A DNA stretch of 64,000 nucleotides from Algoriphagus winogradskyi (GTDB taxonomy: Bacteria; Bacteroidota; Bacteroidia; Cytophagales; Cyclobacteriaceae): contig NZ_FXUA01000007.1 of the NCBI RefSeq assembly GCF_900182815.1, forward strand, positions 186,001-250,000, written 5' to 3'. The notes beneath the pieces are model-generated. The model was not told the origin of the DNA. It worked only from the letters and a program-made list of their open reading frames with translations, and ran no database searches. Of the stretch, positions 1-64,000 are shown piece after piece. The translations under genes and the position numbers were made by a program. Numbering within the stretch: the first letter of the stretch is position 1; each line of letters opens with the position of its first letter.

Positions 1-505
1 GTAATAGGATTTTGACATGTGAGCTTGTCAAGCCCATTATTTCTTCAATTTCTCTTATGCTTTGTTCTTCCAAATAAAACAAAGTAAGGGCAGCTGATTC
101 TGCTGGTTTCATAGTATCCAAGCCTCGTTTTATTACATCTTTTCTTTCAACCAATTGAAGCGACTTTAATCCATCCAAATAGTCTTTTGAATTACTTTCC
201 ATTTCCTCAACCTCATCCAATTGGACAGTATAATTCTTGGATTTCCTCAACCTTCCTAATGCTTCATTATATACAATTGTATAGAGCCAAGTAGTAAATT
301 TTGATTTTCCTTCAAATGTTTTCAAGGAATGATACGCTTTCATGAAGGCATCTTGACTCGCTTCCTCGGCTTCTTCCTTGTTTTTTAGAATTCTCATTGC
401 CAAAGTGAATACATATTTCTCATGCTTTTGGATCAATTGTCCATAAGCATTCATATTACCCCGTAATGTTCTTTCTATATATAGCTGGTCTTCCTGGAAT
501 CGCAT
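1..505 (-). CDS. ECF-family RNA polymerase sigma factor, 3' end cut by window edge
   Basis: The gene reads from an ATG at 505 to the window edge, about 168 codons, with no stop reached. The translation carries a sigma-70 region 2 at about residues 8-80 (core-binding stretch followed by KSKFTTWLYTIVYNEAL, the -10 recognition and melting part). Region 4 starts near residue 115, with an HTH reading QSIREIEEIMGLTSSHVK. This layout without regions 1 and 3 is that of extracytoplasmic-function sigma factors, which direct RNA polymerase to stress or envelope-response promoters. An anti-sigma factor may follow outside the window. It is divergent from the small membrane protein at 610; the roughly 100 bases between them should hold both promoters. 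Confidence 0.9.
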   Translation of the reverse strand, partial: MRFQEDQLYIERTLRGNMNAYGQLIQKHEKYVFTLAMRILKNKEEAEEASQDAFMKAYHSLKTFEGKSKFTTWLYTIVYNEALGRLRKSKNYTVQLDEVEEMESNSKDYLDGLKSLQLVERKDVIKRGLDTMKPAESAALTLFYLEEQSIREIEEIMGLTSSHVKILL

Positions 506-609
506 TTTTACATTGGATGCATTAACCTGAAAAAAAGTTACAGTTTTTTCATTGGACTTGTAACCTTTTCCAATGCTACCCACATCATAGAAGAAAAAAC
601 ACATAGCAT

Positions 610-951
610 ATGGCAGATACCATCTTAGTAACCCTGATTATTTTCTCTTGTATTTTCGGCGTCATCTTTATTTTCTTGACCACCCGCAACAAGGAAAGGC
701 TAGCACTGATAGAAAACGGTGCGGATGCAAAGCTCTTTAACTCTGGTAAAAAGTATGGCTTTGGTCAATTTATATTGAATTTGGCGCTTCTAGCAATAGG
801 GGTAGGAGTTGGAGTGTTAGTAGGAGCACTATTCAATAATTTCGGAATCGAAGAAGGAATCGCATTTACTTCTTGCATTTTTATTTTCGGAGGTATAGGC
901 TTGATGTCAAGTTTTTTCATGAACCGAAAACTTGATAAGGAGGAGAAATAA
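610..951 (+). CDS. Small membrane protein, DUF6249-like
   Basis: 113 residues. An N-terminal membrane segment lies at about residues 4-25, followed by a charged stretch (RNKERLALIENGADAKLF). Two further hydrophobic segments lie at about 50-75 and 82-103, and the tail is Lys/Glu-rich. The pattern of one TM, an ERLALIE-type motif and two more TMs resembles the DUF6249 family, which in Bacteroidota is often encoded beside an ECF sigma factor, as here. The function is unknown; the family name is from memory. A strong intrinsic terminator follows at 976-1005, so the gene is probably transcribed alone. Confidence 0.65.
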   Translation: MADTILVTLIIFSCIFGVIFIFLTTRNKERLALIENGADAKLFNSGKKYGFGQFILNLALLAIGVGVGVLVGALFNNFGIEEGIAFTSCIFIFGGIGLMSSFFMNRKLDKEEK

Positions 952-972
952 GACCTCATTAAATTCTTTTCA

Positions 973-1006
973 TAAACCTTCCTTTTTCAGGGAAGGTTTT
1001 TTTTGG
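973..1006 (+). terminator. Intrinsic terminator after the 610 gene
   Basis: AACCTTCC and GGAAGGTT form an 8-bp stem around a short loop, followed by a run of Ts. It lies 25 bases after the stop at 951. It also argues that the next ORF does not begin upstream of it. Confidence 0.85.
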
Positions 1007-1066
1007 TTTTACCCCAAAACAGCTTCCTCTCAAAATTCTGATTATTTTTGTGAAAAAATAATCAAT

Positions 1067-1537
1067 TTGGATCACGCACAATTACTATCAGCTTTTAGAG
1101 AAAAAGGTTTTCTTCACCTGAAAGAAGGAAACGGGAAAGTAATCACCCTAATGAAACCAGAGCTTTGGAAACCTGAAATGGGTGAAGACTGGACATTTTT
1201 ACTTTTTGATTTATTCCAGATCCGCACCATTTGTGAGCCATTCTCAGAGGTTTCATTGGATATCGTAGAATATGCAAACAAGCCAACGGTATATCATAGT
1301 CCTGCGAATCGTATTATTAAAAATGGACCTATTGTGAATGGAGTGCTAAAATTCAGTCTCATTTTAGAGCCAAACTGGAACAAATTATTATTTCAAATTT
1401 CCCAGCCAGTTCTTGTGAATTTGAACTCCAAGGAAATGTCTGGCCAACAAACACCTTTATTATTTCCACTGCTGAGTCCAAGTACAAAAGAAATGTATTT
1501 AGGCCCCGATGGGGATGTTAAAATTATTAAAGGATGA
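1067..1537 (+). CDS. Diverged Sua5/YrdC-like protein (tentative), start uncertain
   Basis: The open frame extends back to a TTG at 932, but that would read through the terminator at 973-1006. A start near the TTG at 1067 is therefore more likely, giving about 156 residues; no ATG occurs before 1151. The second half lines up by eye with the YrdC (threonylcarbamoyl-AMP synthase) pattern: a KPTVYHSPANR segment where the family has a KPLTIxxP-type segment, then a QPVLVNLNSKEMSGQQTP segment where active enzymes have PIVSTSANISGEPTP. The Ser/Thr-Ser-Ala-Asn core is lost, so it is probably not catalytically competent. Its stop overlaps the cca start (ATGA), implying translational coupling to a tRNA-maturation gene. 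No other family was recognised. Confidence 0.45.
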   Translation: MDHAQLLSAFREKGFLHLKEGNGKVITLMKPELWKPEMGEDWTFLLFDLFQIRTICEPFSEVSLDIVEYANKPTVYHSPANRIIKNGPIVNGVLKFSLILEPNWNKLLFQISQPVLVNLNSKEMSGQQTPLLFPLLSPSTKEMYLGPDGDVKIIKG

Positions 1538-2976
1538 ATTTCAAATCGCATCTTGACAAATTCGAAGTCTTCGATAAAGTAGCAAAAGCTGCTTCTAATC
1601 TGGGGTTGGAAACTTACGTGGTAGGCGGCTATGTAAGAGATTTGATTTTGAAAAGAGAAAAAGATGGGCTGAAGGATATTGATTTTACCTGTGTGGGTAG
1701 CGGAATTGAGCTTGCAAAAGAAGTAGCCAAACAATACGATGAACATGTGCCACTTTCTGTTTTTAAGAATTTTGGTACCGCCATGCTTAAGCTCGATAAT
1801 TGGGAATTGGAATTTGTAGGAGCTAGAAAGGAATCCTATAGATCGGATTCAAGAAAACCAATTGTCGAATCGGGGACACTTCAGGAAGATTTAGAAAGGC
1901 GGGATTTTACGATTAACGCAATGGCTATTTCTTTAAATAATAAAGATTACGGCAATTTGTTAGATCCGTTTGATGGGCTTTCTGATATCAAAAAGAAATT
2001 GATACGTACACCACTTGAGCCCAATATCACCTTTTCAGATGACCCACTTCGTATGCTTAGAGCAGTCCGATTTGCAGCTCAACTAGATTTTGATATAGAC
2101 AGTGCTACCTTCTTTGCATTAAGTGAAAACGCACATCGTCTGAATATCATTTCTTCGGAACGAATTATTGTCGAGCTCAACAAAATCATTGAAGTCAAAA
2201 AGCCTTCTTATGGGTTTAAATTACTTTTTGCAGGGAAGTTACTTCATGAGTTTTTCCCGGAAATGGTGGACTTGCAGGGAGTAGACTCGGTAGATGATAA
2301 ATCACATAAGGATAATTTCTACCATACGCTGCAAGTTCTTGATAATGTGTGTCAAACTAGTGATGATCTTTGGCTTCGTTGGGCAGCTATTCTACATGAT
2401 ATAGCAAAGCCAGCTACTAAGCGCTTCAACAAAAAGGTCGGATGGACATTTCATGGTCATGAAGACAAAGGAGCTCGAATGACACCTGGGATTTTCAAGA
2501 GACTAAAGCTTCCTATGGATGACAGGATGAAATATGTGCAAAAGCTCGTGAAACTTCATCTACGTCCCATAGCCTTAGTCAAAGATGAAGTGACGGACTC
2601 AGCGATGAGACGGTTGCTTTTCGAAGCAGGAGATGATATTGATGATCTTATGAAACTTTGTCGTGCTGATGTCACGTCTAAGAATAACAAGAAAGTGAAA
2701 CGTTACTTGGAGAATTTTGATAAAGTAGCTCAGAAGCTTATCGAAGTAGAAGAAAAAGACCAAGTCAGAAATTTCCAACCTCCAATTTCTGGTGAGGAAA
2801 TCATGGGAGTTTTTGGATTGAAGCCTTCAAAAATCGTTGGAGATATTAAAGAAGAAATTAAAGAAGCTATATTGGAGGGCAAAATTCACAATAATCCTGA
2901 TCAGGCACGTGAATTAATGCTGGAAATTGCCAAATCCAAGGGATTGTCACCAGTATTAGATCGCCCAAATTCGTAA
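1534..2976 (+). CDS. cca: CCA tRNA nucleotidyltransferase / poly(A) polymerase family with HD domain
   Basis: 480 residues. This enzyme adds or repairs the 3' CCA of tRNAs from CTP and ATP. The class II nucleotidyltransferase head is clear: VVGGYVRD (Gly31-Gly32) and the metal-binding DID at residues 48-50. RRDFTINAMA near 121-130 and DPLRMLRAVRFA near 173-184 complete the nucleotide- and template-binding part. A C-terminal HD phosphohydrolase domain follows, with RWAAILHDIAKP near residue 290, which may act as a 2',3'-phosphatase. The ATG overlaps the preceding stop by four bases (ATGA). Length and domain order are normal for the bacterial HD-containing form, so the gene looks intact. Confidence 0.93.
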   Translation: MNFKSHLDKFEVFDKVAKAASNLGLETYVVGGYVRDLILKREKDGLKDIDFTCVGSGIELAKEVAKQYDEHVPLSVFKNFGTAMLKLDNWELEFVGARKESYRSDSRKPIVESGTLQEDLERRDFTINAMAISLNNKDYGNLLDPFDGLSDIKKKLIRTPLEPNITFSDDPLRMLRAVRFAAQLDFDIDSATFFALSENAHRLNIISSERIIVELNKIIEVKKPSYGFKLLFAGKLLHEFFPEMVDLQGVDSVDDKSHKDNFYHTLQVLDNVCQTSDDLWLRWAAILHDIAKPATKRFNKKVGWTFHGHEDKGARMTPGIFKRLKLPMDDRMKYVQKLVKLHLRPIALVKDEVTDSAMRRLLFEAGDDIDDLMKLCRADVTSKNNKKVKRYLENFDKVAQKLIEVEEKDQVRNFQPPISGEEIMGVFGLKPSKIVGDIKEEIKEAILEGKIHNNPDQARELMLEIAKSKGLSPVLDRPNS

Positions 2977-3000
2977 ACTAAATCAAAAAATCCATCTAAA

Positions 3001-3705
3001 ATGAAGCACGTATTACTCATGCTGCTTATGGCCTTTTGCGCCAGCACTACTATTGCCCAGACTGCCGATTCTGTCTCCAGACTTGATCCAAAACTCAAAA
3101 AAACCTTGAATGCAGCGGATCAGGCTGCCTATCAATTGGCTATGCGCTACAATGATATGGCTTCTGCTAAAAGTTTTCTGTATGAATTGATCGTAAGAAA
3201 CCCCGAAGATATTCGTTACATTGAAATGTTGGGCTCACTTTATTATGAATCAGGGCAGTCCATGTCAGCAGCTCTTGTTTCAATGGATGTGCTGAAGGTC
3301 AATGATAAAAGTATCGCTTCTTTAGAAATCGCAGCTTATTCATTAGAGCAAGTTGGAGCTTTGGAAAAGGCACTTCCATACTTTGAAAGTCTTTACCTAC
3401 TCAGCGGAGATAATTTTAGCCTTTATAAAACTGGTTATCTTCAATACAGCTTGAAAAAATACCCGGAGGCGTTGAATTCTATGAACATGCTGATCAAAAA
3501 TGCTAAGCCTGAGGATAAAGTTGGTTTTCCTAAGTCTCAAACAGAAACTCTGGAAATTAGTATGAAGGCAGCAGCGTTGAATCTGAAAGGAATGATCTAC
3601 TTGGATCAAGGTTCTAAAACTGAAGCAAAGGCCGCATTTGAGGAAGCCATTTCCTTGGATCCATCATTTGATTTCGCCAAAGAAAACCTTGCTAAGACAA
3701 ATTGA
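3001..3705 (+). CDS. Secreted TPR-repeat protein
   Basis: 234 residues, with a signal peptide at about residues 1-20 (MKHVLLMLLMAFCASTTIAQ, cleavage after AQ likely). The rest is alpha-helical with tetratricopeptide-like repeats from about 45 to 230. The last repeat is the clearest: LKGMIYLDQGSKTEAKAAFEEAISLDP. TPRs mediate protein-protein contacts, here in the periplasm, and no catalytic motif is visible. It begins 24 bases after cca and ends at a strong terminator, so it is probably the last gene of the cca operon. Confidence 0.75.
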   Translation: MKHVLLMLLMAFCASTTIAQTADSVSRLDPKLKKTLNAADQAAYQLAMRYNDMASAKSFLYELIVRNPEDIRYIEMLGSLYYESGQSMSAALVSMDVLKVNDKSIASLEIAAYSLEQVGALEKALPYFESLYLLSGDNFSLYKTGYLQYSLKKYPEALNSMNMLIKNAKPEDKVGFPKSQTETLEISMKAAALNLKGMIYLDQGSKTEAKAAFEEAISLDPSFDFAKENLAKTN

Positions 3706-3727
3706 TCAATTTAGTCTCAGTAAAAGG

Positions 3728-3758
3728 AAACCGGTAGATATACCGGTTTTTTTTGTTT
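3728..3758 (+). terminator. Intrinsic terminator of the cca operon
   Basis: AAACCGGTA and TACCGGTTT form a 9-bp stem with a GATA loop, followed by a run of Ts, 22 bases after the TPR gene stop. Confidence 0.9.
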
Positions 3759-3867
3759 TATGACGATTGTGAAAATAGGCCGCTTCACCTTTCGTCAGAT
3801 GAAATTTAATTGAAAGGAAACTATTCCTTAACAGCTTTTAAGCGTCTGACGCAGATCTTTATAGGTT

Positions 3868-5511
3868 ATGAAAGGTCTCAAACGAATATGCTTTTTAGCA
3901 TCAATTTTTTCGTGTTTTTGCGTTACAATTTCTTTGGCGCAAAGCCATCAATCATTGGCTGTGCAACTTGATTCAGCATGGCTTATCTCTAAAAGTGCCC
4001 CCGAATCCGCATTTGCGGCTGCATCTGGATTGTTAGGAAAAAGCCGAACCAATAAAGTTGACTCGTTGACCGGTAGAGTCCAGCTTTTGAGGGGTAAAAT
4101 ACTTTTTCAATTTGGAATGTTTCAGGAAGCTACCGAAGCCTTGTATGAAGCTGAGCACATATTTAGGGAAACCCGCAAAATGAAGTACCTGGCTCAGGTA
4201 AATAATTTACTGGGCGAAGTTTATTATAAAATCAAGAATTCAGAAAGCGCCCTGCTACGTCATGAACAGGCACTGAAGATCTATCAACAAATCAATGATG
4301 ATGCTGGAGAAGCCGAGACTAAAAGTTACATAGGTGGGATGTTTGAGAAAATCGGGGCCTACCCAAAAGCCTTGGAGTATCAAAGGGAGTCACTTCAGCA
4401 GTTCGAGACTTTAGGAATGAGATCCGAGATAGCGTTTGTTAGGGAAAATATCGGGAGCATCTACGAAGACCTTGAAAAGTACGATTCTGCCAAATTCAAT
4501 TTTGAACAGGCGTTTTTATTGAATTCAGAATTGGGTGATAGTCTTCGGGTGATAGGAAACCTAAATAATCTAGGGGATGTGTTTCGCAAAACTAGAGAGG
4601 CGTCAAAAAGTTTGGCGTTTTCCAAAAGAGCTGCGGAAATGAGCCAAAGGTTAGGGGTGCTTACCTTGCAAAAATCAGCTGTGGTAGATATTTCCAAGGC
4701 ATATGCCGAAATGGAGGATTACGAAAGCGCCTTCAAATACCTAGAGCAAAGCCGACAATTGAGCGATATGGTTTTTTCGGAAGAGTCTACACGTCAGCTG
4801 GCAATTCAGGAGGCTCAGTATAATCTGTTCACCAAAAACCAGCAAATCAAGGAGCTGGAGCAAACAAAGAATTTTGATGCAAAAGTAAAATGGTTACTCC
4901 TGTTTTTAGTGAGTCTTTTGTGTGTATTAGGTTGGGTGATTTTCAATCGACAAAAGCTAAAAATTAGGAGCAATAGAGAATTGTTGCAGCGGCAAGAAGA
5001 GATTTTGAAGGTAAAGGAGCAATTGATCACTACAGAGAAAGAAAATCTGAAGCTGCTGGAATTGAAAATGGAGGCTGAGGATAAAGCTCACTCAAAATCT
5101 CTAACGGCTCAGACGCTACATGTCATAGACAAGAACCAAATGCTGGAAGACATTCAGGCAAAACTGAAAAGTATTTTAGAAGAAGATTCTAAAGAGCAAA
5201 AGAAAAGGATTCGTAATTTGATTAAGCAGATAGATTTTAATTTTTCGCATGACTCAGATTGGGATGATTTCAAGCAGACTTTTGAAAGAGTACATCAGGA
5301 TTTTTTCAAAAACATACAAACTAGATCTGGAGGGCTGACTCCAGCAGAGATGAAACTTGCCAGTCTGATGCGTCTGAATCTAAACTCTAAAGAGATTGCT
5401 TCTTCGCTCGGGATTTCTATGGATAGTTTACGGATTTCGCGCTATCGACTACGTAAAAAATTGAACCTAAAAAAGGAGGATAGTTTACAGCAATTTCTTC
5501 TTTGTATATGA
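3868..5511 (+). CDS. TPR sensor-regulator with C-terminal LuxR-like HTH
   Basis: 547 residues. A signal peptide ends near residue 25 (ISLAQ). Several TPR units fill about 90-330 (YIGGMFEKIGAYPKALEYQRESL and similar). One membrane segment lies at about 340-360 (WLLLFLVSLLCVLGWVIF), then a Lys/Glu-rich coiled coil. The C-terminal HTH has a LuxR/GerE shape: GLTPAEMKLASLMRLNLNSKEIA, then SLGISMDSLRISRYRLRKKL. The layout is a membrane-anchored one-component regulator with periplasmic TPRs and a cytoplasmic DNA-binding head, common in Bacteroidota. It stands 190 bases upstream of the phytase and TonB receptor genes on the same strand and could control them (inference). Confidence 0.85.
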   Translation: MKGLKRICFLASIFSCFCVTISLAQSHQSLAVQLDSAWLISKSAPESAFAAASGLLGKSRTNKVDSLTGRVQLLRGKILFQFGMFQEATEALYEAEHIFRETRKMKYLAQVNNLLGEVYYKIKNSESALLRHEQALKIYQQINDDAGEAETKSYIGGMFEKIGAYPKALEYQRESLQQFETLGMRSEIAFVRENIGSIYEDLEKYDSAKFNFEQAFLLNSELGDSLRVIGNLNNLGDVFRKTREASKSLAFSKRAAEMSQRLGVLTLQKSAVVDISKAYAEMEDYESAFKYLEQSRQLSDMVFSEESTRQLAIQEAQYNLFTKNQQIKELEQTKNFDAKVKWLLLFLVSLLCVLGWVIFNRQKLKIRSNRELLQRQEEILKVKEQLITTEKENLKLLELKMEAEDKAHSKSLTAQTLHVIDKNQMLEDIQAKLKSILEEDSKEQKKRIRNLIKQIDFNFSHDSDWDDFKQTFERVHQDFFKNIQTRSGGLTPAEMKLASLMRLNLNSKEIASSLGISMDSLRISRYRLRKKLNLKKEDSLQQFLLCI

Positions 5512-5525
5512 TTTACAATTTGTTA

Positions 5526-5595
5526 ATCTGTTTTTAACACAGTGTAATATTCTGTTTTTGAAATAGTTAAGTCTGATTTTAGAAATTCTGTTTAG
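5526..5595 (+). promoter_or_regulatory. Cluster of TCTGnTTT direct repeats upstream of the phytase gene
   Basis: Four near-identical blocks start at 5527 (TCTGTTTTT), 5551 (TCTGTTTTTG), 5572 (TCTGATTTT) and 5587 (TCTGTTTAG), all in the same orientation, between the regulator stop and the phytase start. They could be binding sites for the adjacent HTH regulator or for a phosphate-response regulator. The spacing (24, 21, 15) is irregular, so this is only a candidate. Confidence 0.3.
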
Positions 5596-5703
5596 GTTTT
5601 GTTAACGGTCACTTTCCTCATTGTTGCTCATTTGATAACAGTCATTTCTAGTCTGAAGGTACAGTCCGAGCTAACATTGTAGCATCAAAACCATTTAAAA
5701 ATT

Positions 5704-6792
5704 ATGACAAGAAACAGACTACTTTATGGCTTGTCCGCCCTAGGGATTTTTGCGAGTTCCTGCAGCGAGCCCGACCAACAAAAAGAAGAACAAACCGAGC
5801 AGCAAATTTTGGTGAAGCCAATTTATACTACTGACTCGGTGGTCCATGATACCGATGATCCAGCTATTTGGGTGAATCCTTCCGATCCAAGCAAAAGCCT
5901 AATCATCGGAACAGATAAAGATGCCGAGGGAGCTTTGTATGTATTCGATCTGAAAGGAAATACAATAGATTCCCTGATTGTCCGAGATATTCAGCGTCCA
6001 AACAATGTGGATATAGGCTACGGATTGGATCTAGGAGATCGAACGGTTGACTTTGCAGTTACTGGAGAGCGAATGACCTCCAAATTAAGGTTTTTCAGCC
6101 TTCCGGATATGAAGGAAATAAATGTTGGAGGAATAGAAGTATATGAAGGGGAATCCGGCCCTGATTTCAGAGATCTGATGGGAGTTGCTCTTTTTCAAGA
6201 CAAAACCACCGGAAAGAATTATGTGATCGCTGGTAGAAAAAATGGCCCTACAGATGGGACTTATTTGTGGCAATATGAGATTCTCGGAAAGGATGGTCAA
6301 ATCAATCTTAATCTTGTTCGGAAGTTTGGCTCATACTCTGGTAAAAAAGAAATCGAAGCCATAGCAGTAGATGCTGAATTGGGATATATCTATTATTCCG
6401 ACGAAGGAGTTGGGGTGAAAAAGTACTATGCTGATCCTGAGAAGGGGAATGAAGAACTGGCATTTTTTGCACAGGAAGGGTTTTCTGACGACCACGAGGG
6501 AATCTCTATTTACAAACTGGATGATGCCACCGGGTACATTTTAGTTTCAGATCAGGGGTCAAATCTTTTCCACGTTTTCCCACGAGAAGGATCTGCTTCC
6601 AATCCACATGAGCATAGTTTAATTACCAAAATCGCCACAAGTACAATATCCAGTGATGGATCTGAATCCATCAGTTTGGCTTTGGGACCTGATTTTCCTC
6701 ATGGACTTTTTGTAGCCATGTCTGATGATAAAACCTTCCAGATCTATCGCTGGGAAGATATGGCCGGTGACATTCTAAAATCAAAAAATTAA
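5704..6792 (+). CDS. Beta-propeller 3-phytase, lipoprotein
   Basis: 362 residues. A lipoprotein signal ends at LGIFASSC (Cys near residue 19), so the enzyme is probably anchored in an envelope membrane. The mature part matches the six-bladed beta-propeller phytase family (PF02333). Its first strands hold DTDDPAIWVNP, with the family's acidic calcium/phosphate-binding residues. Later come DDHEGISIYKLDD and ILVSDQGSN, and a C-terminal DFPHGLFVAMSDD. These enzymes release phosphate from calcium phytate outside the cytoplasm. The length is normal. A TonB-dependent receptor follows 18 bases later, so the two are almost certainly co-transcribed for uptake of the substrate or product. Confidence 0.92.
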   Translation: MTRNRLLYGLSALGIFASSCSEPDQQKEEQTEQQILVKPIYTTDSVVHDTDDPAIWVNPSDPSKSLIIGTDKDAEGALYVFDLKGNTIDSLIVRDIQRPNNVDIGYGLDLGDRTVDFAVTGERMTSKLRFFSLPDMKEINVGGIEVYEGESGPDFRDLMGVALFQDKTTGKNYVIAGRKNGPTDGTYLWQYEILGKDGQINLNLVRKFGSYSGKKEIEAIAVDAELGYIYYSDEGVGVKKYYADPEKGNEELAFFAQEGFSDDHEGISIYKLDDATGYILVSDQGSNLFHVFPREGSASNPHEHSLITKIATSTISSDGSESISLALGPDFPHGLFVAMSDDKTFQIYRWEDMAGDILKSKN

Positions 6793-6810
6793 TCATTCAA
6801 CCTCATAGTT

Positions 6811-9579
6811 ATGAAAAACAAATTACTAAGAGCGATTACCTTGATCGCGGCTTTTTGCCTGAGCCATCAGATGCTAGCTCAGGGTGTTTTAAGAGGTAGG
6901 GTTATCGATGCACAGAACCTATCTATGCCAGGTGCAAATGTTATTTTGAAGGGCACTACAATCGGTACTATTACCAATCAAACTGGAGATTTTTCTATTG
7001 TTGATCTTCCGGCTGGAACTTATGAAGTAGAAGTTTCATACTTGGGCTATGGGTCTTTACTCCATGATACGGAGGTAGAAAATGGTCAAACCACTATTCT
7101 GAACTTCAAATTGGATGAAACTACGATAGAAAGCCTGGAATTTGTGGTGATGGGAGATCGGCTTAAAGGGCAAGCTAAAGCGCTCAATCAACAGAAGAAC
7201 AATGCGAATATCACCAATGTGGTATCCTCTGATCAAATTGGTCGGTTTCCTGATGCCAATATTGGAGATGCACTGAAAAGAATTCCTGGTATCACCATGC
7301 AAAATGATCAGGGTGAAGCAAGGAATATCATTATCCGAGGTCTTGCGCCTCAGCTTAATTCTGTGACTTTGAACGGGGAAAGATTGCCATCTGCAGAAGG
7401 GGATAACAGAAATGTACAAATGGATTTGATTCCATCAGACATGATCCAGACCATTGAAGTGAACAAAGCTGTCTTACCAAGTATGGATGCTGATGCAATT
7501 GGAGGCTCAGTTAACTTAGTAACCCGACAAGCTCCAAATTCCCTGCGTATATCTGGAACTGCAGCATCGGGCGTCAATTTACTTTCTAATAAACCAATCT
7601 GGACTGGAGGTTTGATTATTGGCAACAGATTCTTTAATGATAAACTGGGAGCCATTTTTTCAGGTTCTTACAATAATCATCGATTTGGCTCAGACAATAT
7701 CGAGGCAGTATGGAAAGAGTACGATAATGGGGTCGCCTTGGAAGAATTTGATATTAGAGAGTATAGAGTGCAGCGTGTGCGTAGATCTGCTTCAGTTGCT
7801 TTCGATTATGAGATCAATGACAATCATACACTTTTCCTTTCCGGAATGTATAATCACCGGGATGACTGGGAAAATAGATTCAGAATGAGAGTTAGCCAGT
7901 TGGATGATTCATTTGATGAGGGTGATTTTACTGAGGTCAGTTCCGGGAATTACCTCACGAAAGGCCGCGTAGAATACGAGACCAAAGGTGGTTTGGATAG
8001 CGATAGAAATAAAGCGGCTAGACTGGAAGATCAGCGAGTATATAACACGACACTGGGCGGTAGTCATATATTCAACAAACTGAAAATGGATTGGTCAGCA
8101 ACTTATGCGAAGGCATCCGAAGAAAGACCATTTGAGCGCTATACTTCCTATAGATCTTCAGGGCAAGATGTCACTGTAGATGTATCTAACCCGGAGAAAC
8201 CGTACGCATACCTAACTGATCCAGCTGATAATCTTAGGATTGGGTTTAATGGGCTCTCAGAGCAATATGGGTATACATCTGACCGCGACTTGAATGCAAA
8301 ATTGGATTTCAAACTTCCTTATAGTCCTAAGGGTATCCTTCAATTTGGTTTGAGGTACAGAGGAAAAAATAAGGAGCGGGAAAACAACTTCTACGAATAC
8401 GAACCTTTGGATGAGGAAGCTTTCGGAGAAACAATAGCAGACGTTCCAAATGATAATTACTCAGATCCTAATTTCCTAGTAGGTTCACAATACCAAGTAG
8501 GCACATTTATGACGCCGGAGTATTTGGGTGGTTTGGATTTCAAAAACTCGGGTTTATTTGAAGAAAGTGATATTCCGGAAGAGTATGCGCCAGGAAATTA
8601 CAATGCCAAGGAAACCATTACAGGAGGATATGTGATGGCAGATCATCAGTTTTCAGAAAAATTCTCAGCGATAGCTGGTGTGCGACTAGAGCATACAGCA
8701 ATTGACTACGTCGGGAATATTTTTGATATAGATAACGAAGAGATTTCATCTGCAGAAGGCGAGCAAAGCTACACCAACTTTATGCCTGGAGTACATTTGA
8801 AATACAATATGAATTCAAACTCAGTCCTAAGATTTGCTTGGACAAATACCATTGCAAGGCCAAATTATTTTGACTTGGTTCCTTATGCTGAGTTTAGTCC
8901 TGAAGATGAGGAGCTTGCTCGTGGCAACCCAAATTTGAGACCAGCAACTGCAATGAATTTTGATTTGATGGGGGAGCAGTACTTTGATAACGTAGGGTTA
9001 TTTTCATTGGGCGGGTTTTATAAGGATGTTGATGATTTCGTCTACACGATCACCTCTCAAGGATATAGTGATCCACAGTTTGGTTCCGATCTTCAATATT
9101 CCCGCCCCGAAAATGGGGGCACTGCAAAAATTTATGGACTGGAAGCTTCTATACAGCGTCAGTTATGGAAAGGATTCGGAATTTACCTAAACTATACTTA
9201 CACCAAGTCATCTACAACTGGTATTGAAGGCAGAGACAATGATGATATTGAATTACCAGGTACAGCGGACAACATGTTCAACGCTTCTTTATCTTTTGAG
9301 AACAGAAAGTTTGTAGCACGTGTATCTTTAAACTTTGCTTCTGATTATTTGGATGAGTTGGGCGGAGAAGCTTTCGAAGATCGTTACTATGACCAGCAGA
9401 CATTTTTGGATGTAAATGCCTCCTATGCTATCACGCCAAAGTGGAGGGTGTTTTTCGAAGGAAATAACTTGACTAATCAGCCATTGAGATATTATCAGGG
9501 AATCAAATCGAGAACAATGCAGGCAGAATATTACAATGCGCGATTGAACTTTGGTTTGAAATTCGATTTGTTCGAATAG
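6811..9579 (+). CDS. TonB-dependent outer membrane receptor linked to phytase
   Basis: 922 residues. A signal peptide (residues 1-24, ending MLAQ) is followed by a carboxypeptidase-regulatory-like beta-sandwich (about 25-105, GRVIDAQNLSMPGANV). The plug domain (about 125-230) contains SSDQIGRFPDANIGDALKRIPG and IIIRGLAPQLNSVTLNGERLPS. A 22-strand-type barrel runs to the C-terminal aromatic end NFGLKFDLFE. The plug signature is that of the Xanthomonas/Caulobacter TonB receptor group (TIGR01782-like) rather than SusC, and no SusD partner follows. It imports a ligand across the outer membrane using TonB energy; the neighbouring phytase suggests phytate, inositol phosphates or a released metal-phosphate. 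Confidence 0.9.
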   Translation: MKNKLLRAITLIAAFCLSHQMLAQGVLRGRVIDAQNLSMPGANVILKGTTIGTITNQTGDFSIVDLPAGTYEVEVSYLGYGSLLHDTEVENGQTTILNFKLDETTIESLEFVVMGDRLKGQAKALNQQKNNANITNVVSSDQIGRFPDANIGDALKRIPGITMQNDQGEARNIIIRGLAPQLNSVTLNGERLPSAEGDNRNVQMDLIPSDMIQTIEVNKAVLPSMDADAIGGSVNLVTRQAPNSLRISGTAASGVNLLSNKPIWTGGLIIGNRFFNDKLGAIFSGSYNNHRFGSDNIEAVWKEYDNGVALEEFDIREYRVQRVRRSASVAFDYEINDNHTLFLSGMYNHRDDWENRFRMRVSQLDDSFDEGDFTEVSSGNYLTKGRVEYETKGGLDSDRNKAARLEDQRVYNTTLGGSHIFNKLKMDWSATYAKASEERPFERYTSYRSSGQDVTVDVSNPEKPYAYLTDPADNLRIGFNGLSEQYGYTSDRDLNAKLDFKLPYSPKGILQFGLRYRGKNKERENNFYEYEPLDEEAFGETIADVPNDNYSDPNFLVGSQYQVGTFMTPEYLGGLDFKNSGLFEESDIPEEYAPGNYNAKETITGGYVMADHQFSEKFSAIAGVRLEHTAIDYVGNIFDIDNEEISSAEGEQSYTNFMPGVHLKYNMNSNSVLRFAWTNTIARPNYFDLVPYAEFSPEDEELARGNPNLRPATAMNFDLMGEQYFDNVGLFSLGGFYKDVDDFVYTITSQGYSDPQFGSDLQYSRPENGGTAKIYGLEASIQRQLWKGFGIYLNYTYTKSSTTGIEGRDNDDIELPGTADNMFNASLSFENRKFVARVSLNFASDYLDELGGEAFEDRYYDQQTFLDVNASYAITPKWRVFFEGNNLTNQPLRYYQGIKSRTMQAEYYNARLNFGLKFDLFE

Positions 9580-9594
9580 CAACAAGTTTAGCGT

Positions 9595-9632
9595 AAAAAA
9601 AGGCTACCAATTTTAATTGGTAGCCTTTTTCG
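9595..9632. terminator. Bidirectional terminator between the TonB receptor and the 9659 gene
   Basis: AAAAAGGCTACCAATT and AATTGGTAGCCTTTTT form a near-perfect hairpin with A and T runs on both sides, serving the two convergent genes. Confidence 0.9.
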
Positions 9633-9658
9633 GTTTTATGTGGGACTGATACTTACCG

Positions 9659-9871
9659 TTATAAAAACAAATAATATGCGAGAAAGGTCGTCAGTAATGA
9701 AATCCCGAAACTCATCAATAGGATCTTAGAATAATTTGTTACCCATTGACCTTTTTTTGTGTTTCCTTCTACTATAAGTTGCCGGTTTGGCCTTACAACT
9801 TCTTGAATTAGTGCTAAGCACCCTAGAAAGTAAATAGATAGTATAAGGGCGAAACTTGCTGCGATTTCCAT
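9659..9871 (-). CDS. Small two-TM membrane protein, function unknown
   Basis: 70 residues from the ATG at 9871 (MEIAAS); an upstream in-frame ATG at 9904 would add 11 residues and is less likely because the hydrophobic segment starts right after the inner Met. There is one TM at about residues 5-24 and a second at about 48-68, joined by a basic, polar loop (RPNRQLIVEGNTKKGQW). No family was recognised. It is convergent with the TonB receptor and downstream of a terminator on its other side, so it is a single-gene unit. Confidence 0.6.
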   Translation of the reverse strand: MEIAASFALILSIYFLGCLALIQEVVRPNRQLIVEGNTKKGQWVTNYSKILLMSFGISLLTTFLAYYLFL

Positions 9872-9954
9872 GATTGTTAATTTGAACTCCAAATTTAACA
9901 GCAATTCAAACCAATGCTTTTGAAAAAGAGAAACTTAACAATTTGATAATGAGC

Positions 9955-9990
9955 AAAAAAAAGGTGATTCATTTGAATCACCTTTTTTAA
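9955..9990 (-). terminator. Terminator of the S8 peptidase gene
   Basis: AAAAAAAGGTGATTC and GAATCACCTTTTTT around an ATTT loop, directly after the peptidase stop on the minus strand and usable in both directions. Confidence 0.85.
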
Positions 9991-9994
9991 GTTA

Positions 9995-11227
9995 TTATTT
10001 TATTGCTATTACATCTGCAGGTCCAGATGGATCATTTATTGCGTTTCCTCCGTCTCTTGGGGTGCCATAAAGTAATAATCCACAGACGTGCGGAGAGGCC
10101 ATGGAAGTACCATTATAACTTGCGTATCCGCCAGGAACGGTAGATAAAACACCTACGCCAGGCGCCGCAAAATCAATAGGCGGATTGCCAAAGTTAGAGA
10201 AAGATGCAAATCTGTCGTTGTTATCAATGGCAGAAACGGTAAAGATATTGTCACCATTTACTCTGGCCGGAGATGAATTATTAGCATTGGTACTTTCATT
10301 GCCAGCAGCAAGTGCTACTTTTACTCCAGCATTACCAAGTGCGATTACAGCAGCATCAAGTGCTGCCGATGTTGGGCCTCCAAGACTCATGTTTGCAACA
10401 TCTCCAGATGCAGCATTTGCCTTCACAAAATCAACCCCTGCGATCACACCAGAATAAGATCCGGAACCTCTAGAGTCCAGTACTTTTACGGGTACAACTT
10501 TTACTCCAGCAGCTACACCGACAACGCCAATTTCGTTATCTATTGCTCCAATGGTCCCTGCTACGTGTGTTCCATGACCATTTCCATCACTTGAAAGATT
10601 GGAATCCTTTCCTTTGGTGAATGCATTAAATCCCAAATTTACGTCCACATTCAAATCGGGATGCGAAGCGTCAATTCCAGAATCAATGACATAAGCTTTA
10701 TTACTTCCCACATAGGTTGCTCCTCCGCCTACTCTTGCTATACCATAGGGGATTTCCTGTGAAGAAGTTCCTCCCCCTCCTCCTCCACCATTACCTGGTC
10801 CTTTGCCTGGGGGTGGGGCTAATGCGATCACACGATCTTGTTCAATAGCTTTTACTGATGGATCTTTGGAGATTGCTTGATATTGCTCATCCGTCAATGA
10901 AACCGCAAAACCTTCAATACTGCTACCGTATACATATCCTAGATTTTCTTGATCGATTCTATATTTTGCCAAAAGATCAGAACCGGTTTTTCTCATAGAA
11001 GCTTGGACTGCAGAGTAGGACAGGTCTTTTCTGAAACTAATCCCTGTAGGCATTAACGTAACAATGTATTTCCCAGGAATGACATCACCCGACTGATATT
11101 TCACGAATTCTATTGAATCTCCGGTGATAGGAGACTCTGCTTCTTGCTGGCAAGAGAAAGCAAGGGCGCCAATGAGGATTCCTGCATATAGTGCAGGTTT
11201 TTTCCATAGTTGTTTTTGGTTGATCAT
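9995..11227 (-). CDS. S8 family (subtilisin-like) serine peptidase, lipoprotein
   Basis: 410 residues. A lipoprotein signal ends at LIGALAFSC (Cys26). Residues about 50-135 look like an I9-type inhibitor prodomain (GKYIVTLMP...VKAIEQDRVIAL), followed by a Gly-rich linker (about 140-153). The catalytic triad is visible: Asp182 in VIDSGID, His218 in NGHGTHVAG and Ser375 in GTSMASPH, with the oxyanion Asn near 310 (AAGNES). It is an envelope or extracellular endopeptidase of the proteinase K-like group, made as a zymogen. The gene is monocistronic, with a terminator just after it. The C-terminus ends soon after the last helix with no sorting domain. Confidence 0.92.
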   Translation of the reverse strand: MINQKQLWKKPALYAGILIGALAFSCQQEAESPITGDSIEFVKYQSGDVIPGKYIVTLMPTGISFRKDLSYSAVQASMRKTGSDLLAKYRIDQENLGYVYGSSIEGFAVSLTDEQYQAISKDPSVKAIEQDRVIALAPPPGKGPGNGGGGGGGTSSQEIPYGIARVGGGATYVGSNKAYVIDSGIDASHPDLNVDVNLGFNAFTKGKDSNLSSDGNGHGTHVAGTIGAIDNEIGVVGVAAGVKVVPVKVLDSRGSGSYSGVIAGVDFVKANAASGDVANMSLGGPTSAALDAAVIALGNAGVKVALAAGNESTNANNSSPARVNGDNIFTVSAIDNNDRFASFSNFGNPPIDFAAPGVGVLSTVPGGYASYNGTSMASPHVCGLLLYGTPRDGGNAINDPSGPADVIAIK

Positions 11228-11346
11228 AATATGAAGTGGTTAATTTGTTTAATAAACTAACTCTTTGATAGGTACTTAGAGCAGTTTGTCCATATAATGT
11301 CTGGAAATTATATGAATTAACCAATTCTGGATGCGCAGGTAAAGGC

Positions 11347-11376
11347 AAAAAAAAAGCCCCGAATTTTCGGGGCTAA
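11347..11376 (-). terminator. Terminator of the S41 peptidase gene
   Basis: AGCCCCGAA and TTCGGGGCT form a GC-rich stem. On the minus strand it is followed by a U-run (A-run at 11347-11355 on the plus strand). Confidence 0.9.
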
Positions 11377-11380
11377 GAAC

Positions 11381-12775
11381 TTATTTTTTGATTGGGGATT
11401 CTATCATTTGTCCCATCCGGGTTTTTCCCTCCAAGGTATTTGCGAGTTCTATTCGATCCAATTTGGTAACTCTGGCTGATGATGGCACTCCAGTGATTTG
11501 CTCAATTGCTGTTCTGAACATGATTTCATTTATATCTCCCAATTCTCTTAGACGCTCAGTGTTTTCATTGATAGCTATATTGGGAGTGAACCCTGAGGTG
11601 TAATCAGATTGATCTAAGCTATTAAAACTTTGAGTAACTATAGGTAGAAGGCCATAAGAGTTTTCTGGGTTCTCCTCGTCTTCTATGGCGATAGACCCTA
11701 CATTTTTACCGTAGGTGACACCCCCTATTAAAAAAACTTCCATGTAAGGTTTCAGACCATTAATTATTAATTCAGAGGCTGAAGCTGTTCCACTAGAAGT
11801 CAATACGTAGATTCTATTTCCAGACAGCGTGTTCCCTATATTTTGTGATTTTTCTAGGAAGGTTCTCTGCACATTACTCAAAGATGGAATATTTGTCATT
11901 ATATATTGATTGTATTTCGTCTTCGAGAAGATGTCAGAACTTGTCACTCCGGGACCAATGAGGCTGGCTAAATTAACAGCAGAAGAAACATACCCTCCAC
12001 CATTATAGCGTAAATCTAAAACCAAGTTATTGATGTTTGCTGCTTTCATTTTGGCAAAAACAGCATCCATTTCCTTGTCGTATTTGATAGAATCCGCTGA
12101 AGTACCAGGTGCAAAGAAATTATACACCACATAACCAATTTTCTGATTGTTAATTGTATAAACAGAATCTAGAAAATTCGGGTCTTCAGAGAATTGTATG
12201 GGAGTGAGGGAAATATCTGGCATTTCTTCATAGGCAGAAGTTTCCTCGTTAAATCGTAGTGTAGTGATTGTATGTGTTTGTTCTGCCTGTCCACGAAGTT
12301 CGCTGAAGTTACTCCTAGTTAATCCAATACCATTGATAGCTATAATTACATCACCTCTTTTTAGATCTTTTGATGAGGTAGGACTATTTTTCTTGGTATA
12401 GATGACTTCTCCATAAACATCATCAGAGTCGGGTAGACCATACCATTTAGCTTCGTAGCCAGGGTCAAGAGAAATGCCCTGGAGGGAATTGATCAATTCT
12501 TGGTAGTCTGGATAAATAACTGAGAAACGATCTGTAGGTGTGTATAGTAATGAATTGAAATAGGCTGTAGGATCAGAAGTCTCCGCAATTGGAGTCTTCA
12601 TATTGAGCCTCCAATAATACACCTCATCCATCACATCAAATATCCAATTGTTGATTTCTTCTTCAAGCGTTAACTCAGAATCTACGACAGGATCTTTGTC
12701 ATCATCTTTACAGCTCCAAAGCAGTCCACTGAGGATAATCAATAGTAAAGATCTTGAGAATAGGGAAGATTTCAT
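11381..12775 (-). CDS. S41 family C-terminal-processing-like peptidase, lipoprotein
   Basis: 464 residues. A lipoprotein signal ends at LSGLLWSC (Cys22), followed by an Asp-rich tether. After an N-terminal helical part comes a PDZ-like domain (about 125-190; KRGDVIAINGIGLTR). The S41 core starts near 205 and contains NLVLDLRYNGGGYVSSAV. The nucleophile region YVLTSSGTASASELIINGL lies near residue 330, with the candidate general-base Lys in TYGKNVGS. The family cleaves proteins near C-termini in the periplasm. It belongs to the lipoprotein group of Bacteroidota S41 enzymes rather than classical Prc. It sits upstream of the S8 peptidase but is separated from it by its own terminator. Confidence 0.9.
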   Translation of the reverse strand: MKSSLFSRSLLLIILSGLLWSCKDDDKDPVVDSELTLEEEINNWIFDVMDEVYYWRLNMKTPIAETSDPTAYFNSLLYTPTDRFSVIYPDYQELINSLQGISLDPGYEAKWYGLPDSDDVYGEVIYTKKNSPTSSKDLKRGDVIIAINGIGLTRSNFSELRGQAEQTHTITTLRFNEETSAYEEMPDISLTPIQFSEDPNFLDSVYTINNQKIGYVVYNFFAPGTSADSIKYDKEMDAVFAKMKAANINNLVLDLRYNGGGYVSSAVNLASLIGPGVTSSDIFSKTKYNQYIMTNIPSLSNVQRTFLEKSQNIGNTLSGNRIYVLTSSGTASASELIINGLKPYMEVFLIGGVTYGKNVGSIAIEDEENPENSYGLLPIVTQSFNSLDQSDYTSGFTPNIAINENTERLRELGDINEIMFRTAIEQITGVPSSARVTKLDRIELANTLEGKTRMGQMIESPIKK

Positions 12776-12842
12776 ATCTGGGATGTTAGGGTGAATATAA
12801 ACGCTGCAATTAGCATAATCGTTTGATATTTAACTCGAAATA

Positions 12843-13553
12843 TCAAAAAGAGGAACCAAAAGAAACATCGTGTGTCTGACTATCCTGCAGTTCTCCTTTC
12901 TCACATTTCAAAACTCGATATGGATACTTACGAAGTAAATCATAATTATGGGTTGCCATTAAGATTGCAGTTCCTTTTTTATTTATTTCCTGGAAAAGCT
13001 TGAAAATACCATCGGCAACATCCGGGTCAAGATTTCCAGTAGGTTCATCTGCTAGTAAGATTGAAGGCTCATTAAGCAAAGCCCTTGCTATAACTACTCG
13101 TTGTTGTTCTCCGCCTGAAAGTTGATGAGGCATTTTGCTGGAGGCGTTATTTAATCCAACTAACAGCAGAACTTCAGCCATACGGGCATTTATTTTTGCT
13201 TTGTCTTTCCAGCCTGTAGCTCTCATCACAAACGCTAAATTTTCCGCGACTGATCGATCGTTGAAGAGTTGGAAATCTTGGAAAATTATACCGATTTTTC
13301 TTCTTAGAAAGGGGATTTCCTTGGTTTTAATATTTTTCAGATTAAAACCTGCTACCTCAGCAGTTCCACTTTTCAACTCCAAATCGGCATAAAGTGTTTT
13401 AAGCAAGGAGCTTTTTCCACTCCCCGTTCTACCGATTAGAAACACAAATTCGTGCTGCTCGACAGAGAAGTTTACATCTGTAAGGATAGGGTCAATTCCT
13501 TGAAAGATTGTTGCTTGATTTACCTGAAGTACAGGTTGTGTACTGAAATCCAT
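12843..13553 (-). CDS. ftsE: FtsE-like ABC transporter ATPase
   Basis: 236 residues with all ABC motifs: Walker A GRTGSGKSS (about residues 41-49), Q-loop IFQDFQLF, signature LSGGEQQRVVIARAL, Walker B ILLADEPTGNLD and switch His in MATHNYDLL. The NEPSILLADEPTGNLDPDVADGI stretch and the short length match FtsE, which with FtsX regulates peptidoglycan hydrolases at the septum. No ftsX neighbours it here, so a LolD/MacB-type exporter ATPase remains possible. It is the third gene of a probable talC-hypothetical-ftsE unit, two bases downstream of the small gene before it. Confidence 0.8.
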   Translation of the reverse strand: MDFSTQPVLQVNQATIFQGIDPILTDVNFSVEQHEFVFLIGRTGSGKSSLLKTLYADLELKSGTAEVAGFNLKNIKTKEIPFLRRKIGIIFQDFQLFNDRSVAENLAFVMRATGWKDKAKINARMAEVLLLVGLNNASSKMPHQLSGGEQQRVVIARALLNEPSILLADEPTGNLDPDVADGIFKLFQEINKKGTAILMATHNYDLLRKYPYRVLKCEKGELQDSQTHDVSFGSSF

Positions 13554-13555
13554 TC

Positions 13556-13759
13556 TTATAGTTCTAGTTTTTGCAATTTTCCAAAAGGAAGATCCTTTAT
13601 TAACGCTTCTAATTCATCTTCCTTTCCTTCTAAGCCAAATTTCTCCACTTTTTTCAATGGCCTATCTGCCCTGAAATAGGCTACTAATACAAAGTTTTCG
13701 TCTCTGATCTGTATATAGTCAGGGATTTTCGCTTTGCCTTTTACTTTGATGATATACAT
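13556..13759 (-). CDS. Conserved small protein of unknown function
   Basis: 67 residues from the ATG at 13759 (MYIIKVKG). An upstream start at 13786 would lie inside the talC terminator and is rejected. The protein is soluble with a beta-rich N-terminal half (YIQIRDENFVLVAYFRADRP) and a helical C-terminus (KEDELEALIKDLPFGKLQKLEL). No domain was recognised. Tight spacing to the ABC ATPase, two bases, points to co-translation with it. Confidence 0.65.
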   Translation of the reverse strand: MYIIKVKGKAKIPDYIQIRDENFVLVAYFRADRPLKKVEKFGLEGKEDELEALIKDLPFGKLQKLEL

Positions 13760-13771
13760 AGGGGAAATTGA

Positions 13772-13803
13772 AAAAAAGACCGGCAAATGCCGGCCTTTTA
13801 CTT
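13772..13803 (-). terminator. Terminator after talC
   Basis: GGCCGGC and GCCGGTC around ATTT (minus-strand reading) with a U-run after it, immediately past the talC stop at 13805. Confidence 0.85.
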
Positions 13804-13804
13804 A

Positions 13805-14464
13805 TTATTTGCCAGCTGCTTTGGCATGATCTGCCAAAAACGTTGCCAAACCTGAATCTGTCAAGGGGTGATTTAATAAGCTGGTGATTACTTTCAATGG
13901 GCAAGTAACTACATCTGCGCCAACTTCAGCACACTTCAGTAAGTGCATGCTGTGTCTAACGGATGCGGCTAGAACTTCAGTTTCGAAGCCGTAGTTACCA
14001 TAGATATGTACGATCTGGGCGATTAATTCCATTCCATCAAAAGAAATGTCATCCAATCTTCCGATAAAAGGAGATACATAAGATGCTCCAGCTTTAGCGG
14101 CAAGTAGTGCTTGGCCTGCAGAGAATATCAAGGTACAGTTGGTACGGATACCTTCACTTTGGAAATATTTAAGTGCTTTTAAGCCATCCTTGATCATTGG
14201 GATTTTCACGACGATTTTATCATCGATCTTAGCAAGCTCTTTTCCTTCTTTTACCATACCTTCGAAATCTGTGGAGATTACTTCAGCACTAACTTTATCA
14301 TCTACGATATCACAGATCGCTTTGTAGTGAGCTCTTACTTTTTCATCTCCGCTGATGCCTTCTTTGGCCATCAAGGAAGGGTTGGTAGTTACGCCATCTA
14401 AAACACCTAGGTCATAAGCTTCGCGAATGTCACTAAGATTGGCTGTGTCAATAAAGAATTTCAT
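13805..14464 (-). CDS. TalC-type transaldolase / fructose-6-phosphate aldolase
   Basis: 219 residues, the length of the short single-domain TIM-barrel transaldolase class. [20 protein letters not shown] at the N-terminus and [14 protein letters not shown] are family hallmarks. The Schiff-base lysine is in [11 protein letters not shown] near residue 86. [15 protein letters not shown] and [11 protein letters not shown] complete the active site. It transfers a dihydroxyacetone unit between sugar phosphates in the non-oxidative pentose phosphate pathway. Transaldolase versus F6P aldolase activity cannot be told from sequence by eye. It is transcribed away from the SRP RNA gene with its own terminator. 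Confidence 0.93.
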
Positions 14465-14651
14465 GTTTAAATTGTTTAATAGGTATTGAAACCTCTTTTC
14501 TTAAGCTTTGTTATTCTTGTCTTAAATAAAAAACAGGGTATAAGCCATGTAGAAGGATGATTCCAAATGGATTTGATTGTAAGAAACAAAGTTAGAAGAT
14601 TAATCAAGATTTGGAACCTGATTGGAGACCCCGAGAAAAAAATAGGGCAAA

Positions 14652-14738
14652 AAAAGAAGCGGCATCGCACCGCTCAACCACCTACCCTTGCTTCCTTCCG
14701 GACCTGGGGGATTCAGCAGGAGCTGGTCGTGCCGCCGG
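14652..14738 (-). ncRNA. ffs: Signal recognition particle RNA, small bacterial (4.5S-like) type
   Basis: The minus strand carries the SRP domain IV core CAGGTCCGGAAGGAAGCA, the near-invariant Ffh-binding loop region. Outer arms GCGGCA (14735-14730) and TGCCGC (14664-14659) can pair to close the hairpin, giving an RNA of roughly 80-85 nt. A U-run (14650-14655) ends transcription. It forms the SRP with Ffh for co-translational membrane targeting. The 5' end was set from the promoter just upstream; the exact ends are approximate. Confidence 0.9.
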
Positions 14739-14740
14739 TG

Positions 14741-14770
14741 CAAAAGTAAGGAGAATATTAATCTTTACAA
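14741..14770 (-). promoter_or_regulatory. Promoter of the SRP RNA gene
   Basis: Minus-strand reading: TTG at 14770-14768, 19 bases, then TACTTTTG at 14748-14741. This matches the Bacteroidota housekeeping consensus (TTG, about 19, TAnnTTTG) and places the start at about 14735, the predicted 5' end of the RNA. Confidence 0.8.
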
Positions 14771-14857
14771 TAATCTTACTTAGGATTACCGAATCGATCG
14801 CTTTTAGCGCTGACTGTGAGGGGGATTAATTTCAAATTATAGATTTGAGATTTGAAA

Positions 14858-15088
14858 TTACTTCGTCTTAGCGAAGTGCATCTGGAATTCCAACACATTG
14901 CAGTGGATAAATTCGTCCTCTGCTAGGTCTTCAAAAATCTCCTCATCAAAGGTCATTTCTGTCTTTTCTATTTTTCCATCTGGATGCACTATTAGTTCAA
15001 TCCCTGTGAACGTCTCAGGTTCAACTTGTACCAAAACTTGGTAATCGTCAAAAACTCGCTTGAAATACTGTGGAAATGCTTTTGCCAT
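14858..15088 (-). CDS. Conserved small protein of unknown function
   Basis: 76 residues, acidic and soluble, starting MAKAFPQYFKRVFDDYQVLVQ. The middle resembles a beta-hairpin (TGIELIVHPDGKIEKTEMTFDEEIF) and the end is EDLAEDEFIHCNVLEFQMHFAKTK. No signal peptide or membrane segment is present and no family was recognised, but the clean start and codon use look like a real gene. It follows the secreted protein gene at 15115 by 26 bases, so the two may be co-transcribed. Confidence 0.7.
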   Translation of the reverse strand: MAKAFPQYFKRVFDDYQVLVQVEPETFTGIELIVHPDGKIEKTEMTFDEEIFEDLAEDEFIHCNVLEFQMHFAKTK

Positions 15089-15114
15089 AATGTTAGAGCG
15101 TTTGTTTCGCGAAA

Positions 15115-15669
15115 TTACTCATTCGGTCCAATTGGGTAATAACTTGAGTAATAAATCATCACATCTGAGGGATTGCTTTGGGTTATTTTTATCCTTTCAA
15201 AAACATAAAATGCCTGAGCCAAAAAATCTTTTTCATTTAAAGGCTTTACTGGGCTGATTGCGTGGTTTTCTACCTTGAAAAGTATGCCGTTTGGGCCTAT
15301 TATCTCATATCCGTTTGTATGTCGCTTCCTTTTTACTTTGTAGACTTCTCCATCTACAAATTCAAATCGGGCACTACCCCAGAAGTAACTTCCCTTTCCT
15401 CTGGCAATTTGTAGATTGGTTTTAGGTTCTACAATTCGCGCTTTCTTTATTTGATTATCGTCGTGGTTGAAAAACAAATGGAATGTTCTTCCTTCAAAAT
15501 CAAGGTCAGCGTAACGATATCCCCTATCAATTTCCATTTTAGCTTCTTCTCCTGAATCAGCTTTAAAATTTACTTGATGCATGGGAGCAGTCCATTCTGC
15601 TGCGTTTTGTGCCTTTGCAATTCCCTGAATCACAAAAATAAGAATTAGGATGGATAGGGTGTTTTTCAT
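15115..15669 (-). CDS. Secreted protein of unknown function
   Basis: 184 residues with a clear signal peptide (MKNTLSILILIFVIQGIAKAQ, cut after about residue 21). The mature part is beta-rich with charged strands (YRYADLDFEGRTFHLFFNHDDNQ and SARFEFVDGEVYKVKR), suggesting a small periplasmic beta-sandwich or calycin-like fold. No catalytic motif is visible and no family was recognised. It is transcribed divergently from the trp leader region, so the gap 15670-15845 holds its promoter. Confidence 0.7.
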   Translation of the reverse strand: MKNTLSILILIFVIQGIAKAQNAAEWTAPMHQVNFKADSGEEAKMEIDRGYRYADLDFEGRTFHLFFNHDDNQIKKARIVEPKTNLQIARGKGSYFWGSARFEFVDGEVYKVKRKRHTNGYEIIGPNGILFKVENHAISPVKPLNEKDFLAQAFYVFERIKITQSNPSDVMIYYSSYYPIGPNE

Positions 15670-15804
15670 TTCAGTAGCGGTTATTCCCTAGTCGTCAACG
15701 TTTTAAGATTGTTTTAGTTTCAGATTCTAGCCACTATGAATCCCATTTGCTTAAGTTTTTGAATTAGTATCTGTAAATTTTTGATAAAAAAGATGTGCAG
15801 ATGC

Positions 15805-15834
15805 TTTGTCCTTAACAATCCCTTTCTAAATTTG
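15805..15834 (+). promoter_or_regulatory. Promoter of the trp operon
   Basis: TTTG at 15805-15808, 18 bases, then TAAATTTG at 15827-15834, a full match to the Bacteroidota TAnnTTTG box. The predicted start (about 15840) lies only a few bases before the leader-peptide ATG at 15846. Confidence 0.8.
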
Positions 15835-15845
15835 CTCCCATTCTT

Positions 15846-15908
15846 ATGAAAACAATCGCAAACAAATATTGGTGGTGGCATTCTTACTCTTTCCAAAAGG
15901 AAGTTTAG
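15846..15908 (+). CDS. trpL: trp operon leader peptide (20 codons, three consecutive Trp)
   Basis: A 20-residue ORF, MKTIANKYWWWHSYSFQKEV, ending in TAG. Trp codons occupy 15870-15878. It lies between a consensus promoter and an intrinsic terminator, 185 bases before trpE. Three adjacent codons for a rare amino acid in front of its own biosynthetic operon are the mark of an attenuation leader. When charged Trp-tRNA is scarce the ribosome stalls at these codons. Leader peptides of this kind act in cis and are usually degraded. Confidence 0.9.
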   Translation: MKTIANKYWWWHSYSFQKEV

Positions 15909-15980
15909 AAAGCCCCTGCATTTAATTTTGCGTTACGACATTATATAAAAGGCTTACTGGATTTCCGGTAAGCCTTTTTT
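15905..15980 (+). promoter_or_regulatory. trp attenuator: antiterminator arm plus intrinsic terminator
   Basis: The terminator stem is GGCTTACTGG (15951-15960) with CCGGTAAGCC (15965-15974), an ATTT loop and six Ts (15975-15980). A competing arm TTAGAAAGCC (15905-15914) overlaps the leader stop codon and can pair with the 5' half of the stem, nine of ten positions counting two G-U pairs. A ribosome stalled on the Trp codons leaves this arm free, so the antiterminator forms and trpE is transcribed. A ribosome at the stop codon covers it, and the terminator forms. Rfam has, from memory, a Bacteroid-trp leader family that this may belong to. Confidence 0.88.
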
Positions 15981-15981
15981 C

Positions 15982-16080
15982 ATGAAATCGAGCTACACTA
16001 AAAAGTCATATACTAACATGATTATAATCGCTGCGAGATTCCATATGGCAGTTAAAAGCCAAATTATAATCATATGAAAA
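15982..16080 (+). repeat. Junction repeat, copy A (attenuator to trpE)
   Basis: About 95 bases shared with 20415-20513. ATGAAATCGAGC (15982-15993) and GCGAGATTCCATATGGC (16033-16049) are identical in both, and the tail CAAATTATAATCnTATGAAAA is nearly so. The spacing between blocks differs by one base. The middle is poorly conserved and reading frames are not kept, so it is probably not coding. Confidence 0.75.
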
Positions 16081-16092
16081 AATAACCACGAA

Positions 16093-17505
16093 ATGACTCA
16101 TATTAAACTACCTATTTTAACTACTTACAGAAAGCGCCTAGCGGACACAATCACCCCTGTGAGTATTTATCTGCAGATTCGGGATCGTTTTGCAAATCCT
16201 ATTCTGCTCGAGAGTTCAGATTATCATGGTCAGGAAAATAGTTATTCTTATATCTGTTTTAACCCTTTGGCAACTTTCAGTTTCAATGCTGGAGAAGTGA
16301 AAGAAACCTTACCATTGGGGCATTCTGTATCCTATAAAGTGAGTTCGGATCAGAAACTGATGGAGAGCCTTAGAGCTTTTGGGAACAAGTTTGATACGGG
16401 GCAGGATAATTTTAAATTTAGCTCGAATGGACTTTTTGGATACATCCAATACGATTCAGTAGCCTATTTCGAAGATATCAATCTGCAGAATACAAAGGCA
16501 TCTGAGGTGCCGATGATGCAATATTCAGTTTATCAGAATATCATCGTGGTAGATCATTATAAAAATGAGCTTCACTTATTAGAGCATAGAGTGGCAGGTG
16601 CGGAGAATCCGGAATTAACGGATGAGATCGAAAGGTTGCTTTCAAACAAAAATATTCCAAGCTACTCGTTTAAGAGAGTAGGAGAAGAAACCTCAAACTA
16701 CACTGATGAGGAGTTCTTAAAGATTTTGAACCAAGGAAGAGAGCATTGCTTTAAAGGCGATGTGTTCCAGATTGTACTTTCCAGAAGGTTTTCCACTGCC
16801 TTCAAAGGTGACGAATTCAATGTATATCGTGCCCTTAGATCTGTCAATCCTTCACCTTATTTATTTTATTTTGATTACGGTTCTTTCAAGGTTTTTGGAA
16901 GTTCTCCAGAAGCTCAAATCGTAGTGAAAGATAAACGGGCTACCATTTATCCAATAGCGGGTACATTCCGTCGTACAGGAAATGATCAGGAAGATGCAGT
17001 TTTGGCCCGCAAACTTTATGATGATCCAAAAGAGAATTCAGAACATGTGATGCTTGTGGATTTGGCGAGAAATGACCTCAGTAGATCCTCTGAGAAAGTT
17101 ACCGTGGATGTCTTTAAAGAGATTCAATACTATTCACATGTGATTCACTTAGTATCTAAAGTGACGGGAGAATTACCAGAAGGAACAAATCCACTTCAGT
17201 TGGTAGCTGATACCTTTCCTGCAGGTACACTTTCTGGAGCTCCTAAATATAGAGCGATGGAGCTGATAGACGAGTTGGAGAATGTTTCTAGAACGTTCTA
17301 TGGTGGGGCGATTGGCTACTTAGGGTTCAATGGTGACTTCAATCACGCGATTTTGATCCGATCCTTTGTCTCCGAAAACAATCAGCTCAGATTCCAGGCT
17401 GGTGCGGGTGTAGTCGCCAAATCAACTATCCCATCTGAATTGCAAGAAGTGGCAAATAAACTGGAAGCGCTGCGAGTGGCTTTAAGAGCGGCGGAAGGAA
17501 TTTAA
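16093..17505 (+). CDS. trpE: Anthranilate synthase component I
   Basis: 470 residues. It converts chorismate and ammonia (from TrpG) to anthranilate, the first committed step of tryptophan synthesis. The chorismate-binding domain fills the C-terminal half: IYPIAGTFRRTG, ENSEHVMLVDLARNDL, FPAGTLSGAPKYRAMELIDELE and RTFYGGAIGYLGF, with RFQAGAGVVAKSTIPSELQEV near the end. The N-terminal half carries the regulatory fold. LLESSDYHGQENSYSYI includes the Leu-Leu-Glu-Ser motif that binds feedback tryptophan, so the enzyme is probably inhibited by Trp. It is the first structural gene after the attenuator, and its stop touches the octamer array. Confidence 0.95.
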   Translation: MTHIKLPILTTYRKRLADTITPVSIYLQIRDRFANPILLESSDYHGQENSYSYICFNPLATFSFNAGEVKETLPLGHSVSYKVSSDQKLMESLRAFGNKFDTGQDNFKFSSNGLFGYIQYDSVAYFEDINLQNTKASEVPMMQYSVYQNIIVVDHYKNELHLLEHRVAGAENPELTDEIERLLSNKNIPSYSFKRVGEETSNYTDEEFLKILNQGREHCFKGDVFQIVLSRRFSTAFKGDEFNVYRALRSVNPSPYLFYFDYGSFKVFGSSPEAQIVVKDKRATIYPIAGTFRRTGNDQEDAVLARKLYDDPKENSEHVMLVDLARNDLSRSSEKVTVDVFKEIQYYSHVIHLVSKVTGELPEGTNPLQLVADTFPAGTLSGAPKYRAMELIDELENVSRTFYGGAIGYLGFNGDFNHAILIRSFVSENNQLRFQAGAGVVAKSTIPSELQEVANKLEALRVALRAAEGI

Positions 17506-17536
17506 TTGGAAAATTGCAAGATTTTAAAATTGAAAA
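17505..17536 (+). repeat. Degenerate octamer array, left arm
   Basis: Four 8-mers in tandem, ATTGGAAA, ATTGCAAG, ATTTTAAA and ATTGAAAA, starting at the last base of the trpE stop codon and ending three bases before the four-helix-bundle start. They match the reverse complement of the array at 17941-17972 (consensus ATTGRAAR). Confidence 0.8.
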
Positions 17537-17539
17537 ATT

Positions 17540-17926
17540 ATGGCAAAATACGAGCGATTTGAAGATTTACCAGTTTGGCAGCATGCTATCAGAATAGGTG
17601 TGGGAATATATCAATTAGTGGAATCTGAAAAATTAGCTAAAGACTATCGTGCCAAAGATCAATTAATAGGATCTGCAATTTCGATTTCAAATAATATAGC
17701 AGAGGGCTTTGAATATAATAGGAATCGTCAGTTTATCCGATACTTAGAAATATCCAAGGGATCTGCTGGTGAGCTTCGAAGCCAGCTTTTCTTGCTTCTT
17801 TCAGTTGGCAAAATAGATAAAGGAGCTTACCAAGAATACTACTTAGACTTAGTTGAGCTATCCAGTGAATTAAAAGGTTTAATCAAATACCTAAATGAAT
17901 TTGAAGATAAAAAAAAGAAAAGTTGA
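17540..17926 (+). CDS. Four-helix-bundle protein (S23 / 23S intervening-sequence type) inserted in the trp operon
   Basis: 128 residues, all alpha-helical: YERFEDLPVWQHAIRIGVGIYQL, DQLIGSAISISNNIAEGFEYN, FIRYLEISKGSAGELRSQLFLLL and a last helix near 100-125. This is the pattern of the IVS/S23 four-helix-bundle family (PF05635, TIGR02436), known from insertions in 23S rRNA genes and related in fold to the Avd protein of diversity-generating retroelements. It forms pentameric bundles that bind nucleic acid; its cellular role is unknown. It has no expected role in tryptophan synthesis. Inverted octamer arrays flank it exactly between trpE and trpG, which suggests a small mobile or domesticated cassette. 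Confidence 0.88.
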   Translation: MAKYERFEDLPVWQHAIRIGVGIYQLVESEKLAKDYRAKDQLIGSAISISNNIAEGFEYNRNRQFIRYLEISKGSAGELRSQLFLLLSVGKIDKGAYQEYYLDLVELSSELKGLIKYLNEFEDKKKKS

Positions 17927-17940
17927 TGACTCTGGTGAAT

Positions 17941-17972
17941 CTTCCAATTTTTCAATCTTCCAATCTTTCAAT
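17941..17972 (+). repeat. Degenerate octamer array, right arm (inverted)
   Basis: CTTCCAAT, TTTTCAAT, CTTCCAAT and CTTTCAAT in tandem, ending eight bases before the trpG start. Reverse-complemented, they match the left arm at 17505-17536. Confidence 0.85.
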
Positions 17973-17980
17973 TAATTAAA

Positions 17981-18547
17981 ATGAAAATACTCGTCCTAGA
18001 TAACTACGATTCCTTCACCTACAACTTGGTATATATCGTCCGCCAACTTGGTTATGGGGCAGATATGGATGTGTTCCGAAATGATAAAATCAGCTTGGAG
18101 GATGTCTCTCAATACGATAAAATAATTCTCTCTCCTGGACCTGGAGTACCTGAAGATGCTGGAATAATGCCTGAGCTTTTGAAGAAATATGCTTCCACTA
18201 AATCAATATTGGGAGTTTGTCTTGGGCATCAAGCAATCGGTGAAGCCTTTGGTGGAGATTTAATTAACTTATCAGAAGTTCTTCATGGGGTGGCTTCTAT
18301 TGTAAAAGTGGAAGATGACTTGCTTTTCAAGGGCGTTCCCGATACATTTAGTATTGGTAGGTATCACTCCTGGGTCGTTAATGAAATCACCCTTTCATCA
18401 GACTTGGAAGTGATTGCCCGTACACCCGACAATCAAATCATGGCTTTGAGGCACAAGAAGTATGATGTCCGGGGCGTACAATTTCATCCAGAGAGTATTC
18501 TTACTGAAAACGGAGTGCAGATTCTCAAAAACTGGTTGGAGAATTAA
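17981..18547 (+). CDS. trpG: Anthranilate synthase component II, glutamine amidotransferase
   Basis: 188 residues, a class I (triad) glutamine amidotransferase. DNYDSFTYNLVY opens the domain and LSPGPGVPEDAG forms the oxyanion region. The nucleophile Cys is in GVCLGHQAIGEAFGG near residue 80, and the His-Glu pair is in GVQFHPES near residue 170. It hydrolyses glutamine and channels ammonia to TrpE. The same subunit can also serve para-aminobenzoate synthase in some bacteria, but the operon context points to tryptophan. It is separated from trpE by the four-helix-bundle cassette, which is unusual because the two subunits are normally adjacent. Confidence 0.95.
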   Translation: MKILVLDNYDSFTYNLVYIVRQLGYGADMDVFRNDKISLEDVSQYDKIILSPGPGVPEDAGIMPELLKKYASTKSILGVCLGHQAIGEAFGGDLINLSEVLHGVASIVKVEDDLLFKGVPDTFSIGRYHSWVVNEITLSSDLEVIARTPDNQIMALRHKKYDVRGVQFHPESILTENGVQILKNWLEN

Positions 18548-18579
18548 GAATCAAACCACCCACCTACTCCCTAAATATT

Positions 18580-19590
18580 ATGAAAGAAATATTAAATCAT
18601 CTCATCGAACATCGCACATTGACGCGGGAAGATGCACGTGAGGTATTGAAAAACATTACTGCTGGTACTTATAATCAAAGCCAAATAGCGGCCTTTATGA
18701 CCGTATATATGATGAGAAGTATCACTGTAGAGGAACTTTCGGGATTTAGACAAGCTATGCTAGAGCGTTGCATTCCTGTCGAAATCACTGAATATGACGC
18801 AATGGATCTTTGTGGTACAGGAGGTGATGGAAAGGATACATTTAATATTTCTACTTTATCTTCTTTCATAGTCGCTGGAGCTGGTCAGAATGTAGCCAAG
18901 CACGGTAATACTGGGGTTTCTTCCATTTGCGGGTCATCTAATCTACTAGCGTATTTTGGGTATGAATTTACCAACGACATCGATAAAATCCGACAAAGTT
19001 TGGATGAGGTAGGGATTTGCTTTTTGCATGCACCACTATTTCACCCTGCAATGAAGCATGTAGGGCCAATCAGAAAAGATCTTGGCGTAAAGACCTTCTT
19101 CAATATGCTTGGCCCAATGGTGAACCCGAGTTTTCCGAATAAACAATTGGTGGGTGTGTTTAGTCTGGAGTTAGCCAGGCTTTATGGTTATTTGTATCAG
19201 GAAATGAACGGTAGATTCTCCATCCTACATGCTTTGGATGGTTACGATGAGATTTCCTTGACTGGGGATTTCAAAATGATTTCAAACGAAGGCGAAAAGG
19301 TATTGAAGCCTGAAAATCTAGGGCTTTCACAACTTAATGCTGAATCAATCAAAGGAGGAGGTACCATTCAGGAATCTGCCAGAATTTTTGAAGCAATACT
19401 TAAAGGTAAAGGAACAAAGAGTCAAAATGCTGTGGTATTGGCGAACTCAGCTGCGGCATTGGTCACTGCCGAAGAAGGATTGTCCTTCCCTGATGCTGTG
19501 GCAAAAGCCGAAGATGTGCTGCTTTCTGGCAAGGCTTTAGCCGTTTTTGAAGGCCTCGTTAATCCCAAAACTTCAGTTTCATTAGCTTAA
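18580..19590 (+). CDS. trpD: Anthranilate phosphoribosyltransferase
   Basis: 336 residues. It joins anthranilate to PRPP giving phosphoribosylanthranilate. Visible motifs are DLCGTGGDGKDTFNIST (PRPP-binding Gly loop, about residues 75-91), KHGNTGVSSICGSSNLLAYFG and HPAMKHVGPIRKDLGVKTFFNMLGPMVNP, all typical of the TrpD fold. The length is normal. It starts 32 bases after trpG and is followed by trpC after six bases, so the two are tightly coupled. Confidence 0.95.
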   Translation: MKEILNHLIEHRTLTREDAREVLKNITAGTYNQSQIAAFMTVYMMRSITVEELSGFRQAMLERCIPVEITEYDAMDLCGTGGDGKDTFNISTLSSFIVAGAGQNVAKHGNTGVSSICGSSNLLAYFGYEFTNDIDKIRQSLDEVGICFLHAPLFHPAMKHVGPIRKDLGVKTFFNMLGPMVNPSFPNKQLVGVFSLELARLYGYLYQEMNGRFSILHALDGYDEISLTGDFKMISNEGEKVLKPENLGLSQLNAESIKGGGTIQESARIFEAILKGKGTKSQNAVVLANSAAALVTAEEGLSFPDAVAKAEDVLLSGKALAVFEGLVNPKTSVSLA

Positions 19591-19596
19591 AATTGT

Positions 19597-20415
19597 ATGA
19601 ATATTTTAGATAAAATTATTGCTCAAAAACACGTAGAAGTAGCAGAAAAGAAAAGTTTGGTGCCTGCAAAGATGCTTGAAAAAAGTGTCTTTTTTGACGG
19701 TCAAGTGGTATCCATGAAAAAGTATGTGTGTGATCCTGAGAAGTCTGGAATCATTTCTGAATTCAAAAGAAAGTCACCTTCCAAAGGTTTGATCAATGGC
19801 TCTGCTTCAGTAGAAGCAGTAAGTATAGGATACATGCAGGCAGGGGCCTCGGCTTTATCGATTTTGACGGATACTGACTTCTTTGGTGGCAGTAATACCG
19901 ATCTGAAGGAAGCCCGTAAATTCAATTTCTGCCCGATTCTTCGAAAGGACTTTGTGGTGGATGAATATCAGATTCTAGAAGCAAAGTCTATAGGCGCGGA
20001 TTGTATTTTGCTAATTGCAGCGGCTTTGGAGCCCGCTAGATTGAAGGAATTAGCAGCTTTCGCAAAAAGTTTGGGACTTGAAATCCTAATGGAAGTGCAT
20101 GATGGGGAAGAACTGGAAAGAAGCCTTTGTGATGAATTAGACTTGGTTGGCGTGAACAATAGGAATCTGAAAACATTTGATGTGTCATTACAAACCTCTT
20201 TGGATTTGGTTGACAAAATACCAGGTGATTTCGTGAAGATTTCTGAAAGTGGAATTTCTGATCCTGCTACACTGATCACGTTAAAAAAAGCTGGTTTTGA
20301 TGGATTTCTTATAGGAGAAAACTTTATGAAATCGAGCAGACCTGAACAGGCAGCTTACAATTTCATCAAAGAATACAAGAAGCTTTCGGCTAAAGAATCA
20401 ACCGTAAGTATCTGA
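19597..20415 (+). CDS. trpC: Indole-3-glycerol phosphate synthase
   Basis: 272 residues, a TIM barrel that decarboxylates and cyclises CdRP to indole-3-glycerol phosphate. ISEFKRKSPSKG carries the first catalytic Lys and substrate-binding Ser. ILTDTDFFGGS, CPILRKDFVVDEYQI (catalytic Lys), LMEVHDGEELE, VGVNNRNLKTF and KISESGI follow in the expected order. The N-terminal helix MNILDKIIAQKHVEVAEKK is the usual extension. It is a stand-alone enzyme, not fused to TrpF. Its TGA stop overlaps the first bases of junction repeat copy B. Confidence 0.95.
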   Translation: MNILDKIIAQKHVEVAEKKSLVPAKMLEKSVFFDGQVVSMKKYVCDPEKSGIISEFKRKSPSKGLINGSASVEAVSIGYMQAGASALSILTDTDFFGGSNTDLKEARKFNFCPILRKDFVVDEYQILEAKSIGADCILLIAAALEPARLKELAAFAKSLGLEILMEVHDGEELERSLCDELDLVGVNNRNLKTFDVSLQTSLDLVDKIPGDFVKISESGISDPATLITLKKAGFDGFLIGENFMKSSRPEQAAYNFIKEYKKLSAKESTVSI

Positions 20416-20513
20416 TGAAATCGAGCATGACTCAAAGAATCTCAAACCGCGGTAATTATCACACATGCGAGATTCCATATGGCCTATAAAAATCAAATTA
20501 TAATCCTATGAAA
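20415..20513 (+). repeat. Junction repeat, copy B (trpC to trpF)
   Basis: Second copy of the element at 15982-16080, about 70-75 percent identical by eye. It starts on the last base of the trpC stop codon, and its closing TATGAAAA supplies the trpF start codon at 20508, so it fills the whole intergenic gap. Confidence 0.75.
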
Positions 20514-21134
20514 ATCAAGGTCTGTGGGATGCGGGATCCTGAAAATGTCCAACGTCTAATTCAAGAAGTTAAACCTGATTGGATTGGGTTGATATTCTAT
20601 TCCCAATCTTCGAGATATGTTTCAGCTGATTTTGCAGAGTCATTCCCAGAGACTGGTATTCCGAAAGTTGGGGTCTTTGTTAATGAGACTATTGAGTTTG
20701 TTTTATCCAAAGTTGATGAGTTTAACCTATCTGTAATCCAATTGCACGGAAACGAAAGTCCAGAATATGTCCGTGAACTGAAGTTGATAACCGGTAAAAA
20801 ACTTTGGAAAGTCGTTTCAGTTGGAGATTCGATTGACTGGGAAACATTAAGAAATTATGTGGGTTTAGTTGAAAACTTCCTCTTTGATACAGCCACACCA
20901 AAACATGGGGGTTCAGGGAAAAGATTCAATTGGCAAATACTGGAAAGCTATCCCTTTGAAAAGGGATTCCTGCTTAGCGGAGGACTGGATGAAGGGAGCG
21001 CTTCTGAAATTCTTTCCCTTGCAGAGAAAATGCCTCAGATGGTAGGGGTTGATTTGAATTCCAAATTTGAGGATGCTCCAGGATTAAAGAATATAGAGAA
21101 ACTGAAGAGTTTTAAAAATAAAATTAGACCATAG
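20508..21134 (+). CDS. trpF: Phosphoribosylanthranilate isomerase
   Basis: 208 residues. It isomerises phosphoribosylanthranilate to CdRP. MKIKVCGMRDPENVQ (catalytic Cys7), DWIGLIFYSQSSRYV, PKVGVFVNE, VIQLHGNES, LFDTATPKHGGSGKRFNW (catalytic Asp) and FLLSGGLDEG mark the TrpF barrel in order. The N-terminal KxCG motif is intact. It follows trpC by about 90 bases that consist of the junction repeat, and precedes trpB across a heptamer array. Confidence 0.95.
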   Translation: MKIKVCGMRDPENVQRLIQEVKPDWIGLIFYSQSSRYVSADFAESFPETGIPKVGVFVNETIEFVLSKVDEFNLSVIQLHGNESPEYVRELKLITGKKLWKVVSVGDSIDWETLRNYVGLVENFLFDTATPKHGGSGKRFNWQILESYPFEKGFLLSGGLDEGSASEILSLAEKMPQMVGVDLNSKFEDAPGLKNIEKLKSFKNKIRP

Positions 21135-21175
21135 TTGGTAGTCCATGGTCCATGGTCTATCAGCCATCAACTATA
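21134..21175 (+). repeat. Degenerate heptamer array between trpF and trpB
   Basis: Six 7-base units: GTTGGTA, GTCCATG, GTCCATG, GTCTATC, AGCCATC and AACTATA. The array begins on the last base of the trpF stop codon and ends five bases before the trpB ATG. The ends ATAGTTG and CAACTAT are also inverted repeats. Confidence 0.7.
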
Positions 21176-21180
21176 GAATT

Positions 21181-22359
21181 ATGATCAAAGTAGATGAAAA
21201 GGGTTTTTACGGCAAATTTGGTGGAGCTTATATCCCCGAAATGTTGCACCCAAACGTGGAAGAACTGAAAGAAAACTACGAGTCAATCATGGCTTCGCAG
21301 GAGTTTCAGGGAGAATTCAGAGGATTGCTGAAAGATTATGTTGGCAGGCCCACACCTTTGTATTTTGCTTCTAGACTTTCAGAAAAGTATGGGGCAAAAG
21401 TATATCTAAAGCGGGAAGACCTTTGTCATACTGGAGCGCATAAAGTCAACAATACCATAGGTCAGATCATCTTGGCAAAGAAGCTTGGGAAAAAGCGAAT
21501 CATCGCAGAAACCGGAGCTGGTCAGCATGGCGTGGCAACAGCGACGGTTTGTGCGCTGATGGGGATGGAGTGTACCATTTACATGGGCGAAATAGATATC
21601 GCACGTCAGCATCCAAACGTGGAGCGGATGAAGATTTTGGGAGCTACAGTAGTACCTGCGACTTCGGGTTCGAAAACACTCAAAGACGCGACAAACGAAG
21701 CCATGCGAGCTTGGATCAATAATCCAGTGGATACGCATTACATCATAGGATCGGTAGTAGGACCGCACCCCTATCCAGAGATGGTGGCCAGATTTCAATC
21801 AGTGATTTCAGAGGAAATCAAATGGCAGCTCAAAGAGAAAGAAGGTTCGGAAAATCCGGATATCGTGATTGCCTGTGTGGGAGGAGGATCAAATGCTGCT
21901 GGTGCTTTTTACCACTATTATAATACCCCGCAAGTTCGCTTAGTTGCAGCGGAAGCTGCTGGTCTGGGCGTTTTGTCCGGGAAATCAGCCGCAACTACTG
22001 TTCTTGGAACTCCAGGTGTTTTGCATGGATCAAAGACGATTTTGATGCAGACAGAGGACGGGCAAGTTGTAGAGCCACATTCTATTTCTGCTGGATTGGA
22101 TTATCCTGGAATCGGTCCTGTTCATGCTCATTTATTTGATGTAGGAAGAGGTGAATTCGTAGCAGTGGAGGATAAAGATGCAATGGCTGCAGGAATTGAG
22201 TTAAGTAGATTGGAAGGGATAATCCCAGCAATCGAATCTGCTCATGCGATACATGCATTAAACTTGATTGAATATTCCAAAGATGATGTGATTGTGATCA
22301 ACTTGTCAGGAAGAGGCGATAAGGATCTGGACACGTATATTAAATGGGGGCAGTATTGA
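21181..22359 (+). CDS. trpB: Tryptophan synthase beta chain
   Basis: 392 residues from the ATG at 21181; an upstream in-frame start at 21145 would read through the heptamer array and adds no conserved sequence. The PLP-dependent beta subunit condenses indole with serine. The PLP lysine is in [20 protein letters not shown], and the phosphate-binding loop is [46 protein letters not shown] and [16 protein letters not shown] are the COMM-domain and active-site blocks. This is the standard TrpB1 type, which works as an alpha2-beta2 complex with the TrpA encoded after the inserted element. Confidence 0.96.
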
Positions 22360-22364
22360 TTTGG

Positions 22365-22676
22365 GATATATGATATCGGATTTACGAGGACATTTTGAAC
22401 TTCAATCGTCATCGTATAATTCATGCTTTTCCTAAACAAAATAATAGTGAATGAAGAATGTTGAAGGCTGAATAATGAAGTGACCGAAACCTGAGACGAA
22501 CCTTTCACTATTAACCTTAAAAGGGGTTAACCATGATTAGCCATGGGGGCAACCCATGAGAAAGAAATTTTATAATTGAATACCAACCCTGAAAGGGTTG
22601 AACTAAAATAGTTGATGCTGGAATGGGAAAAAGTCTCAATTTTAAAGAGGCGCTCGTAAATCCAATATCCTAAATC
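22365..22676. mobile_element. MITE-like element with heptameric inverted ends between trpB and trpA
   Basis: Left end 22365-22388 and right end 22653-22676 are inverted repeats matching at 21 of 24 positions. Each is built of 7-base units: GATATAT, GATATCG, GATTTAC on the left; GTAAATC, CAATATC, CTAAATC on the right, the next unit GTAAATG running into the trpA start codon. Inside are three palindromes: 22511-22530 (TTAACC/GGTTAA), 22542-22558 (CATGGG/CCCATG) and 22584-22600 (CAACCCT/AGGGTTG). No ORF of meaningful size is present. The element may be mobilised in trans or be a structured RNA. Confidence 0.55.
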
Positions 22677-22680
22677 GTAA

Positions 22681-23460
22681 ATGCAAATGAACCGAATACA
22701 TAAATTCTTTGAAACCAAAAAGGAGCGCGTCCTCTCAATCTACTTCACTGCAGGTTTTCCGGCATTGGAAGATACGATGCCGATCATGGAGGCTGCCCAG
22801 GCTGGAGGAGCTGATATTATTGAGATTGGCGTGCCGTATTCAGACCCAGTGGCGGATGGACCAACTATTCAGGATAGCAATATGATTGCGCTGGAAAACG
22901 GGATTTCATTGAAAAAGATCTTTGAGCAACTGAGAGGTTTTCGTGCCAAAATCCATATTCCAGTAGTGATGATGGGCTATCTCAATCCAATTATGCAGTA
23001 CGGAATGGAGGCTTTCTGCCAAAAGTGCAAAGAAGTCGGAGTGGATGGTTTGATTTTGCCTGACCTACCTATGCAGCAATATTTGGATGATTATAAGCAG
23101 TTGTTTGAGCAGTATGGCTTGGTCAATACCTTTCTTATTTCACCTCAAACCAGCGAAAAGCGAATTAGAGAGATAGACGAAAATACCTCTGGCTTTATCT
23201 ACATGGTTTCTTCACATAGCATCACAGGTGCGAAGGCAGGAATCACCGAGGAGCAGATTGCATATTTCGAGCGGGTAAAAGCTATGAATCTTAAGAATCC
23301 TAGATTAATTGGATTTGGGATTTCAGATTCGGAAACATTTACCACCGCTTCCAATTATAGTAATGGGGCCATTATAGGTTCGGCTTTCATCAAGACAATA
23401 AAAGATTCGAAAAATCTGAGTGAAGATATCCAGAATTACATTCAATCAGTGGTGAATTGA
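22681..23460 (+). CDS. trpA: Tryptophan synthase alpha chain
   Basis: 259 residues. It cleaves indole-3-glycerol phosphate to indole, which tunnels to TrpB. Motifs are YFTAGFPALEDT, IIEIGVPYSDPVADGPTIQ (catalytic Glu and Asp), VVMMGYLNPIMQYG, GVDGLILPDLP, LISPQTSEKRI, GFIYMVSSHSITGAK and IGFGISDSE, all in place. The start codon is the end of the last heptamer of the upstream element. It completes the tryptophan pathway in this operon. Confidence 0.96.
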   Translation: MQMNRIHKFFETKKERVLSIYFTAGFPALEDTMPIMEAAQAGGADIIEIGVPYSDPVADGPTIQDSNMIALENGISLKKIFEQLRGFRAKIHIPVVMMGYLNPIMQYGMEAFCQKCKEVGVDGLILPDLPMQQYLDDYKQLFEQYGLVNTFLISPQTSEKRIREIDENTSGFIYMVSSHSITGAKAGITEEQIAYFERVKAMNLKNPRLIGFGISDSETFTTASNYSNGAIIGSAFIKTIKDSKNLSEDIQNYIQSVVN

Positions 23461-23498
23461 TAATGTATCGTTACAGAAATTTAAATTCTCATCGCCTT

Positions 23499-23909
23499 AT
23501 GAAATTCTATATTCTGATTATTTTCTTTGTTTTTACGCTTTTGTCATTCTCCCAACAAGCTTTTTCTCAGACGGATCCTGAGAAAATAGTTGTGGAATTT
23601 TTTAATGCCTACGAAAAATCTCCTAATGAAGCCTTGCTTGCATTGTTTGAGGATAACCCATGGCTAACTCAAAATCCAGGAGCATTGGATCAGGTGAAAG
23701 TTCAGCTACAAGGAGCCTTAGGAATAATTGGTGATTATCGAGGGTATGAAAAAATATCACAAATGGAAAGAGGGGAGAGCCTAATAAAACTTGTCTATTT
23801 TGCTAAATATGATAGACAACCACTAAGGTTCATCTTTTTATTTTACAAAGCAGATGATAAGTGGATGATTCAAAACTTTCTATTTGATGATAAATTCTGG
23901 GAGGATTGA
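23499..23909 (+). CDS. Secreted protein of unknown function in the trp-aroF gap
   Basis: 136 residues from the ATG at 23499 (MKFYILIIFFVF); a longer frame from 23457 overlaps trpA and lacks a reason to be used. A signal peptide ends near QAFSQ (about residue 24). The mature part is short and mixed alpha/beta (EKIVVEFFNAYEKSPNEALLALF, then beta strands to DDKWMIQNFLFDDKFWED), resembling small NTF2- or DUF4783-like periplasmic proteins. The family is not certain. Its role beside trpA and aroF is unclear; it may simply be carried in the operon. Confidence 0.65.
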   Translation: MKFYILIIFFVFTLLSFSQQAFSQTDPEKIVVEFFNAYEKSPNEALLALFEDNPWLTQNPGALDQVKVQLQGALGIIGDYRGYEKISQMERGESLIKLVYFAKYDRQPLRFIFLFYKADDKWMIQNFLFDDKFWED

Positions 23910-23965
23910 AACATAAATACCCATATAAATAACTTCGCCAACAAATTTCAATTGAAGACATCCTC

Positions 23966-23993
23966 GTAAATCGTATTTCATAAATCGTACTTA
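23966..23993 (+). repeat. Degenerate heptamer array before the DAHP synthase gene
   Basis: GTAAATC, GTATTTC, ATAAATC and GTACTTA in tandem, ending three bases before the ATG at 23997. It is of the same family as the right end of the trpB-trpA element (20 of 24 matches over CTCGTAAATC...TAAATC). Confidence 0.75.
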
Positions 23994-23996
23994 ATA

Positions 23997-25016
23997 ATGA
24001 TTATTCAACTTCAACCCGATATTTCCGATAGCCAAAAAGATAAATTGATCAATGTGGTCAATGGAATCGGCTATAAGACCACAGAAGTCAAAACACAATT
24101 AGGAGACTACCTAATCGGTATTGGTAAAAAGGAATTTGATATCCGTAAAATCGGCCAGATGGACGGAATCATCGACATTCATATCGTCTCTGACGAGTAT
24201 AAGTTGGTGTCCAAAAAGTGGAAAGCTAAGCCAACTTCTGTTGATTTGGGTGATGGTGTATTCATCAAAGAAGGGGAAATGGCGGTGATCACTGGGCCAT
24301 GCTCCATCGAAACGGAAGAGCAAATCCGTGCCGTAGTGGCCCACTGCGTGGAAAATGACATAAAGATGATGCGCGGCGGGGTCTTCAAACCTAGAAGTAG
24401 CCCTTATGCTTTCCGTGGTTTGGGTTTGGAAGGACTAAAACTTTGGCATCAAATTGCCAGTGAAGCAGGGATAAAGATTGTCACCGAAGTGATGCAAACT
24501 TCCCAGATCGAAGAAATGTATCCTTACGTGGATGTGTATCAGGTAGGAGCTAGAAATTCCCAGAATTTTAACCTTCTCGATGAACTCGGGAAAGTAGATA
24601 AGGCAGTGATGATCAAGCGTGGTATCTCAGGTACAATCGAAGAGCTTTTGCAGTCTGCTGAGTATGTGTTTTCAGGAGGAAATGAGAAACTGATTTTATG
24701 TGAAAGAGGGATCAGAACCTATGAAAGAGCTTCCAGAAATACATTGGACCTAAATGCTATTCCGATTTTGAAAGCTAAATCACACTTGCCAGTTATTGTA
24801 GATCCTTCGCACGGAATAGGGATTCGTGCCTATGTGCCTCAGATGGCATTGGCGGGAGTGATGTCCGGAGCTGACGGAATAATCTATGAATCTCATGAAG
24901 TTCCTGAGAAAGCCTACTCAGATGGACAGCAGACCTTGGATTTTGCTCAAAGTGCAAGACTCGCAAGCTGGATCAGGGAAAGTTTCGCGATGCGAAAACG
25001 ATTTGATTTGTTATAA
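23997..25016 (+). CDS. aroF: 3-deoxy-7-phosphoheptulonate (DAHP) synthase, AroF-type with N-terminal regulatory-like domain
   Basis: 339 residues. It condenses PEP and erythrose 4-phosphate in the first step of the shikimate pathway. Residues 1-70 form a ferredoxin-like domain typical of the type I-beta enzymes (TIGR01361). The catalytic TIM barrel follows: AVITGPCSIETEEQ, MMRGGVFKPRSSPYAFRGLG (PEP-binding), VDVYQVGARNSQNF, MIKRGISGTIEE, LILCERGIRTYE and VIVDPSHGIG with metal-binding residues. Placement after trpA puts supply of chorismate under the same transcription unit as its use, though the heptamer array upstream may also hold a separate signal. Confidence 0.94.
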   Translation: MIIQLQPDISDSQKDKLINVVNGIGYKTTEVKTQLGDYLIGIGKKEFDIRKIGQMDGIIDIHIVSDEYKLVSKKWKAKPTSVDLGDGVFIKEGEMAVITGPCSIETEEQIRAVVAHCVENDIKMMRGGVFKPRSSPYAFRGLGLEGLKLWHQIASEAGIKIVTEVMQTSQIEEMYPYVDVYQVGARNSQNFNLLDELGKVDKAVMIKRGISGTIEELLQSAEYVFSGGNEKLILCERGIRTYERASRNTLDLNAIPILKAKSHLPVIVDPSHGIGIRAYVPQMALAGVMSGADGIIYESHEVPEKAYSDGQQTLDFAQSARLASWIRESFAMRKRFDLL

Positions 25017-25024
25017 AGAAGCTC

Positions 25025-25056
25025 AAAAGCCAGTGGTGACACTGGCTTTTTTTATA
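25025..25056 (+). terminator. Terminator of the trp-aroF operon
   Basis: AAAGCCAGT and ACACTGGCTTT form a stem around GGTG, followed by a T-run, eight bases after the aroF stop. Confidence 0.9.
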
Positions 25057-25149
25057 GCTTTTTGAAAAGTAAAGGATTGATTCCAAGAGGATAGCTCTGC
25101 TTATTCAATGAGCCACCTCCTGGAAATTAAAAAAATGCGTTAAGTGGTT

Positions 25150-25668
25150 TTATTCAGGGGTCTCCATAGCCGCCATTTCCTCTGCTTCTTTTTGCAGTTC
25201 CATCAAAGTCATTTGAACTGCAGTATTATTCCAGTATCCGTGCGCTTTTACAATTTTTCCATCTACAAATTGGTAGGTAAGGTGTACTGGAATTACAAAA
25301 TCTTCTCCAGTTGCGGCAAGAGTTCCTTTCCATGTGCCCCAGAAATTCACCCAAGTTTCACCTTCGTCAGTTACCACCATTTCATATTCATCATTTTCCC
25401 GATCGAAAGTGTAAGTGGAAAATGGCTCTACAGAGAGTTTTTGGCTAGCAATTGTTTCCGCGACAGTTGCTGGATTTTCTTCTGTTGCGTTAAAAAAGAT
25501 CGCGGCATTTTCTGCATAATTACTTGCATAATTGTCCCAATCACCATTGACATAATTAGTAATTGCAGATTTGACGGTTTCGATCTCAGCAGATTGCTGA
25601 GTATACCTTGTTTGAGTAGTGCATGCCATCGTCAAGAGAAACAGCATAGCAATAATTAAATTTTTCAT
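25150..25668 (-). CDS. SnoaL/NTF2-like lipoprotein
   Basis: 172 residues. A lipoprotein signal ends at LFLLTMAC (Cys16). The mature part has the NTF2-like cone layout: helices (EIETVKSAITNYVNGDWDNYASNYAENAAIFFN), then strands (WVNFWGTWKGTLAATGEDFVIPVHLTYQFVDGKIVKAHGYWN). The last strand before the tail, KAHGYWN, is characteristic of SnoaL-like folds. Members include binding proteins and small isomerases or hydrolases, and no catalytic residue can be assigned. An opposite-strand frame of similar length is a codon shadow. Confidence 0.78.
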   Translation of the reverse strand: MKNLIIAMLFLLTMACTTQTRYTQQSAEIETVKSAITNYVNGDWDNYASNYAENAAIFFNATEENPATVAETIASQKLSVEPFSTYTFDRENDEYEMVVTDEGETWVNFWGTWKGTLAATGEDFVIPVHLTYQFVDGKIVKAHGYWNNTAVQMTLMELQKEAEEMAAMETPE

Positions 25669-25862
25669 GTGACTTGATTTTTAGAGTTCGTGAGTCAATA
25701 AATAGGTTTACTGGAAGAGAAGTTGGATTTTTTTAAGTCAAAGGAAAAACGATCTAGTATGAACGTAGCTCGTTTGTTCCCCAACTGCATTAAATATTTG
25801 CCAAAGCTTATTTTATATACAAAAAACTGATTTTCAAATGAATCAATTTCTTACATTTAAAG

Positions 25863-27809
25863 ATGAAGAATTTTTTTTCAGTAGCTTTTTTATTGATTTC
25901 ATTCGCGGGATTTGCTCAAATCGAAGTGAAAAATGGATTATTCCTTTACAATGAGGTTTTTGTAATATCGGATGATTTTCAAGAAGATTATTTGAATAAA
26001 ATGGAGGCTGCGGTGTTTGAAATGCCAAAAGATTCCCCTTTAAGATTGCAGGTGATAAATGATCTTGGCTATTATTATCATACACGAAACCTGAAAATTG
26101 CTCTGGAGTATATTGAAATGGGTTTACAGGAAGCCAGAGACAAAAATGAATCGTATTGGGAAGGAAAATTATTGGTATCCCAAGGCGCTGTTTTGCTGAG
26201 AATGGAGGAATTGGATTTGGCTGAAAAGGCGTTAACAGACGCTATTACCAAAATCCCAGAAAGTGAAGGCTGGTTACTGTATACCAATTTAGGATATGTC
26301 TATGAGCGAAAGGGATTGCTGGGTGAGGCGTTTACCTATGCATCCAAAACTCTTGAGCTAGGAGAAAAGTATGAAGATAGCAAAGCGATTGCTATGGCAT
26401 ATTCCGATATGAGTAATCTTTTTTGGAAGCAAGGGAAGTTTGATGCTGCGCTGAATTACGGTTTAAAATCCCTTGAAATATTTGAAAAAAGAGGTCTTGA
26501 TGATCTTGATTATGATTTCACCCTACATTTATTAGGGCAATACATGGTTGATTTAAATAGACCGGAAGAAGCAGTTACCTATTTTCAGCAATCAATTGAT
26601 TTAGGAGAACGTTACGGTTTTTATAATAATCTCAGCGACACATTTATTGCTTTGGCCAATCTCCATTCTCAAAAGGGAGCCTATAAAGAAGCACTGGATT
26701 CTGGCAAGGAGGCTCTTCGCTATGCTGAGCTACTGCAAAACGAATTTATGATTATGCGTTCCTATATGGCGCTAGGAAAAGTAAGTAATGCGTCCGGATA
26801 TTTTATTCAAGCAGCGGACTATTTAGAGACCAGTATCATTGAAGCCACTGAAAACTTTGGGGATAAATTTTACTTGAGTTTGGTCTACGAGGAATTGAGT
26901 AAAGCCTATGAAGGTGCTGAATCATTTCAAAAAGCGCTGATTGCTTCGAGGAAATCAGATGAACTTCGAAATGATGTTTTCACTGTAGAGGCGGAGGAAA
27001 AAATATCACTACTCCAGACCCAGATGGACGTTGCTCAAAAGGAAAATACCATAATGCTACAAGAAGCAGCATTGAGTAGACAACGCATTTTGCAGGTATT
27101 TTACCTTACCCTCGCAGGCGTATTGGTAGTGATCTTATTTCTTCTTTATCGAGTGTTCCTTCGGAAAAAGAAATACAGCGTACTATTGGAGAAGAAGAAC
27201 AAGGAGAAAGAGTTTTTGCTCAAAGAAATTCATCACCGGGTCAAAAACAATCTGGAAACTATTTCAAGCCTACTTACCCTCCAGATCGCCAAAATTGATG
27301 ATCCGAAATTTAAGCAAGTGATGGAGGAAACTTATACCCGAGTGCAAAGTATGGGTATGATTCATTTAAGTCTTTATAAAGAGGGTGACCTAAAACAGGT
27401 GGAGATGAAAGCATTTTTTGAAGCCTTGGGGAGATTCATTTTGGATACTTTTGATGCAGAGAATAGAATTGATTTTTCAGCAGAAATGCCAGTCTTAGAA
27501 CTCGATGTGGATGTGGCTATCCCAATTGGTTTGATAGTGAATGAATTGATCTCCAATTCCCTGAAGTATGCTTTCCCCAACCAAGAGTCTGGTAAGATTT
27601 CAGTAAGTCTATTTGAAAGGGAGGGAAACCTTATCTTGAAGGTTTCTGATAATGGAATTGGGATACAGGATAATCCTACTGCCCAGGGTACAGGTTTTGG
27701 AAGAGAGCTGATCAGTTTGCTTACTCGCCAGTTAGATGGAAGGATGACCTTAATTAATGATTCAGGAACGGAGTTTTCTTTTGAATTTTTACTAAACAAT
27801 GCAGCATGA
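25863..27809 (+). CDS. TPR-containing sensor histidine kinase (HisKA_2 type)
   Basis: 648 residues. A signal peptide ends near residue 19 (FAGFAQ), TPR units fill about 55-370, and a short coiled coil and one TM (about 418-437, FYLTLAGVLVVILFLLYRVFL) follow. A HisKA_2 dimerisation domain has the phospho-acceptor His in FLLKEIHHRVKNNLETISSLL near residue 458. An HWE/HisKA_2-type ATPase with N-box ELISNSLKYAF, G1 KVSDNGIGI and G2 GTGFGRELIS ends the protein. Periplasmic TPRs probably sense a protein or peptide signal. The stop overlaps the next start (ATGA), so it is translated together with its partner regulator. Confidence 0.92.
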   Translation: MKNFFSVAFLLISFAGFAQIEVKNGLFLYNEVFVISDDFQEDYLNKMEAAVFEMPKDSPLRLQVINDLGYYYHTRNLKIALEYIEMGLQEARDKNESYWEGKLLVSQGAVLLRMEELDLAEKALTDAITKIPESEGWLLYTNLGYVYERKGLLGEAFTYASKTLELGEKYEDSKAIAMAYSDMSNLFWKQGKFDAALNYGLKSLEIFEKRGLDDLDYDFTLHLLGQYMVDLNRPEEAVTYFQQSIDLGERYGFYNNLSDTFIALANLHSQKGAYKEALDSGKEALRYAELLQNEFMIMRSYMALGKVSNASGYFIQAADYLETSIIEATENFGDKFYLSLVYEELSKAYEGAESFQKALIASRKSDELRNDVFTVEAEEKISLLQTQMDVAQKENTIMLQEAALSRQRILQVFYLTLAGVLVVILFLLYRVFLRKKKYSVLLEKKNKEKEFLLKEIHHRVKNNLETISSLLTLQIAKIDDPKFKQVMEETYTRVQSMGMIHLSLYKEGDLKQVEMKAFFEALGRFILDTFDAENRIDFSAEMPVLELDVDVAIPIGLIVNELISNSLKYAFPNQESGKISVSLFEREGNLILKVSDNGIGIQDNPTAQGTGFGRELISLLTRQLDGRMTLINDSGTEFSFEFLLNNAA

Positions 27810-28537
27810 GTGCAACTCGAATTTTGATTGTAGAAGATGATATGATTATAGCTGCGAATATCAGTTTGCAGTTAACCAATCTAGGTTATGAAGTCACTGG
27901 GATAGAAACAAAGGGAGAAGAAGCCATCCATCACGCACTGGAGACTAAGCCGGACATTATTTTGATGGATATTCAATTGAAAGGAAAAGCTACAGGGATA
28001 GACGTCGCCCACGCAATCCATAAATTTTTGGATATTCCCTTGATTTTTCTAACGGCAAATGAAGATGATGCTACCTTTCAAAAAGCAAAAGAGACCCATC
28101 CCTTTGCCTTTATTTCCAAACCATTTTCCAAGCAAAATCTAGAAAGGACAATTGCATTAGTAGAGGAAAGAATTAAAAAAAATCCAGCAGATATTTCTTC
28201 CATGGATACTTCTGTAGAAGCTCAGGAAGACAGGATTTTTATCAGGAGCCAAAATAAATTGATAAAGGTAATGCTGGACGAAATTCTGTGGGTGGAGGCT
28301 GAAAGGAATTATTGTAAAATTATTACCACGCAGCAATCCTATACCATCGTCAGTCCTTTAAATAAGCTTTGCGAAAAAATAGATCAAAAGCGCTTTGTAA
28401 GAATCCACAGATCCTTCATGGTCAATTTCTCCAAATTGGAGGCCGTAGCCGATTCTCATGTAGAGTTTAAGGATAAACTCATTCCCATTGGAAAACAGTA
28501 CAAGGACGAGCTGTATAAGCTCATGAATAAGGTGTAG
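27806..28537 (+). CDS. LytTR-family response regulator
   Basis: 243 residues. The receiver domain (about 5-125) has the acidic pair in LIVEDDMII, the phospho-acceptor Asp in IILMDIQLKG (near residue 54), and the Thr/Lys switch in IFLTANEDD and ISKPFSKQ. The C-terminal LytTR DNA-binding domain (about 145-240) contains EILWVEAERNYCKI and KRFVRIHRSFMVNF. It is the cognate partner of the TPR kinase, sharing a four-base start-stop overlap. LytTR proteins bind paired direct repeats; no clear site was located here. Confidence 0.93.
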   Translation: MSATRILIVEDDMIIAANISLQLTNLGYEVTGIETKGEEAIHHALETKPDIILMDIQLKGKATGIDVAHAIHKFLDIPLIFLTANEDDATFQKAKETHPFAFISKPFSKQNLERTIALVEERIKKNPADISSMDTSVEAQEDRIFIRSQNKLIKVMLDEILWVEAERNYCKIITTQQSYTIVSPLNKLCEKIDQKRFVRIHRSFMVNFSKLEAVADSHVEFKDKLIPIGKQYKDELYKLMNKV

Positions 28538-28629
28538 AGATTCTTGAATCACTAAATTTTCATAGTAGTTTATTGATAAACAGGTTGTTCTGGGGTGTTT
28601 ACGTTTAAAGCCTACAACTGTGAAAGAAT

Positions 28630-28673
28630 CCCAATGAGCTCAGAATTGGAATTCCTATTCCGTGCTCATTGGG
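28630..28673. terminator. Inverted repeat between convergent genes, possible terminator
   Basis: CCCAATGAGC (28630-28639) and GCTCATTGGG (28664-28673) form a 10-bp stem with an AT-rich, partly palindromic interior (GGAATTCC). There is no long T-run, so termination is uncertain. It lies between the converging LytTR and NTF2-like genes. Confidence 0.45.
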
Positions 28674-28686
28674 GAATAGAGATTAT

Positions 28687-29088
28687 TTACTTCGTATTTG
28701 CCTCGTGTAATTTTTTGGTGTCCACATACTGTTGGAAAGCCACGATTTTTCCATCTTTTAGTGTCCATAAATGTGCTACTTGGGCATTGTAAGTCTTCCC
28801 TTCTTTGTATTTGGCGTCATAGCGTAAGGTGGCCAAAACTTTATCGTTGAGCATCTCGTGCAACTCGATGTCTTTCAGATTAAAATATTCATGCTCCTGC
28901 ATTATCCTACCAAAAACGCCGTTCAGTACCGCGTCAGGTCCTATGTAGGGATTGCCATCAGCATAGGCATTGCCTTCTGCTTCGTTCCAAGCTATGTTTG
29001 AATCCATACTTCCCAGGACAGTCGGGATGTCTCCGACTGCAAATGCTTGGTAAAGTCCATCTATGATAGACATGTTTGTAGTTGCCAT
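28687..29088 (-). CDS. NTF2-like / ketosteroid isomerase-related protein
   Basis: 133 residues, cytoplasmic. An N-terminal helix pair (MSIIDGLYQAFAVGDIPTVLGSMDSNIAWNEAE) is followed by GNPYIGPDAVLNGVFGRI and strands ending KVLATLRYDAK and VAHLWTLKDGKIVAFQQYVDT. This is the SnoaL/KSI-like cone fold. Relatives act as small isomerases, hydrolases or ligand carriers, and no substrate can be read from sequence. It heads the minus-strand run that ends in RidA, alcohol dehydrogenase and SDR genes read in the same direction. Confidence 0.8.
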   Translation of the reverse strand: MATTNMSIIDGLYQAFAVGDIPTVLGSMDSNIAWNEAEGNAYADGNPYIGPDAVLNGVFGRIMQEHEYFNLKDIELHEMLNDKVLATLRYDAKYKEGKTYNAQVAHLWTLKDGKIVAFQQYVDTKKLHEANTK

Positions 29089-29140
29089 ATTTCTATTCTT
29101 TTAGTGGGTTTATTTAATTATTTATGATTTCTGAAATGCA

Positions 29141-29533
29141 TCATTTATGTACTTCCAATTCAATCTCAATCAGAAATTCGGGTAATGCCAGACCTTTAAC
29201 CTCCAGCCATGTACCTGTAGGGAAGTGCTGTGTGTAAATGCTGTTTCTATAAGCAGCATTTTCTAAAAATCCAGGCATGTCTGTGGTAAATACATTCTCT
29301 GCAACCACATCTTCAAAGGTGCAGTCATAATGAGCTAATACTTTTTCCAGATCACTGTAGCAGTTTTTCATTTGCTGAAGAAGATCACCAACTGCTGTTG
29401 GCGTACCTTCCTCATCCATGCTGACTGCACCGGAAACTTTGATACTATGTCCAATCTTGACAGCATGGCTGTAGCCATATGCTTTTTCCACCTCAGGTCT
29501 GAGGCAGAAATACTCTGGTTTTTCTGATTTCAT
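29141..29533 (-). CDS. RidA (YjgF/YER057c/UK114) family protein
   Basis: 130 residues, normal for the family, which deaminates reactive enamine or imine intermediates and forms trimers. Typical blocks are YSHAVKIGHSIKVSGAVSMDEEG, DLLQQMKNCYSDLEKVLAHYDCTFEDVVAENVFTTD and the C-terminal LALPEFLIEIELEVHK. The catalytic Arg of true RidA enzymes (in the VEIxxxA block near the C-terminus) is not seen, since EIELEVHK ends the protein, so this is probably a paralogue with another substrate. It is encoded between the NTF2-like gene and a zinc alcohol dehydrogenase. Confidence 0.82.
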   Translation of the reverse strand: MKSEKPEYFCLRPEVEKAYGYSHAVKIGHSIKVSGAVSMDEEGTPTAVGDLLQQMKNCYSDLEKVLAHYDCTFEDVVAENVFTTDMPGFLENAAYRNSIYTQHFPTGTWLEVKGLALPEFLIEIELEVHK

Positions 29534-29640
29534 GGTTAATTAAATTTACCTGATTAGTAGGGGCGATCAATCGTAGGGAACTACCGAGCCAATTTGTTGT
29601 AAAATTGAAGTTTATGAGATCGAACGCCTTTATCTAAAAA

Positions 29641-30645
29641 TTAATTTTTTAATACGATGCGGTACCTAGCTTTTCCCGATTTCAAATGCTCCAAAGCCTC
29701 GTTTACTTTTGACATAGGGAACTCTTCCGTTATTGGATAAATATCATGTCTTACACAGAATTCAAGCATGGTTCGAGTAAGAGCAGGGCTTCCCAAAGGA
29801 CTTCCGGCTACAGACTTTTCTCCTGTGATTAATGAAAATGCAGGAATTGCCATTGGCTCTAAAACAGCACCTACATTATGGAATTTCCCTTTAGGAGCTA
29901 AAGCAGTCAGGTATAAATTCCAATCTAAGCTTACATTAGTGGTATTAAGAATGAAATTTAATGATCCAGCGATGGTAGCTAATTCATCAGGATTAGTTGA
30001 GTCAACCACCTTAGTTGCTCCCATTGCTAAGATTGCCTCTTTCTTACCGGGGGAGGAGCTAAAAGCAATCACTTCACATCCCCATTTATTGAGGAATTTC
30101 AAAGCCATGTGACCTAAACCACCGATTCCAATTACCCCGACTTTGTCTGTTGCTTTTACTCCCGCTAAAATGATGGGGTTAAATACTGTGATTCCTCCGC
30201 AAAGTAAAGGTCCGGCTTTTGCCAAATCAATTCCTTCAGGAAGTGGAATCGCCCAAGACCAATGACTTCTAACATAATCAGCGAAGCCCCCATGTCTTCC
30301 TCCAATGGTGAATTCAGCAGATGCACATAGATGATGTGAACCATCCATGCATTCGTGGCATGCCATGCAAGATCCTGAAAACCAGCCAATACCTACTTTG
30401 TCACCGACTTTGATGTTTTTTACAGCATCTCCTGTGGCGATGACTTCACCTATAATTTCATGACCAGGTACGATTGGATAAGCCGTCATCCCCCAATCAT
30501 TATTAATCATGCTTAGGTCAGAGTGGCAGATTCCACAATTGATTACTTTTACATCGACCTGTTCTGATCCTAGTTCTCCCATATCGTAGGAGAAAGCTTC
30601 AAGTTTTTCCTGTGGGCCAGCGGCCGCAAATGCTGATACTTTCAT
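29641..30645 (-). CDS. Zinc-dependent NAD(P) alcohol dehydrogenase (YahK/CAD-like)
   Basis: 334 residues, medium-chain dehydrogenase. Catalytic zinc ligands lie in NCGICHSDLS (Cys near residue 37) and VPGHEIIGEV (His near 60, Glu next). The structural zinc lobe is SCMACHECMDGSHHLC, four Cys. The nucleotide-binding Gly motif is GVIGIGGLGHMALKFLN near 170, and WFSGSCMAC is typical of the broad-specificity aldehyde reductase group. It probably reduces aldehydes to alcohols with NADPH. All zinc ligands are present. It is separated from the SDR gene by a 78-base gap holding a heptamer array. Confidence 0.9.
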   Translation of the reverse strand: MKVSAFAAAGPQEKLEAFSYDMGELGSEQVDVKVINCGICHSDLSMINNDWGMTAYPIVPGHEIIGEVIATGDAVKNIKVGDKVGIGWFSGSCMACHECMDGSHHLCASAEFTIGGRHGGFADYVRSHWSWAIPLPEGIDLAKAGPLLCGGITVFNPIILAGVKATDKVGVIGIGGLGHMALKFLNKWGCEVIAFSSSPGKKEAILAMGATKVVDSTNPDELATIAGSLNFILNTTNVSLDWNLYLTALAPKGKFHNVGAVLEPMAIPAFSLITGEKSVAGSPLGSPALTRTMLEFCVRHDIYPITEEFPMSKVNEALEHLKSGKARYRIVLKN

Positions 30646-30704
30646 CGTATTGTAAATTTTTAGAATTGATATTAACCGTTAAACTATTCTAGGAGATGGT
30701 CTTT

Positions 30705-30732
30705 TCTCCTGTCTTCCAACTTCCTATCTCCT
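30705..30732. repeat. Short degenerate heptamer array at the SDR gene end
   Basis: TCTCCTG, TCTTCCA, ACTTCCT and ATCTCCT, four 7-base units spanning the SDR stop codon (30726-30724). AGGAGA at 30691 also pairs with TCTCCT at 30705. It is a weaker example than those in the trp operon. Confidence 0.4.
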
Positions 30733-31581
30733 AGCATCCATTCCAAAATCTCGCTCTATGGAATTGTACCACTCTTCTTCTGGGAGGCTATGCCTATTTA
30801 TCCATTCCTCATCAGTCATAGATTGCCTCCATTGGATATATGGAAGGGCATCTGGGCCAACAGGATGTCTCAGGTACCAAGAGTCACTTTCTGCGAATTC
30901 TAGAATTTTTTCAGCGACTAGCGCAGCTGATGTTGGGTTCTTCAGAGAGGCATGGAAAAGATCTGCCATACGTTTAGAGGTAGGGTAAATGGAAGAGGAA
31001 GCTCCTCTAATCTCGTGAGCCATATCGGTATCAATGATTCCAGGTTCTACTATTCCTACTCGAATATTGAATGGTTTTACCTCCTGGGCTAGTGCTTCAC
31101 TAATTGCTTCCAGCGCAAATTTGCTAGCAGAGTAGCATCCCAATGGAGAACTAGTTAGTCGTCCAGACACAGAAGTGATATTTATAATACATCCACTTTT
31201 TTGCTCTCTCATCGCTGGGATAACTGCTTTAATACATCGTACAGCTCCAAATACATTGGTCTCAAAAACCCCTTTGAATTCGGATAAAGGCATTTCTTCT
31301 ATTGATCCATTCAAACCTATTCCCGCATTATTGACTAAGATGTCGATTGGGCCATCTTCCAAGAGTATTTCATCCATGATCGCCTTCACGGATATGTCTG
31401 AATTGACATTCATCTTGTGCATGCTGATAGGTAGTTCCTCTGCTTTGATTGTTTCAGAGAGTGTAGTCGCTTTGGAGGGAGTACGCATAGTCGCAAAGAC
31501 CTGATATCCAGCTCTGCCAAATGCAAGTGCGATTTCTAAACCTATACCTCTGTTTGATCCTGTGACTAGTACTTTTTTCAT
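30724..31581 (-). CDS. Short-chain dehydrogenase/reductase
   Basis: 285 residues, Rossmann fold. The cofactor loop is VTGSNRGIGLEIALAFGRAG (TGxxxGIG near residues 7-13), then NVNSDISV, ILVNNAGIG near 90, catalytic Ser in IINITSVSGRL and the YSASKFALEA Tyr-Lys pair near 157-161. GIVEPGIIDTDM forms the substrate loop. It resembles the classical SDRs annotated as oxidoreductases of unknown substrate. The C-terminal 40 residues (LPEEEWYNSIERDFGMDARR) are an extension with charged helices. It is probably part of a short minus-strand set with the alcohol dehydrogenase. Confidence 0.88.
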   Translation of the reverse strand: MKKVLVTGSNRGIGLEIALAFGRAGYQVFATMRTPSKATTLSETIKAEELPISMHKMNVNSDISVKAIMDEILLEDGPIDILVNNAGIGLNGSIEEMPLSEFKGVFETNVFGAVRCIKAVIPAMREQKSGCIINITSVSGRLTSSPLGCYSASKFALEAISEALAQEVKPFNIRVGIVEPGIIDTDMAHEIRGASSSIYPTSKRMADLFHASLKNPTSAALVAEKILEFAESDSWYLRHPVGPDALPYIQWRQSMTDEEWINRHSLPEEEWYNSIERDFGMDARR

Positions 31582-31618
31582 GAAAACTGGATTGTATATT
31601 TTCTTACTGTTTTAAACA

Positions 31619-32935
31619 TTAAAGTGTCAGAGGTGGTCCTTTTCTCAATGGATGAACTTTCATGTAACTCAGATTTCTCCAAATCCACTCCATAGGTCCA
31701 TAGTGAAAGTACCTGAGCCAAATTGGACTTAGAATGAATTGAAAAACCCAAATAGAAAAAACCACATAAAGCAACTCGTAGCGCTCTAGCTTTCCGAACA
31801 TCCCAAAACCTACACCTGTAAAGACAATCATGCAGATCACTGAATGCATCATGTAATTTGTCAGCGCCATTTTGCCAACAGCGGATAGACCGTTTTTCAG
31901 CCAGCCCAAAATCGGAGTTTTACAGAAAAGCATAATTAGTCCCACATGGCCCATCGCTACAAAAGCTCTTCCCCAGTAGTAGGTGATATTCGACTTACTA
32001 AATGAAAGCAAAGAGAAGTTGTCATCTAAGACCAGTTGCATCTCATAGTAGTTAATGGCAAGACCAATTGCATATCCCATAGCTGCCAAAGTGAGGTAGA
32101 ATCCAAAAGATTTTTCAGCTGTGAGTATTCCCCATCTGAAAAGAGCTATCCCAATCAGCATCATGCTCAGTACATCCCAAACATCACCTCGATAAGGCCA
32201 GTTGACATCGAAGTCGTAATTGGTGGGAGCGAGAAAAGCTACTACAGAAAAGTACCCTTTTCTCATTTCTTCGTTAAACTCCTCTACTGCTTCTGGGCTT
32301 CGTTCAGTTTCCCGCTTTTCCCAAGCTTCATTAGCGGCCTTTAACTCTTTGGGAAGTTCTTCTTCTGTTACAAGTAAAGCCTGTGCTTCTGCTACCTCTG
32401 CTATCCATTTTTTGCCTTTCTGGTAGTCTATATAGTTCCAAAGAGTCCCAATACTAAAAAGTATCACCGCTGTGACAACCAGATATTTTGGTACCATCGA
32501 GCGAAAAGAATATACCAAGAATCCCATTAAGGCATATTGGTACAAGATCTCGCCAACCCAAAGCAGAAGGTATCCATGTATTAGTCCAAAAAGCAAAAGC
32601 CACATCAGTCGGCGGAAATAAACATCAGCAGCTTTGATCCCTGCACCTTTTTTAAGTAATCGATCCAGGAAAATATACATCCCAACCCCAAAAAGCAGGG
32701 AGAACAAGGCCCGCATAGTCCCCTCAAAAAATAGGTTGGTCATCATCCAAGTGTACAGATTCAGACCGGTAGACCCTCCAGATACCGTTGGGTCTTCGTA
32801 GGCTAGCGCTAAACCAAACCCATTGATGTTCATCAAGAGTATTCCAAAAAGTACAATCCCGCGCATTACGTCCAAGGAAAGTATTCGATCTGATTGCTTA
32901 ACAGGAATCAGTTCTTGTGTGAGGGGTTGTTCCAT
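31619..32935 (-). CDS. DUF418-domain membrane protein
   Basis: 438 residues. The N-terminus is RILSLDVMRGIVLFGILLMNINGFGLAL, the heparan-acetyltransferase/DUF1624-like first helix that also opens DUF418 proteins. About eight to ten TM segments follow, with a long charged cytoplasmic or periplasmic insert at about 185-245 (EELPKELKAANEAWEKRETERS). The C-terminal DUF418 part has KNGLSAVGKMALTNYMMHSVI and FHYGPMEWIWRNLSYMK, the family signature. The function is unknown; acyl transfer to an envelope glycan has been suggested for relatives. It lies upstream of the SDR gene with a 37-base gap. Confidence 0.87.
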   Translation of the reverse strand: MEQPLTQELIPVKQSDRILSLDVMRGIVLFGILLMNINGFGLALAYEDPTVSGGSTGLNLYTWMMTNLFFEGTMRALFSLLFGVGMYIFLDRLLKKGAGIKAADVYFRRLMWLLLFGLIHGYLLLWVGEILYQYALMGFLVYSFRSMVPKYLVVTAVILFSIGTLWNYIDYQKGKKWIAEVAEAQALLVTEEELPKELKAANEAWEKRETERSPEAVEEFNEEMRKGYFSVVAFLAPTNYDFDVNWPYRGDVWDVLSMMLIGIALFRWGILTAEKSFGFYLTLAAMGYAIGLAINYYEMQLVLDDNFSLLSFSKSNITYYWGRAFVAMGHVGLIMLFCKTPILGWLKNGLSAVGKMALTNYMMHSVICMIVFTGVGFGMFGKLERYELLYVVFSIWVFQFILSPIWLRYFHYGPMEWIWRNLSYMKVHPLRKGPPLTL

Positions 32936-33708
32936 AGTTTGTTTTGTTGCTATGCTGATAGCTTTAAACCTTCCAGTAGCTTATTTAAGCTATTCATTTA
33001 CAAGAAAAACATGAACTGGTTTAGGACGAATGCCTTTCAAAAATGTCCTAACTGCTTGGTTATTTTATCAGAGCAACTATAAAATCGAAATGATTTCTCT
33101 CTAGTATATAATTCATGCGAATTAGTAGTGGCAAACAGGAAATTATTTAATCAAATACTGCTACCCTGTCTTGGCACTGCCTGACGAAGTCAGTTCAAAA
33201 AAAAATCAATGCCGTTCAAAATTTTGCAATTCCAAACAGCATTGATAGAAAAATGCAATCACCCTTTATCAAAAAAATAGTCTTAATATGTTGGTGGCTT
33301 CAATACATATAATATTGAAGAGTCAAAAGTGCCTCTATAAAATAGGCGGCCAAAAGTAGGGGTTGTCAACTTTCCTGCTTTTGATCTTCTCTGAAGTACT
33401 TGAAATTAAAGCTGAAATCGAAACTAAATTGGACGAACCTGTTCTAAAATTGTCCGAACGCTAGGCGGGATTTTTCGGAAATAGGTATTTGCAGTGAATA
33501 GTCACTATTTTAAACCTAGCTTTTAGCCCTGAATTAGTTGAATAAAAAATGGATAGAAATAACTCGTTGCCTAAAGCTTATTTGGGCTTCACCTTCAACT
33601 CTCCCCCATGAGCTTTCACAATGTCGTAGGACAGTGATAACTTCATACAAACACATGTTGATTGTGGCTGCTATTCAAAAGCTAAACTACTTAAGCCTAA
33701 AAAGTTTA
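32936..33708. other. 773-bp gene-free region
   Basis: No convincing ORF on either strand; the 79-codon frame starting with TTG at 33538 runs into the kinase gene on the other strand and has no family resemblance. An 11-of-12 inverted repeat, ATCAATGCCGTT (33205) and AACAGCATTGAT (33235-33246), could form a hairpin. The rest is AT-rich and probably holds the DUF418 promoter and the trailing end of the two-component operon. Confidence 0.6.
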
Positions 33709-35220
33709 TTATCGAAGCTGAATTGGAATTTTGAGAATAACCTTAACTCCAGATTCTATTGGGTTTGTTTCTTTTAGGTTGACTAGGGTTATTTCTCCTT
33801 CTTGAGTATAATTTTGGGAAAAATGTTTAAGTCGTTCCTGTGAAAGTGCGATTCCCACTGATTCTGAAATATGCAATTTTTTCTTCGGATTCTGGCTGGA
33901 ATCGGGCAGTCCAATCCCGTTGTCAATTATTTCCAATGTGAGGGCTTCTACAGAAAGATTTGCCAACTTAATCTGAAGTTTTTTCTCCACTTTGCTCGCA
34001 GATAACCCATGCAAAATCGCATTTTCCAAAAAGGGCTGAAGTAATAGGGAAGGGATTAATAGTTCAGTAGGATCAATTATTTCAAAGCCAAATATGGAAA
34101 ATTGGATTTCTTGATCAAATCGTAGATTCTCGATATTCACATAAAGCTTCATCGTTTCCAATTCTTCTTTAAGAGTGAATTCTTTCTCCCGAGTGGAGGC
34201 CAAAAATTTTCGGATCAGTTTGGCAAACTTGTTTAAATAGTAAACAGCTTCCTCAGCTTCATTTTCTATGATATAGGATTTGATGGAATTCAACGAATTG
34301 AAGATAAAATGAGGATTCATCTGGCTCCTCAAGGCAAGAAGTTTTAATTCTGCCAGTTCTTTGTCATAGGAAGCCTGCAAGGAATTGATCTTTTCAGCTT
34401 CGGCTGCCAGTTCCAAAGACTTGAAGCTTTCTTCCAGCTGTTTTTGAACCTCAATGCGGAGTCTTTCATTTTCTCGAAGTTGATCTATAAGTTCTTCTTG
34501 CGACTGATTTCGCTCCTCTAAAATCAACTTTTGCTTTTGCCCTAATCCTAGGGAGAAAAGTACGTTTTCCAACCAAAAACCAATATATAGAATACTATAA
34601 GCTGGCTCCACTGCGAGTCCTTGCCTAGACAGACTTTGGTGAATAGCTAGCGAAGTCACCGAAAAGACTATCAATAAAGCAGAGCCGATAATCATATAAT
34701 ATTTTAGAGGAGTCTTGACTTTAAAAAATGGAATATAAGTCACCATTCCAAGGATCGAAATTAGGATGGTGAACACATAATATCCTCTTAAGAGAACTTC
34801 CGGAATTCGGCGATCCACTAATAAATAGTACAGAAAAAAGAATAAACAATAGGCAATAATCAACCAAAGACCGATCATGATCCTCCTGTGCCAGTTGGGA
34901 AGCTCTTCTTTTATATTCAGAAACCTCAGGGCAAAAAAGACATAAATGATGTAGTAGATCTCTGTATGAATGACTGGGTAGTCAACGATCCAAGATACTT
35001 GTCCACCTAATTCATAGAGGAAGCCTCCTTCCATCCATCTATATTGAGATAGTAAGATGAAAAAGGTATATCCGCTGTAGAGTAGGTAGGTGCTATCCTT
35101 TTGCTGAAAAAAAAGGATGAAATGATAAACCGTCAGGATAAAAAGAGCACCTAGCGTAAAAACTAAAAACCCATTCTCGAATGGGCAGCAGTAAAAGTAT
35201 TCTAAGTAGCTTTTAACCAA
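33709..35220 (-). CDS. LytS/YesM-type sensor histidine kinase with 7-TM input
   Basis: 503 residues. Seven hydrophobic segments lie between about 15 and 245, of the 7TMR-DISM kind seen in Bacteroidota kinases. A coiled coil (about 250-300) leads to a His_kinase (PF06580) domain. The phospho-acceptor His is in LRSQMNPHFIFNSLNSIKSYI near residue 316, and an ATPase domain has SLLLQPFLENAILHGLS and LEIIDNGIGLPD. It is a membrane-embedded sensor that phosphorylates the LytTR regulator encoded just upstream (7-base gap). The input domain lacks an extracellular sensor domain, so a lipophilic or membrane signal is possible (inference). Confidence 0.9.
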   Translation of the reverse strand: MVKSYLEYFYCCPFENGFLVFTLGALFILTVYHFILFFQQKDSTYLLYSGYTFFILLSQYRWMEGGFLYELGGQVSWIVDYPVIHTEIYYIIYVFFALRFLNIKEELPNWHRRIMIGLWLIIAYCLFFFLYYLLVDRRIPEVLLRGYYVFTILISILGMVTYIPFFKVKTPLKYYMIIGSALLIVFSVTSLAIHQSLSRQGLAVEPAYSILYIGFWLENVLFSLGLGQKQKLILEERNQSQEELIDQLRENERLRIEVQKQLEESFKSLELAAEAEKINSLQASYDKELAELKLLALRSQMNPHFIFNSLNSIKSYIIENEAEEAVYYLNKFAKLIRKFLASTREKEFTLKEELETMKLYVNIENLRFDQEIQFSIFGFEIIDPTELLIPSLLLQPFLENAILHGLSASKVEKKLQIKLANLSVEALTLEIIDNGIGLPDSSQNPKKKLHISESVGIALSQERLKHFSQNYTQEGEITLVNLKETNPIESGVKVILKIPIQLR

Positions 35221-35227
35221 GGTTGGG

Positions 35228-35965
35228 TTAATGATTTAAAAGGTGGAGTAGCTCACTCTTTCTTGATCGGGAGACGGGTATTTGAGTGCCGTTCGAAAGC
35301 ATCAAGCTTGGACCGTCTTGGTTGACGAAAGCCTTGATGGCGTCAAGCCTTACGATGTAGGAATTGTGAACCCGATAAAAACCCTTGCCCAACAAGTCTT
35401 CCAGATCTTTAAAGCGAACAGTAAACAGTTCTTTCTTCAAGTCATTGAAATATATTTCTGAATAATTCCCGTCTGACTTGCAATAGAGAATCTCATTCCG
35501 ATCCAAATACAAGGTTTTGCCTGCCATAGCAAGCGCCAATTTCTTTTCCTCCCTACCTTTCCAATCATTGATCATGGATTTGAGGACAGACCCAAGCCCA
35601 CTAGATTCTTTTTTCACTCTAATTCGTTCAATGGCATCTATGAGGTCATCAGAATCCACCGGCTTCATCAGGTAATCGACCGCATGCTCCCGAAATGCCT
35701 TGATCGCATATTGGTCATAAGCTGAGGTGATGATCAACTCAAAATCTCTAAAATGAAGATTTTGAAGTAGTTCAAAACCATTCATTTCGGGCATTTCCAC
35801 ATCTAGAAAAACGCAGTCAGGCTTTAAATAATTGATCGCAGAAACTGCTTCGCGTGGGTCAGTGAAGCTATCTATGATTTTCACATCTTGGCAGAACTTT
35901 TCAACCTCCCAAGTTAAATTCTTGATCGCATTGGATTCGTCGTCTACGATGATAGCGTTGATCAT
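35228..35965 (-). CDS. LytTR-family response regulator
   Basis: 245 residues. The receiver (about 1-120) shows AIIVDDESNA, the phospho-acceptor Asp in DCVFLDVEMPEMNGFEL near residue 55, and the switch residues in IITSAYDQYAI and YLMKPVDSDDL. The LytTR domain (about 145-240) has ILYCKSDGNYSEIYF, GKGFYRVHNSYIVRLDAIKAFV and IPVSRSRKSEL. It is the first gene of an operon with its kinase. This system is distinct from the HisKA_2-TPR pair at 25.9-28.5 kb, so the window encodes two independent LytTR circuits. Confidence 0.93.
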   Translation of the reverse strand: MINAIIVDDESNAIKNLTWEVEKFCQDVKIIDSFTDPREAVSAINYLKPDCVFLDVEMPEMNGFELLQNLHFRDFELIITSAYDQYAIKAFREHAVDYLMKPVDSDDLIDAIERIRVKKESSGLGSVLKSMINDWKGREEKKLALAMAGKTLYLDRNEILYCKSDGNYSEIYFNDLKKELFTVRFKDLEDLLGKGFYRVHNSYIVRLDAIKAFVNQDGPSLMLSNGTQIPVSRSRKSELLHLLNH

Positions 35966-36357
35966 TTAGTTAAAGATAAACATTTGAATCTGTTCAACTA
36001 TTTCAGGGAAAAGCGGTCAATGAAAACTGCAACATTCTATTTCATAAGGCTTTGAAAAACTAAAAGCTAAGAAATTTTAGTCCTTTTTCATGGAGATGGT
36101 TTTAAAATTTCTTAGGCGGTAGGGAATTTAACTTACTTGGTAAAGAATCCATGAATATTGGTATATCGAAAAAAACATAGGGTCAATTTCAGATTATAAA
36201 GAAATGCGCACCAGCTATGTATTCTTTTATACCAAGTAACTGCCTTCACTTTTTAATTTTAATGGAAATGGGTAAAATTCTAGTGTACCCATTGATAATC
36301 AGGATATTGGGAGGCGTTTTTAGATTTATCAAGGAAGCTATTTGAACCCTACCTTTT
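35966..36357. promoter_or_regulatory. Divergent intergenic region with a long inverted repeat
   Basis: 392 bases between the response regulator (minus) and a lipoprotein gene (plus). TTACTTGGTAAAGAAT (36133-36148) is mirrored by ATTCTTTTATACCAAGTAA (36221-36239), matching apart from a three-base gap. The arms enclose about 70 bases with no ORF. It could be a paired operator for the LytTR regulator, a small MITE or an RNA hairpin. No match to the TAnnTTTG box was pinned down. Confidence 0.5.
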
Positions 36358-37302
36358 ATGAAAAAACTAGTTCTATTCTGCAGTATCGTTTTTCTTTTCA
36401 CTTTTTGCACAAACCGAACCTCTGAGGAAACTACAGCCTCTGAAGCCCCAACTCAAGAGGAACTTTTACAACAAGGCCAAGTGAATGTTCAAACTCAAGG
36501 CATGGAGTTTTTGGTTGCCGATACCCTTTACTCAGGCTGGAATGAGTTGATTTATGACAATCAGTCTGCAGAGGTTCATTTTGTGCTAATGGATTTTTAT
36601 CCTGAAGGCAAAACAGTAGAAGACACCAAGAAGGAAGTGCTCCCTCCATTTGATGAGGGAATGAAAAAAATAATAGATGGGCAAATGGATGAGGCAGTGG
36701 CTGCTTTCGGCAAATTGCCAGAATGGTTTTTTTCTGTCCAGTACCATGGTGGCACTGGGTTGATCTCTCCCGGGCAGACAGCAAAGAGTACTATTTTTTT
36801 GAGCCCGGGACTTTATGTGATGGAATGCTATGTAAAAGCTGCCAATGGTGAATGGCATACTTCCCACGGGATGATCAAGCAGATAATAGTTAGAGATTCT
36901 TCTACTAGCAAAGCGGCTCCATCCCCGAATGCATCCATTACTATTTCTAGTACTGAAGGAATTCAAATGGCAAATCCACCTGGTCTTGGAAGCCAGATTA
37001 TGGAGGTCAAGTTTCAAGATCAAAAGGTTTACGAGCATTTCGTGGGGCATGATGTGAATCTTGTTCGCTACGAAGATGACGCCTCACTTGACTCTTTACA
37101 GTATTGGCTGAGCTGGATGAATCCTGCCGGTCTTCGTACACCTGCACCCGAAGGATTCACTTTCTTGGGAGGAATGAACAATCTAGGTGAAGGAGGAAAA
37201 GGTTACTTCGAAGCGGAGCTGATTCCGGGAAATTATGTCTTGATATCTGAAGTTCCTGAGGCTGAGAAAAAAGGTCTGATCGCAAAATTTCAACTTAAAT
37301 AG
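36358..37302 (+). CDS. Lipoprotein of unknown function
   Basis: 314 residues. A lipoprotein-type signal ends at VFLFTFC (Cys17) followed by an acidic Ser/Thr/Glu tether. The mature part appears as two similar beta-rich halves. The first has GMEFLVADTLYSGWNELIYDNQSAEVHFVLMDFYPEGKT and SPGQTAKSTIFLSPGLYVMECYVKAANGEWHTSHGM. The second has a shorter version with LGEGGKGYFEAELIPGNYVLISEVPE. The STIFLSPGLYVMECYV pattern recalls cupredoxin-like folds, but no copper-ligand set is complete, so this is only a structural hint. It heads a run with two further small exported proteins. Confidence 0.6.
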   Translation: MKKLVLFCSIVFLFTFCTNRTSEETTASEAPTQEELLQQGQVNVQTQGMEFLVADTLYSGWNELIYDNQSAEVHFVLMDFYPEGKTVEDTKKEVLPPFDEGMKKIIDGQMDEAVAAFGKLPEWFFSVQYHGGTGLISPGQTAKSTIFLSPGLYVMECYVKAANGEWHTSHGMIKQIIVRDSSTSKAAPSPNASITISSTEGIQMANPPGLGSQIMEVKFQDQKVYEHFVGHDVNLVRYEDDASLDSLQYWLSWMNPAGLRTPAPEGFTFLGGMNNLGEGGKGYFEAELIPGNYVLISEVPEAEKKGLIAKFQLK

Positions 37303-37304
37303 CT

Positions 37305-37898
37305 ATGAAAAAAAGTATTAAAAGTATCGCTTCGGCCTTCATTGGACTGATTCTATTGGTTTCTTGCAGTGGTAAGGAAGCGGCTCAATCGGGTGGTTCC
37401 ATGGATGGAGGGGAAAATTTTGAATCATCTACTGAGTCGGTCCAAGACAATGCAGAAACTCTTACCGAGCTAACCCCTCTCACCACAGAGCAATTCAAGG
37501 CTTTTTTTCCGGAAACGCTAATTGGCTTACCTCAAACTTCTTTTGCAGAAAGTTTTATACCAGGGATTGGTACTGGTAGTGCGACTTATAGAACTGCCAA
37601 CAAAAGTATCCGGATTATGATCATCGACGGAGCAGGTGCGAAAGGAGCTGATGCAGTAGGAACCTACAAATTTGCTCATACTAAGGATTACGATGAAAAA
37701 GGCTCTTGGGGATATGCCAAAACAATCATCCATGAAGGAATAAAAATGAAAGAGTCCGGCCTTGCAGAGGATAGATTCAATTGGTCTCTTTTTTATAAAG
37801 ACCGATTTGCGATAGATATTGATGCTAAAGAAGTTGCCAAAGAGGAGTTGGATGCTATTATGAAGGATTTAAACTTGGAAAGACTTCCAGCCAACTAG
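37305..37898 (+). CDS. Small lipoprotein of unknown function
   Basis: 197 residues. A signal ends at LILLVSC (Cys20-21 region), then a Gly/Ser/Glu-rich tether (about 22-50). The core begins LTTEQFKAFFPETLIGLPQTSFAESFIPGIGTGSATYR and ends EVAKEELDAIMKDLNLERLP, with an aromatic middle (YKFAHTKDYDEKGSWGYAKTIIHEG). It is a small mixed alpha/beta domain with no recognised family. It starts two bases after the preceding lipoprotein stop, so it is co-transcribed and probably co-translated with it. Confidence 0.65.
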   Translation: MKKSIKSIASAFIGLILLVSCSGKEAAQSGGSMDGGENFESSTESVQDNAETLTELTPLTTEQFKAFFPETLIGLPQTSFAESFIPGIGTGSATYRTANKSIRIMIIDGAGAKGADAVGTYKFAHTKDYDEKGSWGYAKTIIHEGIKMKESGLAEDRFNWSLFYKDRFAIDIDAKEVAKEELDAIMKDLNLERLPAN

Positions 37899-37950
37899 CA
37901 TATTATTTATTTCTAACTAAAGCTGTTTTAAATACTAATAGATTTCTGTC

Positions 37951-38502
37951 ATGAAGAAAATACATCTCCTACTATTCCTAGTTCTTGCCCTAGTAATTAT
38001 CATTTATGCAAATTCTAATATTCACTTTTCTGAGCAAAAGGCAACAGTTACAGCGCCGGCTTTTATGTCCCAAGATGAAGCTGTCAACCCAGGTGTGACA
38101 TTGACTATGGAAGGAGAAACACATACTTTGGAGCAAAAGGATCTCAATCCCCAAACAGATCTGGATTTTGAAAATGATGATTTGAAGTTTGCTATATATA
38201 CAAATGAAGGTCGGGTTTCCGTGAACTTCAATCTTACCAAAACTGGAATATTAGGGAAGGGTCCCGTTGTCTATTCAATTCCTGAGGCAAATCAAAAAGA
38301 AATAAAAGTAGACCTGAATTTTTTTAATCAAGACAGAGAGTCCAGCAGGATGAATAAGCGTATAATTTTTCGAAAAGGAGAAATTCAAATTGAAAAACTT
38401 ACTAAAAATCAGCTGGTTTTTACTTTCAAAGGAGAAGGGTCAGGAATGACTGAAAGAGGAGATTCCTTTCCAATAGAAGGATCCGTTAATATGACTTATT
38501 AG
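37951..38502 (+). CDS. Exported or membrane-anchored protein of unknown function
   Basis: 183 residues. An N-terminal hydrophobic helix (LLLFLVLALVIIIYANSNI) can act as an uncleaved anchor or signal peptide. The rest is soluble and beta-rich with lysine-rich strands (FENDDLKFAIYTNEGRVSVNFNLTKTGILG, then MNKRIIFRKGEIQIEKLTKNQLVFTFKGEGSGM). No family was recognised. It follows the two lipoprotein genes by 52 bases on the same strand and may be the last of that set. Confidence 0.6.
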   Translation: MKKIHLLLFLVLALVIIIYANSNIHFSEQKATVTAPAFMSQDEAVNPGVTLTMEGETHTLEQKDLNPQTDLDFENDDLKFAIYTNEGRVSVNFNLTKTGILGKGPVVYSIPEANQKEIKVDLNFFNQDRESSRMNKRIIFRKGEIQIEKLTKNQLVFTFKGEGSGMTERGDSFPIEGSVNMTY

Positions 38503-38695
38503 TAATCGATTAAGTATTCAAAAATAAGTTGATCATGCCTCATTTTACTTAGGCGCCTGTACATCAATTAGTAGCATCAAGAATCCCTCAAAGTAATATC
38601 ACTAGGTCTTTTTAAGATTTGGTTCTTTAGTATCCTGATTTGTATCTCGCAGGAACAAATTTCTTTTCAGAATACCTCCTTTGCCAATAATTCCA

Positions 38696-38813
38696 TACCT
38701 TTGCAGTCCGTTCGAGTGGATGGAGTGTGTTGGGTTTGCTTAACGCATTGATTTACAACTAAAAACGATAGTTCTTTGACCCGGGGACTATTGCTATTCA
38801 GGGTTAGTACATT
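38696..38813 (+). promoter_or_regulatory. rpsA promoter and 5' leader
   Basis: TACCTTTG at 38696-38703 is a full match to the Bacteroidota -7 box, but no TTG lies about 19 bases upstream, so the -33 element is weak. The leader of about 105 bases holds a possible stem, ATAGT and ACTAT, around GACCCGGGG just before the start codon. That would suit translational feedback by S1, an inference only. Confidence 0.5.
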
Positions 38814-40583
38814 ATGTCAAAACAAGAAGATTTTAACTGGGACAACTTCGAAACCAAAGGTTTTGGAGAAGGTTATTCCAAAGCAGAGCGTGAGCAAATG
38901 GCTGCAATGTATGAGAATACATTGGGCGAGATCACTGAGAAAGAAGTTATCAAAGGCACTGTAGTAGGTGTAAATGATAAGGATGTAATCATCAACATCG
39001 GTTTCAAATCTGATGGATTGGTTCCTCTTTCTGAATTCCGTGACCTTGATGGCATCAAGCCAGGTGATACAGTAGAGGTATTCATCGAAGAGCAGGAAAA
39101 CGCACTTGGGCAGTTGATCCTTTCCCGTAAGAAAGCTAAGATCGTACGTGCATGGCAAGACATCGAAGATGCGCTTGAGCATGACAACGTGATCGAAGGT
39201 TTGGTGAAAAGAAGAACTAAAGGTGGTTTGATCGTAGATATCTACGGTGTAGAAGCATTCTTGCCAGGTTCTCAGATCGACGTGAAGCCTATCAGAGATT
39301 TCGATATCTATGTAGGTAAGAAAATGGAAGTGAAAGTGGTGAAAATCAACCACGCAAATGATAACGTAGTAGTATCTCACAAAGTGTTGATCGAGAAAGA
39401 TCTTGAGAAGCAAAAAGCTGAGATCTTGAACAACCTTGAGAAAGGTCAAGTATTGGAAGGTGTGATCAAGAACATGACCAACTTCGGTGTATTCATCGAT
39501 CTAGGTGGTGTAGATGGTCTTCTTCACATTACAGATATCTCTTGGGGACGTATCAATCATCCAGAAGAAGTATTGCAACTTGATCAGAAAGTTCAGATTG
39601 TGGTTCTTGACTTTGATGATGATAAGAAGAGAATTTCTTTGGGTATGAAGCAGCTTACTGCTCATCCTTGGGATTCTTTGGCGTCTAGCCTTGAAATCGG
39701 ATCTAGAGTTAAAGGTAAGATCGTAAACGTAGCTGACTACGGTGCGTTCCTTGAGCTTGCTCCAGGTGTTGAAGGTTTGATCCACGTGTCTGAAATGAGC
39801 TGGTCTCAGCATTTGAGAAATCCTGCTGACTTTGTGAAAGTTGGTGACGAAATCGAAGCTGTAGTATTGACTCTTGACAAAGACGACAGAAAAATGTCTC
39901 TAGGTATCAAGCAATTGACTGAAGACCCTTGGACTAAGAACGATATGGGTACTAAGTACGCTGTAGGTTCTAAGCACACAGGTGTGGTAAGAAACTTGAC
40001 TAACTTCGGTCTATTCCTTGAGTTGGAAGAAGGTATCGACGGTTTGGTTCACGTATCTGACCTTTCTTGGACTAAGAAAATCAAGCATCCATCTGAGTTT
40101 GTGAAAGTAGGAGACGAGCTAGCAGTAGCTGTTCTTGAGCTTGACGTAGACAACAGAAGATTGGCTCTTGGTCATAAGCAATTGGAAGAAAATCCATGGG
40201 ATACTTTCGAAGGTGTATTCCCTATCGGATCTGAGCATAAGTGTACTGTAGTTTCTAAGAATGACAAAGGTGCAGTTCTTGAATTGCCTTACGGTCTTGA
40301 AGGATTCGCTACAGTGAAGAACTTGGAAAAAGAAGACGGATCTCAAGTAGAGGTTGGTGAGTCTTTGGATTTCAAAGTAACTGAATTCTCTAAAGATGAT
40401 AAGAGAATCGTTCTTTCTCACACAGCAATGTTCAGAGAAGAAGCGAAGCCAGCTAAGAAAGAAGCTAAGAAGAAATCTGATTCAGGTTCTGCTTCTACTA
40501 CTTCTGCTCCAGCTGAGAAGTCAACTCTTGGTGACTTGGACGCTTTGACTCAATTGAAAGAGCAAATGGAAGGCAAAAAGTAA
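38814..40583 (+). CDS. rpsA: 30S ribosomal protein S1
   Basis: 589 residues with six S1 RNA-binding domains in tandem at about 45-110, 130-195, 212-280, 297-367, 385-452 and 470-535. Each has the VxVxxxxDKGxxV-type start and an SLGxKQL-type close, for example VINIGFKSDGLVPLSEF and KRISLGMKQL. Domains 3-5 are the most regular. It recruits mRNA to the 30S subunit, which matters in a phylum with weak Shine-Dalgarno use. The C-terminus is a Lys/Ala/Ser-rich tail (about 545-589). Codon use is strongly biased, as expected for a highly expressed gene. The gene is monocistronic. Confidence 0.96.
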   Translation: MSKQEDFNWDNFETKGFGEGYSKAEREQMAAMYENTLGEITEKEVIKGTVVGVNDKDVIINIGFKSDGLVPLSEFRDLDGIKPGDTVEVFIEEQENALGQLILSRKKAKIVRAWQDIEDALEHDNVIEGLVKRRTKGGLIVDIYGVEAFLPGSQIDVKPIRDFDIYVGKKMEVKVVKINHANDNVVVSHKVLIEKDLEKQKAEILNNLEKGQVLEGVIKNMTNFGVFIDLGGVDGLLHITDISWGRINHPEEVLQLDQKVQIVVLDFDDDKKRISLGMKQLTAHPWDSLASSLEIGSRVKGKIVNVADYGAFLELAPGVEGLIHVSEMSWSQHLRNPADFVKVGDEIEAVVLTLDKDDRKMSLGIKQLTEDPWTKNDMGTKYAVGSKHTGVVRNLTNFGLFLELEEGIDGLVHVSDLSWTKKIKHPSEFVKVGDELAVAVLELDVDNRRLALGHKQLEENPWDTFEGVFPIGSEHKCTVVSKNDKGAVLELPYGLEGFATVKNLEKEDGSQVEVGESLDFKVTEFSKDDKRIVLSHTAMFREEAKPAKKEAKKKSDSGSASTTSAPAEKSTLGDLDALTQLKEQMEGKK

Positions 40584-40618
40584 GACGTTAGATTCTAGAT
40601 ATTAGAATCAAGACTTAC
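40584..40618 (+). repeat. Degenerate heptamer array directly after the rpsA stop
   Basis: GACGTTA, GATTCTA, GATATTA, GAATCAA and GACTTAC, five 7-base units starting on the base after the TAA stop. GATTCTA and TAGAATC also form a hairpin. It belongs to the same class of junction array as those in the trp operon but with a different unit sequence. Confidence 0.7.
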
Positions 40619-40626
40619 TTGATATA

Positions 40627-40661
40627 TTGGAAACGCCGGCTGAGAAGTCGGCGTTTTTTTG
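40627..40661 (+). terminator. Intrinsic terminator of rpsA
   Basis: AACGCCG and CGGCGTT stem around GCTGAGAAGT with a T-run after it. A near copy lies at 42489-42523. Confidence 0.88.
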
Positions 40662-40786
40662 TTTAAAAGGTGAATTTCGGTTTAGAACCAACGGATTATA
40701 AATTGGCAATTACAATAATTAATTTACTTTCATTTTTTGGAGATTCATTTTTTTTTTTTTCTTGTGTACACTAATTCTTTATCATT

Positions 40787-41026
40787 ATGAAAATTAAACT
40801 TTTATTTGGTAGTGCACTTTTTTTGGTGTTTAACTTTTTCTCAATTTCACTTTCTGTGGCGTCTGGAGCTAGGAAAGTTGTTAATTGTAGGACGTTAGAT
40901 GTATATGATAATGTTCTTGCAAATGGAAGCCGCTGCGATTTTGGTTGGAGTGATTGTATCCCAAATCCATGTCCTTCACCTGATGGGACAAGGGTGGAAT
41001 GGGAGGCCCCTTCAATGGGTGATTAA
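40787..41026 (+). CDS. Small exported Cys-rich peptide (NVEALA-like, tentative)
   Basis: 79 residues. Signal-like N-terminus (MKIKLLFGSALFLVFNFFSISLSVASG), then a short mature region with four Cys (NCR, RCDF, and DCIPNPC). Similar small secreted peptides with a Cys-containing C-terminus, among them the NVEALA group, sit next to 6-bladed beta-propeller genes in Bacteroidota. This one lacks an exact NVEALA motif, so the link rests on size, Cys pattern and its downstream propeller neighbour. The function is unknown; a precursor peptide or envelope signal is possible. A terminator-like hairpin (41121-41158) follows it. Confidence 0.6.
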   Translation: MKIKLLFGSALFLVFNFFSISLSVASGARKVVNCRTLDVYDNVLANGSRCDFGWSDCIPNPCPSPDGTRVEWEAPSMGD

Positions 41027-41120
41027 TTGCAAGAGCTGCTAAATGATAATAGGGTGACTTTTAAAAATTGATTAATTTATCCCTACAAATTATTTAGTAA
41101 TATCTTCACTGTTAGTAGAA

Positions 41121-41158
41121 ATGCGAATCATTTCCTATTTGATTCGCATTTTTCTTTT
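41121..41158 (+). terminator. Terminator after the small Cys-rich peptide gene
   Basis: ATGCGAATC and GATTCGCAT form a 9-bp stem, loop ATTTCCTATTT-like, followed by a T-rich run. Confidence 0.8.
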
Positions 41159-41260
41159 TGTTAATGGACCTATATAAATAGTTATCTATTATGCTAATTA
41201 GGCAAGCTTTTTAATAAACAGAAGAGGGATTATTTCACTAAACAGAACTTCTTTATAACT

Positions 41261-42397
41261 ATGAATCAATTAAAATATCTATTTATACTTACCCTGCTTT
41301 TTTTTTCATGTGGTGAAGAAAAAAAGGAAAGCTTATCGGTGAGATCTCATACGGTAATGGCTGAACTGCCAGCTCCGGTAGAAAATTCAGACTTGATTTT
41401 TGAGTTTGAGGAAATTATAAGATTGAGAAATTCGTCAGAAGATGTGCTGAGCATAGACAAGGTGGTCGAAAACGAGTCAGGGTTCTTTGTATTAGATAAG
41501 AGACAAAACAGACTCTCCCTCTTTGATTATTCAGGGGATTTTATTAGAAGTTTTGGGGAAATGGGTAGTGGACCAGGCGAATATGGAGCAATCTATGATT
41601 TCTTCATTATAGGTGACTTGGTTTATATTTTCTCTCCAAGTGACCTTGCCTTGATTACTTATGAAGTAAACTCTGGGGATTTTAAATCAAAATCACAGCT
41701 CAAGCTTTTTGCTCAAAGAATTGTTCCAGTTTCAGATCATGAAATCTTAATTTATGTATCAAATAATCCTTCGGACTCAAATTTCAACGTTTATCTTTCC
41801 GACTTAAAAGGAAATTTGCTGAAGGAGTATTTTCCATTCGATCCTCTAAGATCAAATTCAATTGTCTCTTATACCGGGTTTCTAGTAAGCGGAGTAGATG
41901 GCCAATATTATTGTGAACCATTTGGGGATAGCATTTTTAAGTTTGATTCCTCAGCCAAAAGTTTTGATCAATTATTTGAATTGGGGTTTGTTTCTGGTGA
42001 AATCAAATCTGACAGGGAGAATTTTGAAAAATATACTGGAGATTACAATCTTGATCCTCAAAATCGGGTTAGATTTCCTGGAGGCAATTTTTTAATAAAC
42101 CAAGAATGGATGTTATTGGAGATGACTTTTGACTCAAAAGTGCAATATGTATTGCAAGATTTAAAGGATACTAGTCATTTATATACTCTAAGTAGAGGAG
42201 TGAGTAATGAGTTTTGGAGGTTTGTTAGAAATCCTTTGCTTCTAAACTCGAAGAATGAATTGCTTTTCCCAGTAGATCCTGAAACTTTTCACAATTATGA
42301 TAAAGAAAAGTCATCTCAAATCATGACTGAGATTTTTAACAATAAAGAAACTACTGAAGAGGACAATTTTTATTTAATTAGAATTAGTATCAAGTAG
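41261..42397 (+). CDS. 6-bladed beta-propeller lipoprotein
   Basis: 378 residues. A lipoprotein signal ends at LLFFSC (Cys17). Repeated blades of about 45-50 residues follow, for example SIDKVVENESGFFVLDKRQNRLSLFDYSGDFIRSFGEMGSGPGEYGAIYDFFI. The FGxxGxGPGEY motif is the hallmark of the Bacteroidota 6-bladed beta-propeller family (PF17170-type, NHL-like). Such proteins are surface or periplasmic and their ligands are unknown. The gene is paired with the small Cys-rich peptide upstream. Both lie between two nearly identical terminators (40627 and 42489), so the pair may be a transferred unit. Confidence 0.87.
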   Translation: MNQLKYLFILTLLFFSCGEEKKESLSVRSHTVMAELPAPVENSDLIFEFEEIIRLRNSSEDVLSIDKVVENESGFFVLDKRQNRLSLFDYSGDFIRSFGEMGSGPGEYGAIYDFFIIGDLVYIFSPSDLALITYEVNSGDFKSKSQLKLFAQRIVPVSDHEILIYVSNNPSDSNFNVYLSDLKGNLLKEYFPFDPLRSNSIVSYTGFLVSGVDGQYYCEPFGDSIFKFDSSAKSFDQLFELGFVSGEIKSDRENFEKYTGDYNLDPQNRVRFPGGNFLINQEWMLLEMTFDSKVQYVLQDLKDTSHLYTLSRGVSNEFWRFVRNPLLLNSKNELLFPVDPETFHNYDKEKSSQIMTEIFNNKETTEEDNFYLIRISIK

Positions 42398-42488
42398 GTG
42401 CCACGATTACTATTTTACTTCAATCGTTTATCTAATTGGCAATATGGAAGTATTTGCAAATACGGAGTTAAAGAATTTTTTACTCCTA

Positions 42489-42523
42489 TTGGAAACGTCG
42501 GCTGAGAAGTAGGCGTTTTTTTT
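42489..42523 (+). terminator. Near-copy of the rpsA terminator, after the propeller gene
   Basis: Reads like 40627-40661 with two changes in the stem (ACGTCG/TAGGCG in place of ACGCCG/TCGGCG). The changes weaken the stem, but the T-run is longer. Confidence 0.7.
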
Positions 42524-42603
42524 ATGCGATTGGAAAATAAATTAAGTTGATAGGTAGCGTTTAGGAAAGTAGCCGCGTCATAAGTCTAACTGAACAATTG
42601 AAC

Positions 42604-43014
42604 ATGAGATACTTTTGGATTGGATTTATTTGCCTCATAGGGTTTTCATCTTGTGACAAAGAGGATAATCTGCCTTTTGACCTTACTGCTGAAGGAATTG
42701 TTGGTAAGTGGGAACTCTATCAATATCAGGGAAATACTGGGGCTGATGATTATAGAACTCCCTATGAACCTTCAGGGACAACCATCACTTTTCTTGCAAA
42801 TGGGAAGCTTAAGTCAGAAAAGTTTTTTGGCTGTACGGATGGCGAATACCAAGTTGCTGATCGAAACCTCACCGTACTATTAGATTGTGAAGGTGAAGTT
42901 CCGGAGAAAAGCTATTTTTTGAAAATGGAAAATGCCGATTTAGTCATGCATCCAAAAGCCCCTTACATGTGCATAGAGGGTTGCTCCTTTATTTTCAAGA
43001 AGATTAATTCATAA
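42604..43014 (+). CDS. Lipocalin-like lipoprotein
   Basis: 136 residues from the ATG at 42604; a TTG two codons earlier is less likely. A lipoprotein signal ends at LIGFSSC (Cys17). The mature part opens with GIVGKWELYQYQGN, the GxW start of the lipocalin-like (DUF4923/META-adjacent) Bacteroidota domain. It continues with GTTITFLANGKLKSEKFFGC, GEYQVADRNLTVLLDCE and a final CSFIFKKI. Several Cys are present (GCTDG, LDCEG, MCIEGCS). It probably binds a small ligand or acts as a heat-shock-like envelope protein. The length is normal. Confidence 0.75.
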   Translation: MRYFWIGFICLIGFSSCDKEDNLPFDLTAEGIVGKWELYQYQGNTGADDYRTPYEPSGTTITFLANGKLKSEKFFGCTDGEYQVADRNLTVLLDCEGEVPEKSYFLKMENADLVMHPKAPYMCIEGCSFIFKKINS

Positions 43015-43043
43015 ATAGAATCAATTATTGACTTTTATAGACC

Positions 43044-43643
43044 ATGAAAAAATATACGTTTCTTACCTTTTTCTTTTTAATTAGTGTTTCGGTTTTTGCC
43101 CAATCAGGCTTTGAAGTGAAAGGTTATTTTGGGGTTTCAGGTGCTTTAGCAAATAGGAAAGTTGATTTGGAAGGTGCCAGCTCTGTGGATCTTGAGGCTT
43201 TGGTGGAGGTTGGCGTTTTGCTTTCGAAAAGTATTTATGAAAAATTCTCGATCACTGGTGGCCTAAGTTATTCCTTTGCACAGGTGAAGTACTATCCTAA
43301 TTTTCCTCCTTGCTTCAATTGTCTTAGCATTGTTTACGATCACAATCCTGATTTCCAGATGCTTTCTATTCCTATTTATGCAGAATATTCTCTAGGTAAG
43401 ATTTTTTATGCTGCAGCTGGTCCTGTAGTAGATTTCCAGCTTTCCGAAGGGAATAATTTCTCTGACCAAAGTGGGGTTGGCTATTTGGCCGGTATTGGTG
43501 CAAAGTTGGATACAGAGAAGTTTTCCTTTTCTATTTTCCCTAATTATAAGAGGCATAATGTCATCCAGTTTGAAAAAGAAGGGAACTACAAACAAATTTT
43601 ACAGGAGATTGGAGTTCAATTTGGAGTTGGGTATAAGTTTTGA
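43044..43643 (+). CDS. Outer membrane beta-barrel (porin-like) protein
   Basis: 199 residues. A signal peptide ends near VSVFAQ (residue 18), then alternating polar and aromatic strands fill the rest: FEVKGYFGVSGALANRKVDL, FSITGGLSYSFAQVKYYPNF, MLSIPIYAEYSLGKIFYAAAGPVVDFQ and the terminal IGVQFGVGYKF with the C-terminal Phe that Bam recognises. It is a small 8-strand-type barrel of the porin-family/PorT-like group. The function is unknown. It follows the lipocalin-like gene by 29 bases and is probably co-transcribed with it. Confidence 0.8.
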   Translation: MKKYTFLTFFFLISVSVFAQSGFEVKGYFGVSGALANRKVDLEGASSVDLEALVEVGVLLSKSIYEKFSITGGLSYSFAQVKYYPNFPPCFNCLSIVYDHNPDFQMLSIPIYAEYSLGKIFYAAAGPVVDFQLSEGNNFSDQSGVGYLAGIGAKLDTEKFSFSIFPNYKRHNVIQFEKEGNYKQILQEIGVQFGVGYKF

Positions 43644-43670
43644 TTTTTATTCAAATCTTGTAACAACAGG

Positions 43671-45908
43671 CTAAACTTTTGTCCAATCTATCTTCTCCGC
43701 TTTAATCGGTAGATTCCGAACCCGACTTCCGGTTGCATCAAACACAGCATTTGAAATTGCCGCCGCGACAGGTCCCATAGCTGCTTCACCTGCTCCCATC
43801 GGCTTTTCTTCTGGTCGGTCTATAATATGGACTTCTACTTCCGGTACATCCTTCATTCGTAGAATAGGATAAGTATTCCAATCCACACTGGTGATTCCAT
43901 TCGTGTCAAACTGCACTTCTTCTAGCATGGTCCAGCTGGCAGATTGGATCATTCCGCCTTCTGTCTGGTTTTTTAACCCGTCAGGGTTTATCGTTAACCC
44001 AGAGTCGATTACGCCAGTGAGTTTTTTGAGTTTGTAGTTTTTGGCCGCCTTATCGATTTCCACTTCTGCCAAGACAGCAAAATAGGAGGTGGCATTCTTA
44101 TACCTCGCGTAGGCGACCCCGAATCCGTTATTAGCTGATTTAGATCTGTTTTTCCAGTTGGTCTTTTGAGCGAGCTCTTCCAAAACGGCCCTGGCGCGTG
44201 GATCTTCTAAGTTTTTTATCCTAAAATCAATCGGATCTTTTCCAGCCTTGTGAATCAGCTCATCCATAAACGCCTCCATGGCAAAGGTATTTGCGTAAGC
44301 CCCCAATCCTCTAAGCGAAGAGGTTCGGAGTGGGCCATCGTAGTTGAAAAGGTGGAGTTGCTTGGCTTCGAAACTGTATTCTGGAATTCCATTTCGGTGC
44401 GAGCCACCTGACCAACCGCCTTTTCTAAATTCTACTGGAGGATCCAAAGATCTTGCTGCGATAAAACTTCCCCCACTTCCATTTGGTCGTGTACTATGGG
44501 AATCTGACCAGACTATGCTGTCCCACCCTAGAAGCTTTCCAGCTGAATCCAATCCAGCAGATAGGCGAAAAGCCATAGTTGTGCCGTATGGTTCCCACTT
44601 GTGTTCGTCCTCTCTCATCCATTGAAGCCTCACATGCTTACCTGGGAATTCTTTGGCTATCAAAGCAACTTCTCCAGAAACATCATCCGCCCCATTGTGC
44701 CCGTAGCATCCGGAACCTGGAACTCCGATGCATCGGACTTTTTCTTTAGATAAAGAAAGTAGATCTGCAATTGAGTCTCTCACGGGATATACTCCTTGGG
44801 TAGCAGACCAAACGGTCAGCAGATTTGGTTCCCAAAGTGCGACTGCACACGATGGTCCCATGGAGGCATGCATGTGATAGGGGCGGAAATAATCCGCTTG
44901 ATGATGTATGGCTGAATTTGAAATAAGCTCTGCAATTCCTGGTGAGATTTCTACTTCCTCTGGTTTTCCTGAAGTAGTTAGGACGTTATCCATTAATTGC
45001 CTTGGAAGTATTGCGATTGGAGACTTTTTCCAGACTGCTAGTTCTCTTAGCATTTCCCTTGCTTTTACTGCCTGGTATTCCCGTTCTGTGACTACTGCTA
45101 AAAAGCTCCCGTTTCTGATTACTTTGAGTACTCCAGGCAAAGCTTCAACTTGGGTAAGGTCTATGGATTCTAAGGTGGCGTCGTAGGAAGGTGGATGAAG
45201 CACTCGTGCATGGACCATCCCTGGCATTTGTAGATCGTGGACAAAATGAGATTCGCCAGTTACCAATTTCCGGATATCATCCCTATGCAAGGGTTGTCCT
45301 ACATATTTGTAGTTTTCTGGTTTTTTTGGTTTAATATCTCCAGAGATTCTCTCCTCTATGTATTTGCCTTGCAAAAGCTCCCAATAACTCACTTTCTCAC
45401 CAGAGTTAGCTATAATAACCCCATCTTCTACGCTAAGGTTTTCCGGATTTACACTCCATTTTTCCGCAGCCATTTTTAATAGATGGTGTTTTGCCTCAGC
45501 TGCAGCCTGGCGGATAGCGCTTCCGCTACCTTCTACGGAATTGCTACCAGCGGTGAATCCTTCATTTGGTGTTTGACCTGTATCTGAATTGATAATATGG
45601 CAGCGATCCGGATTAATATCCAGTTCTTCTGCTGCAATTTGGATTAAGGCGATTTTTATACCCTGCCCTAACTCCTGCTTACCTGAAAGTACTGTCAGGT
45701 GTCCTGTTGCATCCAATCTAATCCAAGAATCAATTAATTTATTGTCGATAGTTGGGCGAAAAGGAATGCCAGAATAGGGAGGTATTTCATTTGGAGAACC
45801 TTTTGTTTGGCAGAATGTGAGTGGTAAAAGATTGAAACCTATTAGTAGGTGTCCAGTGCTTTTAAGGAAAGACCGGCGACTCGAGTTGTAGTGCTGAACT
45901 CCTTCCAT
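43671..45908 (-). CDS. Xanthine dehydrogenase-family molybdopterin-binding subunit (isoquinoline/aldehyde oxidoreductase beta type)
   Basis: 745 residues. A twin-arginine-like signal (SSRRSFLKSTGHLLIGFNLLP) targets the enzyme to the periplasm after folding with its cofactor. The aldehyde-oxidase/xanthine-dehydrogenase layout follows: GKQELGQGIKIALIQIAAEELDI, SGSAIRQAAAEAKHHLLKMA, VPGSGCYGHNGADDVSGEVALIAKEFPGKHVRLQWMREDE and the C-terminal GAGEAAMGPVAAAISNAVFDATG. The last carries the Glu typical of the active site (GxGE). It is the large molybdenum subunit paired with the 2Fe-2S gene just upstream on the same strand (2-base gap). The substrate cannot be told. Confidence 0.9.
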   Translation of the reverse strand: MEGVQHYNSSRRSFLKSTGHLLIGFNLLPLTFCQTKGSPNEIPPYSGIPFRPTIDNKLIDSWIRLDATGHLTVLSGKQELGQGIKIALIQIAAEELDINPDRCHIINSDTGQTPNEGFTAGSNSVEGSGSAIRQAAAEAKHHLLKMAAEKWSVNPENLSVEDGVIIANSGEKVSYWELLQGKYIEERISGDIKPKKPENYKYVGQPLHRDDIRKLVTGESHFVHDLQMPGMVHARVLHPPSYDATLESIDLTQVEALPGVLKVIRNGSFLAVVTEREYQAVKAREMLRELAVWKKSPIAILPRQLMDNVLTTSGKPEEVEISPGIAELISNSAIHHQADYFRPYHMHASMGPSCAVALWEPNLLTVWSATQGVYPVRDSIADLLSLSKEKVRCIGVPGSGCYGHNGADDVSGEVALIAKEFPGKHVRLQWMREDEHKWEPYGTTMAFRLSAGLDSAGKLLGWDSIVWSDSHSTRPNGSGGSFIAARSLDPPVEFRKGGWSGGSHRNGIPEYSFEAKQLHLFNYDGPLRTSSLRGLGAYANTFAMEAFMDELIHKAGKDPIDFRIKNLEDPRARAVLEELAQKTNWKNRSKSANNGFGVAYARYKNATSYFAVLAEVEIDKAAKNYKLKKLTGVIDSGLTINPDGLKNQTEGGMIQSASWTMLEEVQFDTNGITSVDWNTYPILRMKDVPEVEVHIIDRPEEKPMGAGEAAMGPVAAAISNAVFDATGSRVRNLPIKAEKIDWTKV

Positions 45909-45910
45909 AA

Positions 45911-46381
45911 TTAAGACTTTATGTTTTCTGATGCCATCTTCACCGCCTTGATAAATCGCGAATGGGTGCCACAGCGACAGATAACAGGATTCAAAGCCTC
46001 ACGTATTTCATTCTCAGTTGGAGAAGAATTTTCTTTCAGAAGTGCTACAGCGGTCATGATCATCCCGTTCACGCAATAGCCGCATTGGGCAGCTTGGGTT
46101 TCAATGAAAGCTTTTTGAACTGGGTGAAGCTCACCATTTTTACTCAAACCTTCTAACGTAGTGATTTCTACCTTTTCAAAACTGGCACAAGGTCTCACGC
46201 ATGTAGTCTCTGCCAGAGCATCTGCAATGACTGTGCATGCGCCACATTGCAAAAGACCGCAGCCATATTTTGCGCCCTTTAACCCAAATTCCTCTCTCAG
46301 AATATATAAAAGGGGTTCTTGGGGATCAGCGGATATGGTTTTGGTTTTCCCGTTGACATGTAGGGTAATGTCTTGTGGCAT
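45911..46381 (-). CDS. 2Fe-2S subunit of the molybdoenzyme (IorA-like)
   Basis: 156 residues from the ATG at 46381 (MPQDITL); the longer frame from 46432 adds a non-conserved stretch. The plant-type ferredoxin cluster is in GAKYGCGLLQCGACTVI with a further Cys at ETTCVRPC. The helical second cluster is AAQCGYCVNGMIMT and VICRCGTHSRFIKAV. Both 2Fe-2S sites are complete. It relays electrons from the molybdopterin subunit encoded next, with the acceptor probably a cytochrome or quinone. No FAD subunit is present in the pair, as in isoquinoline 1-oxidoreductase. Confidence 0.9.
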   Translation of the reverse strand: MPQDITLHVNGKTKTISADPQEPLLYILREEFGLKGAKYGCGLLQCGACTVIADALAETTCVRPCASFEKVEITTLEGLSKNGELHPVQKAFIETQAAQCGYCVNGMIMTAVALLKENSSPTENEIREALNPVICRCGTHSRFIKAVKMASENIKS

Positions 46382-46496
46382 GATTATCAGTAGTTTGAAA
46401 TTTAAACTAATGAATGTCCACTGGAAATGCAATGCGGAAAATATATTTAACCCACTTAAGGTAAAGCCATCTTAAAAATACAGATGACTTAAAATA

Positions 46497-46528
46497 AAAA
46501 AGCATCCGCCGCGGCAGATGCTTTTTGT
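46497..46528 (-). terminator. Terminator of the tRNA-Cys gene
   Basis: AAAAAGCATCTGCC and GGCGGATGCTTTTT (minus-strand reading) form a strong stem with runs on both sides, just after the tRNA. Confidence 0.85.
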
Positions 46529-46530
46529 TG

Positions 46531-46601
46531 AGGTCGAGAGCGGATTCGAACCGCTGTAGAAGGTTTTGCAGACCTCTGCCTAGCCACTCGGCCACTCGAC
46601 C
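46531..46601 (-). tRNA. tRNA-Cys (anticodon GCA)
   Basis: Minus strand: GGTCGAG pairs with CTCGACC in the acceptor stem. The anticodon loop contains CTGCAAA with GCA, the T-arm GCGGTTCGAATCCGC is perfect, and the D-arm is normal. The 71-nt gene does not encode its 3' CCA, so it depends on a CCA-adding enzyme such as the cca gene at 1.5 kb. Confidence 0.95.
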
Positions 46602-46617
46602 AATCAGAATTGGAATG

Positions 46618-46647
46618 CAAATGTAGTTAATATCTTTTCCTTTACAA
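46618..46647 (-). promoter_or_regulatory. Promoter of tRNA-Cys
   Basis: Minus-strand reading: TTG (46647-46645), 19 bases, TACATTTG (46625-46618), again the TTG-N19-TAnnTTTG pattern. Confidence 0.75.
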
Positions 46648-46891
46648 TAAAGCACCTATTTATTTTAAATCTTTGCTAGTAAATCTGGCTCTACGCTATT
46701 TGGAAATCAAGAAACAAGAGCCTTGTATCGTGGGAATTCAATAGAAGTTTGAAAAGCTTACAAAATACATTCTATTTATATTGATTCTAAATTAATTATT
46801 AGCTCAGAAAATAACCTTAAATAACTGTAATACAAGTGTATATGAAATCAAACAGAGTTCCTGTGAGGCGGCTGCCATACATCAAGACAAG

Positions 46892-46922
46892 TTTGAAAAA
46901 TTGGCTTCGGGTAGTACCTTTG
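46892..46922 (+). promoter_or_regulatory. Promoter of the respiratory (act-cox) cluster
   Basis: TTTG at 46892-46895, 19 bases, TACCTTTG at 46915-46922, matching the consensus exactly. The start would be near 46929, inside a longer open frame from 46901, which supports the ATG at 46967 as the true actA start. Confidence 0.8.
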
Positions 46923-46966
46923 CAAGGGTTATAAAAAACCGCTTAAACTATTTAATTAGCTATAAT

Positions 46967-48232
46967 ATGTTATCCAAACGCTCGTTAGTAGGGGTTCGAT
47001 TGAATTTCCACACACTGGCAGTGCTGTTTTTCATGCTGATCGGAATGCAGGCTTTTGCAGCAGATCCATCAGTGGCAAATAGCGATGAAGCTGTGGCAGC
47101 AGGTAAGACTGTATTCAATGCAAATTGTAAGCAGTGTCATAAACTGGATCAAAAGTACACTGGTCCGGCATTGAGAGGTGCTTCAGATAGGGCGCCTGTA
47201 GAAACTGTCAAAAGTTTTATCAAGAACTCTTCGGCTGTAATTGCATCTGGAAATGCCTACTATTCCAATTTGTATAAGGAATTCAACAGCCTGATGATGC
47301 CGGCTCATGAGTTTTTGACTGATGATGATCTAAATAATCTACTAGCCTATATAGAGTACGGTGATAAAGTGGATCCAGCGGCGGCTGCGGCGGCATCAGC
47401 AGGAGCTGAAGGTGGTGAAGTAGCTGAAGGAGGGGGGATTCCAAGCGAATACCTTACTATAATTCTAGGGGTGTTGGTAGTTGTGCTACTTTTGATTTTG
47501 GTGGTATTAGGATTGATAATATCTGTATTAACCAAATACCTTAAAAAACAGGATCTGGATGAAGATGATAAAGAATTTGTCTCTCAGAAAACTAACCTAG
47601 GTAAAGTATTTAAAAGCGATATGTTTGTGGTTATCGTCACTGCCTTAGTGGTGGCCTTGGTGGCTAAAACAGCTTTGGATGGACTTTATTCAGTAGGCGT
47701 ACAGCAGGGCTATGCGCCTGAGCAGCCAATCGCCTACTCACACGCGCTTCATGCAGGTACTCTAGAGATTGAGTGTCAGTATTGTCATACCGGTGTAGAG
47801 ATAGGAAGATCTGCAAATATCCCTTCAGCTAACATTTGTATGAACTGCCATACGCATGTGCAGAATGTGCAAGGAGCAGAAGGCGTTTCTCCTGAAATTC
47901 AGAAAATCTACGATGCGGTTGATAACAATCAGCCTATCGAATGGGTACGAGTTCACAATCTTCCAGATTTAGCCTATTTCAATCACTCTCAGCACGTGGT
48001 AGTGGGTGAAGTAGAGTGTCAGACTTGTCACGGTCCTATTCAGGAAATGGAAGTAGTTGGTCAGCACAGTGCACTAACAATGGGGTGGTGTATTGACTGT
48101 CACAGACAGACCGAGATCACTACTGAAGGCAATGCCTACTACGATAAGTTGGTTCAGATTCACTCTGATTCTAAAGATGCCTTGAAGGTGAAAGACATCG
48201 GAGGTTTGGAGTGTGCTAAGTGCCACTATTAA
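46967..48232 (+). CDS. actA: Alternative complex III subunit A, six CXXCH hemes
   Basis: 421 residues. After the signal (FFMLIGMQAFA) comes a class I cytochrome c domain with CKQCH near residue 40 and a Met ligand near MMPAHEF. A long Ala/Gly linker and two TM helices (about 160-185 and 220-245) follow. The C-terminal part has five more motifs: CQYCH, CMNCH, CQTCH, CIDCH and CAKCH, the pentaheme ActA type. ActA passes electrons from quinol oxidation toward the oxidase. The extra N-terminal mono-heme domain fused to the pentaheme part is notable. It is the first gene of the cluster, with its own promoter. Confidence 0.9.
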   Translation: MLSKRSLVGVRLNFHTLAVLFFMLIGMQAFAADPSVANSDEAVAAGKTVFNANCKQCHKLDQKYTGPALRGASDRAPVETVKSFIKNSSAVIASGNAYYSNLYKEFNSLMMPAHEFLTDDDLNNLLAYIEYGDKVDPAAAAAASAGAEGGEVAEGGGIPSEYLTIILGVLVVVLLLILVVLGLIISVLTKYLKKQDLDEDDKEFVSQKTNLGKVFKSDMFVVIVTALVVALVAKTALDGLYSVGVQQGYAPEQPIAYSHALHAGTLEIECQYCHTGVEIGRSANIPSANICMNCHTHVQNVQGAEGVSPEIQKIYDAVDNNQPIEWVRVHNLPDLAYFNHSQHVVVGEVECQTCHGPIQEMEVVGQHSALTMGWCIDCHRQTEITTEGNAYYDKLVQIHSDSKDALKVKDIGGLECAKCHY

Positions 48233-48271
48233 TTCATTATTCTTTTCGCAAATTCATTCTTATATCATAAA

Positions 48272-51200
48272 ATGAAGGAAAATAAAAAAACGTACTGGAA
48301 AGGGCTTGAGCAGCTCAACAACGATCCAGAGTTTGTAAAGAACGCTGACAGGGAATTCCCTGAGCTTCCTTCTACACTCAACGAGGAGGGTAGTGCTTCA
48401 AGAAGAGATTTTCTGAAAGTAATGGGATTCAGCTTAGCGGCAGCTTCATTGGCGGCATGCGAGGCTCCTGTTAGAAAGATGATCCCTTATGTGAATAAAC
48501 CGGTTGATATCAACCCATCTATTCCTAACTATTATGCTTCTACTTATGCTACAGGTGGCGATTATGCTTCCATTGTAGTGAAGACAAGAGAAGGTCGCCC
48601 GATCAAAATTGACGGAAACGAATTGTCTCCTATTAATAAAGGTAAAGTAAATGCGATCGTAGAAGGATCCATCCTTTCTCTTTATGACAAAGAAAGACTA
48701 GCGGGTCCATACAGCGGGGGACAGCTTTCAGATTGGAAAACAGTTGATGCGCAAGCTAAATCTGCTCTAGCTTCCGCCGGTTCAGTGAAAATTGTTTCCA
48801 ATACAATTATTTCACCTTCCACTATGCAGGCCATACAGCAACTGGCAAATGCAAACGGAAACGTGGAAGTGATCATGTACGATCCACTTTCAAATTATGG
48901 TATTACAATAGCTGCGGAGACTTACTATGGTGCTGCAGTTCTTCCTTCATACTCATTTGACAAAGCAAAAACAATCGTATCCTTCGGAGCTGACTTCTTA
49001 GGATCTTGGATTTCTCCAATTGAATTTGCCCGTCAATATGCTCAGACAAGAAAAATCAGCAAAGAGAAGCCTGAAATGTCAAGACATTATCAGTTTGAAT
49101 CTACGTTGTCACTTGCTGGAGCAAATGCTGATTACAGAACGCCAATCAGAGCTTCTCAAAGCGGATTGGCTGTATTAGCGCTATACAATGCGATTGCTAA
49201 AAAAGCAGGTGCTGCTACAGTTTCTGCTCCTGCAGTAGAGATCGCGCATTTGGATAAAGCTGCTGCTGATCTATGGGCTAGCAAAGGAGCTTCCCTTGTT
49301 ATTTCTGGATCAAACGATCCTAACGTACAGGTTGTGATCAATGCGATCAATGAATTGCTTGGTAGTAACGGAACTACGGTTGATTTCGCTAATCCTGCTT
49401 ACTACAGAAAAGGAGATGACGCTAAAATGAATCAGTTTGTTACTGATTTGAATGCTGGAAAAGTTGGTGGGGTTATTTTCTACAACTGTAATCCAGTATA
49501 TGATTTTGCAAGAGGAGCTGAGATCGCTGCTGGTATCGCAAAAGCAAAAGTAAGTATCTCTACTAATGGTACTTTAAACGAGACTTCGTCTTTAGTACAA
49601 ATTGTAGCACCAGATCATCACTTCCTAGAGTCTTGGAATGACTTTGAGCCTAAGAAAGGTCACTTCTCTTTAGCTCAGCCTACCATTTCTCCACTTTTTG
49701 ATACAAGACAAGCACAAGAATCTTTCTTGGTTTGGGCAGGTGATACTACTTCTTACTATGATTTCTTACAGAATAACTGGCAGGGTGAGGTATTCACTCA
49801 GGTAGAGACTGGCGGTACATTCCAAGAATTCTGGGATCAGACCCTATACAATGGTGTATTAGCTATTAATTCTACTTCTGCACCTTTAGCTCCAGTAGGA
49901 GATGTAAGTGCTGCTGCTTCAGCTGTAGCTAAAGCTTATTCTGCTGATAATTCTACACCGGAATTGGTCATATATACTAAAGTAGGTATCGGTAACGGTG
50001 CTTATGCGAATGTTCCTTGGCTTCAAGAATTGTCTGATCCTATCTCTAAGGCAACTTGGGATAACTATTTGACTGTGTCTCAGAAGTGGGCAAATGACAA
50101 TGGTGTCACTCAATCTGAAGAACATACCAGCAAAGCTTCTATTACCGTAAATGGTAAATCGCTGATCGTGCCGATCTTGATTCAGCCAGGTCAGGCAGAA
50201 GGTACTTTCGGTTTGGCAGTAGGATATGGTAGAACAAAAGCTGGTCGAGTTGCAAACGGAGTGGGTGTTAATGCTTACGAATTACTGGATGCTTCCAAGG
50301 GCTTTGTCAATTTCGATATTACTTCAGGCGTAGAAGTTTCTGCAACTGGTGATTCTTATAAAATTGCACGTACACAAACTCACCAGACGTTCATGGGACG
50401 TGAAAACGTAATCCAGGAGTCTGTATTGAGCGAATACCAAAAAGATGCTTCTGCAGGTAGATCCCATCCACATATTTACAAGGATGGTGAATTTGTAAAA
50501 CCTTCCAAGATTTCACTTTGGTCAGGTCACCAGTATTCTCAGCATCACTGGGGATTGGCTATCGATATGAACTCTTGTATCGGTTGCTCTGCATGTTCTG
50601 TGGCTTGTCAGGTTGAAAACAACGTGGCAGTAGTAGGTAAGCAGGAAGTATTGAACAGAAGAGAAATGGCATGGATCAGAATCGATCGCTACTATTCTTC
50701 TGATGCTCCAGCAGATGATTTGAGTGCTATGGAAGTCGCGGCCAGCAACCCTGAGGTTACTTTCCAGCCTATGATGTGCCAGCAGTGTAACAATGCTCCA
50801 TGTGAGACTGTTTGTCCTGTTGCTGCAACTACCCACTCTTCTGAGGGACTTAACCAAATGACTTACAACAGATGTATTGGTACAAGATATTGTGCAAACA
50901 ACTGTCCGTATAAAGTACGTCGATTCAACTGGTTCAAATACCACGATAACAAAGACTTCGCAGGAGTCAATGTTGCTCAAAATGATGATTTGGGTAAGAT
51001 GGTCTTGAATCCAGATGTAACAGTTCGTGCTCGTGGTGTGATGGAAAAATGCTCCATGTGTGTGCAGAGGATCCAAGCTGGTAAGCTAGAGGCTAAGCGT
51101 GAGAAACGCAAAGTGAAAGATGGAGACATCAATGTAGCTTGTGCTGTAGCTTGTCCAACTGATGCGTTGGTATTCGGAGACATGAATGATTCGAATTCTA

Positions 51201-51355
51201 AAGTTTCTCAGCTTCTTAAGATTAAGGAGAACACTACTTCAGCATTGAAGGAAGTGAATGAGGAGAGAGCATACCATGTATTGGAAGAGATCAACGTGAG
51301 TCCAAACGTTTGGTACTTTACCAAAATCAGAAATAAAGACTTAAACGAAGCGTAA
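48272..51355 (+). CDS. actB: Alternative complex III subunit B, molybdopterin-fold plus Fe-S
   Basis: 1027 residues. A twin-arginine-like signal (SRRDFLKVMGFSLAAASLAAC) near residues 42-62 targets it to the periplasm. Residues 70-740 form the molybdopterin-oxidoreductase-like fold, which in ActB is not expected to bind a molybdenum cofactor. The C-terminal part has Fe-S ligands: CIGCSACSVACQVEN, CQQCNNAPCETVCPVAATTH, CIGTRYCANNCPYKVRRF, CSMCVQRIQ and CAVACPTDALVFGD. These four clusters form a wire to the hemes. The start is 40 bases after actA. The length is normal for ActB. Confidence 0.93.
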   Translation: MKENKKTYWKGLEQLNNDPEFVKNADREFPELPSTLNEEGSASRRDFLKVMGFSLAAASLAACEAPVRKMIPYVNKPVDINPSIPNYYASTYATGGDYASIVVKTREGRPIKIDGNELSPINKGKVNAIVEGSILSLYDKERLAGPYSGGQLSDWKTVDAQAKSALASAGSVKIVSNTIISPSTMQAIQQLANANGNVEVIMYDPLSNYGITIAAETYYGAAVLPSYSFDKAKTIVSFGADFLGSWISPIEFARQYAQTRKISKEKPEMSRHYQFESTLSLAGANADYRTPIRASQSGLAVLALYNAIAKKAGAATVSAPAVEIAHLDKAAADLWASKGASLVISGSNDPNVQVVINAINELLGSNGTTVDFANPAYYRKGDDAKMNQFVTDLNAGKVGGVIFYNCNPVYDFARGAEIAAGIAKAKVSISTNGTLNETSSLVQIVAPDHHFLESWNDFEPKKGHFSLAQPTISPLFDTRQAQESFLVWAGDTTSYYDFLQNNWQGEVFTQVETGGTFQEFWDQTLYNGVLAINSTSAPLAPVGDVSAAASAVAKAYSADNSTPELVIYTKVGIGNGAYANVPWLQELSDPISKATWDNYLTVSQKWANDNGVTQSEEHTSKASITVNGKSLIVPILIQPGQAEGTFGLAVGYGRTKAGRVANGVGVNAYELLDASKGFVNFDITSGVEVSATGDSYKIARTQTHQTFMGRENVIQESVLSEYQKDASAGRSHPHIYKDGEFVKPSKISLWSGHQYSQHHWGLAIDMNSCIGCSACSVACQVENNVAVVGKQEVLNRREMAWIRIDRYYSSDAPADDLSAMEVAASNPEVTFQPMMCQQCNNAPCETVCPVAATTHSSEGLNQMTYNRCIGTRYCANNCPYKVRRFNWFKYHDNKDFAGVNVAQNDDLGKMVLNPDVTVRARGVMEKCSMCVQRIQAGKLEAKREKRKVKDGDINVACAVACPTDALVFGDMNDSNSKVSQLLKIKENTTSALKEVNEERAYHVLEEINVSPNVWYFTKIRNKDLNEA

Positions 51356-51372
51356 TCAAAATTTTATAAACT

Positions 51373-52737
51373 ATGCAGGTTACTTCATCCGTACGCGAGC
51401 CGTTAGTTACCGGGGGTAAAAGCTATCATGATGTGACGCATGACGTGTCACGCCATGTAGAAGCAAAACCAAATATCAGATGGTTTCTAGCTTTCCTTAC
51501 GTCTGCCGGTGTTTTGGCTTTAGGATCAATCGCAGTCGTTGCCACCGTTTGGGAAGGCATCGGTATGTGGGGGCTTAACAAAACTGTAGGCTGGGCTTGG
51601 GATATCACCAACTTCGTTTGGTGGGTTGGTATTGGTCACGCTGGTACTCTTATTTCAGCAGTACTTTTACTTTTCAGACAGAAGTGGAGAACTTCAATTA
51701 ACAGAGCTGCAGAAGCGATGACTATTTTCGCGGTTATCTGTGCGGCAATGTTCCCGGTTCTTCACATGGGTCGTCCATGGTTAGGAGCTTATTGGGCACT
51801 TCCACTTCCAAACGTATTTGGATCACTTTGGGTAAACTTTAACTCCCCACTACTTTGGGATGTGTTTGCAATCTCGACTTACTTCTCTGTATCACTTGTA
51901 TTCTGGTACATTGGTTTGATTCCTGATTTCGCGACAATTAGAGATAGAGCTACTGGTTTAAGAAAGATTATTTACGGAGCACTTTCATTTGGTTGGGATG
52001 GCGCAGCAAAATCCTGGAGCAGATACGAATCAGTTTCCTTGATCCTTGCAGGTTTGGCTACTCCACTGGTACTTTCTGTACACACGATTGTATCCTTTGA
52101 CTTTGCAACTTCAGTAATACCAGGATGGCACACGACTATCTTCCCTCCATACTTTGTGGCGGGTGCGATTTTCTCAGGCTTCGCGATGGTATTGACGCTG
52201 ATGATTGTAACTCGTAAGGTCTACAAACTGGAAGATTACATTACAATGGGTCACATCGAATTGATGAACATTGTAATTATCATCACAGGATCTATCGTAG
52301 GTATTGCATACATCACCGAGTTTTTCATTGCTTGGTATTCAGGTGTAGAAGCAGAGCAATATGCATTCATTAACCGTGCTACAGGACCTTACTGGTGGGC
52401 ATATTGGTCAATGATGACATGTAACGTTATTTCTCCACAGCTTTTCTGGTTTAAGAAAATCCGTACATCCATCGTAGCTACCTTCGCTTTGTCTATCGTA
52501 GTGAACATCGGTATGTGGTTTGAAAGATTTGTAATCATCGTAACCTCCCTACACAGAGATTATCTTCCATCTTCATGGGCGATGTTCTATCCAACTTGGG
52601 CAGATGTAGGAGTTTACCTATTCACATTTGGTTTGTTCTTCACTTTGTTCTTCTTGTTTGCCAAATTCTTCCCGGTGATCAACATGGCAGAAGTGAAATC
52701 TGTATTGAAGTCTTCATCTGATAAAGTGCATAAATAA
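51373..52737 (+). CDS. actC: Alternative complex III subunit C, NrfD/PsrC-like integral membrane protein
   Basis: 454 residues. About ten TM segments with the NrfD pattern: [53 protein letters not shown] near the start, then [21 protein letters not shown] and [32 protein letters not shown]. It binds menaquinol and couples its oxidation to charge movement in the membrane. The next gene follows after two bases. Together with ActF, a second copy of this fold, it makes the core of the complex. Confidence 0.93.
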
Positions 52738-52739
52738 TC

Positions 52740-53270
52740 ATGGAAAGAGATACACATTTTGTTACTGGAGTTTACGAAGACGAGGATGTATTGCTTCAGG
52801 CAATCACCCAAGTAAGGTCTTCAGGTATTAAAATCCATGAGGTCTATTCACCATATCCTGTTCACGGGATAGATGATTACCTAGGATATAAAAGAAGTAA
52901 GTTGCCAATTGCAGCTTTCTTATTCGGATTGCTTGGAACTACTTTGGCTTTGACCATGCAGTTTTACATGATGAAGTTTGACTGGCCAATGATCATTGGT
53001 GGTAAGGATTATGGCGCTTTTCCTGACTTTATTCCTGTTACATTCGAATTGACTGTCTTGTTGGCATCATTCGGAATGGTAGGCGTATTTATGGTAAGTA
53101 CTAACCTGAAGCCTTGGGCACAACCTAGAATCTTTGATTTAAGAATCACTGACGATAAGCATGTGATGGCAATTGACATAGCAAATAACTCAGCTATGGA
53201 ATTGGCAAAGATTGAAGAGATATTGAAATCTTCTGGAGCATCAGAGGTTAATAAAAAAAGTTTTGAATAG
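52740..53270 (+). CDS. actD: Alternative complex III subunit D (DUF3341)
   Basis: 176 residues. An N-terminal cytoplasmic alpha/beta domain (HFVTGVYEDEDVLLQAITQVRSSGIKIHEVYSPYPVHGID) is followed by two TM helices at about 55-78 (AAFLFGLLGTTLALTMQFYMM) and 97-120 (FELTVLLASFGMVGVFMV), then a C-terminal soluble part. This is the DUF3341 pattern of ActD, a structural subunit of the complex. It starts two bases after actC and overlaps or abuts the actE leader. Confidence 0.92.
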   Translation: MERDTHFVTGVYEDEDVLLQAITQVRSSGIKIHEVYSPYPVHGIDDYLGYKRSKLPIAAFLFGLLGTTLALTMQFYMMKFDWPMIIGGKDYGAFPDFIPVTFELTVLLASFGMVGVFMVSTNLKPWAQPRIFDLRITDDKHVMAIDIANNSAMELAKIEEILKSSGASEVNKKSFE

Positions 53271-53283
53271 TAAATCTGGAAAA

Positions 53284-53988
53284 ATGAAGATTGCTAAGAC
53301 ACTAAGTATTTTAGGGATTGCAGCAGCAGGGATTGCCCTTGCGGGCTGTAGAGCCGGAGGCGAAAATCAAGGCTTGGAATATGCCCCTCAGATGTATCAC
53401 TCGGTAGCCTACGAACCATTGACTCAAATCATGGATTCAGAGACTAAGGGAGATTTGATCTCTACCCGAGAAGATGGAAAGGGAGAATATTTTAACAGTA
53501 ATATCAACAACCCTCACAATATGAATATGCGAGAGCCTGTTGCCAATACTGTTCCTAGAAATAAACAAGGCTATTTGCCGTATCGCTACAAGGCTTTTGA
53601 AATAGAGGAAGCCGGTGCTACGATGAAAAACCCTATAGAGCTATCTGATGAAGTGCTTACAGATGGTAAAAGATTATACCAACTTTACTGTACTCCCTGT
53701 CATGGAACAGGTGGCATGGGTGATGGCAAAGTCGGAGAAATCATTGGTGGTGTTGCTAACTTGACAGGTGGCGCCTATGTTGGACTTTCCGAAGGTCATA
53801 TTTTTCACGTGATCACTAAAGGTAAAGGCAGAATGGGAGCTCATGGATCTCAGATTACACCAGAAAACAGATGGAAAATTGTTCACTACGTGAAACAAGA
53901 AATCCAAGGTGGTCAGAATGCTGATAATGCAGTAGCAGTAGTAGCGGAAGACCAAGATGTTACACAACTAGAAACTCCAGCTAATTAA
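53284..53988 (+). CDS. actE: Alternative complex III subunit E, mono-heme cytochrome c lipoprotein
   Basis: 234 residues from the ATG at 53284; a TTG start at 53263 inside the end of actD is possible but less likely. A lipoprotein signal ends at AAAGIALAGC (Cys near residue 22). One heme motif, CTPCH, near residue 140, is followed by GTGGMGDGKVG and a Met ligand region near GRMGAHGSQI. ActE takes electrons from ActA and passes them to the oxidase or to a soluble carrier. Two bases separate it from actF. Confidence 0.9.
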   Translation: MKIAKTLSILGIAAAGIALAGCRAGGENQGLEYAPQMYHSVAYEPLTQIMDSETKGDLISTREDGKGEYFNSNINNPHNMNMREPVANTVPRNKQGYLPYRYKAFEIEEAGATMKNPIELSDEVLTDGKRLYQLYCTPCHGTGGMGDGKVGEIIGGVANLTGGAYVGLSEGHIFHVITKGKGRMGAHGSQITPENRWKIVHYVKQEIQGGQNADNAVAVVAEDQDVTQLETPAN

Positions 53989-53990
53989 TT

Positions 53991-55283
53991 ATGGCTCATC
54001 ACGTACAACACTTTAATCTGGATCAGAAGTTTGATTTCACCGATGCTATTAAGAAAATCGTTTTTACGGTTTTGGGTATTGGTGCTGCATTGCTAGTCAT
54101 TGGTATTTTAATGGCGGTGTTTGGTGGTGGTCACCACGAAGCAGCTGAAGCAGAAGGACATGCTTTTCATTGGTATGAGCGACTTTACGCTAACTTGTGG
54201 ATAAACAATGTCTACTTCACAGGTATTGCTATTATCGGTGTATTCTTTTTCGCTATACAATATGCTGCTCAGGCAGGGTGGTCTACGGCTATCATTAGAG
54301 TTATGCTTTCTCTTGGTAACTGGTTGCCAATAGCAGGGATCTTGATGATCGTTACCTTCTTTATTGCAAATCACGATTTGTTCCATTGGACTCACGCTTA
54401 TCTATTTGATAAGTCGTCTCCGGAATACGATAGCATAATCGACGGAAAAGGTTCATTCTTCTATTGGCCTATGGCAAAAGGAACATTCCCAATATTCTAC
54501 ATTTTTAGAATGGTATTGTTCTTTGGATTCTGGGTATTCTTTTTCAAGAAATTCCAACAATTCACTTACAACGAAGACATTATCGGTGGCACTTATTCCT
54601 GGTACAAAATCAGAAGCTGGTCAGCCTTTTTCTTGATCTTCTTTGCTGTATCTTCTTCGATAGCTGCATGGGATTGGGTGATGTCCATTGACACGCACTG
54701 GTTCTCTACACTATTTGGCTGGTATGTATTCTCATCTTGGTTTGTTGCAGGTTTGTCTGCGATTACTTTGATCACGATCTTCTTGAAGAGCCAAGGCTTG
54801 TTGGAGATGGTCAATGAGAATCACGTTCATGATTTGGGTAAATTCATCTTTGGGTTCACCATTTTCTGGACTTACTTATGGTTTTCTCAGTTCCTGTTGA
54901 TCTATTATGCCAACATTCCTGAAGAGACTGTGTACTTCATTGAAAGATTGTCGAGCGATATTTATGGTCCTTTCATATTTGTGAACTTGGGGCTAAACTT
55001 TGTCCTACCTTTCTTGTTATTAATGACAAGAGATTCTAAAAGACATGGAGTATTCTTGAAACTGGTTTGTGCTCTAATCATCGCTGGTCACTGGGTGGAT
55101 TTCTTCCTAATGGTTCAGCCTGGTACTTTAGGACACAATGGAGGAGTTGGGTTTATGGAAGTAGGTATGTTCTTGGTATATGGAGCTGCATTCACATTCG
55201 TAGTTCTTTCTGGATTGGCAAAAGGGAACCTAGTTCCTAAAAACCATCCAATGCTTGAAGAAAGCTATAATCATCACATTTAA
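53991..55283 (+). CDS. actF: Alternative complex III subunit F, second NrfD-like membrane subunit
   Basis: 430 residues with about ten TM helices. It shares the overall plan of ActC but is shorter and lacks the quinol-site residues. Typical segments are HAYLFDKSSPEYDSIIDGKGSFFYWP and WDWVMSIDTHWFSTLFGWYVFSSWFVAGLSAITLI. His-rich ends (HHVQHF, HHEAAEAEGHAFHWYE) are seen. It is a structural and possibly proton-handling part of the complex, and the last act gene before the oxidase subunits. Confidence 0.92.
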   Translation: MAHHVQHFNLDQKFDFTDAIKKIVFTVLGIGAALLVIGILMAVFGGGHHEAAEAEGHAFHWYERLYANLWINNVYFTGIAIIGVFFFAIQYAAQAGWSTAIIRVMLSLGNWLPIAGILMIVTFFIANHDLFHWTHAYLFDKSSPEYDSIIDGKGSFFYWPMAKGTFPIFYIFRMVLFFGFWVFFFKKFQQFTYNEDIIGGTYSWYKIRSWSAFFLIFFAVSSSIAAWDWVMSIDTHWFSTLFGWYVFSSWFVAGLSAITLITIFLKSQGLLEMVNENHVHDLGKFIFGFTIFWTYLWFSQFLLIYYANIPEETVYFIERLSSDIYGPFIFVNLGLNFVLPFLLLMTRDSKRHGVFLKLVCALIIAGHWVDFFLMVQPGTLGHNGGVGFMEVGMFLVYGAAFTFVVLSGLAKGNLVPKNHPMLEESYNHHI

Positions 55284-55305
55284 TAACAGCCGAAATAATT
55301 AAGGT

Positions 55306-56337
55306 ATGTACGGATTTCTGATTGGAGTAGGGGTTCTTTTGATATTTTCCATAATATGGATGGTCTATCGAATCCAAACATTAGTCTCAGTTGTAAAAGG
55401 ATCGGATAAAAAGATCGCATCAGGGAGTAATAAGGTTAATGCTATATTATTTATCGTTTTCCTGGTAGCAGGAGGAGCTTTAATGTTCTGGTATTCTATC
55501 AAAGAATTTGATAATTATCAGTTGCCAATTGCATCAGAGCATGGCGTGATTACAGATTCTTTGTTTTGGTGGTCAATGGGTGTGACTGGTATAGTTTTCT
55601 TGATCACTCATATCTTGCTTTTCATTTTCCCATACAAATATCAATACAGCGAGAAGCGTAAGGCATCCTTTTATCCTGACAACAACAAGCTCGAGGTAAT
55701 CTGGACAATCGTTCCAGCAATCGTTCTTGCAGGTTTGGTGATTTCAGGTTGGGTAGCTTGGTCGGATATTACTGCTCCTGCTCCTGAAAATGCCCATACT
55801 ATAGAGATTATGGGGTATCAGTTTGCTTGGGAAGTGAGATATCCTGGTAAAGACAATGTATTAGGAGACTATGATTATCGATTGATCACAGCTACTAATT
55901 CACATGGGATAGATTTCTCAGATAAAAACTCTGTTGATGATTTTCCATCTCCTGTAGTAGTAATTCCTAAAGGGGAGCCTGTGCTCTTTAAAATCAGAGC
56001 AAGGGATGTGCTTCATTCAGTATTCGCCCCTCATATGAGATTGAAAATGGATGCTGTACCTGGCATGCCAACTCGTTTTTGGTTTGTCCCTACCAAGACA
56101 ACTGCTGAAATGAGAGAAGAGACAGGAAATCCGGATTTCAATTATGAGATTGCTTGTACAGAAATTTGTGGAAGAGGTCATTTCTCTATGAGAAAAGTAA
56201 TCGAGGTAGTAGAGCCTGAGGCTTATCAGAAGTGGTATGCGGAGCAGAGATCTTTTATCCAAATGAATCCAGCTTTGGCTTCTGGTGTGTCTGCGGAGGT
56301 AAAGGAAGTAGCAGAAGTTCAATTAACTGAAAAGTAA
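55306..56337 (+). CDS. coxB: Cytochrome c oxidase subunit II
   Basis: 343 residues. N-terminal TM helices at about 2-20, 47-65, 87-110 and 130-150 (more than the usual two), then a cupredoxin domain. The CuA ligands are in DVLHSVFAPHM and EIACTEICGRGHFSMR (two Cys, a Glu backbone and His, Met). The Trp-rich segment GYQFAWEVRYPG contacts the donor. No fused cytochrome c domain is present, unlike many caa3 enzymes, which fits ActE or ActA delivering electrons directly. The start follows actF by 22 bases. Confidence 0.94.
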   Translation: MYGFLIGVGVLLIFSIIWMVYRIQTLVSVVKGSDKKIASGSNKVNAILFIVFLVAGGALMFWYSIKEFDNYQLPIASEHGVITDSLFWWSMGVTGIVFLITHILLFIFPYKYQYSEKRKASFYPDNNKLEVIWTIVPAIVLAGLVISGWVAWSDITAPAPENAHTIEIMGYQFAWEVRYPGKDNVLGDYDYRLITATNSHGIDFSDKNSVDDFPSPVVVIPKGEPVLFKIRARDVLHSVFAPHMRLKMDAVPGMPTRFWFVPTKTTAEMREETGNPDFNYEIACTEICGRGHFSMRKVIEVVEPEAYQKWYAEQRSFIQMNPALASGVSAEVKEVAEVQLTEK

Positions 56338-56355
56338 CAAACAAAATTATAGATT

Positions 56356-58239
56356 ATGTCAACAGCATCTGTCGCAAATCATGACGCAGCCCACGATCAT
56401 CACGATCATGAGCATCATGATAATTTTGTAACGAAATATATCTTCTCTCAAGATCACAAAATGATCGCAAAACAGTACTTGGTTACTGGTATGTTTTGGG
56501 CTCTTATAGGTGGATTACTTTCTATCCTATTTAGATTACAATTGGGTTTTCCAGAAATGGATATGTCTTTCCTTCGTCCAATTCTTGGAGGTTGGATAGA
56601 TGAAGCAGGGAAATTGGATCCTACATTCTACTTGGCATTAGTTACAATGCACGGTACCATAATGGTATTCTTTGTATTGACAGCAGGTTTGAGTGGGACA
56701 TTTTCCAATTTCTTGATTCCATTGCAAATTGGAGCGAGAGATATGGCTTCTGGATTTATGAATATGCTATCGTACTGGTTGTTTTTCCTTTCCGGTGTGA
56801 TCATGTTTATTTCACTTTTCCTTAAAACTGGTCCTGCTGCAGGTGGATGGGTGGTGTATCCACCGCTTTCAGCTTTGGAGCAAGCTATTCCAGGTTCAGG
56901 CTTGGGGATGACTCTTTGGTTGGTCGCTATGACCTTCTTTATTGCTTCCTCTCTTATGGGGGGTATCAATTACATCACCACAGTGATTAACTTGAGAACA
57001 AAAGGAATGTCTTTCTCTAAACTTCCTTTGACTATCTGGGCTTTCTTCTTGACAGCTGTGATCGGCCTTTTGTCCTTTCCAGTATTATTTGCAGCAGCAT
57101 TGTTACTTGTATTTGACAGAAGCTTTGGTACTTCATTTTACCTTTCTGATATCTATATCGGTGGGGAAGCGCTTCCAAACACCGGCGGTAGCCCAGTATT
57201 GTACCAGCATTTATTCTGGTTCTTAGGCCACCCTGAAGTTTACATCGTATTGCTTCCTGCTTTGGGTATTACTTCTGAAGTAATTGCTACCAACTCAAGA
57301 AAGCCAATCTTCGGGTACAAAGCGATGATTATATCTTTGCTAGGTATTACTGTTCTTTCCTTCGTGGTTTGGGCTCACCATATGTTCGTATCAGGTATGA
57401 ATCCATTCCTTGGATCTATCTTTATGTTCTTAACCTTGATCATCGCAGTGCCTTCAGCAGTAAAAGTATTTAACTACTTGACAACGCTTTGGAGAGGTAA
57501 CTTGATCTTCACTCCTGCGATGTTGTTCTCAATAGGTCTAGTTTCCTTCTTTATTTCCGGTGGTTTGACTGGTATTTTCCTGGGGAACTCAGCTATTGAT
57601 ATCCAATTGCACGATACTTATTTTGTAGTAGCTCACTTCCACTTAGTGATGGGTTCTGCGTCCTTTTTCGGAATGATAGCGGGTGTTTACCACTGGTTCC
57701 CTAAAATGTTCGGAAGAATGATGGATGCCAAATTGGGTTACATTCACTTCTGGATCACTTTTGTAGGAGTTTACATGGTATTCTTCCCTATGCACTACAT
57801 AGGTATTGCTGGCTTCCCAAGAAGATATTACAGCTGGACAAACTTTGAGTTTGCCAATATGTACACTGATTTGAACATGTTTGTATCTGTTGCTGCTATT
57901 ATCACCTTTAGTGCTCAGTTCATATTCTTGTTCAATTTCTTCTACTCAATGTATAAAGGTAGAAAAGCCACACTTAACCCTTGGAGATCTAATACGCTTG
58001 AGTGGACTACACCAGTAGAACCAGGGCATGGTAACTGGCCAGGCGAAATTCCTGCAGTTTATAGATGGCCATATGACTACTCTAAGCCAGGTGCTGAAGA
58101 GGATTTCATCCCACAGACAGTACCTCTTTCTGCAACTCCTGAATCCAACCTTCCTCATGAGCAAGAATTGGTGAAAGTTGAGTTGGAAATTATGAAGGAA
58201 GAAGAGGAAGTTTTGGTCTCAAATGAAACAAGTCACTAA
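56356..58239 (+). CDS. coxA: Cytochrome c oxidase subunit I
   Basis: 627 residues, at least 12 TM helices. It binds heme a, heme a3 and CuB and reduces O2 to water. The CuB ligands are in HLFWFLGHPEVYIVLLPALG (His and cross-linked Tyr) and VVWAHHMFVSGM (His-His). The heme ligands are in HDTYFVVAHFHLVMGS. GFPRRYYSWTNF is the D/K-side loop of A-type enzymes. A His-rich N-terminus (NHDAAHDHHDHEHHDN) might hold copper. The YVPPLS-type Tyr of the K channel (VYPPLSALEQAIPGSG) is present. The end overlaps the ctaA start. Confidence 0.96.
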   Translation: MSTASVANHDAAHDHHDHEHHDNFVTKYIFSQDHKMIAKQYLVTGMFWALIGGLLSILFRLQLGFPEMDMSFLRPILGGWIDEAGKLDPTFYLALVTMHGTIMVFFVLTAGLSGTFSNFLIPLQIGARDMASGFMNMLSYWLFFLSGVIMFISLFLKTGPAAGGWVVYPPLSALEQAIPGSGLGMTLWLVAMTFFIASSLMGGINYITTVINLRTKGMSFSKLPLTIWAFFLTAVIGLLSFPVLFAAALLLVFDRSFGTSFYLSDIYIGGEALPNTGGSPVLYQHLFWFLGHPEVYIVLLPALGITSEVIATNSRKPIFGYKAMIISLLGITVLSFVVWAHHMFVSGMNPFLGSIFMFLTLIIAVPSAVKVFNYLTTLWRGNLIFTPAMLFSIGLVSFFISGGLTGIFLGNSAIDIQLHDTYFVVAHFHLVMGSASFFGMIAGVYHWFPKMFGRMMDAKLGYIHFWITFVGVYMVFFPMHYIGIAGFPRRYYSWTNFEFANMYTDLNMFVSVAAIITFSAQFIFLFNFFYSMYKGRKATLNPWRSNTLEWTTPVEPGHGNWPGEIPAVYRWPYDYSKPGAEEDFIPQTVPLSATPESNLPHEQELVKVELEIMKEEEEVLVSNETSH

Positions 58240-59299
58240 TAAATCAATAAGCAGCTTTCGTCGTGTTAATTTAATCACGGTGATAGCTGTTTATATACTG
58301 ATTCTAATTGGTGGAATAGTAAGGAGCACCGGTTCTGGTATGGGGTGCCCTGATTGGCCAAAATGTTTTGGAAGTGTGATTCCCCCAACGAATGTGGATC
58401 AACTTCCTTCAAATTATCAGGAGATTTATCTCAATAAAAGATTGGCCAAGAACGAAAGGTTCGTGGCAACACTTGAAAAATTAGGATTCTCAGAAAAGGC
58501 TAAGGAGATAGCTAATGATAAATCCATTCTGATCGAAGAGGAATTTAATGCAGTTAAGACCTGGATAGAATACCTGAATAGATTGGCTGGAGTTGTAATT
58601 GGTCTATTGATCGTTTTGACTGTATGGAAATCATTTCCCCTCAGAAAAGCAGATCGTTGGATTACAATTTTATCTGTTTTCAATCTAGTCTTAGTCATTT
58701 TCATTGGGTGGATTGGTTCCATTGTAGTGTCTACTAATTTGCTGCATTGGATGATTACTTTCCACATGATATTGGCTTTGCTTCTCGTTTCACTTTTGAT
58801 CTATGTTTATCATAGGTCGGGTAAGTTGATTGCGGGTCCGGGAGTGAAGATGGATGTGCCAAAAAGAATTGAACTAGTGCTATTTATCGGGACGGTATTA
58901 ATGGTAGTTCAGATTGTTTTAGGCACTCAGGTACGAGAACAGATAGATGTTATCTCTTCTTCTTTAGGTAATATGCTTAGAGATGAGTGGATAGGAAGAG
59001 TGGGCTTGGATTTTCTTATTCATAGATCATTTTCCTTAATTCTACTAGGAATCCATGTCTTATATTTCTTTTGGGCATTTAAATATACCCTAAGAAAGTC
59101 TCAAGTTAATCTTTGGTCTCAGCTCTTGATGATTTTGATTATACTGGAAATAGCTACAGGAATGGGAATGGCGTACTTTGGTATTCCTGCCTTTCTTCAG
59201 CCAATCCATCTCTTATTAGGTTCTTTGATTATAGGGGTTCAAGTTATTTTACTTCTTGAAATCAAAGAAAACATTCAGTTTCGATTAAATACAAATTGA
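58223..59299 (+). CDS. ctaA: Heme A synthase (COX15/CtaA)
   Basis: 358 residues with eight TM helices in two related halves. It oxidises the C8 methyl of heme O to the formyl group of heme A. GGIVRSTGSGMGCPDWPKCFGSVIPPT near residues 25-55 is the family signature, with the Cys pair of the periplasmic loop. Helix His ligands are in EYLNRLAGVVIG (near 120), HWMITFHMILA, LIHRSFSLILLGIHVLY and FLQPIHLLLGS. The start overlaps coxA by 17 bases, so it is translationally coupled. Confidence 0.94.
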   Translation: MKQVTNKSISSFRRVNLITVIAVYILILIGGIVRSTGSGMGCPDWPKCFGSVIPPTNVDQLPSNYQEIYLNKRLAKNERFVATLEKLGFSEKAKEIANDKSILIEEEFNAVKTWIEYLNRLAGVVIGLLIVLTVWKSFPLRKADRWITILSVFNLVLVIFIGWIGSIVVSTNLLHWMITFHMILALLLVSLLIYVYHRSGKLIAGPGVKMDVPKRIELVLFIGTVLMVVQIVLGTQVREQIDVISSSLGNMLRDEWIGRVGLDFLIHRSFSLILLGIHVLYFFWAFKYTLRKSQVNLWSQLLMILIILEIATGMGMAYFGIPAFLQPIHLLLGSLIIGVQVILLLEIKENIQFRLNTN

Positions 59300-59301
59300 T
59301 C

Positions 59302-60204
59302 ATGAGGACAGTTTCAGTAACTGACCATAGTAGTAGTTTAGTGCTAAGCAAATTGAAGGCTTACGCTGAGTTGATTAAATTAAGGCTTTCAGCTTTGGTT
59401 ACCTTTTCTGCTGTATTTGGTTATATACTTGGTGATCGTGGTGTTAGTTTCGGGTGGTCTGGGTTTTTAGGCTTAGCTCTAGGCGGCTTCTTGATTAGCG
59501 GTGCATCCTGTGCTGCAAATGAAATTTTAGAGCGTGATCTGGATAAGCTAATGAAGCGTACTCAAAACCGTCCTCTTCCATTAAAACTTATTTCCTTACA
59601 AGAAGCCCTTTGGGTGACCTCCCTAGTCGCAGTGATTGGTGTAGGGTTGCTTTGGTACTTTACTAACCCCTTGACTACATGGCTAGGTGTATTGAGCATG
59701 GTCCTTTATGTCTTTGTTTATACCCCGTTGAAGCGTGTAGGTCCTGTAGCAGTATTTGTAGGTGCGATCCCGGGAGCACTTCCTCCTTTGTTAGGGTGGA
59801 CTGCAGCGACTGGTTCTATAACCCATGAAGCTTTGATAATCTTCGGTATTCAGTTTATCTGGCAGTTCCCACATTTTTGGGCAATCGCTTGGGTGGGGGA
59901 TGAAGACTATAAGGCTGCTGGATTTAAGTTACTACCAAGTGGTGGCGGGAAAGACCTCAATACAGCAATTCAAATTATGATATACACTTTGTTCTTGTTA
60001 CCTCTAGGATTGCTCCCAAGCTATTTTGGACTTACAGGGATGACATCAGGTATAGTAGCCACCGTTTGTGGGGTGTTGTTTTTGGCTCAGACTTTCTCTT
60101 TAATGAAAGACTGTTCGCGTAAATCAGCTTTACGAATAATGTTTGGTTCCTTTTTGTATTTGCCAATTGTGCAGATTGCTTACCTCTTAGATAAATTACC
60201 TTAA
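59302..60204 (+). CDS. ctaB: Heme O synthase (protoheme IX farnesyltransferase)
   Basis: 300 residues from the ATG at 59302; a TTG two codons earlier is possible. UbiA-type prenyltransferase with about nine TM helices. The first Asp-rich motif is ANEILERDLDKLMKRTQNRPLP near residues 75-96, and the second is WAIAWVGDEDYKAAGFKLLP near 195-215. It attaches a farnesyl group to heme b, giving heme O for CtaA. The gene order ctaA-ctaB-subunit III is common in Bacteroidota. Confidence 0.94.
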   Translation: MRTVSVTDHSSSLVLSKLKAYAELIKLRLSALVTFSAVFGYILGDRGVSFGWSGFLGLALGGFLISGASCAANEILERDLDKLMKRTQNRPLPLKLISLQEALWVTSLVAVIGVGLLWYFTNPLTTWLGVLSMVLYVFVYTPLKRVGPVAVFVGAIPGALPPLLGWTAATGSITHEALIIFGIQFIWQFPHFWAIAWVGDEDYKAAGFKLLPSGGGKDLNTAIQIMIYTLFLLPLGLLPSYFGLTGMTSGIVATVCGVLFLAQTFSLMKDCSRKSALRIMFGSFLYLPIVQIAYLLDKLP

Positions 60205-60206
60205 GA

Positions 60207-60788
60207 ATGGAAAAGGAACTTAAATACGTAGATATGGTTGAGCAGCCCATTGCAATGCATCCTAAAAAGTTTGCATTATGGCTGTTCCTAGTGACCGTGG
60301 TGATGATCTTTGCTGCCCTTACTAGCGCCTATATAGTTCGGCAATCTGAGGGGAATTGGTTGGAATATGACCTCCCTACCATTTTCTGGTATAGCTCAGG
60401 AATAGTTGTAATTAGTAGCATTTGCCTTCAGTATGCTTATTCAGCTGCTAAAAAAGATAATTTTGTAGGACTTAGGGCAGGCCTTAGTTTGGCAGTGCTG
60501 TTTGGTATCGCTTTCCTTGTTAGTCAATGGTACAGCTGGGTAGCCTTAGTTGATGAAAATGTGTTTTTCGTTGGCAATCCTTCGGGATCATTTCTCTATG
60601 TATTCACGGGATTGCATGCTGTTCACTTAATCAGCGGTGTGATATTTCTGATTATTGTATTAATTTCGACCTACAGATATAAAGTGCATTCCAAGTCTAT
60701 GGATACACTTGAAATGGCAACTACTTTCTGGCATTTTCTAGCTGCATTGTGGTTATATCTATTTATGTTTTTGCTTTTGAATCATTAA
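60207..60788 (+). CDS. Cytochrome c oxidase subunit III-like protein, first copy
   Basis: 193 residues, five TM helices. KFALWLFLVTVVMIFAALTSAYIV, GSFLYVFTGLHAVHLISGVIFLIIVL and a final ATTFWHFLAALWLYLFMFLLL carry the heme-copper oxidase subunit III pattern (GLHxxHxxxG, WHFxxxxWxxLF). It is shorter than the second copy at 60816 and related to it. Which one sits in the mature oxidase cannot be told; both may be present at once or one may be an assembly partner. It starts two bases after ctaB. Confidence 0.88.
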   Translation: MEKELKYVDMVEQPIAMHPKKFALWLFLVTVVMIFAALTSAYIVRQSEGNWLEYDLPTIFWYSSGIVVISSICLQYAYSAAKKDNFVGLRAGLSLAVLFGIAFLVSQWYSWVALVDENVFFVGNPSGSFLYVFTGLHAVHLISGVIFLIIVLISTYRYKVHSKSMDTLEMATTFWHFLAALWLYLFMFLLLNH

Positions 60789-60815
60789 AATAAACCAAGT
60801 ACAAATTAATATCTT

Positions 60816-61592
60816 ATGTCTGCGCATTCTACTGCTATAGGAGTAAGCTCGAAAAGAGGCGTTTGGGGAGGTGGTAATGAACCTCTCAAAGCTAGCTATG
60901 GAAAACTCATGATGTGGTTTTTCCTTCTTTCTGATATCTTTACTTTTGCCGCTTTTTTGATTACCTATCTTGCCATTCGGGTAAGTTATCCGGCTTATGC
61001 TGGCCCTGCCACTGAGTTTGTGGGGTCTAATGAGTACTGGCCAATACCTGAATTGGTTTTTGATGCTATTCCATTTGTACATGGAGTTCATGCACCGCTT
61101 GTATTCGTAGGTATAATGACTTTTATTTTGATTGCAAGCTCTGTTACTATGGTGTTGGCTGTAGAAGCTGGACACCGGAATGACAGAAATGATGTAGTAA
61201 AATGGATGCTTTGGACGCTAGTAGGAGGTATTACTTTCCTAAGCTGTCAGGCATGGGAGTGGAGTCACTTCATTCACGGATCTGAAAATGGTGTTGTTTT
61301 AAATTATATCAATGGAATTAGCCAAAATGTAACAGAGACTGTATTTGGTGCAAACCTGTTGGTAAATGAATATGGGCCTGCTTCCTTTGCAAACCTATTC
61401 TTCTTCATCACGGGATTCCACGGTTTCCACGTAACGATAGGTGTTATCCTCCTATTTATGGTGTTTTACCAAGCTGCGGTGGGCGTATACGATAGAAGAG
61501 GTCACTACGAGATGGTTGAAAAAGTCGGATTGTACTGGCACTTTGTAGATCTTGTTTGGGTCTTTGTATTTACTTTATTCTACCTGATCTAA
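60816..61592 (+). CDS. coxC: Cytochrome c oxidase subunit III
   Basis: 258 residues, seven TM helices in the classical pattern, with ANLFFFITGFHGFHVTIGVILLF and the C-terminal GLYWHFVDLVWVFVFTLFYLI being the strongest blocks. Subunit III stabilises the enzyme and helps proton uptake; the Glu usually buried near the middle lies in the CQAWEWSHF region. It belongs to the caa3/aa3 group. It follows the first subunit III-like gene by 28 bases. Two adjacent copies imply an old duplication kept across the phylum. Confidence 0.92.
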   Translation: MSAHSTAIGVSSKRGVWGGGNEPLKASYGKLMMWFFLLSDIFTFAAFLITYLAIRVSYPAYAGPATEFVGSNEYWPIPELVFDAIPFVHGVHAPLVFVGIMTFILIASSVTMVLAVEAGHRNDRNDVVKWMLWTLVGGITFLSCQAWEWSHFIHGSENGVVLNYINGISQNVTETVFGANLLVNEYGPASFANLFFFITGFHGFHVTIGVILLFMVFYQAAVGVYDRRGHYEMVEKVGLYWHFVDLVWVFVFTLFYLI

Positions 61593-61610
61593 GCTATAAC
61601 AATTAGAATT

Positions 61611-61943
61611 ATGGATATTCAAGAAAATAAATCAACGCTTAACGTAGTTCCAAGGAACAACGATAAGATTAAGAAAATCTGGAAGACTGCTTTGATTTTG
61701 CTAGCTATAACTGCTGCAGAATTCGTAATGGCTTTCACAATGCCTAGAGGAATCATCCTTTATGTATTGTTCATGGCATTGACAATATGGAAAGCTAAAT
61801 ATATCATCATGCAATTCATGCACCTTGGTGATGAAGTGAAGCCTTTGATCTATTCTATTCTAGTTCCTATCGCATTCTTGTTTTGGCTGATCATTGTCTT
61901 AATCAAAGAAGGCTCGGATATATTCAACATGCGTTGGTTCTAA
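61611..61943 (+). CDS. Cytochrome c oxidase subunit IV (caa3-type)
   Basis: 110 residues. Three TM helices (about 27-43, 45-60, 78-100) with KIWKTALILLAITAAEFVMAF and KAKYIIMQFMHLGDEVKPLIYSILVPIAFLFWLIIVLI, the COX4-like prokaryotic pattern (PF03626). The HLGDE motif after the second helix is diagnostic. The subunit helps assemble CuB. It follows coxC by 18 bases and is the last subunit gene of the oxidase before the accessory genes. Confidence 0.9.
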   Translation: MDIQENKSTLNVVPRNNDKIKKIWKTALILLAITAAEFVMAFTMPRGIILYVLFMALTIWKAKYIIMQFMHLGDEVKPLIYSILVPIAFLFWLIIVLIKEGSDIFNMRWF

Positions 61944-62019
61944 ACAGAGTTTAAAAGATATTTTAAAAGGAAGGTTGAAGTGAGAAACTTTGACCTTCCT
62001 TTTTTGTTAAATCACTAAT

Positions 62020-62694
62020 ATGAGAAGTTTGAGATTATTACAAGGTATGGTGCTAGTCTGCATACTCTTGGTGCCCATATTAATTTTCCTGTTTCTTAAG
62101 GGGTTTGGTAATAACACATATGATATCCCCGTTTTTTTTGAAAAGGGCGTCGATAATCCTTTTCAGGAATGTCCTATTGCTGATACTACCCAGCATTACA
62201 TTCCGGAATTCACCTTCACCAATCAAGATGGGGAACAAGTAGGAAGAGCTGATATGGAAGGTAAAGTGACAATTGTTGACTTTTTCTTTACATCCTGTCC
62301 AAGTATCTGTCCTAAAATGTCTGCTGAGATGGAGCGCGTTAATGATATGTTTAGAGATGAAGACAAGGTGCGAATCATGTCTATTAGCATTGATCCCACT
62401 TATGACAGTCCGGAGGTCTTAAAGAAATATGCAGAGGAGCATCATGCTGAAGCCGGAAAGTGGGACTTTCTAACGGGTGGGGTTCAGGAAACCTATGATT
62501 TAGCAAAATGTGGTTTTATCATTCCTAGTGTAGATGGGTTAGGTGTTCCTGATGATTTTGTTCATAGTGACAAATTTGTATTAGTTGATGAACAAGGAAG
62601 AATAAGAGGGTATTATAGTGGAACCTCTCGGGAAGATGTGGATTTATTAATGTTGGAGACTAAAGTTTTATTACATGCAAGCGAAGGAAAATAG
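62020..62694 (+). CDS. SCO-family copper chaperone
   Basis: 224 residues. One N-terminal TM (about 8-28) anchors a thioredoxin-fold domain. FTSCPSICPKM near residue 92-102 holds the two Cys (CxxxC), and the third copper ligand His is in VHSDKFVLVDEQG near 186. SISIDPTYDSPEVLKKYAEEH is typical of SCO1/SenC. It inserts copper into the CuA site of subunit II. All three ligands are present. The stop overlaps the next gene by 20 bases. Confidence 0.92.
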   Translation: MRSLRLLQGMVLVCILLVPILIFLFLKGFGNNTYDIPVFFEKGVDNPFQECPIADTTQHYIPEFTFTNQDGEQVGRADMEGKVTIVDFFFTSCPSICPKMSAEMERVNDMFRDEDKVRIMSISIDPTYDSPEVLKKYAEEHHAEAGKWDFLTGGVQETYDLAKCGFIIPSVDGLGVPDDFVHSDKFVLVDEQGRIRGYYSGTSREDVDLLMLETKVLLHASEGK

Positions 62695-63229
62695 TTTGTT
62701 GGAGAATGAAGGGAAAGTTAAAGGATGGATTATCGCCATTTCGGTAATTATTCCTGTGGCAGTAGCCGTGCTCATATTCATGCCTACTAAAATTGACTTG
62801 GGGTCTGAATGGGTTTATTTTTTACCTCACCTTAATGCTGTGATGAATACCGCCGCTACGGTAGCATTGATAGCAGGCTTGGTTTTTATCAAAAACGGGA
62901 ATATCCCATATCACCGCGCCTCCATGACCACAGCATTTGTATTAGGAGCTATATTCCTTGTTTCTTATGTAATTTATCATGCAGCTGCTGAGAGCACTTC
63001 ATTTGGAGGTGAAGGGTCTATTCGGAGTATTTACTATTTTCTTTTAATTACTCATATTGTCCTTGCAGCAGTAGCACTTTTTCCAATCTTGTTCGCATAC
63101 TATTACGGTTACACTGAACAGTATGTCAAGCACCGAAAAGTTGTTAAATTTGCCTATCCAATCTGGCTTTATGTAACAGTCTCCGGTGTGATTGTTTACT
63201 TGATGATCAGTCCTTATTATCTACATTAA
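62675..63229 (+). CDS. DUF420 membrane protein
   Basis: 184 residues, five TM helices. PHLNAVMNTAATVALIAGLVFIKNGNIPYHRASMTTAFVLGAIFLVSYVIYHAAAEST carries the conserved N and His of DUF420 (PF04238), a family near cytochrome oxidase genes and distantly related to CtaM-type assembly factors. HIVLAAVALFPILF and HRKVVKFAYPIWLYVTVSGVIVYLM complete it. It probably helps assemble or mature the oxidase. The start lies inside the SCO gene, so the two are translationally coupled. Confidence 0.9.
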   Translation: MQAKENSLLENEGKVKGWIIAISVIIPVAVAVLIFMPTKIDLGSEWVYFLPHLNAVMNTAATVALIAGLVFIKNGNIPYHRASMTTAFVLGAIFLVSYVIYHAAAESTSFGGEGSIRSIYYFLLITHIVLAAVALFPILFAYYYGYTEQYVKHRKVVKFAYPIWLYVTVSGVIVYLMISPYYLH

Positions 63230-63263
63230 AAACCTACCTTCAATTCCGTTCGTAGGAAATAGT

Positions 63264-63515
63264 ATGCAAAAAGCTCTTAAAATAGGATTTCTTTCTCTGA
63301 TTGCTCTATTGCTACACACTGCCACTTATGCTCAGTGTGCTATGTGTCGCGCATCCGTCGAAAATAATGTAAGCAACGGAGACACTAGCGTGGCTGCTGG
63401 TCTTAATCTAGGGATTATGTATTTGTTCGTGATGCCGTACCTAATAGCGATGGTGCTGGGATTTTTCTGGTATCGTAATGCTAAGAAAAGAAAAGCTAAA
63501 ATTGCCATGCACTAA
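63264..63515 (+). CDS. Small membrane protein with exported CxxC motif
   Basis: 83 residues. The N-terminus is a signal peptide (LLHTATYAQ), then CAMCRASVENN, one TM at about 50-72 (NLGIMYLFVMPYLIAMVLGFFWY) and a basic tail (RNAKKRKAKIAMH). The CAMCRA motif right after the cleavage site would be in the periplasm. It may bind copper or a thiol partner during oxidase assembly (inference from context). The family is conserved at this spot in relatives, from memory. It is the last gene of the cluster before a terminator. Confidence 0.75.
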   Translation: MQKALKIGFLSLIALLLHTATYAQCAMCRASVENNVSNGDTSVAAGLNLGIMYLFVMPYLIAMVLGFFWYRNAKKRKAKIAMH

Positions 63516-63525
63516 CGAATAGAGG

Positions 63526-63558
63526 AGCAAAGTTTGATCAAAGACTTTGCTTTTTTTA
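63526..63558 (+). terminator. Terminator of the act-cox cluster
   Basis: AGCAAAGT and ACTTTGCT stem around TTGATCAAAG, then a run of Ts, about ten bases after the last stop of the cluster. Confidence 0.88.
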
Positions 63559-63570
63559 TTTTACATCTAA

Positions 63571-64000
63571 ATGAAGCAGGATTCCCGCCGCCTGATCATA
63601 TTGATCAGTATTTTCTCTCTTCTTGCAGTATTGATTTTGAATTTCTTTTTCTTTCAGAAAAGTGATCAGGACACCTATTTGCAAGCGCTACAAGATCGGA
63701 TTCAGACTATTGACAAAGAATTTGATGAGGATTTCATTCAGGTTCTAATGGAGGTTAGACCAGATGATACCTTAAGTTTTGGTCAAATCAGTACTCCTTT
63801 ACACAAACATCCTTTTTTTATACTTAGTCCGGAAAAAGAGCTATTATTCTGGTCAGACTTTACACTTACGTTGGATTTTTCACAAGTTGATCTTTCCAAA
63901 GAATACCAGTTGTTGGACGATCCTTATGGTACGCTTTTGTTAAAAATAAGGAGCGTGAAAAGGAATGGGGCTGATTATATTATGCTTCACGTGCTTAGGC
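63571..64000 (+). CDS. Membrane sensor-like protein, 3' end cut by window edge
   Basis: 143 codons visible, no stop reached. The N-terminus has a basic stretch (MKQDSRRLI), one TM (about 8-27, IILISIFSLLAVLILNFFFF) and an extracytoplasmic region (KSDQDTYLQALQDRIQTIDKEFDEDFIQVLMEVRPDDTLSFGQ). The plan suits a sensor histidine kinase or similar two-TM receptor; the kinase part, if any, lies beyond the edge. It is the first gene after the respiratory cluster terminator, so it has its own promoter. Confidence 0.6.
   Translation, partial: MKQDSRRLIILISIFSLLAVLILNFFFFQKSDQDTYLQALQDRIQTIDKEFDEDFIQVLMEVRPDDTLSFGQISTPLHKHPFFILSPEKELLFWSDFTLTLDFSQVDLSKEYQLLDDPYGTLLLKIRSVKRNGADYIMLHVLR

Follow-up and report, generated by a model that had tools for sequence, protein, structure and literature searches.

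The gap between trpE and trpG in the Algoriphagus winogradskyi window analysed here (the whole stretch of 64,000 nucleotides) was filled by an ORF for a small four-helix-bundle (4HB) protein and by inverted arrays of period 8. On balance, positions 17505–17973 appear to form one cassette of the intervening sequence (IVS)-like kind, consisting of the 4HB gene and inverted-array ends and exchanged as ORF plus arrays. 4HB genes were multi-copy, and most of the copies tested carried matched inverted arrays whose units varied between copies. At the trpE-trpG junction, ORF and array types appeared, vanished, nested and differed jointly between close relatives. The structure is real and recurrent and represents a variant of the S23/IVS elements, perhaps as much as can so far be seen of a new class of cassettes.

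Structure of the trpE-trpG junction

The features of the junction are listed in Table 1. The stop codon of trpE (TAA, 17503–17505) contributed its final base to the left array, which reads ATTGGAAA ATTGCAAG ATTTTAAA ATTGAAAA ATT, with one of the four units degenerate. The right array reads AATCTTCC AATTTTTC AATCTTCC AATCTTTC AATT and was separated by seven bases from the trpG ATG at 17981. In an inverted-repeat search, 17502–17539 and 17938–17975 were returned as one inverted pair of 38 nt with 82% complementarity, and the only TRF rows with at least four copies in the window were the period-8 arrays at 17504–17539 and 17938–17972. The bracketing of a 4HB ORF by inverted octamer arrays between the two trp genes, as given in the preliminary description of this DNA, was thereby confirmed. 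The inverted-arm score of the trp copy was 20.5, where 14 or more was the threshold used.

Table 1. Features at the trpE-trpG junction (positions within the window)
Feature	Position	Strand	Evidence
trpE, host gene	16093..17505	+	ORF list; TrpE-like by NCBIfam
Left array, putative cassette left end; four ATTGRAAR-kind octamers + ATT	17505..17539	+	Sequence, inverted-repeat search, TRF
S23/IVP four-helix-bundle (4HB) ORF, 128 aa	17540..17926	+	PF05635, TIGR02436, AlphaFold2, fold matches 2gsc, 2rld, 4dwl
Right array, putative cassette right end; left-array octamer inverted	17938..17973	-	Sequence, inverted-repeat search, TRF
trpG, host gene	17981..18547	+	ORF list; TrpG-like by NCBIfam

The only ORF within the cassette was the PF05635 ORF, the other Pfam line being a sub-threshold SLATT_6, and neither a recognisable transposase nor a RAYT (HUH tyrosine transposase) was found in it. 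PADLOC gave no match, PHROGs gave a single match of unknown function (E 0.001), and promoter and terminator scans were at chance level only. No rRNA was found by Rfam within the window or in 40 other 4HB loci. Two other RNAs reached the gathering score in the window, a Bacteroidales small SRP RNA (14652–14742, minus strand) and a tRNA (46531–46601, minus strand), and nothing else did.

The same junction in related genomes

The 30 junctions read all came from one genus and were drawn from the 57 genomes that had a TrpG match. Eight carried type A (ATTGAAAA units), six carried type B (GTTGTAAA-like units and a different ORF subfamily), three retained array relics without an ORF and 13 were empty. 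The distance from the trpE stop to the trpG start was 2–17 bp in twelve of the empty junctions and 45 bp in the remaining one. The preliminary description had proposed a precise insertion at the junction and had pointed to empty sites in relatives as a check. Empty sites were found. A precise insertion is plausible, but no target-site duplication was noticed on comparing filled with empty junctions by reading.

On a tree of TrpE and TrpG, in which 11 of 27 inner branches were starred, the states A, B and none required at least 10 changes, and the filled and unfilled states required 7. The sister pairs G016/G023 and G019/G021, both well supported, differed in A/B type. At this junction, ORF type and array type changed together. 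In G035 (L037), a type-B cassette with both of its arrays was followed by a 70-nt type-A remnant and then by a type-A right array; the remnant translated to the type-A C-terminus with a score of 47, compared to 19–23 for type B, and none of 500 shuffles was as good. In G021 (L024), a type-A right array persisted outside a type-B cassette. The ORF was shortened or broken at four of the 14 filled sites (L023, L027, L031 and L034). The earlier suggestion that the ORF belongs to a mobile or domesticated cassette ending in the octamer arrays is partly supported: the joint change of ORF and arrays speaks for the cassette, while transposition as such is putative. The junction in this one genus offers empty, filled, swapped and nested states side by side in nature.

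Between G016 and G023, the last 500 columns of trpE were 91–97% identical and the first 600 of trpG 90–100%. Further up in trpE, 500–900 nt before the junction, the identity fell to 77–84%, which makes tracts of homologous recombination close to the site likely. In G016 (L029), the left flank of the type-A cassette contained a second inverted pair, GAGACACAGAGGG / GTGTCTCTGTG, with no ORF.

4HB genes and their arms in other genomes

A profile search identified 11 PF05635 ORFs in the window's genome. The family was present in 48 of 58 genomes (the relatives and the window's own), with a maximum of 15 copies, and in 157 of 198 genomes of the phylum, with a maximum of 16. From the own genome and relatives, 117 copies were found, of which 113 were used for listing of units and 112 for scoring of arms after those with short flanks were dropped; the relatives' copies were taken from the strongest PF05635 matches, such that weak members were under-sampled. 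Inverted, mutually matching arms with a score of at least 14 were present at 76 of the 112 copies. Of the 257 ordinary ORFs in 20 control stretches, only two reached this score, and 3.9% of 3000 mismatched left/right arm pairs did, placing the inverted arrangement far beyond chance. The inverted score exceeded the direct score in 93 copies and was below it in 17. Within the window's genome, four of the 11 copies reached a score of 14 and six reached 12, with one copy having a right flank of only 121 nt; at L008 the arrays were direct, not inverted.

Inverted arms were also found at 11 of 29 copies in the phylum sample, at 37 of 80 ORF hits in named genomes (mismatched pairs, 6.6%) and at 15 of 22 copies in viral contigs (mismatched pairs, 2.7%). 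In the wider set, after de-duplication had taken out three repeated viral copies and some further ones, 136 of 241 distinct copies reached 14. The left arm in this set had more G than C in 117 cases and less in 11, with eight ties, which shows that the arrays have an orientation with respect to the ORF. The unit period was 7 in 81 and 8 in 20 of the 116 testable arms.

The units themselves varied between copies, examples being GAAGACC, GTACNAA, AAGTATC, CAGTNNG, ATTTGAA and GGGATTA, and arms matched their own partner far better than the arms of other copies. The idea that ATTGRAAR marks every 4HB copy was therefore rejected. The preliminary description had proposed looking for arrays of this unit at other 4HB ORFs. 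Inverted arrays did bracket others, in the same and in other genomes, but with 7- or 8-nt units of their own; the arrays of L008 were the direct ones. The two outcomes that would have spoken against a cassette, namely all relatives being filled with unrelated flanks or other copies lacking arrays, did not occur.

Grouping of the copies by location gave 14 sites common to at least two copies and 32 single ones. Other sites are presumably fadB/fadA-, lpd-, sufB/sufC- and FtsX-like, as recognised from translated starts. On a tree of 117 4HB proteins, which rested on few columns and had many weak forks, the 14 sites needed 15 changes compared to a minimum of 13, suggesting that most copies were inherited or exchanged in place. 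Since the sites were mostly of one clade, ectopic movement would be rare or old; and since the ORFs within a site were mostly of one clade, much of the turnover could be due to exchange between equivalent sites, for which ordinary homologous recombination is one possible route.

For the close relatives, with one representative for each of 31 sites, arm similarity correlated with protein distance at rho −0.27 (permutation p at most 0.01), and within this group the array units track the protein clade. In the wider phylum set, for which each cluster was represented by one copy, the link was not significant (rho 0.06, p up to 0.28); here clusters united any two copies with one common flank and were over-merged. 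In that wider set, 62 pairs that were more than 60% identical at different sites shared units, with a mean cosine of 0.25 vs about 0.03.

The 4HB protein

The 4HB ORF matched PF05635 with an E value of 1.4e-26 and 93.2 bits (cut-off 33.8) and TIGR02436 with 90.9 (cut-off 24). An AlphaFold2 monomer model of the protein had a mean pLDDT of 96.6. Foldseek matched the model to the S23-family structures 2gsc (TM 0.82/0.89) and 2rld (TM 0.75/0.88), and also to Avd (4dwl, TM 0.74/0.87, E 0.015) and the ribonucleoprotein of a diversity-generating retroelement (DGR; 8ub7/8ube). The kinship of PF05635 with Avd has been noted before (PMC10053308, in part), and the Xanthomonas S23 protein is reported to form a homopentameric ring (PMC4990558, in part). 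Going by structure dates, S23/IVP structures have been solved since 2006–2007. To our knowledge, no function is known for S23/IVP proteins.

The ORF was under purifying selection, with a median dN/dS of 0.07–0.39 at eight sites. At trp, the ORF of the window's genome differed from that of G017 by five synonymous changes and one nonsynonymous change. The 4HB protein probably recognises the arrays. The array unit next to each gene thereby becomes a specific candidate for the ligand of these proteins, and as this unit differs between genes it can easily be swapped in a binding test. Related background includes the cyanobacterial STRR heptamers, heptamers in a tRNA-Leu intron and TRAP-type rings.

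In the mechanism that we propose, the cassette would be largely selfish and site-faithful, akin to the S23-bearing 23S rRNA intervening sequences but placed at operon junctions. It would spread mostly by exchange between equivalent sites and occasionally to new sites. The ring-forming 4HB protein would recognise its own array unit, our guess being one unit per 4HB subunit, and the arrays would serve both as cassette ends and as protein recognition sites. Decay of the cassette would leave arrays without an ORF.

Arrays without a 4HB ORF

The exact 16-mer doublet ATTGRAARATTGRAAR occurred 29 times in the genome and the reversed pattern did not occur; of 25 genomes belonging to the genus, 23 had the doublet. 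Arrays of ATTGRAAR were found at 18 loci in the window's genome (G000), of which only the trp locus had a 4HB ORF. Among closely spaced array pairs of G016 and G028, six faced inward and none outward, as judged by eye. The six inverted ATTG pairs fetched from these two genomes (L364–L369) were intergenic, and no 4HB remnant was found between their arms. The neighbours of L364 and L366 resembled those of S03 and S10, which are 4HB cassette sites in other genomes; as the permease genes beside L364 and L366 are paralogous, the site match is approximate.

Thirty solo arrays were obtained from 38 rows, six being dropped because they lay inside ORF calls and two for want of an upstream neighbour; one of the 30 was the trp right array itself. 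When placed in right-end orientation, the boundary of the following gene was at a median of 24.5 nt and that of the preceding gene at 169 nt. The following gene was the nearer in 29 of 30, or in 28 of 30 without the distance for L305, which was corrected manually (329 changed to 8) to allow for a shorter ORF with its start at that point. The solo arrays look like leftover cassette ends. Counts of dispersed ATTG arrays across 25 genomes showed no significant difference between type A and empty/relic junctions (p 0.052) or between type A and type B (p 0.34). The type-B unit pattern was scattered in a similar way to the ATTG arrays.

Two further observations were made on such arrays. The palindromic word ACTTGTCCGCCGTGGCGG or its complement recurred in or beside ATTG arrays at L027, L308, L312, L323 and L366, as would be expected if these arrays were targets for another small element. 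In the window's genome, adjacent inverted GTTAA-type arrays without an ORF were located immediately 5' of a gene start (L013, approximately 8280–8352).

Other bracketed ORFs

Short-unit repeats such as ACCGCAGAGGCGCAGAGAACGCAGAG were present on both sides of GxxExxY (PF13366) ORFs in the window's genome (L141–L144) and in relatives (L335–L363). After four of 32 copies were dropped at contig edges, inverted arms of at least 14 were found at 14 of 28 copies, compared to 4.8% of mismatched pairs. The direct scores were equally high, with means of 14.9 for inverted and 15.1 for direct; inversion is therefore not specific for GxxExxY, and the proposal that these ORFs have the same architecture as the 4HB copies was rejected.

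The GIY-YIG ORFs L148–L151 of the window's genome were found either immediately behind a tRNA gene or flanked by partial duplications of the 3' portion of that gene and its terminator-like hairpin.

Alternative explanations

Matching arms may instead be required in RNA. The arrays would then pair in the trp mRNA and fold the ORF out, bringing the trpE stop beside the trpG start, or would direct RNase III cutting as in 23S rRNA, and selection for pairing would keep the arms complementary. In the predicted mRNA fold the arms do form the basal stem (z −2.5, with one of 100 shuffles as stable), and the anatomy equals that of the Coxiella 23S IVS, which has about 430 nt, an S23 ORF, complementary ends and excision by RNase III (PMC4990558, in part). 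Furthermore, 197 of 228 copies sit between two genes of their own direction; counted per site, however, this bias was not significant and not clearly above that of ordinary genes (42/62 vs 141/262, p 0.06). A hairpin in the sense RNA predicts an excess of G-U among the arm mismatches. None was seen, with 73 G-U vs 88 A-C, or 99 vs 132 in the wider set, and selection on an RNA stem is thus not favoured as the main cause of arm matching. As some copies have direct arrays and solo arrays cannot pair, we consider an intervening sequence acting at the RNA level to be unlikely.

The arrays could also be short-unit intergenic repeats of the host, having a role of their own or none, with an ordinary, vertically inherited 4HB gene standing among them by chance. 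Arrays lacking a 4HB ORF are indeed common: 17 of the ATTGRAAR loci in G000 are of this kind, leaving 1/18 with a 4HB ORF, and four of the 20 control stretches contained six period-7 arrays between them. Heptamer arrays near start codons are likewise described for Beggiatoaceae and some Bacteroidetes (PMC4679880, in part). We regard this explanation as improbable, given the enrichment of inverted arms at 4HB ORFs (76/112 vs 2/257), the far better match of arms to their own partner than to others' arms and the way in which ORF type changes together with array type at trp.

Also improbable is DNA transposition in trans, with the arrays as ends of a non-autonomous element, the transposase encoded elsewhere and the 4HB gene a passenger: the ORF-less inverted pairs, with six inward and none outward in G016 and G028 by eye, look MITE- or REPIN-type and the GxxExxY ORFs are likewise bracketed by short-unit repeats, but the 4HB ORF is under purifying selection, the array units track the 4HB clade among close relatives, and the ends vary between copies, unlike a family recognised by one transposase.

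Comparison with known systems

The IVS-like cassette resembles the 23S rRNA intervening sequences of Coxiella, Leptospira and others in its small S23 ORF, its complementary terminal repeats, a length of about 430–475 nt and sporadic occurrence at fixed sites (PMC4990558, in part). Unlike those, it lies in the protein-coding trp operon and not inside a 23S rRNA gene, its ends are arrays of a 7–8 nt unit that varies by copy, and there are many copies per genome. Its ORF is also under purifying selection and not decaying, though some trp copies are shortened.

REPINs and RAYTs share with the cassette the dispersed intergenic inverted doublets, singlets as likely remnants and a linked gene family. 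However, the cassette gene encodes a 4HB protein and not an HUH transposase, its units form 7–8 nt arrays and not palindromic REPs, and 4HB genes are multi-copy whereas RAYTs are single-copy (PMC3116915, in part, for REPINs and RAYTs). In contrast to insertion sequences and MITEs, the cassette copies have no common fixed terminal inverted repeats, since their units differ. The 4HB protein shares the fold of the Avd protein of diversity-generating retroelements, but no reverse transcriptase was among the ORFs listed around the cassette.

Runs of 7–8 nt units beside start or stop codons are a feature of intergenic heptamer and octamer arrays, namely the TAACTGA repeats (PMC4679880, in part) and those of Geobacter metallireducens (PMC2700814, in part). 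In the latter, paired octamer/heptamer sites on opposite strands were ascribed to an unidentified regulator. No link to S23 genes was seen in either: PMC4679880 does not contain the terms 'S23', 'four-helix', 'intervening sequence' or 'IVP', and the passages of PMC2700814 located by repeat terms and 'intervening' contain no such link.

The cassette reading could explain these scattered reports of intergenic heptamer/octamer arrays, and could connect the 23S rRNA intervening sequences with far more numerous elements located at operon junctions. In its broadest form, which we put forward only tentatively and hold to be possible more than probable, 4HB genes would be a class of exchangeable or mobile cassettes whose ends are paired inverted 7–8 nt arrays, in place of fixed terminal repeats, rewritten in each lineage while staying matched; the ring would read the array, each subunit taking one unit. 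The GxxExxY nuclease-fold ORFs, which are unrelated, would sit in an architecture of similar type but with different units, and the heptamer/octamer arrays between genes in several phyla would be cassette debris.

In the open-licence PubMed Central literature, no paper was found that connects S23/IVP genes with inverted arrays of short units in operons. A four helix bundle domain is only named in a legend in the available part of PMC10910872. In two strains of Flavobacterium columnare, a gene for a four helix bundle protein located between the guanylate kinase gene and a nadD-like gene was listed under phage elements (PMC5524665, in part).
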